A stretch of DNA of 49,795 nt from Candidatus Iainarchaeum sp. (GTDB lineage: Archaea > Micrarchaeota > Micrarchaeia > Anstonellales > Bilamarchaeaceae). Positions 1 to 49,795 of this stretch are shown here, piece after piece. The stretch is taken from contig JAQTME010000009.1 of assembly GCA_028714535.1 (NCBI GenBank), positions 1 to 49,795 of the forward strand. Reading direction: 5' to 3'. The notes beneath the pieces were generated by a model that had not been told where the DNA came from, did not search any database, and worked only from the letters and a program-made list of their open reading frames with translations. Numbering within the stretch: position 1 is the stretch's first letter; every line of letters starts with the position of its first letter. The position numbers and the translations under genes were made by a program.

Positions 1-243
1 CCTGCGGAAGAGCGAGAGGGCTGCACCGGGGCTGTACACGGGGTTGGTGTAGGGAAGGCCCACGCCATCTATGCGCCTCAGGCGCCTGACATACATCAAC
101 AGGACTTCCTGGGTGTCTTCGAAGATGGCGACGTTCACTGTTTTCTGCAGAGCCTCGTTCCAGGGCGCCGGTAAAAAGAGCCTGATAGGTCTGGTGCATC
201 GTGACGCCCGCCTATCCGGCGCGAACACTGTGCTGGGAGGCAC
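1..243 (-). CDS. Unknown protein, N-terminal 81 codons (truncated by window edge)
   Basis: An open frame runs from GTG at 243 to the left edge with no stop and reads as plausible protein (for example PAPWNEALQKTVNVAIFEDT, then MYVRRLRRIDGVGLPYTNP). I do not recognise the family. The start was chosen because an in-frame TAA lies just upstream and a TATA box (265-271) is centred about 25 bp before the GTG, which would give a leaderless transcript. A second in-frame GTG lies at 228. The gene is divergent from top6B. It could still be a chance frame in GC-rich DNA, but promoter and reading frame agree. Confidence 0.5.
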   Translation of the reverse strand, partial: MPPSTVFAPDRRASRCTRPIRLFLPAPWNEALQKTVNVAIFEDTQEVLLMYVRRLRRIDGVGLPYTNPVYSPGAALSLFRR

Positions 244-264
244 GGTTTATGGACACAGCGCAGG

Positions 265-271
265 TATTTAA
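265..271 (-). promoter_or_regulatory. TATA box for the truncated minus-strand gene
   Basis: TTAAATA on the minus strand, centred about 25 bp before GTG 243. This is the usual archaeal distance from TATA to transcription start and supports a leaderless start. Confidence 0.5.
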
Positions 272-300
272 CCTTTTGCCCCGCCCCCAAGGGTAAATGA

Positions 301-308
301 TTATTAAT
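301..308 (+). promoter_or_regulatory. Probable TATA box of top6BA
   Basis: AT-rich TTATTAAT stands out in GC-rich surroundings. Transcription would start near 328-332 and leave a leader of about 20 nt containing the GGAAGTGAT Shine-Dalgarno sequence just before ATG 352. Confidence 0.45.
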
Positions 309-351
309 CTTGCAACGAAATAGCATAGCGACCAGACAAGGAAGTGATCCC

Positions 352-1962
352 ATGGCAGACGACGACATTTTCAAGCAGTTCAGGGAGCACTCTGTCGCAG
401 AGTTCTTCAAGAAGAACAGGCAGATGCTCGGGTTCTCGGGCAAGGTCCGCTCCCTCACAATGATAGTGCACGAGTTCGTGACGAATAGCCTGGACGCGTG
501 CGAGGAGGCAGGGATACTGCCGGAGATATACGTCCAGGTGGACGAGCTCGACGCGCAGGCAAAGGACCATTACCGGGTCACGGTGAAGGACAACGGCCCT
601 GGCATACCGAAAAGCCACCTGGGCAAGGCGCTGGGACAGATGCTCGCCGGGACGAAGTTCCACCGCTACCTGCAGCAGAGGGGCCAGCAGGGCATCGGCG
701 CGTCCGCCTGCGTGATGTTCTCCTACCTGACCACGGGCCAGCCCACCAAGGCCATATCAGCCTGCAAGGGCAAGAAAATCACCGCCAACATCACCATAGA
801 CTTCAAGAGCAACAAGCCGGTGGTGGAAGACCCGGTGGAGGAGCCGGCCGCCGAGGGCGAGAGTGGGCTGACCGTGGTATCCGAGTTCAAGGACGTGAGG
901 TACGAGAGGAGCAACTACGGCGTTTACGAATACCTGCGCAGGACCGCGCTCGCCAACCCCCACTGCTCGATAACGCTCGTGGAGCCGGGCGACCAGATGT
1001 CCGCGTTCCCGAGGTCGGTCCAGGTGAATCCCAGGCGGCCGTTCGAGATAAAGCCGCACCCGCTCGGCATAGGCACGCATGACCTGCTGGAGTTCGCCAA
1101 GCACAGCAGGGACTACAGGAAACTGTCCGCATTCCTCCAGAACACGTTCTCACGGCTCAGCGCCGGCAGGGTGGACGAGCTCAGGGCGCTGGTGCCAGGC
1201 GTGGATTTCGACAAGAACCCGCAGGAGCTCGACTGGAACGAGGCTGAGCTGCTGGTCAACGCGTTCCGCCAGGTGAAATGGATAGCGCCTGCCACTGACT
1301 CGCTCGTGCCCATAGACAAGGAGCAGATAGAGATTTCGTTCACCAACATATTCAGGCCGGAGGTGCTCGTGGTCACGGAAAGGGCGCCGAAGGTGTATCG
1401 CGGCGGGATTCCGTTCATGGTGGAGGTCGGGCTCGCCTATGGGGGCGGGCTCGTGTCCGCTGAGAAGAAGGGCGAGGTCATGAGGTTCGCCAACCGCGTG
1501 CCGCTGCTTTTCGACAGCGGCGGCTGCGCGATAACAGAGACCATAAAGTCCATGGACTGGAAGCGCTACGACATAAGGAACTTCGAGGACGAGCCGGTGG
1601 CCGTGCTCGTGAACCTGGTGAGCGTGCACGTGCCCTATACCAGCGCTGGCAAGCAGGCCATATCCAACGAGGAGGACGTCATGGACGAGATAAAGTTCGC
1701 GCTCATGGAGGCGTCCCGCGGCGTCCAGAAATACCTCTCAGGCAGGAGGCGGGCGCACGACATCGCCAACAAGAAGAAGCTGGTCAGCAGGTACGTCCAG
1801 CAGCTGTCGTCCGACCTCGCCACGCTCTCAGGCGAGAAAAGCGACTCCATAGCGAAGAAGCTCACGCAGATAATAGAGGAGAAGTACGCCCAGGAGGACG
1901 AGGAGGAAGCGGGCGGCGTGGCTGAGCCTGCGGAAAAGGCAGAAGAGGGTGAAGATGAATGA
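352..1962 (+). CDS. top6B: DNA topoisomerase VI subunit B
   Basis: ATPase subunit of the type IIB topoisomerase that relaxes and decatenates DNA in archaea; works as an A2B2 heterotetramer with Top6A. The 536-aa product has a GHKL ATPase fold at the N-terminus: HEFVTNSLDACEEAG (the N-box Asn/Asp region), DNGPGIP (Mg/ATP lid region) and the GQQGIGAS glycine-rich segment. The transducer domain follows, and the tail is acidic and Glu-rich. Length is typical of the family. ATG 352 was chosen over an in-frame TTG at 310 because GGAAGTGAT, a close match to the archaeal Shine-Dalgarno, sits immediately before it and the protein then begins MADDDIFKQF, like relatives. The stop overlaps the start of top6A (ATGA), so the two are translationally coupled. 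Confidence 0.97.
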   Translation: MADDDIFKQFREHSVAEFFKKNRQMLGFSGKVRSLTMIVHEFVTNSLDACEEAGILPEIYVQVDELDAQAKDHYRVTVKDNGPGIPKSHLGKALGQMLAGTKFHRYLQQRGQQGIGASACVMFSYLTTGQPTKAISACKGKKITANITIDFKSNKPVVEDPVEEPAAEGESGLTVVSEFKDVRYERSNYGVYEYLRRTALANPHCSITLVEPGDQMSAFPRSVQVNPRRPFEIKPHPLGIGTHDLLEFAKHSRDYRKLSAFLQNTFSRLSAGRVDELRALVPGVDFDKNPQELDWNEAELLVNAFRQVKWIAPATDSLVPIDKEQIEISFTNIFRPEVLVVTERAPKVYRGGIPFMVEVGLAYGGGLVSAEKKGEVMRFANRVPLLFDSGGCAITETIKSMDWKRYDIRNFEDEPVAVLVNLVSVHVPYTSAGKQAISNEEDVMDEIKFALMEASRGVQKYLSGRRRAHDIANKKKLVSRYVQQLSSDLATLSGEKSDSIAKKLTQIIEEKYAQEDEEEAGGVAEPAEKAEEGEDE

Positions 1963-3050
1963 GCGACGCTACCAAGAAACTCGAGGCGCTCGGCAAGCAG
2001 ATGGTCTCCCAGGTGGAGAAGGGGGAGGGGCCGACGTTCGAGACCGTGCTCCGCACGAAAAGCAACACCATCTACGATGAGGCCATAGGCTGCCTGCGCA
2101 CCGGCGACAAGAAGGAGCTGAGGAAGTTCCTGAGCATGGCCCAGGCGCGCACCTTCATGCAGACGGTCGCCATAGGCGCCAAGACCAAGCAGTTCCTCAG
2201 GGAGAACCTGCACACGTCCATCAGGGGCCTTTTCTACCAGCTGAAATTCACCCTGGGCGAGGACATAGACGAGGACCTCTTCACGGAGCAGAGCGAATCG
2301 AATGCGTTAATCGAGGACATAGAGGTCGCGCTCAAGATAAAGCGCGAGGACCTGAACCTTACGACGGACAGGAAGGGGTTCGTGGCCGGGCCGATGACCA
2401 TACTGGACAGGTTCGGCGGCGAGGAGACGCTCATAGACCTCACGAAGCAGGGCAGGAGCGGCTGGAGCATACCCAGCGACGTCGACAACGGCATGGAGAT
2501 AAAGAAGCTGGATGCGGACTACGTGCTGGTCGTGGAGAAGGACGCGCTCTGGCAGCGGCTTAATGAGGATAAATTCTGGAAGAAGGAGAACTGCCTGCTC
2601 GTGACGCCCAAGGGCCAGTCCACGAGGGGGACGAGGCGGCTCCTGAGGAAGCTCGCGGACAAGAAGCTGCCCATCTACTGCCTGATGGACTGCGACGCGT
2701 GGGGATGGTACATCTACTGGACGATAAAGACCGGGAGCATGAACCTCGCCTACCTCGGCAGGGACTTCGCGGTGCCCGAGGCCAAGTTCCTGGGCGTGAC
2801 CATGAGCGACATAAAGGAGTTCGAATTCCTCCAGAAGCTCACCATGAAGGCCAAGGACGTGGACGTGAAGCGCGCCGAGGAGATGCTCGGCTACCCGTGG
2901 ATAAACCGCTATGCGGACTGGGTGCGCGAGCTGAAGATGGTCCTGAAAACGAAGAAGAAGATAGAGCAGGACGCGCTCCAGGGCCAGCGGCTCACGTTCG
3001 TGGGCGAGTACATCAACAAGAAGATAAAGAACAAAGAGTGGCTGTCGTAG
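1959..3050 (+). CDS. top6A: DNA topoisomerase VI subunit A (Spo11-like)
   Basis: DNA-cleaving subunit of topoisomerase VI, homologous to eukaryotic Spo11. At 363 aa it is near family length. The winged-helix 5Y-CAP domain holds the probable catalytic tyrosine in RGLFYQ (about residue 93). The Toprim domain is visible as VVEKDALWQRL (acidic Glu) and LMDCDAWGW (DxD metal-binding motif). The gene overlaps top6B by 4 nt (ATGA) and shares its promoter. No frame disruption is seen. Equimolar production of the two subunits through coupling is the obvious reading of the arrangement. Confidence 0.97.
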   Translation: MSDATKKLEALGKQMVSQVEKGEGPTFETVLRTKSNTIYDEAIGCLRTGDKKELRKFLSMAQARTFMQTVAIGAKTKQFLRENLHTSIRGLFYQLKFTLGEDIDEDLFTEQSESNALIEDIEVALKIKREDLNLTTDRKGFVAGPMTILDRFGGEETLIDLTKQGRSGWSIPSDVDNGMEIKKLDADYVLVVEKDALWQRLNEDKFWKKENCLLVTPKGQSTRGTRRLLRKLADKKLPIYCLMDCDAWGWYIYWTIKTGSMNLAYLGRDFAVPEAKFLGVTMSDIKEFEFLQKLTMKAKDVDVKRAEEMLGYPWINRYADWVRELKMVLKTKKKIEQDALQGQRLTFVGEYINKKIKNKEWLS

Positions 3051-3111
3051 TGCAGACTTAGGCGCTCACTTCACTTCGGCCATTCAAGGGCTGATTCCTA
3101 CAAACAATAAG

Positions 3112-3143
3112 GCGGTGGGCGCAGCATTTACCAATGCCACCGC
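3112..3143. terminator. Bulged hairpin between convergent top6A and the SLT lipoprotein gene
   Basis: Stem GCGGTG/CACCGC encloses a second stem GCATT/AATGC with TACC loop; six bases (3118-3123) bulge on one side. It lies in the 132-bp gap between two convergent genes, so a bidirectional terminator or mRNA 3'-end structure is the likeliest role. No long T-run follows. Confidence 0.35.
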
Positions 3144-3182
3144 AGCCGATGAGGTTTCACTTAGGTGCTGTGCTGGCTAGCA

Positions 3183-5756
3183 TTAGCCGCCCAGCGGGTC
3201 GACGTCCGGCGGTATGACCACCGGCTTGCCTGTGCCGCCGGCGGCCTTGTCAGCCTCGTAGAGCCGTTTATAGTCAGGGCAGAAGCTGTTCTTGCAGTTG
3301 TCCCTCAGGTAGAAGTATATGCCCATGGTCCTGGCGCCCGGGTCCCGGTCATAGATGTCGGAGTTGCCGAGCGATATCCTGCATCTGATGTATTCAATCG
3401 GGTCCTTGATTCCGTAGCATTCCGCCCGGTTCGGCACGCCCCTGCTGGAGCATTCCGGCTTTGGCACAGGGTCGCTGTTGCAGGTGTCTTCGGTCACGGA
3501 CAGGCCGTTGTAATAGAAGTCGTCTATCCACTTCCTGCCCCTGGTCGTGACGCAGGCGCCTCCGGCATCCCTCTCTACGCAGGCGGTCCACGTGCCGGTA
3601 TAGCGGTTGGCTGCGATGTATGCTGCGAACACGCTGTCCTTGTCGGTGTCCTTCCAGCCCAGCATGTCTGTGCCCCGGTCATTGTGGTAGTCGCGGACAT
3701 TTTTCTGGGCCTCGCGCATCATGTTCGCGAGCTTGGCGGTGCCTGCGCACGCCGAATCAGACGGGTTGAACGGGTTGAACGACGTCGGGTTGCACGCCCT
3801 TGCGATTTCAAGGTCTATCGCAAGCTTGCGGTTCTTCGCGTCCTGGTACACGGACACGTACTGCCCGTCCGCGTCGTCCTCGCGGTATTGCGCAGGCCAG
3901 TAGTCGACAGGCGGCTCGAGGCTCTGCATGAGGCCAAGGCCGCACCAGCGCCACTTGGTGCCGTCCGAATTCGGAAGCTTTGCGGTGCACGTGCCCGTCG
4001 GGTCCGTGATGGACTTGTATGCCATGTCATAGCATTCTGCGGTCGGGAAGCAGCCTGCCCTTTCCGCTGGCGTGCACGTCGCGCCGCTCCTGCAGCTGGC
4101 CGAGCAGACCTTGGCTGCCGCGCACTGGTCGAAGCTGCTCTCGCCATATACTATGGCGCGCACGAACATCGGGTCGAGGCTGCGCTGGCCTGCGAAAGAG
4201 TCCAGCTCCGGCATGCTGTCGCAGGTGCTGGCGGGGACTGCGACTTTGATGAAGTTGAACGGGATTGTGGTCTTCTGCGAGACGCATTCGTCGCAGCGTA
4301 TCAGGGTCTGGCCAGCGGGCTGCTGCAGGGTGGGCGTCTGGGGCGTCATGAAGTTTTTGTCGTTGCCGTAGCCCCTCTTGAGGAACAGGGCGACGATGTC
4401 GTTTGTCTCGTCCTGGCAGGAGCCCGAGAGCTGGTCGTCGAACCTCAGGAGCGTGCCGCTCGCGGGGAAGTTGTCTATCCCCGAGGTGGCCTTGCGGCTC
4501 AGGGTGACATACGCCTGGCATCCCGCGTACCAGGCCGTGAGCCGCTGGTTGTTCTTGCCTATGTCGCAGTCTGAACAGCCGAGCGGGTTGTTGATGCCGA
4601 ATGAGCTTGACTTGAACGAATACGGGGCGACGCCTATCACGCCCCTTCCGGGCATGGCATAGGCGTACCTGGAGAAGAACGGCTTGTATCCCTCTATCAT
4701 CGTGGCCTCGGTCCATTTGCACATCTTCCCGGAGTCGGGGTTGGCGTCGGTGCCTGCCGCGTCGAAAAGGACGTATGGTATTATGGACGGCTTGCCCAGC
4801 GTGTAAAGCGTGTATCCTGAGAACTCCATGGCCCGGTCCCAGAGCACTGATGGCGTGTCGCAGTATCCATCCAGGTTTGCCCGGTTGGAATCTACGCCGT
4901 AGGCGATGAGGTCGACGGCGTCGGCCATCTCGGAATCCGGCTCGCCCGTGGAAGGGTCCAGCATGACCGCGTCGAGCGCGGCCTTGTCGCCCAGCCTCGG
5001 CGCAACTGCCACGAGGCAGTGGATGTCGTTCTTGGCGCGGTCGTTCCTGCAGCCAGTGTTTATTGCCCGCACCTGCTCCTTTATCAGCGCCGCCTGGCTG
5101 GCATCGTAATTTATCTCCGTCGTCACGATCACCGGGCCGACCGGCCCGTCCGTGAGCCTGCCTCCGGTGACGTCCTTGCCCTCGGTGCCGAGGATTTCCG
5201 CTATCTCCGCGGTGCTTGCCGCGTCTATGTTCTTTCCGCCGCTGTAGAGCACGTATACCGGCAGCACGCCCTTGTCAAGAAGGCAGATGGCGCGCCTGGC
5301 GGTCGGGAGCGCGTATGGCTCGCCCTCGCCGCCGAGCAGCCACTGGACCGCCATGCCCATGCGGTCTGAGCAGTAGGCGTTCGCATCGCCGAAATCAGAG
5401 AACGACGGCCCCTGCCCGACCCTGAAATAGTTGAGCGTGATGTCCTTTCCCAGCGACGAGGTGCCCAGGGCGAGCTTGCTCAGCTCGGCAGATGTGCAGT
5501 CCTTCTTGAAAAAGCAGCTGCCGCCCACGTAGGACGTGAGCCAGGGGAATATCGATGTCCCTCTCTTGCAGACCATGCAGATGCAGTTGGCCTCCTTGCA
5601 CTCCATCGTCTCGTCCGAGTCAGCGATAGGCACGGTGGCCCTCAGCGCGGCCTGGTAATCGGTGGTGTACTGCTGGGTTGAGTAGATGCGGCTGAGGCAG
5701 CCGGCGGCCAGCATGAACGCTAAAAGCGCTATCAGCATCACCGGCACTGCTCTCAT
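3183..5756 (-). CDS. Secreted lipoprotein with lytic-transglycosylase-like (SLT) domain
   Basis: 857 aa. A hydrophobic N-terminus ends in a lipobox-like LAAGC (Cys20), so it is probably a lipid-anchored surface protein. Residues of about 530-760 read as an SLT/goose-lysozyme fold: catalytic Glu in YGESSFD (Glu539), GLGLMQ (about 606-611), NPFNPSDSACAG and AAYIAANRYTG, which match the order of the family motifs ES-F, GLMQ, NPFDP-N-AG and AAYNAG. Long Cys-rich insertions suggest disulfides. Residues of about 90-400 alternate beta-strand-like and helical stretches (IIPYVLFDAAG, DLIAYGVDSN) and could be a glycosidase-like TIM barrel; that part is inference. The start has a TATA box 26 bp upstream (5778-5786), so the mRNA is probably leaderless. 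It lies 74 bp downstream of the 1584-aa gene on the same strand. Archaea lack murein, so the substrate is unknown. Confidence 0.75.
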   Translation of the reverse strand: MRAVPVMLIALLAFMLAAGCLSRIYSTQQYTTDYQAALRATVPIADSDETMECKEANCICMVCKRGTSIFPWLTSYVGGSCFFKKDCTSAELSKLALGTSSLGKDITLNYFRVGQGPSFSDFGDANAYCSDRMGMAVQWLLGGEGEPYALPTARRAICLLDKGVLPVYVLYSGGKNIDAASTAEIAEILGTEGKDVTGGRLTDGPVGPVIVTTEINYDASQAALIKEQVRAINTGCRNDRAKNDIHCLVAVAPRLGDKAALDAVMLDPSTGEPDSEMADAVDLIAYGVDSNRANLDGYCDTPSVLWDRAMEFSGYTLYTLGKPSIIPYVLFDAAGTDANPDSGKMCKWTEATMIEGYKPFFSRYAYAMPGRGVIGVAPYSFKSSSFGINNPLGCSDCDIGKNNQRLTAWYAGCQAYVTLSRKATSGIDNFPASGTLLRFDDQLSGSCQDETNDIVALFLKRGYGNDKNFMTPQTPTLQQPAGQTLIRCDECVSQKTTIPFNFIKVAVPASTCDSMPELDSFAGQRSLDPMFVRAIVYGESSFDQCAAAKVCSASCRSGATCTPAERAGCFPTAECYDMAYKSITDPTGTCTAKLPNSDGTKWRWCGLGLMQSLEPPVDYWPAQYREDDADGQYVSVYQDAKNRKLAIDLEIARACNPTSFNPFNPSDSACAGTAKLANMMREAQKNVRDYHNDRGTDMLGWKDTDKDSVFAAYIAANRYTGTWTACVERDAGGACVTTRGRKWIDDFYYNGLSVTEDTCNSDPVPKPECSSRGVPNRAECYGIKDPIEYIRCRISLGNSDIYDRDPGARTMGIYFYLRDNCKNSFCPDYKRLYEADKAAGGTGKPVVIPPDVDPLGG

Positions 5757-5777
5757 GGCAGTATTAGGTTAGGAAAC

Positions 5778-5786
5778 GGATAAAAA
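5778..5786 (-). promoter_or_regulatory. TATA box of the SLT lipoprotein gene
   Basis: TTTTTATCC on the minus strand, centred 26 bp before ATG 5756. This gives the lipoprotein its own promoter although it follows another minus-strand gene closely. A short CCCG/CGGG stem (GCAAAAAG loop) just upstream may end the preceding transcript. Confidence 0.55.
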
Positions 5787-5830
5787 CCCGCTTTTTGCCG
5801 GGCCGGATAAAGAAGTAAAAGAGGAAAAAG

Positions 5831-8800
5831 TCAGTATTGCGCCTGCCTGCACGCCGGGTTCTTGCAGTTGCTGCCGCGGATGTTCGGCATCTGGCACCTC
5901 GGGCAGTAGACCACGCGGGAGAGCTGGCCTGGCTGGGAGACCTTGGTGAGGAACTTGCCCACGCCGTCCGCCATCGACTGCATGCGCTGCGAGAACGTCT
6001 GGCCGCCTCCGGTCTTGGACTTGTTCACCCAGTTGGCGACCCAGTCCTTCGGTGTCAGCGCCGACGGCGTGCCCGGTATGGGCATGTGCCACAGGGCCGC
6101 GATCGGGCTGGCCCATCCGTAGAGCGGGTTCTGCATTATGCCGAAGCTCCTGAGCTCCTGGTCACGCCTTATGGCGAGCGCTTCCGCGCTGACTGTCCTC
6201 CTGACAGTGTTGGTCATCGCCTGCTCCTGCACCTGGGAGTCGTGCATGAACGCCGCTTCCCTCATGCGGATGACGTATTCTGCAGCGGCCGCTTCCGGCT
6301 TGAGCTCGTGCCTGTAGTTGTAGTGGCTCAGGCCCGGGTTTGCCTCGCCGGTCCTGGCGCTCGCATAAACGCCCTTCCTGTTCAGGTAGATGTCCTGCGG
6401 CCCCTGGAGCAGGCCCTTGGTGAAGTCAGCCCCTGCGAGCTGGTGCTTCTCAAGGCTGCCCCCGAAGACGTTGAGCTTCTGTAGCCTCTCAGAGGTCTTG
6501 CCAGGGAACCACTTGAATGAGAACGGGTTCACTGACTGCATCGCCTCCAGCAGGCGGGGCTGGGTGTAGTTCCACTGCCTCAGCGCATCCGGAGTGGAGT
6601 CCCACTTGGACGCGTAGCCCTGCATGGACATCTGCATGCCTCTTATCATGGAGGTGTACGGCCTCATTATCTTGCCTGCAAGATCCATTGGAGCGCCGTA
6701 GAACGGGCTCATGAAGTTCAGGTACTGCCCCTTGTCCATGGAAGCCTTCAGGTTGTCCTTGACGCTGTAGACCTGGGCAGGGCCGAAGTGGAAGAACGAG
6801 CCCCATGCCTGGTGGGCGCCGAACGAGGTCGAATGCCTCCACGGGTTCCTGTCTATGGCAAAGTCCCAGACCTGGTGGAACGCGGAGTGATCCAGCGCGG
6901 CCGCGCGGTATGCGACGCGCTCCTCTTCGCTCAGCCCCTTCAGGGCCGCCCCTGAAAGTATGCTCGATGAGAGCTGGAAAGAGTGCTGCCTGTAGTATTC
7001 GCTTATGGGGGCTATGTCGTAGGCTGCCTTGTGCACCGGGCCTCCTGCGGCCAGCGACACCTTGGAGATGTAGTCGCCCATGTGCAGGCCTATGTCCCTC
7101 CAGGGCTTCAGCATGGTGCCGATGCCCGGCGCCTCGACGCCGAAGAACCGCAGCGGCGACGGCGCAAGCGGCGTGACCTGCCTCTTGGCTTCGACGCTGA
7201 CGTTGCTCTCGTGCCAGAACCTGGAGTAGTCGTAGGTCGTGTTGGCGTACTGCCAAAGGACCGCGGCGAACACCTTCTCCCTCTCGTAGCTGCCGCCGCC
7301 CTCCTTGGTCCACGTCTTGGCGGCCTCGAGGAACGATGTCCAGTCGTTCGCGTTCTTCGAGCCGCGCACCTTGCTGAACTCGCGCAGGAGCGGCTCGTTG
7401 TTGCCGAAGTTTATTGCGATGTCGTCGGGCCTGAATTTCCTGAGCTGGCCCTTGTTGTCGCGGAGCGCGACCTCGCCGTTCAGCACGCGGTCCATGTCGC
7501 TGAGCATCATGCCCTTGTGGTAGTATGCAAGGCCTCCTTCGTGGAGCATGACCAGTGCCTGCTTGGACTTGACCACGTCGTCGTAGGTTATCTGCTTCTG
7601 CAGCTGCGCCTCGACCTCAGAGTGGTACTTGGCAGTGAGCTTGGTCAGCTCGCCTATGCTTTTCGGGTCGGTGAGGTTCAGCTTCTCGAGTGCGCGCATG
7701 TCAGGGTGGTTGGACTCGATGCCCTTGTCCTGCATGACCTTGCCCAGTATCCCTGCCATCTGCCCCTCGTAGAACCTGAGTGTCTCGTGCGTGGTGCCGT
7801 ATGCGTTCTGGGCGAACTGCGAGTTGTAGCGGTTCTCCATGTCCTGGTTCAGGAGCTTGGCCAGCAGCATCTTCTTGGCTTCCTCTGCCCTCTGGGCCAC
7901 TGTCCAGCTGGATGAGCCTGACATGCGGTCGAGCCGCGCCTCTATTTCCGGGTCGAAGTGCGGCACGTAGCTCTTGGTGAACCTGGACTCGACCCACTGG
8001 CCGAGCGCGAAGTTCTCCCTCTCCTCAAGGCCGGTTATCCAGTGCCTCTTGACATCCACCAGCGTGGATTTGGCCGAGAGGCCGAGTTCCTGGTCAGAGC
8101 CCCACCACATGGTCTTGCCGTTGACGACCTCGTGGGTCTTGGGGGTGGCGCCGCCGTACATGAAGTCGACTATCTCGGATATTGACGCGGAGTTCATGTT
8201 CTTGCCTTTCACTTTCGTGAACTCCTGTCTGCCGTCCTCTGTGAAGAGCGACAGCATGTCCGCCTTGTTCCTTGCGGCGAGCTTCTCGAGCTCTGCCTCG
8301 TTGCGCATGTGCTCCGGAAGCTTTTCGATGCCTGACCTCGCGTCAAGGCCGGTTATCCTGTTGACCACATTGAGCCTGGCCGATACGAGCTCCTGCTTCA
8401 GGCCGCCGTTCAGGTGGCCGTTCTCGGCGTCCCATATCATGGTGCGGAGCACCATGGTCTCGAACACTGCCGGGCCTGTGAGCGATTTCTCGCGGCCCAC
8501 GTGGCAGACGTAAGAGTCATCCCCGCGGCTGCGTTCCTTTACGGCCATGCCGGTGTTGTTCTCGCGGTCGAGCACGGTCATGACCAGGCCCAGCTTGAGA
8601 TATTCCGGCTGGCTGTTGGCTGAGATGCCCTTCAGCTCATCGGCTATGGCCGTTACCCGGTGGTCTATGGTGACCCCGCTGCCTTCTGCGAATTTTATGA
8701 GCTCGCGGAGCTTGGCCTGGCTGTCGTGGTCTGTGCGCAGTATCTTCCTGACTGCGGCGTCGATCGCTTCGATTTCGGCTGAGGCCAGGTAGCCGCACTT

Positions 8801-10585
8801 CTTTAGTATGTCGACGTCCTTGTAGCCCATCTCGACGAGCTCTTTCTCCTCCAGGCTGAGGTTGACGCCTGCCTTCTTGTAGAGCTGCTTGAGCACGTAC
8901 CTCATCTCGTCGTGGAGCGTTTCGTCGTTGAGCGTCTTGTAGAGCTGCGCCATCTTGCCCGTGACGGGGAAGTGGGTGCCGACGAATATGTCTGACGGGT
9001 GCTTTGCGAGCTTCTGGGAGAACCACGCCGCGGTGGGCGATGTCCTGGCCAGGTCCTCCATGCTGCGCCCGGTCAGGCTCACTGCGGTCTTTGCTGCGAC
9101 CTCTGGGGCTGCCTTGACCGCCATCTTGGTCCCGCGCCACATCATCTGGCCGGTCCTGACCGTGGATGCCGCGCCGGCGGTGAGGCCGCCGCCCAGCACC
9201 GCATACCGGTTCGCGTTCAGGCCTGACACCCTCATGACCGTGTCGATCTTGGTCATGAGCGGGCTTTTCACCCCTATGTCCTTGTGGCCTGTGATCGCCT
9301 CAAGGCTCTGGTAGGTCCTCATGCCGAGGAGGTAGTCCTTGGCCGTGGCTGCCATGAGGGCGTCCCTTCCGCCCATCTTTGCCGCGGCATTGAATATCTC
9401 TGCTATGGTCTTGTGCTCTGCATCCCCGTACTGGTAAGGGAGCTTCTTGGCGAGCTGTGAGAGCTTGTCACTTGATATGCCTGCCTTCTGGCCGAGCCCA
9501 AGGAGGCTTTTTTGCACTGCCGCCTGGTCTCCGTAGCCGCCTTTGGAGGCAGGGGTCTGGAAGCCCGCGGTGGATGGGAGCACGCCCTTCTGGATCGACG
9601 TCTTCAGGGCTGCGCTTGCGGACACCATCTTCTTCATCGCAGTGCCCTTCATTTCGCTCCAGCCGTAGGGAAGGAGTATCTGCCCGCCTGCCGCGACTCC
9701 TTTCGGCGCCGGAAGCCTCGGGGTGCTTATGTCAAGCAGCGAAACAGGGGATTTGCCTGCGAAGTAGAGCGAGGCGAGCAGGAGCCCCAGTATCATGAAC
9801 ACGCCCACGCAGGGGAGCGCCGTGCCCCCGGGGTAGCCCTTGCCTTCAGCCATGCCCGCTATCAGGTCGCCGAGCTGGCTCGTGAGGACGGTCGCCGCCG
9901 TGCCGGGCGGGTTGCGTATGGTGTAGTGGCCGATGGACGGCAGCACTTCCTTGCTGTTGATGGCCATGCCCGTGGAGTCGAATTCAGCGAGTATCTCGGT
10001 GGTCGCGCGGCCCTGGCGGAGGTCTTTTGGTATTGCGCACTGTGCCGAGTAAACATTGACTTTTATCTGTTCGCAGCCTGCTTCGAGCGGGTCGCAGGTG
10101 TTGGGTATCACGTTCTCGGTCTTGGTGCTGGCTATGAGCGCCTCGCAGCCGGTTATGGTCGCCGGCGTCCCTGTGACCGTGGTTATATATTTGAATACTA
10201 TCTTGGCGTTCTGGACAGGGATCACCGTGGGGTTGGTGTCGCCGGTCGTGCCCAGCCCAAATTTCTCAATCATGCATTTCTGGACATTGCCGGCATAATA
10301 CGTGTCCTTGAGGCAGTCCTCGTAGGCCTGCTTCTTCTTTGCCAGGTCCTCCACGGCGCTGGTGCCGGCCGGGGGCTCGAAGGCGAACACTGTTGCCGTG
10401 AGCACGCACTCCTGCGCGGGGTCGACGCATCCGGTGGCATCTGCCGCCTGCACGACAACCATGCTTGTGAGGGACTCCGCCCCGCCAAGAAGGCCGCTGC
10501 CCGGCTGGTTTGCAGCCTGTGCGAAGAGCACGGCTGCCATGAGAAGGAATACGAACGCCCCTAACAGATTCTTGATGCCTGTCAT
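5831..10585 (-). CDS. 1584-aa membrane-anchored protein with C-terminal zinc ribbon, unknown
   Basis: I do not recognise the family. An N-terminal signal or anchor (LLGAFVFLLMAAVLFAQA) is followed by about 200 residues with several Cys pairs, probably outside the cell. A single strong membrane segment (VGVFMILGLLLASLYFAG, around residues 270-290) comes next. About 1290 mostly helical, charged residues follow, which would be cytoplasmic if the N-terminal part is outside. The C-terminus is a zinc ribbon: Cys1561, Cys1564, Cys1574, Cys1579. A region near residues 1170-1400 is rich in Trp, His, Pro and aromatic residues and has short hydrophobic stretches that could touch the membrane. Start: ATG 10585, with palindromic TATA CTTTATAAAG 26 bp upstream (leaderless). 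Its neighbours are the SLT lipoprotein downstream and a divergent AAA+ ATPase, so an envelope-spanning or secretion-like apparatus is possible; that is inference. Confidence 0.8.
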   Translation of the reverse strand: MTGIKNLLGAFVFLLMAAVLFAQAANQPGSGLLGGAESLTSMVVVQAADATGCVDPAQECVLTATVFAFEPPAGTSAVEDLAKKKQAYEDCLKDTYYAGNVQKCMIEKFGLGTTGDTNPTVIPVQNAKIVFKYITTVTGTPATITGCEALIASTKTENVIPNTCDPLEAGCEQIKVNVYSAQCAIPKDLRQGRATTEILAEFDSTGMAINSKEVLPSIGHYTIRNPPGTAATVLTSQLGDLIAGMAEGKGYPGGTALPCVGVFMILGLLLASLYFAGKSPVSLLDISTPRLPAPKGVAAGGQILLPYGWSEMKGTAMKKMVSASAALKTSIQKGVLPSTAGFQTPASKGGYGDQAAVQKSLLGLGQKAGISSDKLSQLAKKLPYQYGDAEHKTIAEIFNAAAKMGGRDALMAATAKDYLLGMRTYQSLEAITGHKDIGVKSPLMTKIDTVMRVSGLNANRYAVLGGGLTAGAASTVRTGQMMWRGTKMAVKAAPEVAAKTAVSLTGRSMEDLARTSPTAAWFSQKLAKHPSDIFVGTHFPVTGKMAQLYKTLNDETLHDEMRYVLKQLYKKAGVNLSLEEKELVEMGYKDVDILKKCGYLASAEIEAIDAAVRKILRTDHDSQAKLRELIKFAEGSGVTIDHRVTAIADELKGISANSQPEYLKLGLVMTVLDRENNTGMAVKERSRGDDSYVCHVGREKSLTGPAVFETMVLRTMIWDAENGHLNGGLKQELVSARLNVVNRITGLDARSGIEKLPEHMRNEAELEKLAARNKADMLSLFTEDGRQEFTKVKGKNMNSASISEIVDFMYGGATPKTHEVVNGKTMWWGSDQELGLSAKSTLVDVKRHWITGLEERENFALGQWVESRFTKSYVPHFDPEIEARLDRMSGSSSWTVAQRAEEAKKMLLAKLLNQDMENRYNSQFAQNAYGTTHETLRFYEGQMAGILGKVMQDKGIESNHPDMRALEKLNLTDPKSIGELTKLTAKYHSEVEAQLQKQITYDDVVKSKQALVMLHEGGLAYYHKGMMLSDMDRVLNGEVALRDNKGQLRKFRPDDIAINFGNNEPLLREFSKVRGSKNANDWTSFLEAAKTWTKEGGGSYEREKVFAAVLWQYANTTYDYSRFWHESNVSVEAKRQVTPLAPSPLRFFGVEAPGIGTMLKPWRDIGLHMGDYISKVSLAAGGPVHKAAYDIAPISEYYRQHSFQLSSSILSGAALKGLSEEERVAYRAAALDHSAFHQVWDFAIDRNPWRHSTSFGAHQAWGSFFHFGPAQVYSVKDNLKASMDKGQYLNFMSPFYGAPMDLAGKIMRPYTSMIRGMQMSMQGYASKWDSTPDALRQWNYTQPRLLEAMQSVNPFSFKWFPGKTSERLQKLNVFGGSLEKHQLAGADFTKGLLQGPQDIYLNRKGVYASARTGEANPGLSHYNYRHELKPEAAAAEYVIRMREAAFMHDSQVQEQAMTNTVRRTVSAEALAIRRDQELRSFGIMQNPLYGWASPIAALWHMPIPGTPSALTPKDWVANWVNKSKTGGGQTFSQRMQSMADGVGKFLTKVSQPGQLSRVVYCPRCQMPNIRGSNCKNPACRQAQY

Positions 10586-10606
10586 GGTATTATCGCGTCG
10601 CCGGCG

Positions 10607-10616
10607 CTTTATAAAG
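10607..10616 (-). promoter_or_regulatory. Palindromic TATA box of the 1584-aa gene
   Basis: CTTTATAAAG, a perfect 10-bp palindrome, centred 26 bp before ATG 10585. The transcript would start at or next to the start codon. Confidence 0.6.
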
Positions 10617-10631
10617 GTTTACGTTCATAGG

Positions 10632-10638
10632 GTATATG
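10632..10638 (+). promoter_or_regulatory. Probable TATA box of the AAA+ ATPase gene
   Basis: GTATATG. A start about 26 bp downstream would fall near 10661, inside the inverted repeat at 10650-10668. Confidence 0.4.
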
Positions 10639-10640
10639 AA

Positions 10641-10668
10641 AACTACAAAAACTACAAACTTTGTAGTT
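10641..10668. promoter_or_regulatory. Operator-like triple repeat of AACTACAAA
   Basis: Two direct copies of AACTACAAA (10641-10649 and 10650-10658) are followed after one base by the exact inverse TTTGTAGTT (10660-10668). The last two copies form a perfect 19-bp palindrome with a central C. The repeat sits between the TATA box and the start of the ATPase gene and is centred on the predicted transcription start, as a repressor site would be. It also lies within 60 bp of the divergent promoter of the 1584-aa gene and could control both. Cdc6-type origin repeats are a less likely alternative. Confidence 0.65.
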
Positions 10669-10701
10669 TAATGTTATAGAAATGGTAACGAGGTGTCAAG
10701 A

Positions 10702-11739
10702 ATGAAAGGCCCGAACCCGTTCGCCTTCATGGAAGAGAATCCCGAAGGCATATCCGGAAGGAGATACGAATCCGGCATATTTAACAGTTTCGCCAATGCG
10801 GCGGCAGCAAAACAGCCGCAGGTGCTCGTGGTGGTTGGCGGGCCGGGCAGCGGGAAAACCTTCCTCCTGCGCCATTTCCGGCACGAGGCCGAGAAGAAGG
10901 GCATGCTCACGCCCTACGTGCGCGCCGAGAAGGGCGAGGGCGTGGCCAGCGCCGTCGGCAGGCTCTACCAGGAGACCATGCTAATGCAGGGGGCCCGCGG
11001 GGCGGCGCACCCCGAAACATTCGACGCGCTGGCCCAGGCGCTGGAACGCGTCGGGGCGAAGCATTTCGGCACCATCATGTTCATAGACGACGCTGACAAC
11101 CTCCGGAAGGCCGGTGAGGCGGTTTCATCGCTAATAAAGCTCGCTGCGGCCCTGCAGGGGAAGAAGGCGGTCGCATTCGTGCTCGGCTCGACGCTGGAGT
11201 GGAAGGCGGAAGGGGCTGCGGTGCTGAGATTGAAGCCCTTTGATGAGCACGAGGCCAAGGAGTTCATAGACAGGGGGCTTGGGAACGGGCCGAAGATGGG
11301 AGAGGAGTGCCTGCACAGCATAATGGCCGATAGCGGCGGGAATCCCAGGCTCGTGAAGGCGGTCTGCAGGCAGATATATGATAGATTGAAGGACACCGAG
11401 AAGGTCATAACCAAGGGGCATTACCTCGCGTATCTGCCGTATATGATGAGCATGCTCTCAGGCGAGTGGTTCGGGGGCATGTACCAGGAGACGCCCGCGG
11501 CCGAGAGGGCCATACTGGCGGTGATGGCCGGAACTCCTGAGGGCATGCACGTGTCAGACATCGCCAGGACGCTCGGCAGGCCGCTGGGCCAGACGACCGC
11601 GCTCATGAAACGGCTGCTGGACAGCGGGCAGGTGGTGCGGCTTGACAGGGGCAAATACAGGATTTTCGCAGGGCTCTACGCGCGCTACGTGGCGCAGAGA
11701 AGCGGCATTGAGAACGGGAAAGTGAAAAGAAAGAAGTGA
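10702..11739 (+). CDS. AAA+ ATPase with C-terminal winged helix (archaeal ATPase / Cdc6-like)
   Basis: 345 aa. Walker A is GGPGSGKT (residues 46-53) and Walker B is IMFIDDADN. A sensor-like VLGSTLEW follows, then a lid with SGGNPRLVKAVCRQ, typical of the STAND/AAA archaeal ATPase and Orc1-Cdc6 superfamily. The last 80 residues form a winged helix (HVSDIARTLGRPLGQTTALMKRLLDSGQV). DNA binding is therefore likely. ATG 10702 was chosen because GAGGTG ends 6 nt before it; an in-frame GTG at 10693 is the alternative. It is divergent from the 1584-aa gene and carries a palindromic operator at its promoter, which it may bind itself. A replication initiator role is possible, but its Cdc6 likeness is only general; it could equally be a regulator or an apparatus ATPase. 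Confidence 0.75.
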   Translation: MKGPNPFAFMEENPEGISGRRYESGIFNSFANAAAAKQPQVLVVVGGPGSGKTFLLRHFRHEAEKKGMLTPYVRAEKGEGVASAVGRLYQETMLMQGARGAAHPETFDALAQALERVGAKHFGTIMFIDDADNLRKAGEAVSSLIKLAAALQGKKAVAFVLGSTLEWKAEGAAVLRLKPFDEHEAKEFIDRGLGNGPKMGEECLHSIMADSGGNPRLVKAVCRQIYDRLKDTEKVITKGHYLAYLPYMMSMLSGEWFGGMYQETPAAERAILAVMAGTPEGMHVSDIARTLGRPLGQTTALMKRLLDSGQVVRLDRGKYRIFAGLYARYVAQRSGIENGKVKRKK

Positions 11740-11745
11740 AAAAAG

Positions 11746-11761
11746 GGAAATGGCCGTTTCC
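11746..11761. terminator. Short hairpin between convergent genes
   Basis: GGAAA/TTTCC stem with a TGGCCG loop; an overlapping alternative stem is GGCC/GGCC. It fills the 27-bp gap between the ATPase gene and the FucI-like gene and probably serves both as a 3'-end signal. Confidence 0.35.
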
Positions 11762-11766
11762 GGCCC

Positions 11767-13350
11767 TTACTTCCTCAGGTCCATGACCTTTATCCCGCGG
11801 AACGCGTAGCCGAGGGCCAGCGCATCCGCGACCCTGTTCCCGTCTGCTTCAGTCGGGCCGCAGTAGACCATGGCGCCGTGGTGCGGGAATGGCGCTTTTT
11901 CCTCCTGCGTCACGTCTCCGTGTATGGCCTGCATGACGTCTTCCTGCTTGCGGGTCAGCAGGAACCCGTTGTTGCCGAACGATTCGGCAATCGGGGCCAG
12001 CGACTGCGACACGAAGATGTACGCGGTCAGGCCGCCTTCGGCGTTGGGCGCGATTCTCGTGGTCAGGATGGAGCCTTCCTTTACTGTTGCCGCCCTGCAG
12101 CCTATGGAGTCGCCGCACGGGAGGAATTTCTCCATTATCACCTGCTTGATTATCTTCCCCTCGTTCGTCAGGTCGGCAGGCCAGACGCCACAGTGGAATG
12201 GCAGGCTCAGGTTCGACAATACCTCGCCCACGCCCATTTCATACGCAGAGGCGATTTTGTTCAATGCAGGGCCGATTTTTTGGTCCTTCAGGTATGCTTC
12301 GACTTTGGCCGGCGAAAACACGCAGTTGGTGATGTCCGCCAGGCCCGCGGCGCTGTTAGCTGCTGCGGAAGCCGCAAGCATGGACAACGCGCCGTACACG
12401 TCGGTTTCGCACGCGAATGGTATGCGCACCTGGCTCATCGCAGCCATGGCAGCGCAGGCGCAGACTTTCGCCTTTTGCTGCAGGTAGGTCCAGCAGTCAA
12501 CGCCTGCGGCGTGAAGGTTTTCCGCTTTCGCCCAGACTCTCATTTGGGCCAGCAGCTTGGCCATGCGCGTCAGTTTTTCAGCCGGCACTCCGCTGCAGTC
12601 GGACTGCGTCTTCAGCGTCGTGAGGGCTTCCATCACCAGAGTGGTATTTTCCCTTCTCTTGAAGGCGATTTCTACGAACCTGCCGAGGTTTTCCTGTGCG
12701 AGGTCGATGTCCATCCCTGCAAGGGGTTCCCTGTTTTGCATGGACAGCTGGTAGAAGTCGCGCGTGTCAGAGCCGAGCATGCCAATTCGCGCGCCGGTCA
12801 TCGAGTGGTACGTGTCGGTCGCGGCTAGGAACTTTTCCACGTTGGCTGTGAATTCAGGGCTTTCGGGATAGCACACCTTCGGCCTCGCCATGACAAAATT
12901 GAATTTTTTGGTCTGCGCATGCGAAGTTGCAAGGTACATTCCGTTGCCAGTGTCCACCCTCATGTCCGTGAGGTTCTGGAGGTCATCGGGCAGCCCCAGC
13001 ATGAGCATGGGAAGGCCCTTCATCGCTTTTCCGGCAATCGAAAACGCAGTCAGGTCGCCGAAATTCGCGTAAAACGCTATCATGGCGTCAACCGGGTTTT
13101 GCTGCACCATGCGGGTGAATTTTGCCGCGTCTTCCTTGTTCATGCATGCGCCGCCTGACACCGTCGCATCAGGGGGCAGCATCAAAAACTCTACGCCAGC
13201 CTTTTTTCCTATGGCATCAAAGGCAGCCCTTACACGGCCAACATCGCCCGCTATCCTGCTAAAGTCCAACTTGCCAGGCACGCCAGTCGGCATGGCAAAA
13301 CAGTCTCGTATTACGACTTGCACTCCTATCCTGTTATTCGGCATTGCCAT
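11767..13350 (-). CDS. L-fucose/L-arabinose isomerase-family protein
   Basis: 527 aa with the FucI/AraA fold, members of which interconvert aldose and ketose sugars using Mn2+. Visible family features are an N-terminal Rossmann-like part (MIAFYANFGDLTA, MLMLGLPDD), the metal-ligand region PFACETDVYGALSML with its Glu and Asp, and the C-terminal LPFHCGVWP block found in fucose-isomerase-like proteins. It is somewhat shorter than E. coli FucI, so substrate is uncertain. ATG 13350 was chosen because GGAGGGA precedes it at proper spacing; an upstream extension in the same frame has no Shine-Dalgarno. It is divergent from a XylA-like gene with a 241-bp gap. A TATA-like TTTATTTTTAAA lies near 13440-13451. 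The pairing suggests a small sugar-processing module, but no kinase or transporter is adjacent. Confidence 0.8.
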   Translation of the reverse strand: MAMPNNRIGVQVVIRDCFAMPTGVPGKLDFSRIAGDVGRVRAAFDAIGKKAGVEFLMLPPDATVSGGACMNKEDAAKFTRMVQQNPVDAMIAFYANFGDLTAFSIAGKAMKGLPMLMLGLPDDLQNLTDMRVDTGNGMYLATSHAQTKKFNFVMARPKVCYPESPEFTANVEKFLAATDTYHSMTGARIGMLGSDTRDFYQLSMQNREPLAGMDIDLAQENLGRFVEIAFKRRENTTLVMEALTTLKTQSDCSGVPAEKLTRMAKLLAQMRVWAKAENLHAAGVDCWTYLQQKAKVCACAAMAAMSQVRIPFACETDVYGALSMLAASAAANSAAGLADITNCVFSPAKVEAYLKDQKIGPALNKIASAYEMGVGEVLSNLSLPFHCGVWPADLTNEGKIIKQVIMEKFLPCGDSIGCRAATVKEGSILTTRIAPNAEGGLTAYIFVSQSLAPIAESFGNNGFLLTRKQEDVMQAIHGDVTQEEKAPFPHHGAMVYCGPTEADGNRVADALALGYAFRGIKVMDLRK

Positions 13351-13546
13351 CAAATTCCCTCCAGGTTTTGTTTTTGTGCGGCAAAAACAGCTCCCGCCAG
13401 GGAATGTTGTCGCCACCACGTCCGTATTCCATGCCTAACTTTAAAAATAAATGGTTTTTTACCAAAAAGAGTGTTTCTGGCCGGTGACTGGGCGCCGGAG
13501 AGCATGTAAAACGGGGATTTTAACAGAAAAACGCTTCAAACCACAG

Positions 13547-13558
13547 GTATTTTAATAC
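13547..13558 (+). promoter_or_regulatory. Palindromic TATA region of the XylA-like gene
   Basis: GTATTTTAATAC is a perfect 12-bp palindrome that includes the TATA element, about 40 bp before ATG 13592. A start near 13578-13580 leaves a short leader with GGTGA (13583-13587). Palindromy may mark a regulator site or be chance. Confidence 0.4.
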
Positions 13559-13591
13559 GGTGGGGTGGTAAAATGCGGTTTAGGTGAATAT

Positions 13592-14764
13592 ATGGAAAAA
13601 CAACTGGTTTTACCACAAAGGTATCTGGACTTGAGGAAGGAGAGGCCGAGGAACGACGCACCATTTCCATTGGGCGGATGCGTATGGACCGTAAACGACG
13701 GCAAGACGCGGTTTTTCGGGGGCGGCAGGCCTGAGCTGACCACCGTCTCGCTCGCCCAGCAGATAGACATCATAACTGGGGTCAACAAGGCGCTGCTGGC
13801 CAAGTCCGACCTGCTCTCAAAAGCTGGCATAGTGCCCGCCCCCCTGGAAGGGGTGGAGATGCACTACCCGAACGAGATAAACGAGAAGAACTTCAGCCAG
13901 ACCGTAAAACAGCTGAAGGCGGGGAACATGGTGGCGTCCATGGTCACGGCCAACCTGTTCTTCACTTTCCCGAATGGCTCGTTCATGAGCACGAACCCAG
14001 AGGACAGGGAAAGGGCCATAAAATGGGCGAAGGCGGTGGTCGACATCGCATACCAGTTCGAAAGCGAGCTCGGCCACCTCCCCACGGACGTTTTCTGGCC
14101 CGGCGGCGAGGGCTCGCAGATGCACTTCGAGTTGGATTTCGTGAAAGCGCTCCACCTCTACGCTGCTGCCATGAACGAGGTCATGGAATACGAATATAAG
14201 AAGGGGGGGAGGATGCTCTTCGCAGGTGAGTCGAAGCCGAACGAGCCTAAAGACTGCATAATCCTGCCGACGAGCGCGGACTTCCTGGCGGTCATGCAGG
14301 GGCTGCTCGACCCGAAATTCCAGGCGAGGTTCGGGGTGAACCCGGAAACTGCGCACGAGATGCTGGCAAACATGAGCCCCCTGAACCCGGTGGCAGTCGG
14401 GCTCACACTCGGCAAGCTGTTCCACTACCACGCCAACTGGCAGAAGGGGCTGAAGTGGGACCAGGACTACGGCGTGCCCATCAACCTGGCGATGCTCGAG
14501 GTTTTCCACCACATGAAGGAATACGGCTTCAAGGGATTCATAGGCCTTGACATGCAGGCCAGGCCCGAGAGCAAGCAGGTCGGCAAGGTCATGGAGTACT
14601 CGGTCATGAACATCAGGTTCCTGGAGGCCCTCGAGAAGAAGGTCGACTGGGGGCACATCGATGACCTGAGGAAGCAAGGCACGCCGGAAATGGCAGAGCA
14701 GTACGTGACCATGTGCATGATACAGCTGATGCCACAGGGCGTGGACGCGAAACTCTTCGCCTGA
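13592..14764 (+). CDS. Xylose-isomerase-like TIM barrel protein
   Basis: 390 aa resembling XylA, which isomerises xylose/glucose with two divalent metals. Aligned landmarks are FWPGGEGSQMHFELDF, GESKPNEPKD (compare EPKPNEP around the metal-binding Glu), NPETAHEMLANMSP (compare the N-E-x-NHATL region) and HYHANWQKGLKWDQDYG (compare the DxNRGD...WDTD metal site). The metal site seems present, but sequence divergence makes the natural sugar uncertain. Start: ATG 13592 with GGTGA five bases upstream; an in-frame GTG at 13565 has no Shine-Dalgarno. It is divergent from the FucI-like gene and ends before a strong GC hairpin. A rhamnose- or lyxose-type isomerase is another possibility. Confidence 0.75.
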   Translation: MEKQLVLPQRYLDLRKERPRNDAPFPLGGCVWTVNDGKTRFFGGGRPELTTVSLAQQIDIITGVNKALLAKSDLLSKAGIVPAPLEGVEMHYPNEINEKNFSQTVKQLKAGNMVASMVTANLFFTFPNGSFMSTNPEDRERAIKWAKAVVDIAYQFESELGHLPTDVFWPGGEGSQMHFELDFVKALHLYAAAMNEVMEYEYKKGGRMLFAGESKPNEPKDCIILPTSADFLAVMQGLLDPKFQARFGVNPETAHEMLANMSPLNPVAVGLTLGKLFHYHANWQKGLKWDQDYGVPINLAMLEVFHHMKEYGFKGFIGLDMQARPESKQVGKVMEYSVMNIRFLEALEKKVDWGHIDDLRKQGTPEMAEQYVTMCMIQLMPQGVDAKLFA

Positions 14765-14777
14765 TTTTTTTATTTTC

Positions 14778-14795
14778 GGCGGGGTTTTCCCCGCC
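14778..14795 (+). terminator. GC-rich terminator hairpin after the XylA-like gene
   Basis: Perfect 7-bp stem GGCGGGG/CCCCGCC with a TTTT loop, 14 bp after the stop, flanked upstream by a T-rich run. Confidence 0.6.
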
Positions 14796-14817
14796 ATCCC
14801 TATTTTTAGGTTAAGAG

Positions 14818-14881
14818 TCAGAACTCAAGATCTCAATCATCGGAAATTTGCGTTTCCTCATAGGTATTGCGTTCTCATCAT
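14818..14881 (-). ncRNA. Candidate C/D box sRNA, minus strand
   Basis: On the minus strand a perfect C box ATGATGA (14881-14875) and a D box CTGA (14821-14818) bracket 64 nt, close to archaeal C/D sRNA size. Inside are C'-like CCGATGA (14843-14837) and a poor D' (ATGA at 14861-14858). The spacer between C and D' is 12 nt. The TATA element at 14904-14912 lies about 27 bp before the C box. It would guide 2'-O-methylation of rRNA or tRNA; targets were not identified. It is weaker than its plus-strand partner because of the D' box. Confidence 0.4.
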
Positions 14882-14895
14882 TGGAAGGATAGTGC

Positions 14896-14915
14896 GTGCT
14901 ATCAATTATAAGCAC
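14896..14915. promoter_or_regulatory. Bidirectional TATA element inside an inverted repeat
   Basis: ATCAATTATA is framed by GTGCT (14896-14900) and AGCAC (14911-14915). AATTATAA reads as TATA on both strands. Its centre is about 29 bp before the plus-strand C box and 27 bp before the minus-strand C box, so one element could drive both RNA candidates. Confidence 0.5.
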
Positions 14916-14936
14916 TCGTCAAGAGAAAACTGCGGG

Positions 14937-14994
14937 ATGATGAGTGTTCGACAGACCGAGAGAAATCGATGAGGACAACTATCACTCTGACTGA
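14937..14994 (+). ncRNA. Candidate C/D box sRNA, plus strand
   Basis: C box ATGATGA (14937-14943) is perfect. D' is CCGA (14956-14959, one mismatch), C' is TCGATGA (14966-14972), and D is CTGA (14987-14990), with a second CTGA directly after it. Guide spacers are 12 nt (C to D') and 14 nt (C' to D), and the D'-C' spacer is 6 nt, all in the normal archaeal range. A TATA element lies about 29 bp upstream. The expected function is guiding ribose methylation with L7Ae, Nop5 and fibrillarin. Target sites are not identified. Confidence 0.6.
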
Positions 14995-15029
14995 AATTTT
15001 CATCCGGCTTTACTTCGGGTAAAATTTCA
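14992..15029 (+). terminator. Long hairpin downstream of the sRNA candidate
   Basis: Nine-bp stem TGAAATTTT/AAAATTTCA continues after a single bulged C into ATCCG/CGGGT (one T-G pair), closing a nine-base loop. It overlaps the second D-box-like CTGA and lies 45 bp before the TFB stop codon on the opposite strand. It may stop both transcripts or be part of a longer RNA. Confidence 0.45.
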
Positions 15030-15073
15030 TTAAACTTCAGGAGAAAAAAGAGGATAGAAATAAAGAAAAGAAA

Positions 15074-15988
15074 TCAGAGGTTCACTTTCAGGCCCAGCTC
15101 CTTCTTGAGCTCGCGGTAGCGGTTCCTGATGGTGACTTCCGTGACACCGGCCACGTCCGCGACCTCCTTCTGCGTCTTCTTCTCGCCGTGCATGGCGCTG
15201 GTTATGTAGAGCGCCGCTGCGGCCACGCCTGTCGGCCCGCGGCCCGATATGAGGCCCTTGCGGAGCGCCTTCCTGATGAGCTTTATGGCCTCCTCCTGGA
15301 CCTCGCCGCCCAGCTTCAGCGCCGTCGCGAACTTCGGCACGTATTGCGCCGGGTCTGTGAGCGGCACGTCGATCTGCAGCTCGGATTTCAGGAAGCGGTA
15401 TGCGCGGCCTATCTCCTTCTTCTCTATGCCCGACGCACGCGATATCTCGTCAAGCGTCCTCGGTATGCCCTGTATGCGGCAGATGCCATAGACGACTGCT
15501 GCCACTACGCTCTCTATCAATCGCCCGCGTATGAGCTCCTCCTTGACCGCGCGCCTGTAGAGCAGGGCTGCGCTCTCCTTGATGTTCTCGGGAAGGCCGA
15601 GGGACGACGCGACACGGTCCAGCTCGGCCAGCGCGATGACCAGGTTCCGCTCCATGGAGGTGGCGATGGAAACCCTCTTGTGCCATTTCCTCATGCGGTA
15701 GAGCTGTGCCTGCTTCTTCGGGCTTATCTTGCCGCCGCGGATGTCCCTGTTGTACTGGTCTATCTCGGTGACGAGGCCCTTGTTCGGCCTCATGTACTTT
15801 ATCGGGGCGCCTCCGCGCGCCTTCTTCTCCTTCTGCTCCGCGTCGAACGCGCGCCACTCCGGGCCGAGGTCCTGTATGTTCTCTGCGACGATGAGGCCGC
15901 AGTTGGCGCACAGGAGCTCGCCCTTCTCGTAATCTCTTATAAGCCTTTTGCTCTTGCATTCTGGACATTTTGTAGCCGTAGATTCCAT
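15074..15988 (-). CDS. tfb: Transcription initiation factor B (TFB)
   Basis: 304 aa; recruits RNA polymerase to TBP-bound promoters and contacts the BRE. The N-terminal zinc ribbon is CPEC (about residues 8-11) and CANC (about 28-31). The B-reader/linker has LGPEWRAFDAEQ, and two cyclin-like repeats follow (about 105-200 and 205-300), the second ending in TEVTIRNRYRELKKELGL. Length is standard. ATG 15988 was chosen over an upstream in-frame codon because GAGGGA precedes it and the zinc ribbon then starts close to the N-terminus. The TATA box is at 16054-16061. A palindrome is centred at the predicted transcription start. The 5' leader is about 42 nt. Confidence 0.96.
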   Translation of the reverse strand: MESTATKCPECKSKRLIRDYEKGELLCANCGLIVAENIQDLGPEWRAFDAEQKEKKARGGAPIKYMRPNKGLVTEIDQYNRDIRGGKISPKKQAQLYRMRKWHKRVSIATSMERNLVIALAELDRVASSLGLPENIKESAALLYRRAVKEELIRGRLIESVVAAVVYGICRIQGIPRTLDEISRASGIEKKEIGRAYRFLKSELQIDVPLTDPAQYVPKFATALKLGGEVQEEAIKLIRKALRKGLISGRGPTGVAAAALYITSAMHGEKKTQKEVADVAGVTEVTIRNRYRELKKELGLKVNL

Positions 15989-16024
15989 CAAAATCCCTCT
16001 CAAAAGTTGTAGCAAGTTTTTAAA

Positions 16025-16040
16025 AAGTTGCTATCAACTT
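16025..16040. promoter_or_regulatory. Inverted repeat at the TFB transcription start
   Basis: AAGTTG-CTAT-CAACTT sits about 22 bp inside the TATA box (16054-16061), covering the predicted start near 16031. A related AAGTTGTAGCAAG lies 20 bp further into the leader. This suggests autoregulation or another repressor; function is inferred. Confidence 0.4.
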
Positions 16041-16053
16041 ATGAAACCAAGCA

Positions 16054-16061
16054 TTTATAAA
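16054..16061 (-). promoter_or_regulatory. TATA box of tfb
   Basis: TTTATAAA in an AT-rich island between two GC-rich genes; points to a transcription start near 16031 on the minus strand. Confidence 0.6.
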
Positions 16062-16075
16062 TTTTTTGTTTTCCG

Positions 16076-16100
16076 GCCACGGCGTAGCCTCCGGCGTGGC
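16076..16100 (-). terminator. GC-rich hairpin after the SAH/MTA deaminase gene
   Basis: GCCACG/CGTGGC stem with a 13-base loop, 20 bp after the deaminase stop on the minus strand, followed by an A/T-rich tract. Outer bases GGCC can extend the pairing. Confidence 0.4.
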
Positions 16101-16119
16101 GGCCGGGGCCCGTGGCGGG

Positions 16120-17442
16120 TTAGCGGCGGAGTATGTCGGCGGCACTGCGGTCCGCCTCCTCCATGACAGCCTTCTCGTCCAGAGTGAGTATTTCCCTGCC
16201 GAGCATCACCGGCCTGCCGTCTATTATGACGTCGGTGACGTTCTGCGGCCCTGCCGCATATACTATATTGGATATGAGGTCGTGCTCCGGGTGCATGTTC
16301 GGCCCGCGCTCCAGCAGCACGACGTCAGCGAGTTTCCCGGGCTCCAGCGCGCCGGCGTCGAACCCGAGGGCCTTCGCCCCGTTCACTGTGGCGAAGTCCA
16401 GCACCTTCCTGCACGGGAGGATGTCTGCCTGCCAGTAATGGTGCTTCTGCAGCAGAGCGGCCACCTTCATGGTCTGGAACATGTCGAGCGAGTTGTTGCT
16501 GGCGCTGCCGTCGGTGCCCAGGCAGACGTTGGCGCCCGCCGCGTCCAGCTCGGTTATCTGCGCGATGCCGCCCGTGGCGAGCTTCATGCTGCTGACCGGG
16601 CAGTGGGCCATGCTCACGCCCCTCTTCCCACCCAGCAGTATTTCCCGCTTCGTCAGCCAGCCGCCGTGCGCGAACAGCGAGTCCTTGTCCATCACGCCGA
16701 TGGAATCCAGGTATTCGTAGGGGTATTTGCCGCGCTTTTTCATGACGTCGAAGACCTCCTGGCGGGTCTCGCTCACGTGTATCTGGTATTTCAGGCCCTT
16801 TTTCTGCGCGAGCTCCTTGGACTTGAGGATTATCTCCTCGGAGCAGGCATACGGCCTCTTCCGGGCCAGTTCCTTGGACCTTATCAGTATCTCTTCCGAG
16901 CAGGTGTATGGCGCGTGCGCCGCGACCGACGGGCGGAGGGTGGCGCCGTCACCGTATTCCAGGGACCCGGGGATTTCCCTGAGCTGCTGCTTCATGCGGC
17001 CGGGGTCTTCGAAATCCAGGAAGCAGCGCGAGATTATGCCGCGCATGCCCGCCTGCTTGGCTGCCGTGAATATCCCCTTCGTGTCGAAAAGGCACATCTC
17101 CGCGAACGCGGTCGTGCCGCTGCGCAGCATCTCGCAGAACGCCAGCCTAGCAGATGCGGCGATGTCGGACGGCTTCTGCTTCGCCTCTATCGGCCAGATC
17201 TTCTCCTCAAGCCAGCGGGTGAGCGGCAGGTCCTCCCCATAGCCCCGGAAGATGTTCATGGCCACGTGGGTGTGCGCGTTCACCAGGCCAGGCATCGCTA
17301 TCTTGCCTGTGCCGTCGATCACGTGCTCCGCGCGCTCCCTGCACCTGCCGATGGCGGCGATGGTGTTCGCCTCCGTGAAGAGGTCGCCGTGCACGGCCCC
17401 GCGCGGGGTGAGCACCGTGGCGTTTTTTATGAGAACCGACAT
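16120..17442 (-). CDS. mtaD: 5-methylthioadenosine/S-adenosylhomocysteine deaminase
   Basis: 440-aa amidohydrolase that deaminates adenosine-type nucleosides such as SAH, MTA or 5'-deoxyadenosine. Metal and catalytic motifs are NAHTHVAM (HxH), YQIHVSETRQE, LFAHGGWL, SMAHCPVSSMKLATG and LGTDGSASNN. The N-terminal strand VLTPRGAVHGDL and the C-terminal LEPGKLADVVLLE are typical. It carries a tandem 19-residue duplication (residues 178-196 and 197-215: PYTCSEEILIRSKELARKR, then PYACSEEIILKSKELAQKK) between the substrate loop and the HVSET strand; relatives have one copy. Start: ATG 17442, with GGTGATT upstream and a TATA element at 17464-17472. In methanogens a homologue (DadD) deaminates SAH, and an AhcY homologue lies 10 kb away here. 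Confidence 0.88.
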   Translation of the reverse strand: MSVLIKNATVLTPRGAVHGDLFTEANTIAAIGRCRERAEHVIDGTGKIAMPGLVNAHTHVAMNIFRGYGEDLPLTRWLEEKIWPIEAKQKPSDIAASARLAFCEMLRSGTTAFAEMCLFDTKGIFTAAKQAGMRGIISRCFLDFEDPGRMKQQLREIPGSLEYGDGATLRPSVAAHAPYTCSEEILIRSKELARKRPYACSEEIILKSKELAQKKGLKYQIHVSETRQEVFDVMKKRGKYPYEYLDSIGVMDKDSLFAHGGWLTKREILLGGKRGVSMAHCPVSSMKLATGGIAQITELDAAGANVCLGTDGSASNNSLDMFQTMKVAALLQKHHYWQADILPCRKVLDFATVNGAKALGFDAGALEPGKLADVVLLERGPNMHPEHDLISNIVYAAGPQNVTDVIIDGRPVMLGREILTLDEKAVMEEADRSAADILRR

Positions 17443-17463
17443 GCTGGAATCACCACGGGAAGG

Positions 17464-17472
17464 GATAAAAAT
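17464..17472. promoter_or_regulatory. TATA element between the deaminase and ParB-like genes
   Basis: GATAAAAAT on the plus strand, ATTTTTATC on the minus. Its centre is 26 bp before deaminase ATG 17442 and 29 bp before ATG 17497 of the divergent gene. It could serve both. Confidence 0.4.
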
Positions 17473-17496
17473 CTGCCCTGGATTTACAATCCGGTG

Positions 17497-17910
17497 ATGC
17501 ACATGGTGGTAGGGCTCGTTCCGCCGGAAGAAGAGGAGAGGCTGTGCAAAAAGCTGGTTGATTACTATAGGCAGCTCTATCCGGGCATGGAATTCACGCG
17601 CAAGGAGGTCACGCTGACGCGCCAGGAGATAGGGGAGCTGTATTACACCTATCCGGGCGAGGAGACCGAGGCGACCGCGGCAGAGAAGATGAGGATGATA
17701 AACTCGGCCATAGGGGAGGGGTATTCCACGCCCATGGTCGTCCTCCAGAAGAAGGGCAGGCGCATCCTGCTCGACGGGCACCGCAGGGCCAGGGTCGCGT
17801 ATTCGCAGGGCATGGGATGGAAGGCGATGCTCATAATCCCGGCGAAGGACATGAAATTCGGCATAGAGGACATGATTCTCGGGAAAGTCAAGGACCTCTA
17901 CGGGAAGTAG
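17497..17910 (+). CDS. ParB/sulfiredoxin-like domain protein
   Basis: 137 aa. The core GYSTPMVVLQKKGRRILLDG followed by HRRARVAYSQGMGWKAMLII matches the ParB-N/Srx fold: a strand, the DGHRR box that binds nucleotide in ParB, then a helix. No DNA-binding HTH or dimerisation tail is present and no ParA partner is nearby, so chromosome partition is unlikely; stand-alone domains of this kind include CTPase, nuclease and kinase-like members. The true function is unknown. The start is either ATG 17497 or ATG 17503; GGTGAT at 17493-17498 would suit the second. It ends directly against the end of the corA-like gene (tail to tail, no gap). Confidence 0.65.
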   Translation: MHMVVGLVPPEEEERLCKKLVDYYRQLYPGMEFTRKEVTLTRQEIGELYYTYPGEETEATAAEKMRMINSAIGEGYSTPMVVLQKKGRRILLDGHRRARVAYSQGMGWKAMLIIPAKDMKFGIEDMILGKVKDLYGK

Positions 17911-19029
17911 TCAGTCCTGGCTGTCGGCCTTTTTCGGCAGCATGCCGGTAGATTTCACCCACCAGTAGGCCAGGAACGTCGCCAGTATTGTCGATAAAAC
18001 GAGCATCGCCGTGTACCAGCCGGCGTCGGCCGGCTTCAGGTCATACGCGGGGTTGCTCAGCGCCGTGGCGATCGTGTTCGGGACCAGCACCGCGGTGCCT
18101 ATTATCGTGAGGTAGGCGACTATGTACGCCAGCTTGTTGTTGAGGACCTGGAGCTGGTTGTTGTATATGCTCTGCATGACCTCCAGCCCGCTCGCCAGAA
18201 CGTCGCTGAGGTGCTCTGCCAGGCCTATCTGGTAGTTCACCTCGACCACCAGGCCGTTCAGGCGCTGGAGCAGCTTCGGGTCGTCCGTGAGCAGCTCCGG
18301 GTCGCCGTAGCGGAGCGCGTTCAGCACGTCGACGGTCTCCCAGAGGCCGCTGAGGTAGCTTATGAGCGCATGCTTCATGGCGTGTATGTCGTGGCCTATC
18401 TCGTCCCTGGGCGTCTCCACCTTGGACAGCTTCTCGCTGACCTGGTCGGAGTTCTCCTCTATCTCGCGCAGGTGGTCGAAGTTCCGGCTGTTGTTCTCGT
18501 CGAGCACGCGGATGAGGACCGTGGTGACCTTGTCCTTTGAGCTCAGGGCAGGCCTGATCTTCTTCATGTATATCTTCGCGTAGCGCCTGAGCCTGAAGAA
18601 CCGCTTCACCTCGGTGGTGTGTATGGTGGCCACCAGGTCGTTGCGCAGGAGGATGAGCAGGTATTCGATGCGGACGTCGAAGCCGCTGACGATGATGGAC
18701 GGGATTAGGAAGCCCATCTCGGTGTCCATATCCTCGTAGCCGCTGCGCTTGGACTTGAGCAGCGTGGCGAGCATCTGCTCGCTGAAGCCGAGCGCGGCCG
18801 CCACCTTCCTGGCCCCTTCCTGGAGGTCGTCGGCCGTGTAGTCCACCCAGGAGACCTGGGAGTCCTTTATGAGGGCAGGGAGCTCGCCCGCGTCGCGGGC
18901 TTCGTGTTCCACTGTGCTGCCGTCCTTGAGCAGCGATACGCAGAATCCGCGCGCCTCGAGCGAAAGGATTATCTTCTCTTCGCCGTGCGATTTGCGCGCT
19001 TTCTGTAGCAGTTGCTTGTCTAAAGGCAT
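17911..19029 (-). CDS. CorA-like divalent cation transporter, GMN motif replaced
   Basis: 372 aa. A long cytoplasmic alpha/beta and helical funnel domain is followed by a stalk helix (YNNQLQVLNNKLAYIVAYLTII) and two C-terminal membrane helices (LTIIGTAVLVPNTIATAL and WYTAMLVLSTILATFLAYWW), the CorA layout. The hallmark YGMN at the end of TM1 is absent; VPNTIAT stands at that place, as I recall for some archaeal CorA relatives. Ion choice is therefore uncertain (Mg, Co, Ni or Zn). The C-terminus is short and lysine-containing. It has its own TATA box (19078-19086) and a roughly 27-nt leader, although it follows PGK on the same strand by 72 bp. Confidence 0.82.
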   Translation of the reverse strand: MPLDKQLLQKARKSHGEEKIILSLEARGFCVSLLKDGSTVEHEARDAGELPALIKDSQVSWVDYTADDLQEGARKVAAALGFSEQMLATLLKSKRSGYEDMDTEMGFLIPSIIVSGFDVRIEYLLILLRNDLVATIHTTEVKRFFRLRRYAKIYMKKIRPALSSKDKVTTVLIRVLDENNSRNFDHLREIEENSDQVSEKLSKVETPRDEIGHDIHAMKHALISYLSGLWETVDVLNALRYGDPELLTDDPKLLQRLNGLVVEVNYQIGLAEHLSDVLASGLEVMQSIYNNQLQVLNNKLAYIVAYLTIIGTAVLVPNTIATALSNPAYDLKPADAGWYTAMLVLSTILATFLAYWWVKSTGMLPKKADSQD

Positions 19030-19077
19030 TTCATACCGCCTTCTTGTCCATGGGTGCGGAAATACTGCTACTCCGTA

Positions 19078-19086
19078 GTATAAAAA
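19078..19086 (-). promoter_or_regulatory. TATA box of the corA-like gene
   Basis: TTTTTATAC on the minus strand in the gap after PGK; the predicted start is near 19056. Confidence 0.5.
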
Positions 19087-19101
19087 CCTATAGGAGGAGG
19101 G

Positions 19102-20310
19102 TCAGAGCCTCGGGAAAATCCGCTCGCTCTCTTCCAGCGCGGCCAGGCCGGGCAGGTCCTTGCCGCAGAGGTATTCTATGAGCGCCTTGCCTGACAGGCT
19201 GGCATAGCCGAAGTTCTTCCGGTCTACGCCCAGCTTCTCCATGGCGGTTATCGTATGGCCGCCGCCGAGCAGCGAGAAGGCGTCGCAGCGGGCTATGGCC
19301 TCGAGCAGCGCCCTTGTGCCTTTCGCGAACTCGTCCAGTTCGTACACGCCGACAGGGCCGTTCATGACTATGCAGTGCGAGTTGTTTATCGCCTCCACGT
19401 AGCGCGCTATGGTCTTCGGGCCGATGTCCCATATCTGGCCGTGCTTTATCCCGCCGACGGGCGCGTCTGCGCGCTCCATGCCGTCGCCGGCAGCGACGGA
19501 CAGGCCCACGTCCACAGGCAGGGCTATCCTGGCGCCGAACTTGCCCAGCAGCTCCCTGGCCTCGGGCACGCGCTCCAGCAGGCCGGAGTCCCTCAGGTAT
19601 CCCATGGAATCGCCGACCGGATGGCCTGCGGCGTGAAGCAGGAGCACCGAGAGCGCGCCGCCCACGAGCACCTCGCGCGCCCGGCCGTCCGCCAGCCATT
19701 TCTTCATGACCGCGAACGAATCGTCCACCTTGGAGCCGCCGAAAACGAACGTGACGTCCTTGCAGTGGCGGACCTTCGACACGGCCTCGACCTCGCCTGC
19801 CAGCACGTCGCCGGCGAACGACGGGAGCTTCCTGCAGAAGCCGACCACGCTGGAGTGCCTCCTGTGCGCCACGGAGAGCGCGTCGAGCACGAAATAGTCC
19901 GCGAGCGGCGACAGGTGGAAGACTATCTCGCCTTCGCCGTGCGGATGTTCCGTTTCGCAGTGCAGGTGGCGGACGTTGTCCAGCACCAGTATGTCCCCGT
20001 CCTTCATGCCCGCAATCGCGTGCTTGGCCTTGTCGCCCACGACCTGGTCCACGAAATGGACGTCCCTGCCGAGGATGCCGTGCAGCAGCTTCGCATGCTG
20101 CTCCAGGCTTATGAAATCGTCATGGCCCCTGCGGCCCTGGTGCGACAGGACTATGACCCTGGCGCCGCGGCCGCTGAGCTCCCTTATGGTTTCGGCATGC
20201 GCGGCTATGCGCGCGCTGCCGCTTATCTTCCCATTCTCGACAGGGCAGTTCAAATCGACACGTACGAGGATTTTCTTGCCTTTTACCGGATAGTCGGCTA
20301 TCTTCCGCAT
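19102..20310 (-). CDS. pgk: Phosphoglycerate kinase (archaeal type)
   Basis: 402 aa; interconverts 1,3-bisphosphoglycerate + ADP and 3-phosphoglycerate + ATP. Motifs in order are KKILVRVDLNCPV, RIAAHAETIREL, VIVLSHQGRRG (the archaeal SHQGR form), VLDNVRHL, FVFGGSKVDDSF, IVMNGPVGVYE and SLLGGGHT (the nucleotide-binding GGGDT-like turn, here GGGHT). ATG 20310 was chosen over ATG 20343 because GGCGGAG precedes it and the protein then starts near the conserved first strand. It follows topA by 42 bp (9 bp if the upstream ATG is used), so the two are probably cotranscribed. It shows that at least lower glycolysis or gluconeogenesis is present. Confidence 0.94.
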   Translation of the reverse strand: MRKIADYPVKGKKILVRVDLNCPVENGKISGSARIAAHAETIRELSGRGARVIVLSHQGRRGHDDFISLEQHAKLLHGILGRDVHFVDQVVGDKAKHAIAGMKDGDILVLDNVRHLHCETEHPHGEGEIVFHLSPLADYFVLDALSVAHRRHSSVVGFCRKLPSFAGDVLAGEVEAVSKVRHCKDVTFVFGGSKVDDSFAVMKKWLADGRAREVLVGGALSVLLLHAAGHPVGDSMGYLRDSGLLERVPEARELLGKFGARIALPVDVGLSVAAGDGMERADAPVGGIKHGQIWDIGPKTIARYVEAINNSHCIVMNGPVGVYELDEFAKGTRALLEAIARCDAFSLLGGGHTITAMEKLGVDRKNFGYASLSGKALIEYLCGKDLPGLAALEESERIFPRL

Positions 20311-20352
20311 GTGCTCCGCCTGATTGTCCCTTCTCTCCCGCATTATTTATTA

Positions 20353-22530
20353 CTATTCTTCGGCGGCTTCTCCCGGCTTCGGGGCCGCTGCCTTCTTCGC
20401 GGGCTTCCTCTTCCTCTTTGCCGGCGCGGCTTCAGCCGCAACTGCAGGCTCCTTCGCAGGCTTCGCTTCCGCGGCTGCCGGGGCTGCCCCAGCCGCCGGT
20501 GCGGCGGCCTTCTTCTTGCCCCAGTCGGCCTTGGACGGGCACTTGGGGTCTATGCACATGGTGAACGGCCTGCCCCCGCTCCGCTTCACGAAGACGGTGG
20601 GCTTGCCGCATGACGGGCATGGCTTGCCTGTGACCTTAACGAACGCGCCGCCGGGAAGCGGGTATGCGTTCCTGCAGGCCGGGTAGCCCGTGCATCCTAT
20701 GAACTGCCTGCCCGCGCCAAGTCGTATTATGCGCAGGTTCTTGCCGCACTTGTCGCACACGCCGACCATGTTCTCCTGCTCCAGCGTGGCCTTCAGCGCC
20801 TCGGCCAGGCCTGCGCCTATCTTCGCCTCGTTGGCCTTCCACTTGCCCAGTATGCCGGTGAGTATCTCCCTGCCCTCGGCTATGACCGCGTCCTTGTCGG
20901 TCTTGCCTTCCTGGATGCCCTCCATCTCGTCCTCCAGCCTCCGCGTGAGGTTCTCGTCCAGGATTTCCGGCGCGTATTTCTGCAGCACCTCGCACACCTT
21001 GAGCCCGAAGTCGCTGACCTCGATGGAGGACGTGCCGCTGGCGTAGCCGCGCTTCATGAGCGTGTCTATTATCACCGCGCGCGTGGATTTCGTGCCCAGG
21101 TGGCGGCCTTCCAGCTCGGAAACGAGCGACGCCTGCGTGTAGCGCTTCGGCGGCTTGGTCTCCTTCTTCGCCTTCTTCTTGTCCTCGACGGCGGCCTGCT
21201 CGCCGACCGAGAACTGGGGCAGCTCCACGTCTTCGCTTGTGTAGTATTTCCCGTAGAACTCAGTCCACCCCTTCTCAGTGAGGCGGCTGCCGGAAACCGC
21301 GTACGGCTCTCCGCCCGCGTCTATCTCGATGCGCACGCGCTCGCGCGCCGCGGGAGGGGCGAACGCGGCGAGGAAGCGCCGCACGATGAGGTCGTAGAGG
21401 TTCTTCTCCTGCGCGTCGAGCCTGCCGTGCTGGCCGGTCGGGTGTATCGCGGGGTGCGCGGGGTCCTCCTTCTTGCCCTGGACCGGCTTGAACCACTTCT
21501 CGGACGCGATTTTCTTTGTGAGCGGGGCGTATTCAGGGTTCGCCGAGAGGTCCGAGATTATCTTGGGCAGGTTGATCGACGGCGGGATCTTCTGCGACGA
21601 CGTCCTCGGGTATGTGATGAGCGACGCCTCGTAGAGGCTCTGGGCCAGCTCCAGCACCCGCGACGGCGAGTACTTGAAAAGGCGGTACGCTTCCAGCTGC
21701 AGGCTCGTGAGGTCGAAGCAGGGCATGGCAGGGACCGCCTGGTCCTTCCGGTCCACTGACTTCACGGTGCCCGACGCCGCCGTCCGCGCGAGCGCCGCGT
21801 CGGCGAGCGGCTCCTCGAGGAACCTGCCCGCGGTGTGTATGAACTCCACGCCCTTCGCGCCCATGGTCAGCTCCCAGTAGGGCGAGGGCACGAATGCGCG
21901 TATGTCGCGCTCCAGCTCTGACAGCATGCCGAGCGCCGGGCCCTGCACGCGGCCTATGGACAGCACGCGGTAGCGCGACGCCGCGCGCAGCGCCGACATG
22001 AGCGCGCGGCTCAGGTTGATGCCGTAATACCAGTCGAGTATGTGGCGCGCCTCGCCCGCGTATGCGTTGTTGTAGTCGAACTCGCTGCGGTTTTCATACG
22101 CGTCGACCAGGTCGGACTGCGTGAGGGCGGAGAACTTCATGCGCCTGCCTTCACGTATCGTGGTTGCGAAGCGGAAGACGTTGTATGCGATCGTGCTGCC
22201 TTCGATGTCGTAGTCGCACGCCGAGACGAACGTATCGGCCTTCTTGGCGAGCTTCTGGATGAGCTCCACGTATCCCTTCGTGTATGCCGCCTCCTTGGAC
22301 GCGCGGTAGGCCGGGACCCACTCTATGTCGAACACCGGGTAGCCGCGGCTCTTCTCCTTCTCCACGAGCGTGTACACGTGGCCGACGGCCGGAGCTATCA
22401 GGACCTGCTTGCCGTTGCGGACCGCCTCGTAGTAATATATCCCTTCGTAGGACTTCCTTTCCACCTTGTCCCCTATCGCGGAGGCTATTTTTTCAGCTAC
22501 CCGTGGCTTTTCTGCTATAATGAGTTCCAT
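20353..22530 (-). CDS. topA: DNA topoisomerase I (type IA) with zinc fingers and basic tail
   Basis: 725 aa; relaxes negative supercoils through a 5'-phosphotyrosine. The N-terminal Toprim domain has LIIAEKPRVAEKIA and SACDYDIEGSTIAYN. Catalytic Tyr lies in EASLITYPRTSSQK. DNA-gate motifs RVQGPAL and HPAIHPTG are present. C-terminal Cys4-type fingers follow: CDKCGKNLRI...CTGYPAC and CPSCGKP...CIDPKCPS. The last 55 residues are almost only Ala, Lys, Pro and Glu, like a histone-H1 tail. Start ATG 22530 has a TATA box (22564-22573) about 38 bp upstream, giving a short leader. It is first in a likely topA-pgk unit. Confidence 0.95.
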   Translation of the reverse strand: MELIIAEKPRVAEKIASAIGDKVERKSYEGIYYYEAVRNGKQVLIAPAVGHVYTLVEKEKSRGYPVFDIEWVPAYRASKEAAYTKGYVELIQKLAKKADTFVSACDYDIEGSTIAYNVFRFATTIREGRRMKFSALTQSDLVDAYENRSEFDYNNAYAGEARHILDWYYGINLSRALMSALRAASRYRVLSIGRVQGPALGMLSELERDIRAFVPSPYWELTMGAKGVEFIHTAGRFLEEPLADAALARTAASGTVKSVDRKDQAVPAMPCFDLTSLQLEAYRLFKYSPSRVLELAQSLYEASLITYPRTSSQKIPPSINLPKIISDLSANPEYAPLTKKIASEKWFKPVQGKKEDPAHPAIHPTGQHGRLDAQEKNLYDLIVRRFLAAFAPPAARERVRIEIDAGGEPYAVSGSRLTEKGWTEFYGKYYTSEDVELPQFSVGEQAAVEDKKKAKKETKPPKRYTQASLVSELEGRHLGTKSTRAVIIDTLMKRGYASGTSSIEVSDFGLKVCEVLQKYAPEILDENLTRRLEDEMEGIQEGKTDKDAVIAEGREILTGILGKWKANEAKIGAGLAEALKATLEQENMVGVCDKCGKNLRIIRLGAGRQFIGCTGYPACRNAYPLPGGAFVKVTGKPCPSCGKPTVFVKRSGGRPFTMCIDPKCPSKADWGKKKAAAPAAGAAPAAAEAKPAKEPAVAAEAAPAKRKRKPAKKAAAPKPGEAAEE

Positions 22531-22563
22531 GATTATCCTTGGTTTCAGTTAAATTGCGGAAGG

Positions 22564-22573
22564 AATATATAGG
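22564..22573 (-). promoter_or_regulatory. TATA box of topA
   Basis: Minus-strand CCTATATATTCC places transcription start near 22542, 12 nt before ATG 22530. Confidence 0.55.
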
Positions 22574-22590
22574 TGACGGGCTTTCCCGGG

Positions 22591-23823
22591 CTAGAAATAC
22601 CCGAGCGCGCGCACCGGGTCGAGCCGTGCGGCCTGGCGCGCGGGGAGGTATCCTGCGATGACGCCCACGCCGACCGAGAACATGAAGACGAACACTATCC
22701 AGCGTATGCGGATGAGGTACGGCACGCCGAACTGGCCGGCGATGAACAGCATCGCCACCGCTATGGCGAAGCCTATGACGCCGCCGAGGAAGCCTATGAG
22801 CGCGCTCTCGGTCAGGAAAATCAGCTGTATGTCCCTGTCCGTGGCGCCCACGGACTTGAGGATGCCGATTTCGCGGAAGCGTTCCAGCACTGCCATGAAC
22901 ATGGTGTTGGATATGCCTATGCCGCCGACGATGGTCGCCACCGCGGTTATGGCGAACAGCAGCTCGCTTAGCAGGCCGAGTATGCTGCCCACGGTCTCCT
23001 GTATGAACTCGGAGGTTATCACGCTGAAGTCCTTGTTGTCCAGCGTCACGCGGTGGTTGGACGCCAGCTTGTGGTCTATGGCGTCCTTTATCTCCGCGGA
23101 GTCGTAAGCCGGGTCTATCTTCATGTAGATGAACGTGACCTCGTTCTTGGCCAGCTGCGCCCTGAAAAGGTCGCGCCCTTCTGCGAATGGCACGAATATC
23201 ATTGCATTGTCATGGGCCGCGAACTCGCTCTCTATCTTCTTCATGACGCCGACCACGCGGTAATCAAGGCCGTTTATCTGGATGACGCTGCCTGCGTCAA
23301 GCTTGTCCTTGCCGAACATGGTGTTGGCCGCGTCGTAGCCGAGCACCACGGACCGCATCTCCGTGTCCGTGAATATCCTCCCCTTGTCGAGCTGGTAGAA
23401 ATCGTCGAACAGCGTGAACAGGTTGGCGTCCGCGCCGACCACGGTGGAGGTTATCTGCTTGTCGCGGAACGCGATGCTGGCCCTGCCGTAGACCATGCGC
23501 GACGTGTCAAGCACGCCGGGTATGGCGCGTACCGAGTCAACGTCTTTCTGGTAGAGCTTGCCGAACGGGCTCTGCGCGGGGCCGGCGCTGAACGACAGCG
23601 ACGCGCCTTTGTCTATGTTGATGGGGACTATGAACATCTTGTCCGGCCCGAACGTGGAGAGCAGGTCGATCACCTGGGCATTGACGCCCTCCGTGACCGA
23701 TGTTATCACGACCATGGCGATGACGCCTATGACTATGCCTATGATGGTGAGCCAGCTGCGCACGTGCCTGTTGCGCAGGCTTTTCAGCGCGTATTCAACG
23801 GCGTCCTGGAATCTCATGTGCAT
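22591..23823 (-). CDS. ABC transporter permease (FtsX/MacB type), second copy
   Basis: About 410 aa. One N-terminal membrane helix (WLTIIGIVIGVIAMVVITSV) is followed by a large extracytoplasmic MacB-PCD domain and three C-terminal helices (LLFAITAVATIVGGIGISNT; ALIGFLGGVIGFAIAVAMLF; IVFVFMFSVGVGVIAGYLP), ending with PARQAARLDPVRALGYF as in MacB relatives. It works with the neighbouring ATPase to expel or move a substrate by mechanotransmission rather than by a channel. The stop of the upstream permease overlaps this start (TGATG), so translation is coupled; ATG 23817 and GTG 23826 are alternative starts. It is the last gene of the PadR operon and is paralogous to the preceding gene. Confidence 0.88.
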   Translation of the reverse strand: MHMRFQDAVEYALKSLRNRHVRSWLTIIGIVIGVIAMVVITSVTEGVNAQVIDLLSTFGPDKMFIVPINIDKGASLSFSAGPAQSPFGKLYQKDVDSVRAIPGVLDTSRMVYGRASIAFRDKQITSTVVGADANLFTLFDDFYQLDKGRIFTDTEMRSVVLGYDAANTMFGKDKLDAGSVIQINGLDYRVVGVMKKIESEFAAHDNAMIFVPFAEGRDLFRAQLAKNEVTFIYMKIDPAYDSAEIKDAIDHKLASNHRVTLDNKDFSVITSEFIQETVGSILGLLSELLFAITAVATIVGGIGISNTMFMAVLERFREIGILKSVGATDRDIQLIFLTESALIGFLGGVIGFAIAVAMLFIAGQFGVPYLIRIRWIVFVFMFSVGVGVIAGYLPARQAARLDPVRALGYF

Positions 23824-25037
23824 CACTCGTAGCGCAGCGCCTCGACCGCGTCAAGCTCGGCTGCCTGGCGTGCGGGCACGTAGCCGGCCACCGCACCGAC
23901 TAGAGCTGAGAACGCCACTGCGCCAATGGCGAGCGCAAGAGGGAGCGCGGCCGGGAACCCGAACAGGTTCGCCACGCCGAGGACCACTGCGCCCAGCAGG
24001 AGGCCGAGCGCACCGCCCCCTATGCCTATCAGGGCGGACTCGGCAAGGAACAGGCCGAGTATGTCGTTCTCCGGCATGCCGACCGCCTTCAGCACGCCTA
24101 TCTCCTGCCTCCGCTCGAGCACGGTCATGAACATCGTGTTCGCTATGCCTATGCCGCCGACGACCAGGGAGATGCCGGCTATGGCGCCCAGGAAAAGCGA
24201 CAGCACGGAAGTCGTCTGGTCCACCTGGGAGTTTATGAAGCCGGGCGTGACGACGCTGAAGTCCTTGTTGTCCTCGGTCTTGCGGTGCGATGCGAGCATG
24301 ACGTCGTTTACCTCCTGGCCGACCGCCTCCACGTCCTCCCCTTCCTTGGAGGTTATGCGGATGGCGGATATCTCGTTCGGCGCCAGCTCGTCGCTCAGCA
24401 GGCCCTGTGCGTCGTCAAACGGTATGAGCAGGGCGTTGTCAAGCTGGGCGATGCTGTTGCCCGTCTTCTTCAGTATTCCTACGACGCTGAAACGTTCGCC
24501 TGCGAGCAGGATCACGCTGCCGACCTGGACCTCCTGCTTGAAGCCGCTGGCGGCCAGGTCCGAGCCCATGACCACTGCCTTGCGGTCTGTTTCCGCAAGG
24601 AGGCGGCCCGTGGCGATTTCCACGGTCGAGCTGGTCTGGAGGTACACGTCCGGCTGGATGCCGTATATGGACACGGAGATGGAGTCGTTGCGGTAGGCGA
24701 CATCAACGCGCCCCAGGATGACCTTGGTTATCACGTCTATTGAGCCGATTTTCCTGAGCCGCTCGAAATCCGATTCGTATAATTTCCCCGCGGTGGGCAT
24801 CATCTGCGCGCTCCCATAGGTCGCTGCCTTGCTCACGTCGGCCGGGTATACCAGGATGGTCCGCGGGCCGAAGCTCTGGAGCTGGTCCTCCACGCTGTTC
24901 TTCAGCCCCTGGACCATGCCGACCAGCACCACCATGGCGCTTATGCCCACGATGATGCCCAGGATGGTGAGCCAGGAGCGGAGGCTGCGGCTGCGCATCG
25001 AGCGGGTCGCATATGCAACCATGTCCTCTGGCTTCAT
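23823..25037 (-). CDS. ABC transporter permease (FtsX/MacB type), first copy
   Basis: 404 aa with the same one-plus-three membrane-helix layout as its neighbour: RSWLTILGIIVGISAMVVLVG near the start, then IAGISLVVGGIGIANTMFMT, ALIGIGGGALGLLLGAVVLG and a last helix before GYVPARQAAELDAVEALRYE. The extracytoplasmic part includes an ITSKEG region. The two permeases are clearly paralogues and probably form a heterodimer with two ATPase subunits. It starts one base after the stop of the CARDB-type gene, with GGGTTAGG as a possible ribosome site. Confidence 0.88.
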   Translation of the reverse strand: MKPEDMVAYATRSMRSRSLRSWLTILGIIVGISAMVVLVGMVQGLKNSVEDQLQSFGPRTILVYPADVSKAATYGSAQMMPTAGKLYESDFERLRKIGSIDVITKVILGRVDVAYRNDSISVSIYGIQPDVYLQTSSTVEIATGRLLAETDRKAVVMGSDLAASGFKQEVQVGSVILLAGERFSVVGILKKTGNSIAQLDNALLIPFDDAQGLLSDELAPNEISAIRITSKEGEDVEAVGQEVNDVMLASHRKTEDNKDFSVVTPGFINSQVDQTTSVLSLFLGAIAGISLVVGGIGIANTMFMTVLERRQEIGVLKAVGMPENDILGLFLAESALIGIGGGALGLLLGAVVLGVANLFGFPAALPLALAIGAVAFSALVGAVAGYVPARQAAELDAVEALRYE

Positions 25038-25038
25038 C

Positions 25039-26496
25039 CTAACCCTTCTTCCTGAGCTTGAAGTACCATACCGCGGCCGCTGCTACCGCCGCGAGGCCGA
25101 GCAGCAGGTATATGGTGCCGCTGGCGTCGGACGCGGCGCCCTTGACTGAGGCCGTCTGGTCTATGGTCTTGGCCACCCACCCGCCTGACGCATCCCTGTA
25201 GCGCACGTTTATGGATATCGGATAGTCACCTGGCCCGGCGTCCACCTGGACCTTGAACTGCACCGTGGAGAAGTCGTCCTTGGCCAGCGAGCCGATATAC
25301 TGCCTCGGCGTGATGTCGAGCGACTCGAACGCCGGCGAGCTGATGCCCACGTCCACGTTGTCGATGCCGTATGAGCCCACGTTGGACACGAGCACCGATA
25401 TCGTGTGCTCCACGCCGGCGGTGAGCGGGCTGGGCTTGGCGTCAAGGTAGACGCTGACGTCGGCGTCGGAGCCGATGGTCAGCGGGATGTCGAGCTGCTG
25501 CTCCTTGCGGATGTCCCGCTCGATCCAGCTTATCTTCGCGCCGACCAGGCTGAGGCCGGGCGTGAGGTCGTCATAGACCGATGCCGAGATGCTTTTTTTC
25601 TCGCCAGGGCCCAGGTCGCCGATAAGTATCTCGTTCCTGTCGCTGAGGCGCATGGACGTGTTGGTGAATGACAGGCGGACGTCGGAAAGCGCCTGGCCGT
25701 TGTTGGTCACTTCCAGCGAGAGCGTGCCGTCCTGCCTCGTCACGAGGGGCTGGAGCTGGTTGAACCGCAGGTCGAGCACCTCGTTCTTCACTGTGAGGTG
25801 CAGGGTGCTGTTGTCGGTATGCGAAATGCCCAGCTCGTCATCGTATTTTAAGATGATGGGGATGTCAACCGCGCCATCGCTTGCGCTTCTCGCGTCGAGC
25901 GTCATGTTAGTGGGCACCGACGTCAGGGCATCTCCCACGTAAATCTCGCTCGTGCTGTAAAGGGCGACCGTGGACGTGGAGGGGATGCTGATGCGCAGGT
26001 TCCTGGCCGCGCCGCCGTTATTGGTTATCAGGAGGGAGATGGAGTCTATCCCACCTATTACCGGGGTGGCCGTTGAGAAGGAGAGTATAGGGGCATTGAC
26101 CACCACGACCGGGATAGAGACTGTGTTTGTCGTGGGCAGCTGGCCGGTCCCGAGTTGGGTCGTGTAACCGGTGAAAAGGACGTTAAGCAGGTATATGCCC
26201 GGCCTCGCGTCTGGCTTTATCTTGAATGGCATGGAAACCACCGCGCTGCCGCCGGACGCGATGTCAGCCAGTGCGGGTGCGCTGGAGATGGTTATCTCCG
26301 GGGGATTGTCTATGGTCATCGTGAGCCCGGACACCAGATCGCTTCCCGCGGGATTGGTCAGGGTGACCGTGGCTATGCCAACCTCGCCAGGCTTGAAGGA
26401 ATCCCTGGATACTGTATACTCGGACACAGATATACCGGCGGAAACCAGCCCCGCAAACAATGCCAACGCAAACAAAACCTTCCACATCTGATTCAT
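25039..26496 (-). CDS. Surface-anchored CARDB/S-layer-type beta-domain protein
   Basis: 485 aa. Signal peptide MWKVLFALALFAGLVSAG; four or five Ig-like beta domains of roughly 100 residues (for example TLTNPAGSDL, LITNNGGAARNLRI, LEVTNNGQALSDVRLS, VLVSNVGSYGIDNVDVGI), the CARDB/NEW3 kind seen in COG1361 proteins; then a C-terminal membrane helix (IYLLLGLAAVAAAAVWYF) and a basic stop-transfer KLRKKG. It is anchored with domains outside the cell. In archaea such proteins often sit in FtsX-type ABC operons and may act as the extracellular partner or substrate receptor. It overlaps the ATPase gene by 4 nt (ATGA). MNQMWK offers two starts three codons apart. Confidence 0.8.
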   Translation of the reverse strand: MNQMWKVLFALALFAGLVSAGISVSEYTVSRDSFKPGEVGIATVTLTNPAGSDLVSGLTMTIDNPPEITISSAPALADIASGGSAVVSMPFKIKPDARPGIYLLNVLFTGYTTQLGTGQLPTTNTVSIPVVVVNAPILSFSTATPVIGGIDSISLLITNNGGAARNLRISIPSTSTVALYSTSEIYVGDALTSVPTNMTLDARSASDGAVDIPIILKYDDELGISHTDNSTLHLTVKNEVLDLRFNQLQPLVTRQDGTLSLEVTNNGQALSDVRLSFTNTSMRLSDRNEILIGDLGPGEKKSISASVYDDLTPGLSLVGAKISWIERDIRKEQQLDIPLTIGSDADVSVYLDAKPSPLTAGVEHTISVLVSNVGSYGIDNVDVGISSPAFESLDITPRQYIGSLAKDDFSTVQFKVQVDAGPGDYPISINVRYRDASGGWVAKTIDQTASVKGAASDASGTIYLLLGLAAVAAAAVWYFKLRKKG

Positions 26497-27212
26497 GATA
26501 GCACCTCGACCTTCACGATCTTCCCGTCTTTTATCCTTACTACCTTTTCCGTGATCCTCACGACGCTTTCGTCGTGCGTGACTATGATTATGGTCTTCCC
26601 CTCGTGGTGGAGGCCTTCGAGTATCTGCAGGACGTCCTGCCCGGTCTTGGAGTCCAGGTTGCCGGTCGGCTCGTCGGCCAGTATTATCTCCGGGTCGTTT
26701 ATCAGCGCACGTGCGATGGCGACGCGCTGGCGCTCGCCGCCGCTGAGCTGGGAGGGCAGGTGGTCCAGCCTCGCGCCGAGGCTCAGCCTCGTCAGGATTT
26801 CCGCGGCCTTCTTCTTCCTCTGGTCCCTCGGCACGTCGTATATGGTGAGCGGCAATTCCACGTTCTCCAGCGCCGTCAGCGACGGCACCAGGTTAAACGC
26901 CTGGAATATGAAGCCTATCTTCCTGCCGCGGATGCGCGCCTGGCTGTCTGGCGGGATTTTTGTCGTGTCCAGGCCGTCCACGTATATCTTCCCGGTCGTC
27001 GGCCTGTCGAGCAGGCCCATCAGGTGGAGGAGCGTGGACTTGCCCGAGCCGCTGGGGCCCAGTATGCTGGTCAGCTCGCCCTTGTGGACCGTGAAGTTCA
27101 CGCCGCAGACCGCCGTTACGCCGCTTGCGCCCTCCATGTAGGTCTTGCAGACGTTCTCGAGCTTCAGTATCTCCTTCACGTGGAGTTCCTTGTCTGTCCC
27201 TGCGTGCTTCAT
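26493..27212 (-). CDS. ABC transporter ATPase (MacB/LolD type)
   Basis: 239 aa. Walker A GPSGSGKST, Q-loop FIFQAFNLVPSLTALENVELP, signature LSGGERQRVAIARAL, Walker B IILADEPTGNLDS and switch His IIIVTHDES are all intact. The DEPTGNLDS form and the Q-loop sequence place it in the LolD/MacB/FtsE branch, fitting the FtsX-like permeases downstream. It is coupled to padR (ATGA overlap at 27209-27212) and to the CARDB-type gene (ATGA at 26493-26496). The first 10 residues are not conserved, so a later start is possible. Confidence 0.94.
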   Translation of the reverse strand: MKHAGTDKELHVKEILKLENVCKTYMEGASGVTAVCGVNFTVHKGELTSILGPSGSGKSTLLHLMGLLDRPTTGKIYVDGLDTTKIPPDSQARIRGRKIGFIFQAFNLVPSLTALENVELPLTIYDVPRDQRKKKAAEILTRLSLGARLDHLPSQLSGGERQRVAIARALINDPEIILADEPTGNLDSKTGQDVLQILEGLHHEGKTIIIVTHDESVVRITEKVVRIKDGKIVKVEVLS

Positions 27213-27556
27213 GCGAGCATCTCCCTGAGGAACTGCGCCCTCAGGCTGTTGCGGAAGTGCGCCTTCCTCATCTTAAGAAGGGCCTTCCTGCCCAAAGGGG
27301 TCACCGAGTAGAGCTTTTTTATCCTTTTGCCGCTGGCCACCCGCTCCACTTTTATCAGGTTCCGGCGCGACAGCGCTGCAAGCACCGGGTAGATGTGCGC
27401 CGGCCCTATCTTCAGGGTGTCGTGCTCCCTGCGCAGCAGGCGGATTATCTCGTAGCCGTGGGTGGGCTTCTTCTCTATGAGCCACAGCAGGAAGGCGGAC
27501 ATCATGCCCGTCATCTGCCGCCGCATCACCGCCAGGCCGCCCGCCTTCACCGCCAT
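27209..27556 (-). CDS. PadR-family transcriptional regulator
   Basis: 115 aa. The winged-helix core FLLWLIEKKPTHGYEIIRLL and HIYPVLAALSRRNLIKVER, followed by KKLYSVTPLGRKALLKM, is the PadR signature. First gene of the five-gene ABC operon; PadR proteins commonly repress their own operon and an adjacent exporter until a ligand binds. A 15-bp palindrome (27574-27588) lies just upstream, over the predicted transcription start. ATG 27556 is used; GTG 27550 and ATG 27526 are in frame, and the conserved part begins near the latter. Confidence 0.88.
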   Translation of the reverse strand: MAVKAGGLAVMRRQMTGMMSAFLLWLIEKKPTHGYEIIRLLRREHDTLKIGPAHIYPVLAALSRRNLIKVERVASGKRIKKLYSVTPLGRKALLKMRKAHFRNSLRAQFLREMLA

Positions 27557-27573
27557 ATATAACCACTGGGATA

Positions 27574-27588
27574 TATCAGAATCTGATA
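27574..27588. promoter_or_regulatory. PadR operator candidate
   Basis: Perfect inverted repeat TATCAGA-A-TCTGATA, 18 bp before ATG 27556. With the TATA box at 27606-27616, transcription would start near 27584, inside the palindrome. This is the expected place for an autorepressor. Confidence 0.6.
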
Positions 27589-27605
27589 CATGTTAGGGCG
27601 CATAT

Positions 27606-27616
27606 GTTTATAAAAG
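27606..27616. promoter_or_regulatory. TATA box between the padR operon and ahcY
   Basis: GTTTATAAAAG on the plus strand, CTTTTATAAAC on the minus. The minus reading fits the padR operon. The plus reading would start an ahcY transcript near 27638, with a leader of about 70 nt. Confidence 0.5.
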
Positions 27617-27619
27617 AAA

Positions 27620-27661
27620 CTGCCGCCGGCAGGCTGCAGCCGCGGTTTCCGTGCCTTTTTT
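27620..27661 (+). promoter_or_regulatory. GC-rich hairpins followed by a T-run upstream of ahcY
   Basis: CTGCC-GCC-GGCAG (27620-27632) abuts palindrome GGCTGCAGCC (27632-27641). An outer GGCA/TGCC pair (27628-27631 with 27652-27655) precedes a T-run (27656-27661). This resembles an attenuator or terminator. Alternatively the T-run TTTTTTAAGATA is the real ahcY TATA box, with a start near 27690. Confidence 0.3.
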
Positions 27662-27707
27662 AAGATAGCCATGCCAAGATATTCCCGCTTATTGTAAGGT
27701 GTTTTTC

Positions 27708-28955
27708 ATGGACTACGAAGTCAAGGACATTTCCCTTGCGGGGCAGGGGAAGCTGAACATAGAATACGCCGAGCGCAACATGCCGCTCATGCAGGGCATA
27801 AAAACGCGTTTCGCAAAGGAGCAGCCCTTCGGGGGGCTGGTCATAGGGCTGGCGCTGCACGTGACGAAGGAGACGGCGGTGCTGGTGCGCACGCTCATCG
27901 CAGGCGGGGCGAAAGTGGCCATAGCGAGCTGCAACCCGCTGTCCACCCAGGACGACGTGGCCGCCGCGCTTGCAAAGGAAGGCGTCGCGGTGTTCGCCAA
28001 GAAGGGCGAGAGCAGGGACGAGTATTATAAGTATATCAACGCGGTCGCGGACCGCGGCCCTGACATCACCATAGACGACGGCTGCGACCTGATATCGCTG
28101 CTGCACACCAAGCGGACGGACAGATTGGCCAAGGTCATCGGGGGGTGCGAGGAGACGACCACGGGCGTGATACGCCTCCGCGCGATGGAGAAGGACAAGG
28201 CGCTCAAATACCCGGTCATAGCCGTGAACGACAACAAGACCAAGCACCTGCTGGACAACTACTACGGCACCGGCCAGTCGTCCATAGACGGCATACTGCG
28301 GGCGACGAACACGCTGCTCGCAGGCAAGTCTTTCGTGGTCTGCGGCTACGGGGACTGCGGCAAGGGCGTGGCCATGCGCGCCAGGGGCATGGGCGCTAAC
28401 GTCATAGTCACAGAGGTGGACGCGGTCAGGGCATTGCAGGCTGCGCTCGACGGCTACAGGGTGATGCCGGTGGCGGATGCCGCGGCCGTTGGTGACATAT
28501 TCCTGACGGTCACGGGCGACAAGCACGTGATACGCACGGAGCACATGAAGAGGATGAAGGACGGCGCGATACTCGCGAATGCGGGGCATTTCGACGTGGA
28601 AATCGACGTGGAGGGGCTGGAGAAGATTGCCAAGAAGAGGAAGATAAGGCCGTTCCTGGACGAATACGAGCTTGGCGGGAAGAAGATTTACCTTTGCGCG
28701 GAGGGGCGGCTGGTGAACTTGGGCGCCGCCGAGGGCCACCCCAGCGAGGTCATGGCCACGTCGTTCGCAGGCCAGTCGCTTGCGTGCGAATACATCGTGA
28801 AGAACAGGGGGAAACTGAAGCCCGGCGTCATTGTCCTGCCAGAGTCCATCGACAACCATATCGCAGAGCTGCAGCTCGAGGCCATGGGCGTGAAGAAGGA
28901 CTCGCTCACCGGCGAGCAGAAGAAGTACCTCGGCAGCTGGCAGGAAGGCACGTGA
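27708..28955 (+). CDS. ahcY: Adenosylhomocysteinase family (SAH or S-inosylhomocysteine hydrolase)
   Basis: 415 aa; NAD-dependent hydrolysis of S-adenosylhomocysteine to homocysteine, which keeps methylation running. Motifs: GLALHVTKETAVLV, SCNPLSTQDDVAAAL, NDNKTKHLLDNYYGTGQSS, the NAD-binding VVCGYGDCGKGVAMRARGMG, ILANAGHFDVEID and the C-terminal LGVKK-like end that contacts cofactor. ATG 27708 follows AAGGTG with six-base spacing. Because a SAH-deaminase-type enzyme lies 10 kb away, the true substrate may be S-inosylhomocysteine, as shown for the Methanocaldococcus homologue. It is divergent from the padR operon. Confidence 0.93.
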   Translation: MDYEVKDISLAGQGKLNIEYAERNMPLMQGIKTRFAKEQPFGGLVIGLALHVTKETAVLVRTLIAGGAKVAIASCNPLSTQDDVAAALAKEGVAVFAKKGESRDEYYKYINAVADRGPDITIDDGCDLISLLHTKRTDRLAKVIGGCEETTTGVIRLRAMEKDKALKYPVIAVNDNKTKHLLDNYYGTGQSSIDGILRATNTLLAGKSFVVCGYGDCGKGVAMRARGMGANVIVTEVDAVRALQAALDGYRVMPVADAAAVGDIFLTVTGDKHVIRTEHMKRMKDGAILANAGHFDVEIDVEGLEKIAKKRKIRPFLDEYELGGKKIYLCAEGRLVNLGAAEGHPSEVMATSFAGQSLACEYIVKNRGKLKPGVIVLPESIDNHIAELQLEAMGVKKDSLTGEQKKYLGSWQEGT

Positions 28956-28961
28956 TAACGG

Positions 28962-28968
28962 TTTTTAA
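28962..28968 (+). promoter_or_regulatory. TATA box of the unknown 271-aa gene
   Basis: TTTTTAA seven bases after the ahcY stop, 28 bp before ATG 28993; suggests a near-leaderless transcript. Confidence 0.45.
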
Positions 28969-28992
28969 CCTCTTTTGACACATGTCTGAGCT

Positions 28993-29808
28993 ATGATGGC
29001 ACAGGGATACGGGGCGAGGTGCAATCCCAGGTTGATGGGGCACAGGCCCAAGGGGAGCCACGCGCCCCTCACCGAGGCGGACATCGCCCGCAACAGGACG
29101 TTCCTGAGCAGGGTCGCTTCAATAGTCCCGCAGCCGGACAGGAACACTGCGAGCCCGCAGCCGGCCGGGGAAACCAGGGTGCCGGACCTCGCGGTGAATG
29201 TCGAATACGTTCTTAGCAAAATCATCATGAAGCCTGTGACGCCGCAGAACCTCCGCGAATGGTGCCGGGAACACCGCGAAGACGGCGAAGCGCTGGTACT
29301 GGGGCAGTCAAGGAACCTGACGGGCGTGGGTCCCGTGACAGTGGAAAAGAGCCTTGACATACTGGCCGTGTACGGGCTGGAGCGGAGCAAGCCCTTGAAC
29401 CTGGGTGCTCCGGTCATGGCCGCGCTGGAGAGGCTCATCGGGGAATACCCGAACGAACCGGCCATAAGGAAATGGGCGGCCGGGCACAGGAAGGACTGGA
29501 AAGCCTTGCTTTATGCGATGGCCGTCTTTGGGAATAGGGCGATGGGCGAGAAGAAACTGGCAGCGGTCTCGGCAGTCCTCGAAGCGCACGGATGCGAAAA
29601 AGGGCAGCTGGAACCGGCAGGGGACTTCGGCCTGAGCCCTCAGGCGAGGAACATGCTCATGAGGATTACCAGCGTCCAGAGGTGGCCGCCGTCCGCCCTC
29701 AGGGCATGGTCGGAAAAGGGCGCCAGGAATGCGCTCGAGGAGGTACTCTCGCTGCTCAGGCGGCTCGAAGCAGGCGGGCAGGGCCCGAAACCTCCGGGGA
29801 CAGTTTAA
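28993..29808 (+). CDS. Unknown 271-aa helical protein with possible HhH motif
   Basis: I do not recognise the family. The first 60 residues look disordered and basic (GHRPKGSHAPLTEAD, QPDRNTASPQPAGET). The rest is predicted helical in repeated blocks of about 45 residues, each with a Trp and paired Lys/Arg-Leu pattern (LREWCREHREDGEALVL, IRKWAAGHRKDWKALLYA, LRAWSEKGARNALEEVL). LTGVGPVTVEKSLDILAVYG resembles a helix-hairpin-helix motif (GxGxxTAxxL), hinting at nucleic-acid contact, but this is weak. Start ATG 28993 or 28996 with TATA about 28 bp upstream. Its stop codon lies within the TATA box of the following aIF2-beta gene. Confidence 0.65.
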   Translation: MMAQGYGARCNPRLMGHRPKGSHAPLTEADIARNRTFLSRVASIVPQPDRNTASPQPAGETRVPDLAVNVEYVLSKIIMKPVTPQNLREWCREHREDGEALVLGQSRNLTGVGPVTVEKSLDILAVYGLERSKPLNLGAPVMAALERLIGEYPNEPAIRKWAAGHRKDWKALLYAMAVFGNRAMGEKKLAAVSAVLEAHGCEKGQLEPAGDFGLSPQARNMLMRITSVQRWPPSALRAWSEKGARNALEEVLSLLRRLEAGGQGPKPPGTV

Positions 29809-29812
29809 AAAA
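29804..29812 (+). promoter_or_regulatory. TATA box of aif2B-aif1A
   Basis: TTTAAAAAA is centred 27 bp before ATG 29835 and overlaps the stop codon of the preceding gene. It predicts a leaderless mRNA. Confidence 0.6.
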
Positions 29813-29834
29813 TCATTCCCTCGTTATTCACTTC

Positions 29835-30245
29835 ATGAGTCCTGAGAATTACGACAAGCTACTCGACAACATATACGCCAACCTTCCGGAGAAGGTGACC
29901 AAGACCGAGAGGTTCGAGATGCCCCGCTTCGAATATTTCACAGAGGGCAACAAGACCATAGTCAAGAACTTCAAGGCGGTGGTGGACAAGATAAGGCGCC
30001 AGCCCGAGTTCCTGTCCAAGCACCTCTCCAAGGAGCTGGCCGTCCCCGTCGAGATCCAGGGCGACAGGCTCATACTGGCGAGGAAGCTCACCGGCGACAT
30101 CGTGAACAAGAAGCTGGAGGAATTCGTGCTCAAGTACGTCATCTGCAAGCAGTGCAAGAGGCCAGACACCCACGTCCAGGAGATGGGGCACGGCCTGAGG
30201 CAGCTGGTATGCGAAAGCTGCGGCGCGCGGATGGCAATAAGGTGA
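29835..30245 (+). CDS. eif2B: Translation initiation factor aIF2 subunit beta
   Basis: 136 aa; part of the aIF2 heterotrimer that delivers Met-tRNAi to the small ribosomal subunit. Features: N-terminal helix, alpha/beta core (RFEMPRFEYFTEGNKTIVKN, VDKIRRQPEFLSKHLSKEL) and a C-terminal zinc ribbon CKQC...CESC. Length is typical. ATG 29835 gives the normal start and has TATA 27 bp upstream. The stop TGA is part of GGTGAT, which serves as Shine-Dalgarno for aIF1A one base later, so the pair is tightly coupled. Confidence 0.95.
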   Translation: MSPENYDKLLDNIYANLPEKVTKTERFEMPRFEYFTEGNKTIVKNFKAVVDKIRRQPEFLSKHLSKELAVPVEIQGDRLILARKLTGDIVNKKLEEFVLKYVICKQCKRPDTHVQEMGHGLRQLVCESCGARMAIR

Positions 30246-30246
30246 T

Positions 30247-30582
30247 ATGTTGGCTTACTTTGGACACAGAGGGGGGCAGAAGGGCCCAAGGCCGCAGCTG
30301 AGCGCTGAGGAGGAAAGGAGGAGGATGAGGCTCCCCCGCGAGGGCGAGATACTCGGCCTCGTGCTCGGGCTCATGGGCGGCTCGCGGATGAAGGTCACAT
30401 GCAAGGACGGCAAGGAGCGCATGTGCAGGATTCCCGGGAAACTGAGGAACAAGATATGGGTCAAGGAGGGGGACGTGGTCATAGTCAAGCCATGGTCCAT
30501 ACAGGGTGATGAGAAGGCGGACATCATCTGGAGATACCTGCCGCTGCAGGCGAGGATACTGAAGGAAGAGGGCTACATCTGA
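30247..30582 (+). CDS. eif1A: Translation initiation factor aIF1A
   Basis: 111 aa; OB-fold factor that binds the A-site of the small subunit during start selection. RLPREGEILGLVLGLMGGSRMKVTC, RMCRIPGKLRNKIWVKEGDVVIV and IIWRYLPLQARIL cover the core OB strands and C-terminal helix of the family. ATG 30247 is one base after the aIF2-beta stop, with GGTGAT overlapping that stop. It is followed by a strong hairpin, so the two factors form a bicistronic unit. Confidence 0.95.
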   Translation: MLAYFGHRGGQKGPRPQLSAEEERRRMRLPREGEILGLVLGLMGGSRMKVTCKDGKERMCRIPGKLRNKIWVKEGDVVIVKPWSIQGDEKADIIWRYLPLQARILKEEGYI

Positions 30583-30586
30583 TTTT

Positions 30587-30623
30587 GTTTCTCGCGCTCG
30601 GCTCGGTCGCCTCGCGGAGAAAC
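30587..30623 (+). terminator. Hairpin after aif1A
   Basis: GTTTCTCGCG pairs with CGCGGAGAAAC (one bulged base), and an inner GGC/GCC pair is possible. It starts five bases after the stop, directly after a short T-run. Confidence 0.5.
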
Positions 30624-30655
30624 GGGAGTTTCAGTTATTTCCCCTGGCCGCTGAG

Positions 30656-30665
30656 TTATAAAAAA
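30656..30665 (+). promoter_or_regulatory. TATA box of rio1
   Basis: TTATAAAAAA is centred 25 bp before ATG 30685; no Shine-Dalgarno is evident, so the mRNA is likely leaderless. Confidence 0.6.
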
Positions 30666-30684
30666 CCACTGCGTAGGGTATCCG

Positions 30685-31410
30685 ATGACGAAAAAACAGC
30701 TCAAGGAGGTTTACCAGCTCAAGGAGCGCTTCAAGACCGAGAGCGAGGTCTTCGACAAGCGCGTCCTGCTCATCCTCCTCGGCTTCATAAAGAAGGGCAT
30801 CCTGCAGACCGTGGACTACCCGATATCCACGGGCAAGGAGGCCAACGTGTTCATGGCGACGAGGCCCGGCGGCGGCCATGTCGCGGTCAAGATATACAAG
30901 ATGGAGACGGCGCCGTTCTTCCGCAAGGAGGAGTACCTTGACGGCGACCCGCGGTTCGCGGACATAAGGCACAGCGACCGAGAGATAGTCAAGGCGTTCG
31001 CGCGCAAGGAGTTCAAGAACCTGCAGGTCTGCGAACGCGCGGGCGTGCACGCGCCGAAGCCCTATTATATAACGGACAACGTGCTGGTGATGGGGTTCCT
31101 GGGCGAGGGCGACCTGCCATATCCGACCATGAACATGGTCGGGCCGCTGCACGGGGAGAAGGACCTGGATTCCATACTGGACGATTTGAGGAAGATGTAC
31201 CGCGCGGGGCTGGTCCATGCCGACCTGAGCGAGTACAACGTCATGATGGGCGACGTGCCGTATCTCATCGATTTCGGGCAGGGGGTCGTCCTCAGGCACC
31301 CGCACGCCGAGCGGTTCCTGGAGCGCGACGTGGCGATAATACTGAAGTATTTCGCCAAATACGGGGTGAGGCGCGACCTGGACAAGACACTGAAGTGGAT
31401 ACGCGGCTAA
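30685..31410 (+). CDS. rio1: RIO1-type serine/threonine protein kinase/ATPase
   Basis: 241 aa; atypical kinase needed for late maturation of the small ribosomal subunit. ATP loop STGKEANVFMA, Lys in VAVKIYKMET, flexible loop with PFFRKEEYLDGDPRF, hinge VLVMGFLGEGDLPYP, catalytic loop LVHADLSEYNVMM and metal motif YLIDFGQGV are all present; RKEEYLDGDPRF and the IDFGQ form fit Rio1 rather than Rio2. It sits next to translation factor genes, a common archaeal arrangement. Start ATG 30685, leaderless. Confidence 0.95.
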   Translation: MTKKQLKEVYQLKERFKTESEVFDKRVLLILLGFIKKGILQTVDYPISTGKEANVFMATRPGGGHVAVKIYKMETAPFFRKEEYLDGDPRFADIRHSDREIVKAFARKEFKNLQVCERAGVHAPKPYYITDNVLVMGFLGEGDLPYPTMNMVGPLHGEKDLDSILDDLRKMYRAGLVHADLSEYNVMMGDVPYLIDFGQGVVLRHPHAERFLERDVAIILKYFAKYGVRRDLDKTLKWIRG

Positions 31411-31430
31411 TCAGGCGAACGGCCAAAAGG

Positions 31431-31440
31431 TTTATATATT
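31431..31440 (+). promoter_or_regulatory. TATA box of the small winged-helix gene
   Basis: TTTATATATT; predicted start near 31461, in the middle of the inverted repeat 31454-31473. Confidence 0.55.
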
Positions 31441-31453
31441 AGTTTGTCTAAAT

Positions 31454-31473
31454 TAGTTATCAGTTAATAACTA
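31454..31473. promoter_or_regulatory. Inverted repeat at the start of the small winged-helix gene
   Basis: TAGTTAT-CAGTTA-ATAACTA, perfect 7-bp arms, between TATA and Shine-Dalgarno (GGTGA, 31476-31480). Operator placement suggests autoregulation. Confidence 0.5.
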
Positions 31474-31485
31474 TTGGTGATTGAT

Positions 31486-31758
31486 ATGACGAAAGGCGTG
31501 CAGATAACGTTGCAGCACTCGCCGACCCTTAACACGGTGCTCATGGTGGAGAACGTAATAAAGAACGCTCCGGGCAGCATCGTGACCATCGCAGAGATCA
31601 AGCGGATGCTCCCCAAGCAGGTCAATCACAACACGCTGAAAACAATCCTGGAATACCTGGAGGAAAGCAACAAGATAGCGGTAAGCCTCAGGGGGATAAC
31701 CTGGATACACAACCCCAACCCGAACCTGAAGAAAGCGATTGCAAGAAGAAAGGTTTAA
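31486..31758 (+). CDS. Small winged-helix-like protein
   Basis: 90 aa. Predicted helices and turns (TLNTVLMVENVIKNAPGSIV; TIAEIKRMLPKQVNHNTLKTI; LEYLEESNKIAVSLRGITWIH) form a compact winged helix, with the recognition helix near VNHNTLKTILEYLE and the wing at KIAVSLRGITWI. The tail is basic (KKAIARRKV). It is probably a DNA-binding regulator. ATG 31486 was chosen because GGTGA lies five bases upstream; a TTG at 31474 in frame is unlikely. An inverted repeat sits on its promoter. Its stop touches the end of the following opposite-strand gene. Confidence 0.75.
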   Translation: MTKGVQITLQHSPTLNTVLMVENVIKNAPGSIVTIAEIKRMLPKQVNHNTLKTILEYLEESNKIAVSLRGITWIHNPNPNLKKAIARRKV

Positions 31759-32031
31759 TTAATGGCTTCTAAGGAAGAAGGCCCCGCCCAGAATAGATGC
31801 TAGGATAAAAGCAGAGCCACAACTACTGCTCGGATTCTCGCAATCAGAAACACACTTATCGTAGTCTGCAGGAGGGGTTTGACAGTAAGTGCCAGTCCAA
31901 GAGTTGAGCACCTCCACGTATGGAAAGACTCTGAATCCACAGCAATCTTTTTTGCAATCAGTGGAATTTGAAGCGGCAAATGCCAACGTCATGAATAAGA
32001 GCAACACAAACGACAGGGAGATAAGGCGCAT
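31759..32031 (-). CDS. Small secreted Cys-rich membrane protein, unknown
   Basis: 90 aa, family not recognised. Signal peptide LISLSFVLLLFMTLAFA is followed by a short outside domain with seven Cys (CKKDCC, YCQTPP, KCVSDC, SSCG), likely disulfide-bonded, and a weak C-terminal hydrophobic stretch (AFILASILGGAFFL) that may anchor it. Codon and base use are visibly more AT-rich than neighbours, which suggests recent acquisition or relaxed constraint. It starts four bases after the argS stop, so it is cotranscribed, yet has no evident link to tRNA charging. Confidence 0.6.
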   Translation of the reverse strand: MRLISLSFVLLLFMTLAFAASNSTDCKKDCCGFRVFPYVEVLNSWTGTYCQTPPADYDKCVSDCENPSSSCGSAFILASILGGAFFLRSH

Positions 32032-32035
32032 TCTT

Positions 32036-33922
32036 TCACATCCTTTCAGGGCAGTCGATGCCCAGCAGGCCGAGCCCGTTCCTTATGACTATGCCGGTGG
32101 CGAGCGTTATCGCAAGCCGCGTGTCGCGCGTTTCCGCGCTCTCGGCGGCGAGCACAGGCGACGAGCCGTAGAACGCGGTGAAGTCCGCCGCGACCTCAAG
32201 GACGTACTGCGCGACGTGGTGCGGGGCGAGGTCGCGGGAGCTGCGGGCGACCAGGTCGTTGAATATCGCGAGCTTCTTGAGGAGCTGCTTCTCGGACTCG
32301 TTGAACGACTCGCTCCTGATTTCCGCCCTGGCGCCCTGGCCCTCGGCCTTGGCGAGTATGCCGTTGGTGCGGACGTAGGCGTATTGCACGTACGGGCCCG
32401 AGTTGCCCTCCATGCTCAGGGCCTCGTCCCACTTGAACGTTATGCGCTTCTCGGAGCTGGTGCGCAGGAACGAGAACTTTATGGCGCCGACGCCCACGGC
32501 GCGCGCTATCCTGCGTTTTTCCGCCTCTGGCACGTCCAGCTTCACCTTCTCCATGACGCGGGTTTCTGCCTCGGCCAGGAGCTCGTCTGCGGTGAAGCCC
32601 ACCCAGGTGCCCTTGCGCCCTGAGAACTTCTCGTCCGGCAGGCCCACGTGCTCGTAGGACAGGTGCTGCAGGCCTTCGGCCTCCTTCCCCATCCTCAGCC
32701 TGCGGAACACTTCCGCGATGACGCGCTGCGGGTATTTCTGCTCCACGCCGATGACGTTGATTACTCTCGTTGCGTTGCCGAAATCCATTTCTTTCGCTGG
32801 CTTTGACGGCGAGGTCTTGTAGGCCGTCCGCCCGTTGGGCTGCTCTATGAACGGCTCGTAGCGGAACCTGCTCTTCAGCTTCCCGAACTTCCACAGGTGG
32901 AATATGACGTCCTTGCCTGTGTATACCGCGGTGCCGTCGCTGCGCACCAGCACCTTGTCCGGGTTCTCCATCTTCCCGAACTCCTTCTCGAACTCGTCTC
33001 CGAGCTTGACGACCCAGCAGCCCGCGTTCTTGCCCTCCTTCTCGAGCTCCACGGCGTCGTTGCTCTTTATGAGCTTTATGCCCTCCGCGAATATGGTGCG
33101 CATGATGTCGCTCTCGAACACGAGCGCGTCGTGGTGCACGCCGAACGCGAACGCGGTCTCGTACTGCGCGCGGACGCATCTCTCTGCCAGGTCCCTGCCC
33201 GCTTTCGCGGTCTCGTTGTCGCCCTCCTCCATGGACTTGAGCAGGTCGCGCACGCCCTCCACGACGTTCTTGTCCTCCTCGAATTTTTTCGCTATGCCCA
33301 CGTACTGGTGGCCGAGCCAGGAGTCGAACTTGCCCTGCGGGCTGGAGTCGTAGTTCAGGAAGCCCCAGAGGCTCTGCGCCACCTGCAGGCCCAGGTCGTC
33401 GATGTAGTCCATGCGCTCGACCTGGTGCCCTTCGAATTCCAGCATGCGCGCCACTGACTCGCCCAGCACCGCATTGCGCAGGTGGCCTATGTGCCATGGC
33501 TTGTTCGGGTTCACGGACGGGAATTCCATTATCGTCTTGCCCTTTTTCTTCCTGCCCATGCCGTACCTGTCCTTTTTCGCCAGCACGTCTGCGAGCAGCT
33601 TCGCATACGCCTTCCCGCTGAGGTAGAAGTTTATGTACGGGCCTGCTGCCTCCGCCTTTTCGACCATCGCGTTCTTTGGGAGCTTCGCGGCTATCTGCGC
33701 CGCCAGCTTCGCCGGGTTCTCCTTCTTCTCCTTGTCGCCTTCGGCAGTCCGAAGGCGAGCATGCTCGCGGTCTGCAGACCGCGACATTGCCAGGGCGAAT
33801 GCGAGCCTGCTCGATATGTCGCCGACCTTGCCCGGCTCGAGCGATGCGAGCGCGTCCGCCTTGCCTGCGCCTGACGCATCGGCCAGGAGCGCTGCCAGTT
33901 CCTCTTTTATGTCGTCAATCAT
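32036..33922 (-). CDS. argS: Arginyl-tRNA synthetase with an 18-residue inserted element
   Basis: 628 aa class I synthetase charging tRNA-Arg. The HIGH motif is WHIGHLRNAVLGE. The KMSKS region is KFSGRKGTWVGFTADELL. ArgRS landmarks MDYIDDLGLQVAQ, FVESDIM-like VFESDIMRTIF, VLVRSDGTAVYTGKDVIFHLWKFG and the anticodon-binding helical C-terminus (GPYVQYAYVRTNGILAKA) are present. Residues 46-63 (MSRSADREHARLRTAEGD) come from a 54-bp perfect cloverleaf (33733-33786). Excising it joins LA to KEKKENPAKLAAQIA, the normal family sequence, with the frame kept. The gene follows purL by 13 bp with AAGGTTAT as ribosome site. Confidence 0.96.
   Translation of the reverse strand: MIDDIKEELAALLADASGAGKADALASLEPGKVGDISSRLAFALAMSRSADREHARLRTAEGDKEKKENPAKLAAQIAAKLPKNAMVEKAEAAGPYINFYLSGKAYAKLLADVLAKKDRYGMGRKKKGKTIMEFPSVNPNKPWHIGHLRNAVLGESVARMLEFEGHQVERMDYIDDLGLQVAQSLWGFLNYDSSPQGKFDSWLGHQYVGIAKKFEEDKNVVEGVRDLLKSMEEGDNETAKAGRDLAERCVRAQYETAFAFGVHHDALVFESDIMRTIFAEGIKLIKSNDAVELEKEGKNAGCWVVKLGDEFEKEFGKMENPDKVLVRSDGTAVYTGKDVIFHLWKFGKLKSRFRYEPFIEQPNGRTAYKTSPSKPAKEMDFGNATRVINVIGVEQKYPQRVIAEVFRRLRMGKEAEGLQHLSYEHVGLPDEKFSGRKGTWVGFTADELLAEAETRVMEKVKLDVPEAEKRRIARAVGVGAIKFSFLRTSSEKRITFKWDEALSMEGNSGPYVQYAYVRTNGILAKAEGQGARAEIRSESFNESEKQLLKKLAIFNDLVARSSRDLAPHHVAQYVLEVAADFTAFYGSSPVLAAESAETRDTRLAITLATGIVIRNGLGLLGIDCPERM
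33733..33786. repeat. 54-bp perfect DNA cloverleaf inserted in frame in argS
   Basis: Plus strand: the outer stem TGTCGC (33733-33738) pairs with GCGACA (33781-33786). Inside, with no unpaired base between them, are three hairpins: CTTCGG-CAGT-CCGAAG (33739-33754), GCGAGCATGCTCGC (33755-33768) and GGTCTGCAGACC (33769-33780). Every base except the tips is paired. The length is exactly 18 codons and deletion restores the codon AAG. This resembles in function the Rickettsia palindromic elements that insert into genes, but I know of no match to this sequence. Confidence 0.85.
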
Positions 33923-33935
33923 AGGAATAACCTTT

Positions 33936-36833
33936 TCAGCCAGTGCCCTTGCCGTACGCTTCCCTGAGGCTCTCCACAGGCTCGTTTATGATGGGCTGGC
34001 CCTGGAACTTGATTATCACGCGCCTGTCGCCGCGCACCCTGCCCGCCTTCGCGAACGCGGTCCCCTTCATCGCGCGCTCGAACTTCTCCACGTTCTCCGG
34101 CGCCACGCTGACCACGAAACGACCGGCGCTCTCGGCGAAGAGGAGGGCGTCGGCCTTGTCCGTGCCTGCTGGTATTATGCCCAGGTCGAGCTCTGCGCCC
34201 AGGCCGAAGCCGAGCGCGCACTCGGCGAACGAGGCCGCGAGCCCGCCGTCCGAGACGTCGTGCGCCGACGCGGCCAGGCCTTCCTCGATGGCCGAGGAGA
34301 GCGCCTTGTAGAGCGGTATGTGCTCCTCCGGATGGATGGCAGGGGCTGTGTTCCCTATGCCGTTGAACAGCCTGTAGAACTCGCTGCCGCCCAGCTCGTC
34401 CCGGGTGGTGCCCAGGACGTATACGAAGTCGCCGGGCTTCTTGAACTCCGAGCTGAGCGCCCTGTGTATGGAATCGGACTTGCCGACCATGGTGACGAGC
34501 AGCGTCGGCGGTATGGAGTATTTCCTGTCCCCCGCGTAGTAGTCGTTCTTCATGCTGTCCTTGCCCGATATGAACGGGATGCCGTAGGTCGTCGCCGCGT
34601 CGTAGAGGCCGAGGCATGCGCGCACCAGCGCGCCGAGCTTCTGCTCGCCGTCCGGCGTCCTCGCTGACCTGATGGGGTCGGGCCAGCAGAAGTTGTCCAG
34701 TGCGGCGAGATAGCCGAACTTCGCGCCGACGGCTATCGCGTTGCGCACGGCCTCGTCGAACGCCAGGCATGCCATCGCATAGCCGTCCTGCACGTAGCGC
34801 GGGCAGATGCCGTGCGAGATGACGAGCCCCTCGTCCGAATTGTACAGCGGGCGCAGGACCGCGCCGTCGGACGGCCCGGGCATGGCCGGCTTTATCACGC
34901 TCATGCCCTTGACCTCGTGGTCGTAGCGGCGGACGACGTTCTCCTTGGTGGTCAGGTCGGGCGAGGAAAGCAGCCGCTTCAGCACCTCTCCAGGCTCGAA
35001 CGGCGGTATGGCCGGCTCCTTGTGCAGCAGCGCCTTCCATGACGCCTTGAGCCGCATCTGGGGCACGCCCTCGTGCATGAAATGCAGGTCCAGGTATGCG
35101 ACCGTCTGGTCCTTGTACAGCGCGTGGAACTTCTTCGACTTGGTGAATTTTCCGACCACGCTTATCTCCACGTCGTGCACCTTCGCCAGCGCCGTGAGCT
35201 TCTCCAGGTTTTCCGGCTTCACTGCCAGCGACATGCGCTCCTGCGATTCTGATAATAGTATCTCCCACGGGTCGAGCCCGGGGTATTTCAGCGGGCACTT
35301 GTCCAGCCATATCTCGCAGCCGCCGCTGATCTGGGCGAGCTCGCCCACGCTGGACGACAGGCCGCCCGCGCCGTTGTCCGTTATCGCCTCGTACAGGCGC
35401 GCGTCCCGCGCCTCGAGCGTGAAGTCGAGCACCTTCTTCTGGGTTATCGGGTCGCCTATCTGGACCACGCTCTGCGGGACTGACGAATCGATGTGCATGG
35501 ACGAGAAGGTCGCCCCGTGGATGCCGTCCTTGCCTATGCGGCCTCCGACCATGACCGCCAGGTAGCCCGGCTCTATGGCCTTGTCCGACGTGCGCCTGCC
35601 GTCGAGCACGGATGGCATGATGCCTATGGTGCCGCAGTAGACCAGCGGCCTGCAGGTGTACGCGCGGTCGAAGACTATCGACCCGTTCACGGTCGGTATG
35701 CCCATCTTGTTCCCGCCGTGCTCTATGCCGCGGACCACGCCGTCGTATATCACCTTCGGGTGCAGGACGCCCTTCGGCACTTCGGCTGGAGGCGTGTCCG
35801 GGTAGCCGAAACAGAGCACGTCCATGTTCGCTATGGGGTTGGCGCCGAGGCCCGTGCCCAGGACGTCCCTCTGGACGCCCAGGATGCCTGTGAGCGCGCC
35901 GCCGTACGGGTCCAGCGCCGAAGGCGCGTTGTGCGTCTCGACCTTCACCGCGATGTCGTACTCGTGGTTGAACTTGATGATGCCGCCGTTGTCCTTGAAC
36001 ACGCTGACCACGTAGGGCTTCTTCACCTGCTCCGTGGCGCCGCGTATGAACGTCTTGAACAGGGAGTTGATGGCGTGCGTGTCGCCGCCCTCCTCGTAGC
36101 TTATGCGCGCGTTGAATATCTTGTGCTTGCAGTGCTCGCTCCAGGTCTGGGCGAGGCATTCGAGCTCCACGTCCGTTATCTTGGTGTCCAGCCCGACCTT
36201 GGTGCGCGCGGCGATGACGCGCTCGTTCTTGAAGTGCTGCTTTATGGCCGCGAACTCCTCGGCCGTGAGGGCGAGCAGGCGCTCCCTGGCCAGCGTCTCG
36301 AAGCGCGCCTCGCTCATGTGCAGGCTTATCCTCTGCACGGACGGCTCCTTCGGTATGTTGACCCTGGGCAGGTAGGCGGCCGTGTCTGCGCCGGGCGGGT
36401 AGATGTGGTACTTCTCTATGAGCGGGTTGTGCAGCATGGCCGCGATGCGCGCGCACATGTTCGCGTCCACGCCGTCCAGCGCGTACATGCGCGAATAATA
36501 TACCTCCACGTCCCTGCCGAGCCTGTCGCGGATTGCAGCCGACGCGGTGTGCCCGACGTTGTCCGTGACTCCGGGGAGCATGCCGACCTCTATGCGCCAC
36601 GAATTCCGGAATAACGGCTCCTTGAACGAGTATTGCTGCGCCACTGCGTCCGCGAAAACGTCCGTGGCTAGCGCTGCCATGTCCCCGTCTGGCAGCTTTT
36701 CCGCCAGGTTGTAGGCCTCGACCGACCTGCAGCGGACCTGCGTGCCGTGGGCGCCCCTGATGCGCTCCGCGAGCTGGTCGCCCTGCACGTCCTTCATCCC
36801 TTCCCGCACCGCTATCTCAAGCCTTTGCTCCAT
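33936..36833 (-). CDS. purL: Phosphoribosylformylglycinamidine synthase, PurS-PurL fused form
   Basis: About 965 aa. Fourth step of purine synthesis: FGAR + glutamine-derived NH3 + ATP to FGAM. The first 80 residues (MEQRLEIAVREGMKDVQGDQ...) look like a PurS module. Then come an FGAM-synthase linker with the active-site TWSEHCKHK, and two AIRS-type halves (KVETHNAPSALDPYGGALTG; TDNGAGGLSSSVGELAQISG; FISGKDSMKNDY; SAHDVSDGGLAASFAEC). No C-terminal glutaminase domain is present, so a separate PurQ would be needed and is not in the window. ATG 36833 is used with GTGATT upstream; GTG 36842 is in frame. It lies 22 bp after the giant gene and 13 bp before argS. Confidence 0.93.
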   Translation of the reverse strand: MEQRLEIAVREGMKDVQGDQLAERIRGAHGTQVRCRSVEAYNLAEKLPDGDMAALATDVFADAVAQQYSFKEPLFRNSWRIEVGMLPGVTDNVGHTASAAIRDRLGRDVEVYYSRMYALDGVDANMCARIAAMLHNPLIEKYHIYPPGADTAAYLPRVNIPKEPSVQRISLHMSEARFETLARERLLALTAEEFAAIKQHFKNERVIAARTKVGLDTKITDVELECLAQTWSEHCKHKIFNARISYEEGGDTHAINSLFKTFIRGATEQVKKPYVVSVFKDNGGIIKFNHEYDIAVKVETHNAPSALDPYGGALTGILGVQRDVLGTGLGANPIANMDVLCFGYPDTPPAEVPKGVLHPKVIYDGVVRGIEHGGNKMGIPTVNGSIVFDRAYTCRPLVYCGTIGIMPSVLDGRRTSDKAIEPGYLAVMVGGRIGKDGIHGATFSSMHIDSSVPQSVVQIGDPITQKKVLDFTLEARDARLYEAITDNGAGGLSSSVGELAQISGGCEIWLDKCPLKYPGLDPWEILLSESQERMSLAVKPENLEKLTALAKVHDVEISVVGKFTKSKKFHALYKDQTVAYLDLHFMHEGVPQMRLKASWKALLHKEPAIPPFEPGEVLKRLLSSPDLTTKENVVRRYDHEVKGMSVIKPAMPGPSDGAVLRPLYNSDEGLVISHGICPRYVQDGYAMACLAFDEAVRNAIAVGAKFGYLAALDNFCWPDPIRSARTPDGEQKLGALVRACLGLYDAATTYGIPFISGKDSMKNDYYAGDRKYSIPPTLLVTMVGKSDSIHRALSSEFKKPGDFVYVLGTTRDELGGSEFYRLFNGIGNTAPAIHPEEHIPLYKALSSAIEEGLAASAHDVSDGGLAASFAECALGFGLGAELDLGIIPAGTDKADALLFAESAGRFVVSVAPENVEKFERAMKGTAFAKAGRVRGDRRVIIKFQGQPIINEPVESLREAYGKGTG

Positions 36834-36855
36834 CGCAATCACATTCTGGTAGTTA

Positions 36856-39800
36856 TCATTTCAGCTCCACGTATATCGCCACCACGTTGTTGCTGCCCGT
36901 GTAGTTGCCGAGCGTGTATGGCACCTGGCCCAGGTAGTCGTAGGTTCCGTAGATGTCGCTGGTGCCCTGGCCGGCCTTGACCGCCCAGACAGTGCTCTGG
37001 TTGTATGCGTTGCTGTACTGCGTGCCGCCGTCCGCCGTGTCCCACAGTATGCCCGTGCGGAACGTGGTGTTCGTAGCCGTGGAGTTGGCCACGGGCACGT
37101 AGTTTATCGGCGTGCCGAACACGGTGTAGTTCTCTGTTTGCCGCGGCGTGCTGTTGTCCGTCGAATATGTCGTGTTGATGTTGTCGCCGAACGCAGTGGT
37201 CTGGAAGGCCGTGTCCAGCTCGGTGAAGTCGTTCGTCGACGTTCCGTTGGACACGTTGCGCCCGATGGCCTGCAGCTGCGTCCAGTGGATGTTGGAGTCA
37301 TAGTCGGCGAAGTACACGCTGAACGCAGAGCCGTTCCAGCTGTAGACGTAGGGCGCGCTGTCGTTGTGGCCCAGGAAGATGGTGCCGTTGATGTCGCCGA
37401 AGAAGCGCGACCACATGGACGTGCACGCGTATTCGCAGCCCAGGTGGCCGTTCTCGTTCCAGCCCGCGAACGAGTCGCACGAGTCGGACGTGCCGTTGTT
37501 CTGGGTGCCGAGGTTCTGGAGGTCGAAAGTGTTGTAGCAGAGCCGGTTGGATGTGAGGTTGGTGGTGCTGCTCGCGGCATCCAGGTGCAGGCCGGTATTC
37601 GTGTTGTTGGTGAGGTTGTTGCCCGTGAGGTTGTTGAGGCTGGAGTTGGCGATGTAGGCGCCGTAGGCGTTGAGGAAGGCGACGTTGTTGAGCATTGTGT
37701 TGTTGTTGGAAGCGAAGTAGATGTAGAAGCCGTACCAGGTGTTGTTGTAGGCTGAGTTGTTGGCAAGTGTGTTGTTGCTGGAACTGGTCTGGATGTAAAA
37801 GCCGTATATGCTGTTGTTGTAGGCGGAGTTGTTGGTGAGGTTGTTGCCTGAGCTGGAATAGAAGGCGAAGCCATGCTGGGGGTGGTTATAGGCCCTGTTG
37901 CTGGCGAGGGTGTTGTTGGAACCGGCGCTGATGAAGAAGCCGGAGTTTGTATTGTTGTAGGCGGAGTTGTTGGTGAGGTTGTTGCCTGAGCTGGAATCGA
38001 AGTGGAAACCGTAGGTGTTGTTGTATGCCCTGTTGCCGGTGAGGTTGTTGCTCAGGCTTGAATAGAGGAAGACGCCGTCCTGTGTGTTGTTGTAGGCGGA
38101 GTTGTTGGCGAGGTTGTTGCCGTTTGATGACGACAGGTAGAATCCGTTTGAGCTGTTGTAGGCCGTGTTGTTGGTGATTGCATTGTTGCTGGACTGGTAA
38201 ATGTAGATGCTGTAGTTATAGCCCGATATGCCCGGGCAGTTCTTCACAGTGGCGTTTGTGGCAGAGCTGTTGAGCAGGATGCCGGTGGTGTTGCCGCTGG
38301 TGCCGTTGTTGGCTATGCTGAAGCCGGCGCAGTCGTATGTGACGTTGGACGCGGCGATGACCACGCAGGCCGTGCCTGACAGCGGCGATGCGCTGTTCGG
38401 CGCGCCCGTGTAGTTGGCCGACTGCGTGTACGTGCCTGCGGCGGTTATGACAGGGCAGTTGGACACGTTCGCCTGGATGGTGAGGTTGTTGGATGAGTTG
38501 GTCGGGCCGGTCAGCCACGCGGACAACGGGGTCACGGTGCACTGCCAGGTGTCGCCCACGTTGGTCTCCTGCGAGACCATCACCGGGCTGCCGCTGAATA
38601 TCATGCCCACCTGCGCTGATGAGAGGGCACGCGGGTATACCTGTATCTCGGCGATGGACGCGTTGGGCGCGTATGAGCCGTTGGCCAGCGCGCCGATGTA
38701 GAGCGGGGCGGCGTTGGTGGTGGTCAGGCCGGTCCAGCTGACGTTCTCCGTTGCCTGCTGGACAGCGGTCTGGTTCCAGGATTGGTTGCCGAATATCGTG
38801 CTCGAGATGGTTCGCCCGAGTATCTCTGCACCGACGGCGTTCGGGTGCACGGTGTCGTCGGTGTAGAGCGGGTCGAAGGTGCAGTTGTCCGCGGCGACGA
38901 GCGGCGTCCAGGTGTCCACGAAGGGGATGCTGTTGTTGGTGGTGAAGCTCCTCAGCCAGGCGTTCACGTCCTTTATGTACTGGCAGATCGTCGGGTTCGG
39001 GTTGTACGGGGTTATGGTCATCATTATCAGGTGGTCTGTCTTGTTGACCGAGCGGTCGTAAAGCGCCTGGAGGTCTGCCTCCACCTCTGATGCGTTGGAG
39101 CCAGTCCCGATGTCGTTCACGCCGCACATGAGTATGACCGAGGAGCCGTTGGGGACCTCGCTGCCGTACAGGTCGTATGAGCCCGGGAAGCGCGCCGACG
39201 GCCCGAGCAGGTCGTCGCAGAGGAGCCCGCTCCAGCCCTTGTTGTAGTGGAACGGCTCGTATCCGCCCAGCACCAGCGGGGTCTTGTTCACGCTCTCCGA
39301 AGAGATGTACGTTCCGGCATAGTGGTCCAGCCAGTACTGGTAGGTGTTAAGCAGGGTTCGCACATTGCCGCCGTCGAAGCCGTAATCGATGGTGCCGTCG
39401 CCAGCGTGCCAGCCCATCGAATGCTGCGCCGTGATGGAGTCGCCGAGCGTGTAGATCGGGACGCTGGGCAGGGACTGGGTGCCGCCTGAATTGACGTAGA
39501 TGCTTATGTTCGAGCCGTTGATGACGCAGGCTATCGTCTGGTACCTGTTCGGTATTATGGGCATCTCCCTCGTCCTCACCCATGCGGTGGAGTTGCCGCA
39601 ATAGACCCTGGACTGGTTGTCGGATATGAACATGACGTATGAGCCGTTCTTGCTGAGCACCTGGGTGTAGTTGTCGTTGAGCCGGTCGTTGCGCATCACC
39701 TTCGCTATGAGCGTCACGCTGCCGGTGATGTTCAACGCGGTGTAATTGGGGACGCTTATGTAGTCGTCCACGCCGTCGAATTTGTAGGCGCTGGTGCCGT

Positions 39801-42800
39801 TGGGCCCGCCTGACGGGTCCCACACAGGGCTGCTGACCACGGTGGCGTTGTTCCCGTAGCCTGAATAGTCAAGCAGCGTGTTGTCCACGCTGCTGTTCTT
39901 GCCGTCGAACGGCAGGTATAGCGCCATGAAGGGCGTGGAGTTCCTCGACCAGGACAGGGCCACGTGCGTGACCGTGCCGTTCAGCGCATAGTTGCAGGTG
40001 AGGTTGTCTGACGAGAGGTTCTGGGGCGACGTGGCGGTCAGCGAGATGCTCGTCAGGCCCGGAGGGGTCCCTGTCCGGTTCGTCAGCGGCAGGTAGTCCG
40101 TGGCATTACCTATGAGGTATATTGTGGAGCCTATGCCGCTGCCGTCATAGGTGTAGCCGGCGTAGTCTGAATAGAAGTTGCCGCCACTGCAGTTGCCGCT
40201 GATTATGCTCGGTGAGCAGACCCTGGTCCGGTTCCAGTAGTTCGCGCCGTCATTGAATACGACAAGCTGGGCGATATAGGCCGTGAAATTGTTGTTGTAT
40301 ACCAGGTTGCCGGTGGATGTTTCGAGCTTGAACTGGTAGTCGGTGTTGTTGTAGACGGTGTTGTTGGCCACGACGTTGTTGTTGGATGATGAGAAGACGT
40401 ATATGCCTTCGTAGGTGCTGCCGTAGGCCGTGTTGTTGGCCACCACGCTGTTGCTGGAGGCGGTCAGGACGATGCCATAGCTGTTGTTGTATGCCGTGTT
40501 GCCTGTGAGGTTGTTGCCTGTGCTTGAAATCACCCAGAAGCCGGTCCAGGCGCCGCTGGCGGTGTTGTTGGCGAAGAGGTTGTCGTTTGAGCCGGTATCC
40601 GGGTAGAAGTTGTTGCCGTTGCCATAGGCGGTGTTGTTCACGATGTTGTTGTTGGTGCTGGAGATGAGGTAGACGCCGTAGGTGGGGTTGTTATAGACCG
40701 TGTTGTTGGCGATTGTGCTGCCTGTGACCGTGTTGAGGTGGAAGCCGTTGGGGGTTTCATAGACCGTGTTGTTGGTGAAGTTGTTGCCTGAGTTGGCGCT
40801 CACCTGGAAGCCGTAGCCGGTGGAATTGTAGAGCGTGTTGTTGGCGAACAGGTTGTTGTTGCAGGTTCCCTGGATGGCGAAGAGGAATGGGCTGGTGTGG
40901 GCCGTGTTGTTGACGAACCGGTTGCTCGTGGAATTGGACTGGAGCCAGAAGTCCGTGAGGGGGGTGTTGTACACCAGGTTGCCGGTGAAGTTGTTGCTGG
41001 CGCTGGAGACGAGCAGGAAGCCGTCCTCGGTATTGGAATGGACAGTGTTGTTGGCGAATAGGCTGCCTGCGACGTTGCCGAGGTGGAAGCCGTACAGGGC
41101 GCCGTAGACCGTGTTGTTGGTGAAGTTGTTGCCTGAGCTGTCACTGATCTGGAAGTCGAAGCTGGAGCTGTTGTAGACCGTGTTGTTGATGAACGCATTG
41201 CCGTTGGAGCCTGCCTGGATGGCGAGGTTGTATGGGGCGTCATGCGCGGTGTTGTTGATGATGCCGTTGCCAGTGGAACCAGAATTGAAGTAGAAGCAGG
41301 TGATGCTGTTGTTATAGGCGGTGTTGCCGGTGAAGTTGTTGTTGGTGCTGGACTCCACGTAGAAGCCGCTCTGCGAACTGGCGTAGGCGCTGTTATTGGC
41401 GAATGTGTTGCCTGATGAGGCGGCGACGACATGGAAGGCGTCGGTGTCGCCGTGGACCGAGTTGTTGGTGAAGTTGTTGTTGGTGCTTGATTCCACGTAG
41501 AAGCCGTACTCCGAAGTGTCGTAGACGCTGTTATTGGCGAATGTGTTGCCTGATGAGGAGGCGAGGATATGGAAGCCACGGACGCCGTCGTGGACTGAGT
41601 TGTTGGTGAAGTTGTTGCTGGTGAGGAGCAGGACGGCGAATCCGTAGGTGTTGCCGTATACGTGGTTGCTGGTGAAGTTGCAGTATGACGCTATGGCCAG
41701 GTAGAAGCCGTAGGGCTGGCCGTATGCTGTGTTGTTGTTGAACAGGTTGCCGAGGGTCATGAACGAGGTGCCGAAGAGCGGCTCCAGTACGAAGCCGCTG
41801 ATGCTGTTGTTGCGGGCGGTGTTGTTGGTGAAGTTGTTTCCTGAGGTGGCGGTGGCCTTGAAGCCGTCATTGTAGTTGGCATAGGCGGTGTTGTTGATGA
41901 AGTTGCTGTTGTTGGAGGCGTTGATGAACACGCCGTATGAATAGTTGGATACCTGGCAGTTCTTCACCGTGACGTTGGTGAGGGAGCCGTTGACCAGGAT
42001 GCCGTAGCTCGTGCCCGTGCTCGAGGTGCCGTTGTCGGTCATGTTGAAGCCGGCGCAGTCGAAGACGACGTTGGACGCGGCTATCTTCACGCACGTGAAG
42101 TTGCTGAGCGCGAAGGGCGAGGCGTCGTTGGGCGCGCCGACGAAGTTGTTCTTCATCACATAGCTGTTGCCGGAGGTTATCACGGCGCATGCGGTCAGGT
42201 TGGTATTGGCGATCGTGAACACCTCCGAGTAGCCCAGGGAGCACTGGCTCAGGTTGTCGCACGCCTGCACGCGTATCATGTACGCGCCGTTGGCAGTGGC
42301 CGTGCTGTTCCAGGAATACGAGAGGTTGACCGAGTTGTTCAGCCGTATGGTGCTGATGAACGTGCCGTTCGGATAGACCAGCGCGATGCTGTAGTTTGCT
42401 ATCGGGTAGCCGTTGGGGGATATTGACGCGGTGTAGTTTATCGGGACGGTGCCGCTGTAGGTGCTGTTGCCCGGCGACCAGACCTGCGGGGCCGTGGGTG
42501 GCAGGCCGCCGGGGTCGAGGAGGTCTGAGCCGGTTGTGGAGCAGTTGCTGTTGCCCCGGATGTCGCTGGCGCAGGCGTACCAGTAGAAGGTGTCGCTGCC
42601 GCTGAACTGGTGGAAGTGGGCATCCACCGTGCCGCTGAAGTTGGACCAGGTCGTCCCGTTATCCGGGCTGGCCTGGATTGTGTCGGCCCTGGAGACGTTG
42701 GCTATGTATGATATGTTCCAGCCGCCGCTATTGGCGCCGCGGAGCAGGAAATAGGAGGTGGGGGTCACGGTCACGTTGTAAATCTGGCCGCTGGTGGTGT

Positions 42801-45800
42801 TTATCGCGAACGGCGCGATGAAATGGCTCGAGTATGCCGTATGTGTGTGGTTGTAGGCGGCCGAGTTGTTGATGGTGTAGAATTCTATGCAGTTGGACGA
42901 CAGGAGCGGGTTGCCGGAAGCGTAGCTTGAATTGCAGTAGTAGATGCGGAGCAGGGACGAGGTCGGCGAGTTGTTCTGCGCCATGAACTCGAAGTAGGAG
43001 TGGTTCTTCGTGCTGGATACGTTGAACAGCCGGATTTTGACGTAGGAGGATTCGTTTGCGAGGCTGGTGTTGCTGTGCCCCGTGTCATCCATTAGCTCAG
43101 GATCCAGGTTGTAGGTGCCTGGATAGACCTGGTGCTCCTCCAGCAGGAACTGCCAGATGCTGGAGACGTTGGAGATGGTGGTGTCGGAAGTCTGGTAGCC
43201 GGTTATGTTGCTGCCGTTGATGTATATGAACGTGTCCGAGGCGCTGGTGTTGGTCTTGTAATAGAACGCCACCGAGGAGGCGTTCAGGCCGGCGGTCGTC
43301 GTGATGTTGTAGGTGATGTTGAGGGTTACGCCGAGCAGGTTGGTTGTTGAGATGTCCGCGGGCGTCTTGTTCGCCTGGACCACCAGGACTTGCTGGGCGA
43401 GCGTGAACACCTCCGAGTAGCCGGAGGAGCACTGGCTCAGGTTGTCGCACGCCTGCACGCGTATCATGTACGCGCCGTTGGCAGTGGCCGTGCTGTTCCA
43501 GGAATACGAGAGGTTGACCGAGTTGTTGGACTGGATGGTGCTGATGAACGTGCCGTTCTCATATACGAGCGCGATGCTGTAGTTGGCTATCGGGTAGCCG
43601 TTGGGCGACGATGATGCGGTGTAGTTTATCGGGACGGTGCCGCTCAGGGTGTCGTTGCCAGGCGAGTAGACGCTCGGCGCGGTCGGGGGTATGCCTGAGA
43701 GGTTGAGCAGGTCATAGCCGACAGATGAGCAGTTGCTGTTGCCCAGGATGTCGCTGGCGCAGGCGTACCAGTAGAACGTGTCCGACGCGTTGTACTGGTG
43801 GAGGTGGGCGTCCACCGTGCCGCTGAGGTTGGACCACGTGGCGCCGAAGTTGGCGGAGGTCTGTATGGTGTCTGCCCTGGAGACGTTCGTTATGTAGGCC
43901 GCGGTCCAGCCGCCGGTGTTGCCACGGAGCAGGAAGTATGACGTTGGCGATACGAGCACGCTCCCTATGTAGCCCGAGCTGTTCATGGAGAACGGGGCGA
44001 GGAGATGCGACGAATAGGCGGTGTGCGTATGGTTGTAGCCCACGGAGTTGTTGATGTTGTAGAAGTTGGTGCAGCTGGCTGAGATGGCAGGGCTGCCTGT
44101 GGTGTACGAGGAGTTGCAGTAGTAGAGGCGCAGGATGGATGAGGTGGGCGAGTTGTTGTACGCCATCACCTCGAAGAACGAGTAGTTGCTCGTGCGGGAC
44201 ACGTTGAAGAGGCGCACCTTCACGTAATTGGCGCCGCTGGCCATGCTGCTGTTGCTGTGGCCGGTGTTTTCCATGGAATCCTCGTTGAAGTTGTAGGTGC
44301 CCGGGTATGCGTCGTTGTCGTCCATCAGGAACTGCCAGGTGCTCGAGAGGTTGGAGATTGACACGTCCGTGGTGATGTAGCCGGTCACTGCCGTGCCGTT
44401 GACGAAGTAGGTGGTGTCGCTGACCGAGTTGTTCATCTTGTGGTACAGCGTCGGCGAGGAGGCGTTCAGGCCTGCGGCCGCGGTGATGTTGTAGGTTATG
44501 TTCAGCCGGCTGCCGAGCAGGTTGAACACGGTGATGTCCGCGGGCGTCTTGTTCAGCTGGACGACCAGGACGAGCTGCGGGTTTATGGTGAGGTTGTTCG
44601 AGCTGGATGTGTTGCCTGCCGCGATTGATGAGAACGGGGTGACGCGGCACTGCCAGACGTCGCCCGCGGTCAGCGCCTGGCTGACCGTGATGTTGGTCCT
44701 GCCCTGGTATAGCGCGGATATTTCCTGTGCCGAGAGCGCGCGGGGGTAGATGCGCACCTCGTCCATGGTGCCGTTGAACTCCCTGGTGTTCGTCCCCGGC
44801 TTGCCCAGGGTGAACGAAGCGTTCCAGCCGGTCCGGTTGGTCTGGTTGCCGGTGTCGCTTGCGTTGAAGGCGCCGTCCACGTACATGGTCGCGTTCGCCA
44901 GGCTGGTGTTGGCGCTGGTCACGACTATCACCGCCTGGTGCCAGCTGGAGGTGTCCGAGAAGGGCACGTCCATGATTATGGGGTCGAATGCCAGCAGGTC
45001 GCTGAAGCCGAAGAAGAAGGAGAGGGTGTTGCTTTGATTGTACTTGCCCACGGAGAAGTGCATTTCCTGGCCGGTGATAAGGCCGTTGGTGCCCCAGCCG
45101 TTCTCGGTTGAGACGCCCTCCCACCACACCATGTGTGCCTGGGTGGTCTCGTTTGCCTTGAACCACACGGACACCGTGAAGTTGTCAAGGGTCTTGAGTG
45201 CGGTGCTGGTGGTGTTGATGTAGTTGCTGGTGCCATTGAAACGGAACCCGCCGGTGCCGTTGTAGCCGCCTGTCTGGTTCCAGGCCGAGCCGTTGTTGGC
45301 GGCAGTGTTGCCGGTGCCGGAGTAGTCCACCAGCGCGTTGGACGAGTTGCCCTCCATGGGCAGGTATAGGGCCATCTGCGGGGCGCCGTTCACGTACCAG
45401 CTCACCGCGGCCGTGGTGGCCGTGCCGTTGAGCGCGTAGTTGCACGTGAGGTTGTCGGTGGTGTAGTTGTTAGTAGAGGTGGCGTTGAGGGAGATGCTTT
45501 CAACGCCAGGCGGCGGGAGGGTCAGTATCGTGACGTTGTTGGAGTTCGAGGTCGTGCCGGCGAGCGTTGATGAGAACGGGGTGACGCGGCACTGCCAGAC
45601 GTCGCCCACGGTCAGCTCCTGGCTGACGGTGACGTAGGTCTTGTTCTGGTAGAGCGCCAGGACCTGCCCTGCGGAGAGGGTGTAGTTGTATATCCTGAAG
45701 TCGTCTATGGTCCCGTTGAAGTACGGGTCGGCGTATTGCGAGCGGCCGATCCAGGTCTGGTTCGTGGAGCCGAGGGATGACGGGGTCAGGGCCATCGAGG

Positions 45801-48800
45801 CGTTCGTGCCGGCTACCGCGCCGTCGATGTACAGCGTGCCGGTGCTTGTCGCGTTGTTGAGCGTGACTACGATGTGGTGCCAGGCATATGGGGACAGCGC
45901 AGAGGAAGCGGTAATCGTCTGCTCGCCGCCGGTTCCGCCGGTGGTTATCGCAAAGCGGGGGTATGTTCCGCTGTCCGTGGTGAGAAACATGTAGACCGTC
46001 GTGCCGGTGCCGAAGTCAAAGACCCTTGGCCAGTTGGTCGTTCCTATGTCAGCCCAGTAAACCCACGCCGAGATTGTGAAGTTTTTGGTGCTGCTCAGGA
46101 GGCCGGTGGGGAGGGACATGTACTGGCTGGAACCCCTGGCGAACTGGAATGCTCCGTTGCCGTCGTAGCCGACGCTGCTGCCCCAGGTTGCGCCGTTGCT
46201 CGTCGCGTTGTTGCCCCTGCCGGAGTAGTCCAGGAGCGCGTTGGACGAGTTGCCCTCCATGGGCAGGTAAACTATCATTGCCGGCGTCCCGTTCTTGTAC
46301 CAGGACACCGCCGCAGTGATGGCCGTGCCGTTCAGCGCGTAGTTGCACGTGAGGTTGTCGGTGGTCAGGTTGTAGGCTGACGTGGCGTTGAGGGAGATGC
46401 TTTCAACGCCAGGCGGCGGGAGGGTCAGTATCGTGATGTTGTTGGAGCTTGACGCGCTGCCTGCGGCGGAGGAGGAGAACGGCGTCACCCTGCACTGCCA
46501 GACATCCCCGACCTGTGTTTCCTCGTCGGTGATGACGTTGGAGTTGTTCTGGTATAATGCGAGTATCTGCCCGGATGACAGCGAGTAGTTGTACACCCGT
46601 ATGGTGTCTATGGTGCCGTTGAACAGGCGCGTCGGGTTCTGCTGGTCCGCCCCTATGGTGACGTTGTATGGGTCAGGCGTGATCGCCGTGCGCGTACCCG
46701 TGGCTGCCTGCTTTACGCCATTCACCCAGAGCGCGACTTCCGTGCCGTTTGTCCGCCCCACCACGAAATACCATTGGCCGAGCGTCAGGGTGGCATCTGC
46801 TGCTGCGCACTTCCAGGCCCCGTCATAAACGCAGAACTCGTGGTAGTTGCCTGTGTTCGGCTTCAGGCAGTACTGCTGGTCGCCCTTGCACAGGATGGGC
46901 CTGTGGGTGCCGGAGCCGCCGTCCACGCGGACCCAGGTGGCTATCGTGAAGTTCTGGTAGCCTGTGAAGTTCAGGGTGGATGGCGAGTTAAGGTTGATAT
47001 AGCTGGTGGAAGTGGCGCTGAACGTGAACGCGCCGTTGCCGTTGTATCCGCCGGTCGCGCTCCACACCGCCGCCCCGGCGTTCGTGCCGTTGTTCCCGTT
47101 CCCTGAATAGTCGAGCAGCGCGTTGGACGAGTTGCCCTCGAACGGCATGTAAAGGGCCATCTCCGGGGTGCCGTTCACGTACCATGCCACGGCCGCGGTG
47201 GTGGCGCTGCCGTTCAGCGCGTAGTTGCACGTGAGGTTGTCGGCCGTCGAATTGTAGGCTGACGTGGCGTTGAGGGTGAGGTTGACGATGGAGGGGGGCC
47301 CGGCCACGGTGCAGCCCACTGTGATGTTGTTGCCGGATATGTTGCTGGTGGAATTGACCCTGAACACGGCCTCGTAGTAGCCGAGCGCCTGGGAACCGGG
47401 GGGCGAGCAGTTGAACTGGACCTGGGCGGTGCCGTAGTTGCTCAGGTTGCCCAGGCTGAGCGGCGTGGCGTTGATGAACGCGGTGCCGTTGCCTGCGACC
47501 GGCGCGACCGTGGTTTTGTTGTTGCTGCCGTACGACGTGACGGTGGCGTTGCTCGTTCTTGAGGTCCCGTTCTGGACGCCGCCTATGCTCAGGGTGGACT
47601 GGTTCCACGCGACGATGACCGCGGAGTTTATGGTCACGTTGTTGGAATTGGCGGTGGTGCCGGCCTCGGTGGTCGAGAAGGGCGTCACCCTGCACTGCCA
47701 GATGTCACCGGCGGTGAGCTCCTGCGACACCATCAGGTTCGTCTGGTTCTGGTACAACGCCCAGGTCTCGTTTGAAGACAGGGAATAGTTGTATATCCTT
47801 ATTTCGTCGATCGACCCGTTCCAGTATCTTCCTCTTTGTTGCTGATTTTCTCCTATCAAGACATCATAGGTGTTTTGTGAAAGGGTCCCCGTAACTGCTG
47901 CTGCGGCGTCCAGGACCCCGTCTATGTACAGTATCTTGTAAGTCCCGTTATAAACTGCCGCGAAGAAATGCCATTGGCCGTCATTCACATTCTTGGTTCC
48001 TGCGACATCCACGCTGCTCAGCCCGGTTGTTCCGAATGCAAGGGTATTTCCGGCATTATAACGATGGATCCTCCAGGAACCGTCCCCTTTCGTTATGAGC
48101 GCCTGCCAGGCCGTATTGAAAGTATTGACTTTTATCCAGCCGGTGATGGTGAAGGGCCCGGTAAACCGGTACCTTGAATTATTGCCATAATTGAGGTATT
48201 GGTTCACTCCGTTGAATGTGAATGTCCCGTTCCCGTTGTATCCTCCGGTCGCGCTCCAGACGCTGCCGTTTGCATTGGTCCCGTTGTTTCCATAGCCTGA
48301 ATAGTCCAGGAGCGCGTTTGAAGAGTTGCCCTCCATGGGCAGGTAGAGCAGCATGGCCGGGGCCCCGTTCTTGTACCACGCGACTGCGGAGGTGTTGGCG
48401 CCGCCGAGGTCGTAGTTGCACGTGAGGTTGTCCGTGGTCAGGTTGTAGGGCGACGTGGCATTGAGCGTGACGTTGACCGTGGGCGGGTCCACGATGTAGT
48501 CGAACTCGACCGGGTTCCCGCTCACTCCCAGGTCGAATGTGTCCTGGATGCCGGTGAGGTTCGTCAGGAGGATGATGTAGAGGCCGTCGGCTGTGATGGT
48601 CCCGAAGTCCGCGAGCAGGGTGGTGCCGTCCTTTTCATAGACCTGCACCGATGCGTCGCTGTAGTTGCTCTTCGCATAGATCCGTATGTCGTTCGCCGCT
48701 GAGAGGTTCTCCTCGAACACGACCCTGGCGTAGTGGCCGGCGGGGATCTCCTTGTAGACGAAGTCCCTCGCGCTCACCTGCGGGTAGATGTTCTCCAGGA

Positions 48801-49795
48801 ATGCCCTGGATTCGTCGAGGTGCTCGGCCTTGAATATCTCTATCTCGGCGAAGCCCGGGTCGCCCGGCTGGATGGTGAACGAGTATTGCTGGCCGGCCGG
48901 GATGCCGCTCATGAAGAGCGTCCAGTTGCCGTCGTCGCATTGCTGCAGCGTGAAGTTCCAGTTGGCGCACTTGTAGAGGTTCTGCCCGGTCGCGGCCGTG
49001 GCTGTGACCGTGGCGTTCGTGAAATTGAGGTCCGCGGCGTCCACGGAATACAGTTCCGAGCTTCCGCGGAAGCCGAGGCTCATCCGGACCGCGCTGGAGG
49101 GGTGCTCAAACCCGAGGCTGTACTGGCCCGAGGATTCGTTGTAGCCGTAGACGGCCATGCTGCCTATGATGTCGCTGGACGGCTCCACGAGGACGTCCAG
49201 CAGGCCGGAGTTGTTGGCCAGGACGGTCTGGTTGGAATCCACCATGTAGCTGCCCGAGTCCGTGAGTATGACCGTGTCGTTCGCCTCGCCATAGCCGAAA
49301 ACGCCCGAGCCCATCGTGAAGTTGTATTCCTGCGTGCCGTAGATGCCCTTTACCTTCTTCCACGCGCCCTGGGTGCAGGCCTGCGTCTCGAAATTCCAGG
49401 ACGCGCACACGAACAGGGCCTTCCCTGCCGTGGCGTTCACCGTCACCGTGGCGGCCTGGCCGGCATCGGACATCAGGGCGTACTGCTTTCCGAAGCCCTT
49501 CGAGGCCGCGACTTCGTCCAGGCCCATGAGGAGCACGGTGTCGCTCGTGAGGTCCACCTCGCTGAACGCGATTTCCTTCACTGGCTTGCCCTTCGGCTTC
49601 AGGTTCACCTTGTAGTTGCCCGGCGGAAGCGACTTGGCGTGCGACGTGCCGGTCTCGTTGTAGACCGTCGCGTTGCTCTCGTCCACGATTTCGAGCGAGA
49701 TGTTCTCCAGGCCGCCGCTCACGTTCGCCATGGCCTCGCTTATGGTGATGTTCGGCAGGTAGGCTGTGAAGTTGCCTGGCTGGGACGCCAGGTTG
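36856..49795 (-). CDS. Giant secreted adhesin-like protein: LamG x5, beta-helix x2, SGNH hydrolase (5' end outside window)
   Basis: More than 4310 residues; the frame is open to the right edge, so signal peptide and true start are missing. Order from N to C: novel beta domains with two CxSWNF...GxW repeats (to about 48.5 kb); four LamG-type domains near 48.4-47.8, 47.2-46.6, 46.3-45.7 and 45.4-44.7 kb, each starting with a LPMEGNSSNALLDYSG-like strand and separated by a VGDVWQCRVTPFSS linker; two tandem copies of an unknown domain plus Ig-like domain (44.6-42.2 kb); a long NosD-type right-handed beta-helix (42.2-40.1 kb); a fifth LamG interrupted by an SGNH hydrolase (39.9-38.6 kb); a second beta-helix (38.5-37.4 kb); and an unknown C-terminal domain. 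It is very rich in Asn-X-Ser/Thr, so probably heavily N-glycosylated. No C-terminal membrane helix is seen. Likely surface adhesion or glycan binding. Confidence 0.9.
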   Translation of the reverse strand, partial: NLASQPGNFTAYLPNITISEAMANVSGGLENISLEIVDESNATVYNETGTSHAKSLPPGNYKVNLKPKGKPVKEIAFSEVDLTSDTVLLMGLDEVAASKGFGKQYALMSDAGQAATVTVNATAGKALFVCASWNFETQACTQGAWKKVKGIYGTQEYNFTMGSGVFGYGEANDTVILTDSGSYMVDSNQTVLANNSGLLDVLVEPSSDIIGSMAVYGYNESSGQYSLGFEHPSSAVRMSLGFRGSSELYSVDAADLNFTNATVTATAATGQNLYKCANWNFTLQQCDDGNWTLFMSGIPAGQQYSFTIQPGDPGFAEIEIFKAEHLDESRAFLENIYPQVSARDFVYKEIPAGHYARVVFEENLSAANDIRIYAKSNYSDASVQVYEKDGTTLLADFGTITADGLYIILLTNLTGIQDTFDLGVSGNPVEFDYIVDPPTVNVTLNATSPYNLTTDNLTCNYDLGGANTSAVAWYKNGAPAMLLYLPMEGNSSNALLDYSGYGNNGTNANGSVWSATGGYNGNGTFTFNGVNQYLNYGNNSRYRFTGPFTITGWIKVNTFNTAWQALITKGDGSWRIHRYNAGNTLAFGTTGLSSVDVAGTKNVNDGQWHFFAAVYNGTYKILYIDGVLDAAAAVTGTLSQNTYDVLIGENQQQRGRYWNGSIDEIRIYNYSLSSNETWALYQNQTNLMVSQELTAGDIWQCRVTPFSTTEAGTTANSNNVTINSAVIVAWNQSTLSIGGVQNGTSRTSNATVTSYGSNNKTTVAPVAGNGTAFINATPLSLGNLSNYGTAQVQFNCSPPGSQALGYYEAVFRVNSTSNISGNNITVGCTVAGPPSIVNLTLNATSAYNSTADNLTCNYALNGSATTAAVAWYVNGTPEMALYMPFEGNSSNALLDYSGNGNNGTNAGAAVWSATGGYNGNGAFTFSATSTSYINLNSPSTLNFTGYQNFTIATWVRVDGGSGTHRPILCKGDQQYCLKPNTGNYHEFCVYDGAWKCAAADATLTLGQWYFVVGRTNGTEVALWVNGVKQAATGTRTAITPDPYNVTIGADQQNPTRLFNGTIDTIRVYNYSLSSGQILALYQNNSNVITDEETQVGDVWQCRVTPFSSSAAGSASSSNNITILTLPPPGVESISLNATSAYNLTTDNLTCNYALNGTAITAAVSWYKNGTPAMIVYLPMEGNSSNALLDYSGRGNNATSNGATWGSSVGYDGNGAFQFARGSSQYMSLPTGLLSSTKNFTISAWVYWADIGTTNWPRVFDFGTGTTVYMFLTTDSGTYPRFAITTGGTGGEQTITASSALSPYAWHHIVVTLNNATSTGTLYIDGAVAGTNASMALTPSSLGSTNQTWIGRSQYADPYFNGTIDDFRIYNYTLSAGQVLALYQNKTYVTVSQELTVGDVWQCRVTPFSSTLAGTTSNSNNVTILTLPPPGVESISLNATSTNNYTTDNLTCNYALNGTATTAAVSWYVNGAPQMALYLPMEGNSSNALVDYSGTGNTAANNGSAWNQTGGYNGTGGFRFNGTSNYINTTSTALKTLDNFTVSVWFKANETTQAHMVWWEGVSTENGWGTNGLITGQEMHFSVGKYNQSNTLSFFFGFSDLLAFDPIIMDVPFSDTSSWHQAVIVVTSANTSLANATMYVDGAFNASDTGNQTNRTGWNASFTLGKPGTNTREFNGTMDEVRIYPRALSAQEISALYQGRTNITVSQALTAGDVWQCRVTPFSSIAAGNTSSSNNLTINPQLVLVVQLNKTPADITVFNLLGSRLNITYNITAAAGLNASSPTLYHKMNNSVSDTTYFVNGTAVTGYITTDVSISNLSSTWQFLMDDNDAYPGTYNFNEDSMENTGHSNSSMASGANYVKVRLFNVSRTSNYSFFEVMAYNNSPTSSILRLYYCNSSYTTGSPAISASCTNFYNINNSVGYNHTHTAYSSHLLAPFSMNSSGYIGSVLVSPTSYFLLRGNTGGWTAAYITNVSRADTIQTSANFGATWSNLSGTVDAHLHQYNASDTFYWYACASDILGNSNCSSVGYDLLNLSGIPPTAPSVYSPGNDTLSGTVPINYTASSSPNGYPIANYSIALVYENGTFISTIQSNNSVNLSYSWNSTATANGAYMIRVQACDNLSQCSSGYSEVFTLAQQVLVVQANKTPADISTTNLLGVTLNITYNITTTAGLNASSVAFYYKTNTSASDTFIYINGSNITGYQTSDTTISNVSSIWQFLLEEHQVYPGTYNLDPELMDDTGHSNTSLANESSYVKIRLFNVSSTKNHSYFEFMAQNNSPTSSLLRIYYCNSSYASGNPLLSSNCIEFYTINNSAAYNHTHTAYSSHFIAPFAINTTSGQIYNVTVTPTSYFLLRGANSGGWNISYIANVSRADTIQASPDNGTTWSNFSGTVDAHFHQFSGSDTFYWYACASDIRGNSNCSTTGSDLLDPGGLPPTAPQVWSPGNSTYSGTVPINYTASISPNGYPIANYSIALVYPNGTFISTIRLNNSVNLSYSWNSTATANGAYMIRVQACDNLSQCSLGYSEVFTIANTNLTACAVITSGNSYVMKNNFVGAPNDASPFALSNFTCVKIAASNVVFDCAGFNMTDNGTSSTGTSYGILVNGSLTNVTVKNCQVSNYSYGVFINASNNSNFINNTAYANYNDGFKATATSGNNFTNNTARNNSISGFVLEPLFGTSFMTLGNLFNNNTAYGQPYGFYLAIASYCNFTSNHVYGNTYGFAVLLLTSNNFTNNSVHDGVRGFHILASSSGNTFANNSVYDTSEYGFYVESSTNNNFTNNSVHGDTDAFHVVAASSGNTFANNSAYASSQSGFYVESSTNNNFTGNTAYNNSITCFYFNSGSTGNGIINNTAHDAPYNLAIQAGSNGNAFINNTVYNSSSFDFQISDSSGNNFTNNTVYGALYGFHLGNVAGSLFANNTVHSNTEDGFLLVSSASNNFTGNLVYNTPLTDFWLQSNSTSNRFVNNTAHTSPFLFAIQGTCNNNLFANNTLYNSTGYGFQVSANSGNNFTNNTVYETPNGFHLNTVTGSTIANNTVYNNPTYGVYLISSTNNNIVNNTAYGNGNNFYPDTGSNDNLFANNTASGAWTGFWVISSTGNNLTGNTAYNNSYGIVLTASSNSVVANNTAYGSTYEGIYVFSSSNNNVVANNTVYNNTDYQFKLETSTGNLVYNNNFTAYIAQLVVFNDGANYWNRTRVCSPSIISGNCSGGNFYSDYAGYTYDGSGIGSTIYLIGNATDYLPLTNRTGTPPGLTSISLTATSPQNLSSDNLTCNYALNGTVTHVALSWSRNSTPFMALYLPFDGKNSSVDNTLLDYSGYGNNATVVSSPVWDPSGGPNGTSAYKFDGVDDYISVPNYTALNITGSVTLIAKVMRNDRLNDNYTQVLSKNGSYVMFISDNQSRVYCGNSTAWVRTREMPIIPNRYQTIACVINGSNISIYVNSGGTQSLPSVPIYTLGDSITAQHSMGWHAGDGTIDYGFDGGNVRTLLNTYQYWLDHYAGTYISSESVNKTPLVLGGYEPFHYNKGWSGLLCDDLLGPSARFPGSYDLYGSEVPNGSSVILMCGVNDIGTGSNASEVEADLQALYDRSVNKTDHLIMMTITPYNPNPTICQYIKDVNAWLRSFTTNNSIPFVDTWTPLVAADNCTFDPLYTDDTVHPNAVGAEILGRTISSTIFGNQSWNQTAVQQATENVSWTGLTTTNAAPLYIGALANGSYAPNASIAEIQVYPRALSSAQVGMIFSGSPVMVSQETNVGDTWQCTVTPLSAWLTGPTNSSNNLTIQANVSNCPVITAAGTYTQSANYTGAPNSASPLSGTACVVIAASNVTYDCAGFSIANNGTSGNTTGILLNSSATNATVKNCPGISGYNYSIYIYQSSNNAITNNTAYNSSNGFYLSSSNGNNLANNSAYNNTQDGVFLYSSLSNNLTGNRAYNNTYGFHFDSSSGNNLTNNSAYNNTNSGFFISAGSNNTLASNRAYNHPQHGFAFYSSSGNNLTNNSAYNNSIYGFYIQTSSSNNTLANNSAYNNTWYGFYIYFASNNNTMLNNVAFLNAYGAYIANSSLNNLTGNNLTNNTNTGLHLDAASSTTNLTSNRLCYNTFDLQNLGTQNNGTSDSCDSFAGWNENGHLGCEYACTSMWSRFFGDINGTIFLGHNDSAPYVYSWNGSAFSVYFADYDSNIHWTQLQAIGRNVSNGTSTNDFTELDTAFQTTAFGDNINTTYSTDNSTPRQTENYTVFGTPINYVPVANSTATNTTFRTGILWDTADGGTQYSNAYNQSTVWAVKAGQGTSDIYGTYDYLGQVPYTLGNYTGSNNVVAIYVELK
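37440..38480 (-). other. Beta-helix domain 2 of the giant protein
   Basis: Opens with CPVITAAGTYTQ and DCAGFSIANNGTSG, then repeats of about 22-24 residues of the form NNxAYNNTxxGFxxxxSSGNNLT, the NosD/pectate-lyase-like right-handed helix. The opening closely resembles that of beta-helix 1 (CAVITSGNSYVM...DCAGFNMTDNGTSS), so the two domains are duplicates. Confidence 0.8.
38600..39940 (-). other. LamG domain with nested SGNH hydrolase in the giant protein
   Basis: The LamG N-half (ALYLPFDGKNSSVDNTLLDY ... GSNISIYVNSGGTQSLP) breaks off. The SGNH module follows: block I YTLGDSITAQH, block III MCGVNDIGTGSNASE, block V DDTVHPNAVG with catalytic Asp/His. The LamG C-half (PLYIGALANGSYAPNASIAE IQVYPRALSS) then resumes. 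Predicted esterase or lipase activity on acylated glycans; Gly of block II is less certain. Confidence 0.75.
40100..42215 (-). other. Beta-helix domain 1 of the giant protein
   Basis: About 28-30 coils of the pattern NNFTNNTVYxxxxGFxLxxxSS. The DNA appears as tandem imperfect repeats of about 66-72 bp rich in GTTGTTGGC on the plus strand. Similar domains bind or cleave polysaccharide. Confidence 0.8.
42215..44590 (-). repeat. Tandem duplication of about 1.2 kb inside the giant gene
   Basis: Two adjacent units each encode a domain beginning NKTPADI...NLLG..LNITYNIT, then DTIQ...W..SGTVDAH.HQ, a Cys pair YACASDI.GNSNCS, and an Ig-like domain PPTAP.V.SPGN.T.SGTVPINYTAS...GYPIANYSIALVY. The Ig-like parts are nearly identical at DNA level and the first domains are more diverged. 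Confidence 0.8.

Follow-up and report, generated by a model that had tools for sequence, protein, structure and literature searches.

Two putative dual-guide C/D box sRNA genes arranged head to head around one TATA-like box in a member of the Micrarchaeota

The window considered here, that is, the whole 49.8-kb stretch of DNA that was analysed, contains an intergenic region between a xylose-isomerase-like gene and tfb, the gene for TFB, both of which are directed inwards (Table 1). Two candidate C/D box sRNA genes, RNA A on the plus strand and RNA B on the minus strand, lie in this region on either side of a TATA-like box. The first-pass annotation had placed perfect ATGATGA C boxes on both strands, each followed by a CTGA D box at C/D sRNA distance; both C boxes were indeed found, with C-to-D spans of 54 nt and 64 nt, exactly as claimed. 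It had also ascribed C'/D' boxes and guide spacers of suitable length to the plus-strand candidate, which holds, and the minus-strand candidate, too, carries C'/D' boxes and two guides. As to the surroundings, no tRNA calls and no Rfam families were obtained in the 49.8-kb window, and an ORF of 550 aa (11767-13419, minus strand) is without a Pfam match. In particular, RNA A and RNA B are without a match in Rfam at the gathering score, a search that we judge uninformative for lineage-specific guides.

Table 1. Features of the sRNA locus (positions in the window; sequences are given in the sense of the respective RNA)
Feature	Position	Strand	Basis or remark
Xylose-isomerase-like gene	13565-14764	+	Pfam AP_endonuc_2
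Intergenic region, 309 bp	14765-15073		between xylose-isomerase-like gene and tfb
tfb (TFB gene)	15074-16015	-	nearest relatives in Micrarchaeota
RNA B, dual-guide C/D box sRNA, C to D, 64 nt	14818-14881	-	descriptor match and homologs
RNA B box C, ATGATGA	14875-14881	-	TGATGA invariant in alignment A1
RNA B D' guide, GAACGCAATACCT	14862-14874	-	16S AGGTATTGC (h34), predicted Am1050 (E. coli numbering)
RNA B box D', ATGA, degenerate	14858-14861	-	CTGA, CCGA and other forms in relatives (alignment A1)
RNA B D'-C' loop, GGAAACGCAAATTTCCG, 17 nt, 5-bp stem	14841-14857	-	stem conserved, compensatory changes
RNA B box C', ATGATTG	14834-14840	-	sequence and alignment A1
RNA B D guide, AGATCTTGAGTT	14822-14833	-	tRNA-Leu(CAA) C34 (predicted); conserved through phylum
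RNA B box D, CTGA	14818-14821	-	invariant in alignment A1
TATA-like box, AATTATAA, palindromic core TTATAA 14906-14911	14904-14911		A/T peak upstream of box C
GTGCT / AGCAC frame of TATA-like box	14896-14900 / 14911-14915
RNA A, dual-guide C/D box sRNA, C to D, 54 nt	14937-14990	+	descriptor match and homologs
RNA A box C, ATGATGA	14937-14943	+	TGATGA invariant in alignment A2
RNA A D' guide, GTGTTCGACAGA	14944-14955	+	23S 845-855, predicted Um848 (~E. coli U789)
RNA A box D', CCGA	14956-14959	+	CTGA/CCGA among relatives (alignment A2)
RNA A D'-C' loop, GAGAAATCG, 9 nt	14960-14968	+	conserved stem in relatives
RNA A box C', ATGAGGA	14969-14975	+	sequence and alignment A2
RNA A D guide, CAACTATCACT	14976-14986	+	23S 835-843, predicted Am839 (~E. 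coli A780)
RNA A box D, CTGA	14987-14990	+	invariant in alignment A2

Both RNAs combine the hallmarks of archaeal C/D box sRNAs, namely, terminal boxes (RTGATGA for C, CTGA for D) and internal C'/D' boxes with guides of 10-13 nt. A four-box descriptor (C, 10-13 nt, D', 3-25 nt, C', 9-13 nt, D) matched RNA A and RNA B and nothing else in the 49.8 kb. By the chance rates, which were drawn from the window and the loci, random sequence with matched dinucleotide content would yield 0.015 matches per window; for the 309-nt intergenic region, the probability of at least one chance match is 3.5e-4, and two matches occurred in 0 of 20,000 trials. For RNA B, an alternative parse, with ATGAGGA as box C and AAACGCAAATTTC as inner guide, was rejected because the AAACGCAAATTTC stretch is replaced by unrelated hairpins in relatives and GCAATACC is invariant in alignment A1. 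Directly 3' of RNA A (14992-15038) lies a separate element, an inverted repeat TGAAATTTT...AAAATTTCA followed by TTAAACTTC. In relatives, related copies immediately precede tRNA genes or the start of a protein gene (L005, L024, L029), and L011 has a further copy; it may be a promoter leader, a hairpin or a mobile repeat, and matches to it were kept apart from the sRNA homologs.

In a DNA search of 40 relatives, the RNA A and RNA B stretches were matched separately. Homology models built from the homologs of RNA A (alignment A2) and RNA B (alignment A1) were then run on 301 genomes of the phylum, the scores of the rows used in building not being independent. RNA A was detected in 25 of these genomes at E <= 0.01, and of its 17 strong matches (E <= 1e-8), 16 are in congeners (of 17 in the genus) and one in a non-congener of the family. 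RNA B was detected in 242 of the 301, with approximately three expected by chance; in most of the distant genomes the C'-guide-D half alone matches. The conservation in relatives that the first-pass annotation proposed to look for is thus apparent: nearly all congeners have both sRNAs, with invariant boxes and near-invariant guides, mostly less than 1.3 kb apart (2 kb in one genome) and with tfb nearby. The arrangement, however, differs among the congeners that share the two genes: a tight divergent pair is seen in the window genome and four others (G000, G006, G008, G012, G013), a tandem pair in six (G003, G004, G007, G010, G015, G022), and in the remaining ones the genes are either far apart (divergent or tandem) or convergent. 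Divergent and tandem arrangements are interleaved in the tfb tree. In other parts of the phylum, RNA B homologs (L306, L307, L313, L316, L317, L320, L321) possess other D' guides with no target assigned; examples are AACGAGGTATT and, in f7, the CACTAGAT type. Since the sequence of the D' guide differs in other families, the two halves of RNA B evolve as modules.

The window genome encodes fibrillarin (E 4.9e-80) and Nop5 (E 9.3e-57). When the guides were examined for complementarity to rRNA and tRNA, at least nine pairs, the number below which the first-pass annotation would count as refuted, were found for each, so that it stands on this point: 11 Watson-Crick pairs for the D' guide and nine pairs including one G-U for the D guide of RNA A, and 11 Watson-Crick pairs plus one G-U for the D guide and 9-11 pairs for the D' guide of RNA B. 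The D guide of RNA B pairs with the anticodon region of spliced tRNA-Leu(CAA) such that C34 occupies the N+5 position, and 1 of 300 shuffled guides did as well. The anticodon loop reads CTCAAG in 29 of 40 genomes. An intron interrupts the tRNA gene at 37/38 (splicing being deduced from the sequence), and the longest run scores 8.5 on the unspliced and 11.5 on the spliced form. In many of the 37/38 introns of tRNA-Leu(CAA) (L245-L273), the first letters are ATC, as in exon 2, so that the pairing would persist in the precursor; others, including that of the window genome, begin with AGGC or GGGC. Judging by the sequences, tRNA-Leu(UAA) may be a further partner of the D guide if two G-U pairs are allowed, one of them at the target nucleotide.

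A guide for position 34 of tRNA-Leu(CAA) is known in Pyrococcus (PMC7994747), and in P. furiosus this position was predicted to be methylated, but is among the predicted sites for which one tRNA sequencing study may have brought no confirmation (PMC7668247). The tRNA and the nucleotide are the same as those predicted for RNA B (PMC7994747, PMC7668247); unlike the Pyrococcus sRNA, RNA B in the window genome requires the spliced tRNA for its full pairing. Whereas in Pyrobaculum tRNA guides are reportedly combined with a guide that has no target (PMC7994747), the second guide of RNA B has one, in 16S rRNA. This D' guide matches AGGTATTGC(AT) in helix 34, with the equivalent of E. coli A1050 at N+5. 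For the guide of the window genome, nine pairs are found with the 16S rRNA of relatives, and in congeners 9-11 pairs are found; in the assembly of the window genome (G000) the 16S rRNA gene was not found, and the 23S gene is complete. The 16S target GGTATTGC is present in every congener whose 16S was read. In genus g1, it is accompanied by the guide GCAATAC, and in family f21 the 16S rRNA has GGTAGTGC and the guide is GCACTAC, which, by comparison of the sequences, is a two-sided change that would preserve the predicted pairing. If a difference in register of one nt between the two groups is real, the methylated position in f21 would be 1051 rather than 1050. A target in 23S rRNA was rejected for this guide in favour of 16S, since it comprises 7 pairs and 262 of 300 shuffles were as good.

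In many relatives (L190, L192, L195, L198, L200, L203, L206, L225, L320 and others; none in the window), one to three hairpins follow RNA B, their 3' arm copying the D guide with the D box (ATCTTGAGTTCTGA) and their 5' arm being the complement of the 3' arm and resembling the anticodon loop of tRNA-Leu(CAA); extra guide copies occur in 14 of 65 clusters.

For RNA A, the D' guide targets the helix 35 region of 23S rRNA, with U848 at N+5, which aligns with U789 of the E. coli strain used; 4 of 300 shuffled guides were as good. The end of this duplex shows compensatory changes, with GAG in the guide and CTC in the target in G015, AAG/CTT in G016 and GTG/CAC in the window. Across ten related genomes, the guides score 10.8 on their own 23S rRNA versus 10.26 on swapped ones (permutation p = 0.022), a modest test, given that the genomes are related and the independent events few. 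In G017, which belongs to the next genus, the 23S target is changed and RNA A is undetected. Helices 35/35a of 23S rRNA are a known hotspot of archaeal methylation (PMC4644070), and RNA A shares this region with the guides described there; it differs in that its target CCTGTCGAAC is lineage-specific and RNA A itself is almost confined to the genus.

The part of the C/D box structure that sets this family apart is the stretch between D' and C'. In family f1, it varies from 9 to 73 nt and is longer still in some members, and its two ends can pair with each other in a single exact register, one nt ahead of C'. The stems comprise 74 pairs in 15 loops for RNA B (shuffled: mean 9.6, maximum 26) and 50 pairs in 15 loops for RNA A (mean 9.7, maximum 25), and they are formed by many different sequences among relatives. 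By geometry, this suggests that the K-loop becomes a K-turn with an outer stem. The archaeal dual-guide sRNAs of the sR families, as described in Pyrococcus, Sulfolobus, Pyrobaculum and Nanoarchaeum, have the C, D', C' and D boxes in common with RNA A and RNA B, as well as guides of 10-13 nt, rRNA and tRNA targets, fibrillarin and Nop5 genes, and clustering of genes; here, in contrast to them, the K-loop is replaced by a covarying stem and tolerates inserts of ~70 nt or more, whereas the f21 relatives retain D'-C' loops of 8-10 nt. This stem-extended C'/D' site is an unusual, lineage-specific feature and the aspect that merits specialist attention. We tentatively suggest that the C'/D' side of C/D sRNAs in this family is a complete stem-extended K-turn that tolerates large and evolving hairpin inserts at its outer end, and that the hairpins downstream of RNA B could sequester or buffer its guide, an idea less likely to be right than wrong; if true, this type of C/D guide would differ in structure from the known ones and might be regulated. 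Palindromes of the pattern AAACTTTTT...AAAAAGTTT occur both in sRNA D'-C' loops (L204, L205, L206, L209) and in a tRNA-Gly intron (L133), with 62 matches across 1.45 Mb of loci, a count that includes overlapping matches and overlapping loci, and are, perhaps, a small mobile hairpin element.

Could the motifs have arisen by chance as k-turn-like sequences, or could they belong to antisense RNAs that regulate tfb, and not to methylation guides? The proximity of tfb in most congeners is compatible with the latter, but the descriptor statistics, the exact conservation of the boxes and the covariation with both 16S and 23S rRNA have already largely refuted such readings, and we consider them highly improbable. 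Taken together with the homologs, the constant position of the TATA-like box and the presence of fibrillarin and Nop5, these data support the claim of two C/D box sRNAs in the first-pass annotation: by sequence criteria, RNA A and RNA B appear to be genuine C/D box sRNA genes (probability about 0.95), and their function as methylation guides is very likely as well. The weakest assignment is the D guide of RNA A, which on its own is no better than chance (96 of 300 shuffled guides as good). Instead of guiding methylation, it might serve as an accessory arm whose pairing with the adjoining stretch of 23S rRNA anchors the D' guide: the two targets are one nt apart, and its ATCAC/GTGAT core is kept in most congeners while the distance to box D varies, a drift of register under which a single fixed methylated nucleotide would not be maintained. 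On the other hand, in the window genome the register obeys the N+5 rule at A839, and nearby targets of dual guides are the archaeal norm (PMC4644070). Accordingly weighed, the accessory role is a serious alternative to which we give somewhat less than even odds, and methylation of A839 (~E. coli 780) is the probable function.

The position of the TATA-like box bears on how the two genes would be transcribed. A symmetrical element framed by GTGCT/AGCAC, with the C boxes 27-29 bp from its centre, had been proposed; the distances, measured from the TTATAA core, are 28.5 nt (plus strand) and 27.5 nt (minus strand), and the element is present, but in relatives it is the A/T box that is conserved and generally not the frame. 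Upstream of RNA A, the A/T content peaks at 91% at -32..-27 (16 genomes), and upstream of RNA B it peaks at 91% at -30..-25 (33 genomes), compared with ~63-65% overall; nearly all homologs have the box 25-32 nt upstream of box C (e.g., CTTTTAA, TTTATA, CTTTTTAT). In Nanoarchaeum, TTTAAA precedes the starts of tRNA and CRISPR transcripts by 26-27 nt (PMC3491384), and with this spacing the RNA A and RNA B transcripts would begin with box C or shortly upstream of it. In the five tight divergent genomes, the C boxes are separated by 55-62 nt, with a single clear central TTATAA or TTAAAA between them, 23-29 nt from each. Thus, the part of the earlier proposal by which one TATA box serves both genes is well supported in these five genomes, and we regard a central box common to both sRNA genes as likely from its placement, one box working both ways probably being the simplest reading. 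The other part, matched production of the two guides, is unproven and not conserved, and was rejected as a conserved function because the same two genes are tandem, distant or convergent in other congeners.

These same arrangements indicate that the sRNA genes are independent of each other and, together with the observation that most C/D sRNA genes in six model archaea lack a promoter of their own and ride on neighbours (PMC7994747), leave some room for real sRNAs that have separate promoters or are cut from a longer transcript, the central box acting in one direction. This we consider unlikely. In the tandem genomes, each sRNA gene has its own copy of the box at an unchanged distance, in the divergent ones the only clear A/T box is the one midway, and the neighbouring protein genes point at the pair, so that transcription from them could reach it only by read-through. 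Bidirectional prokaryotic promoters (PMC12825309, PMC10268837) likewise have one pseudo-symmetrical core with outward transcription; what is found here, by comparison, is an archaeal TATA-like box between two putative guide-RNA genes, recognised by sequence.

The preferred scenario, then, is that of two independent dual-guide sRNA genes that share one symmetrical TATA-like box and are transcribed away from it, each transcript being expected to start within a few nt of its C box. Bound by L7Ae, Nop5 and fibrillarin, either RNA would direct 2'-O-methylation to the target nucleotides that face the fifth guide position upstream of boxes D and D': RNA A to U848 (~E. coli 789) and, probably, A839 in the helix 35 region of 23S rRNA, RNA B to C34 of mature tRNA-Leu(CAA) and the 16S equivalent of E. 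coli A1050. Transcription, RNP assembly, methylation and the simultaneous use of the box in both directions are all steps that we infer.

This kind of RNA is well known, and RNA A and RNA B are new examples of it; a literature search for C/D box sRNAs of Micrarchaeota found no paper. They point to specific methylation sites that can be tested in a lineage without cultured members. The covarying D'-C' stem raises the question whether archaeal L7Ae/Nop5 particles are functional at a stem-extended, insert-bearing C'/D' site, and the conserved guide for C34 of tRNA-Leu(CAA) suggests that methylation of the wobble base by C/D RNPs is retained even in very small genomes.
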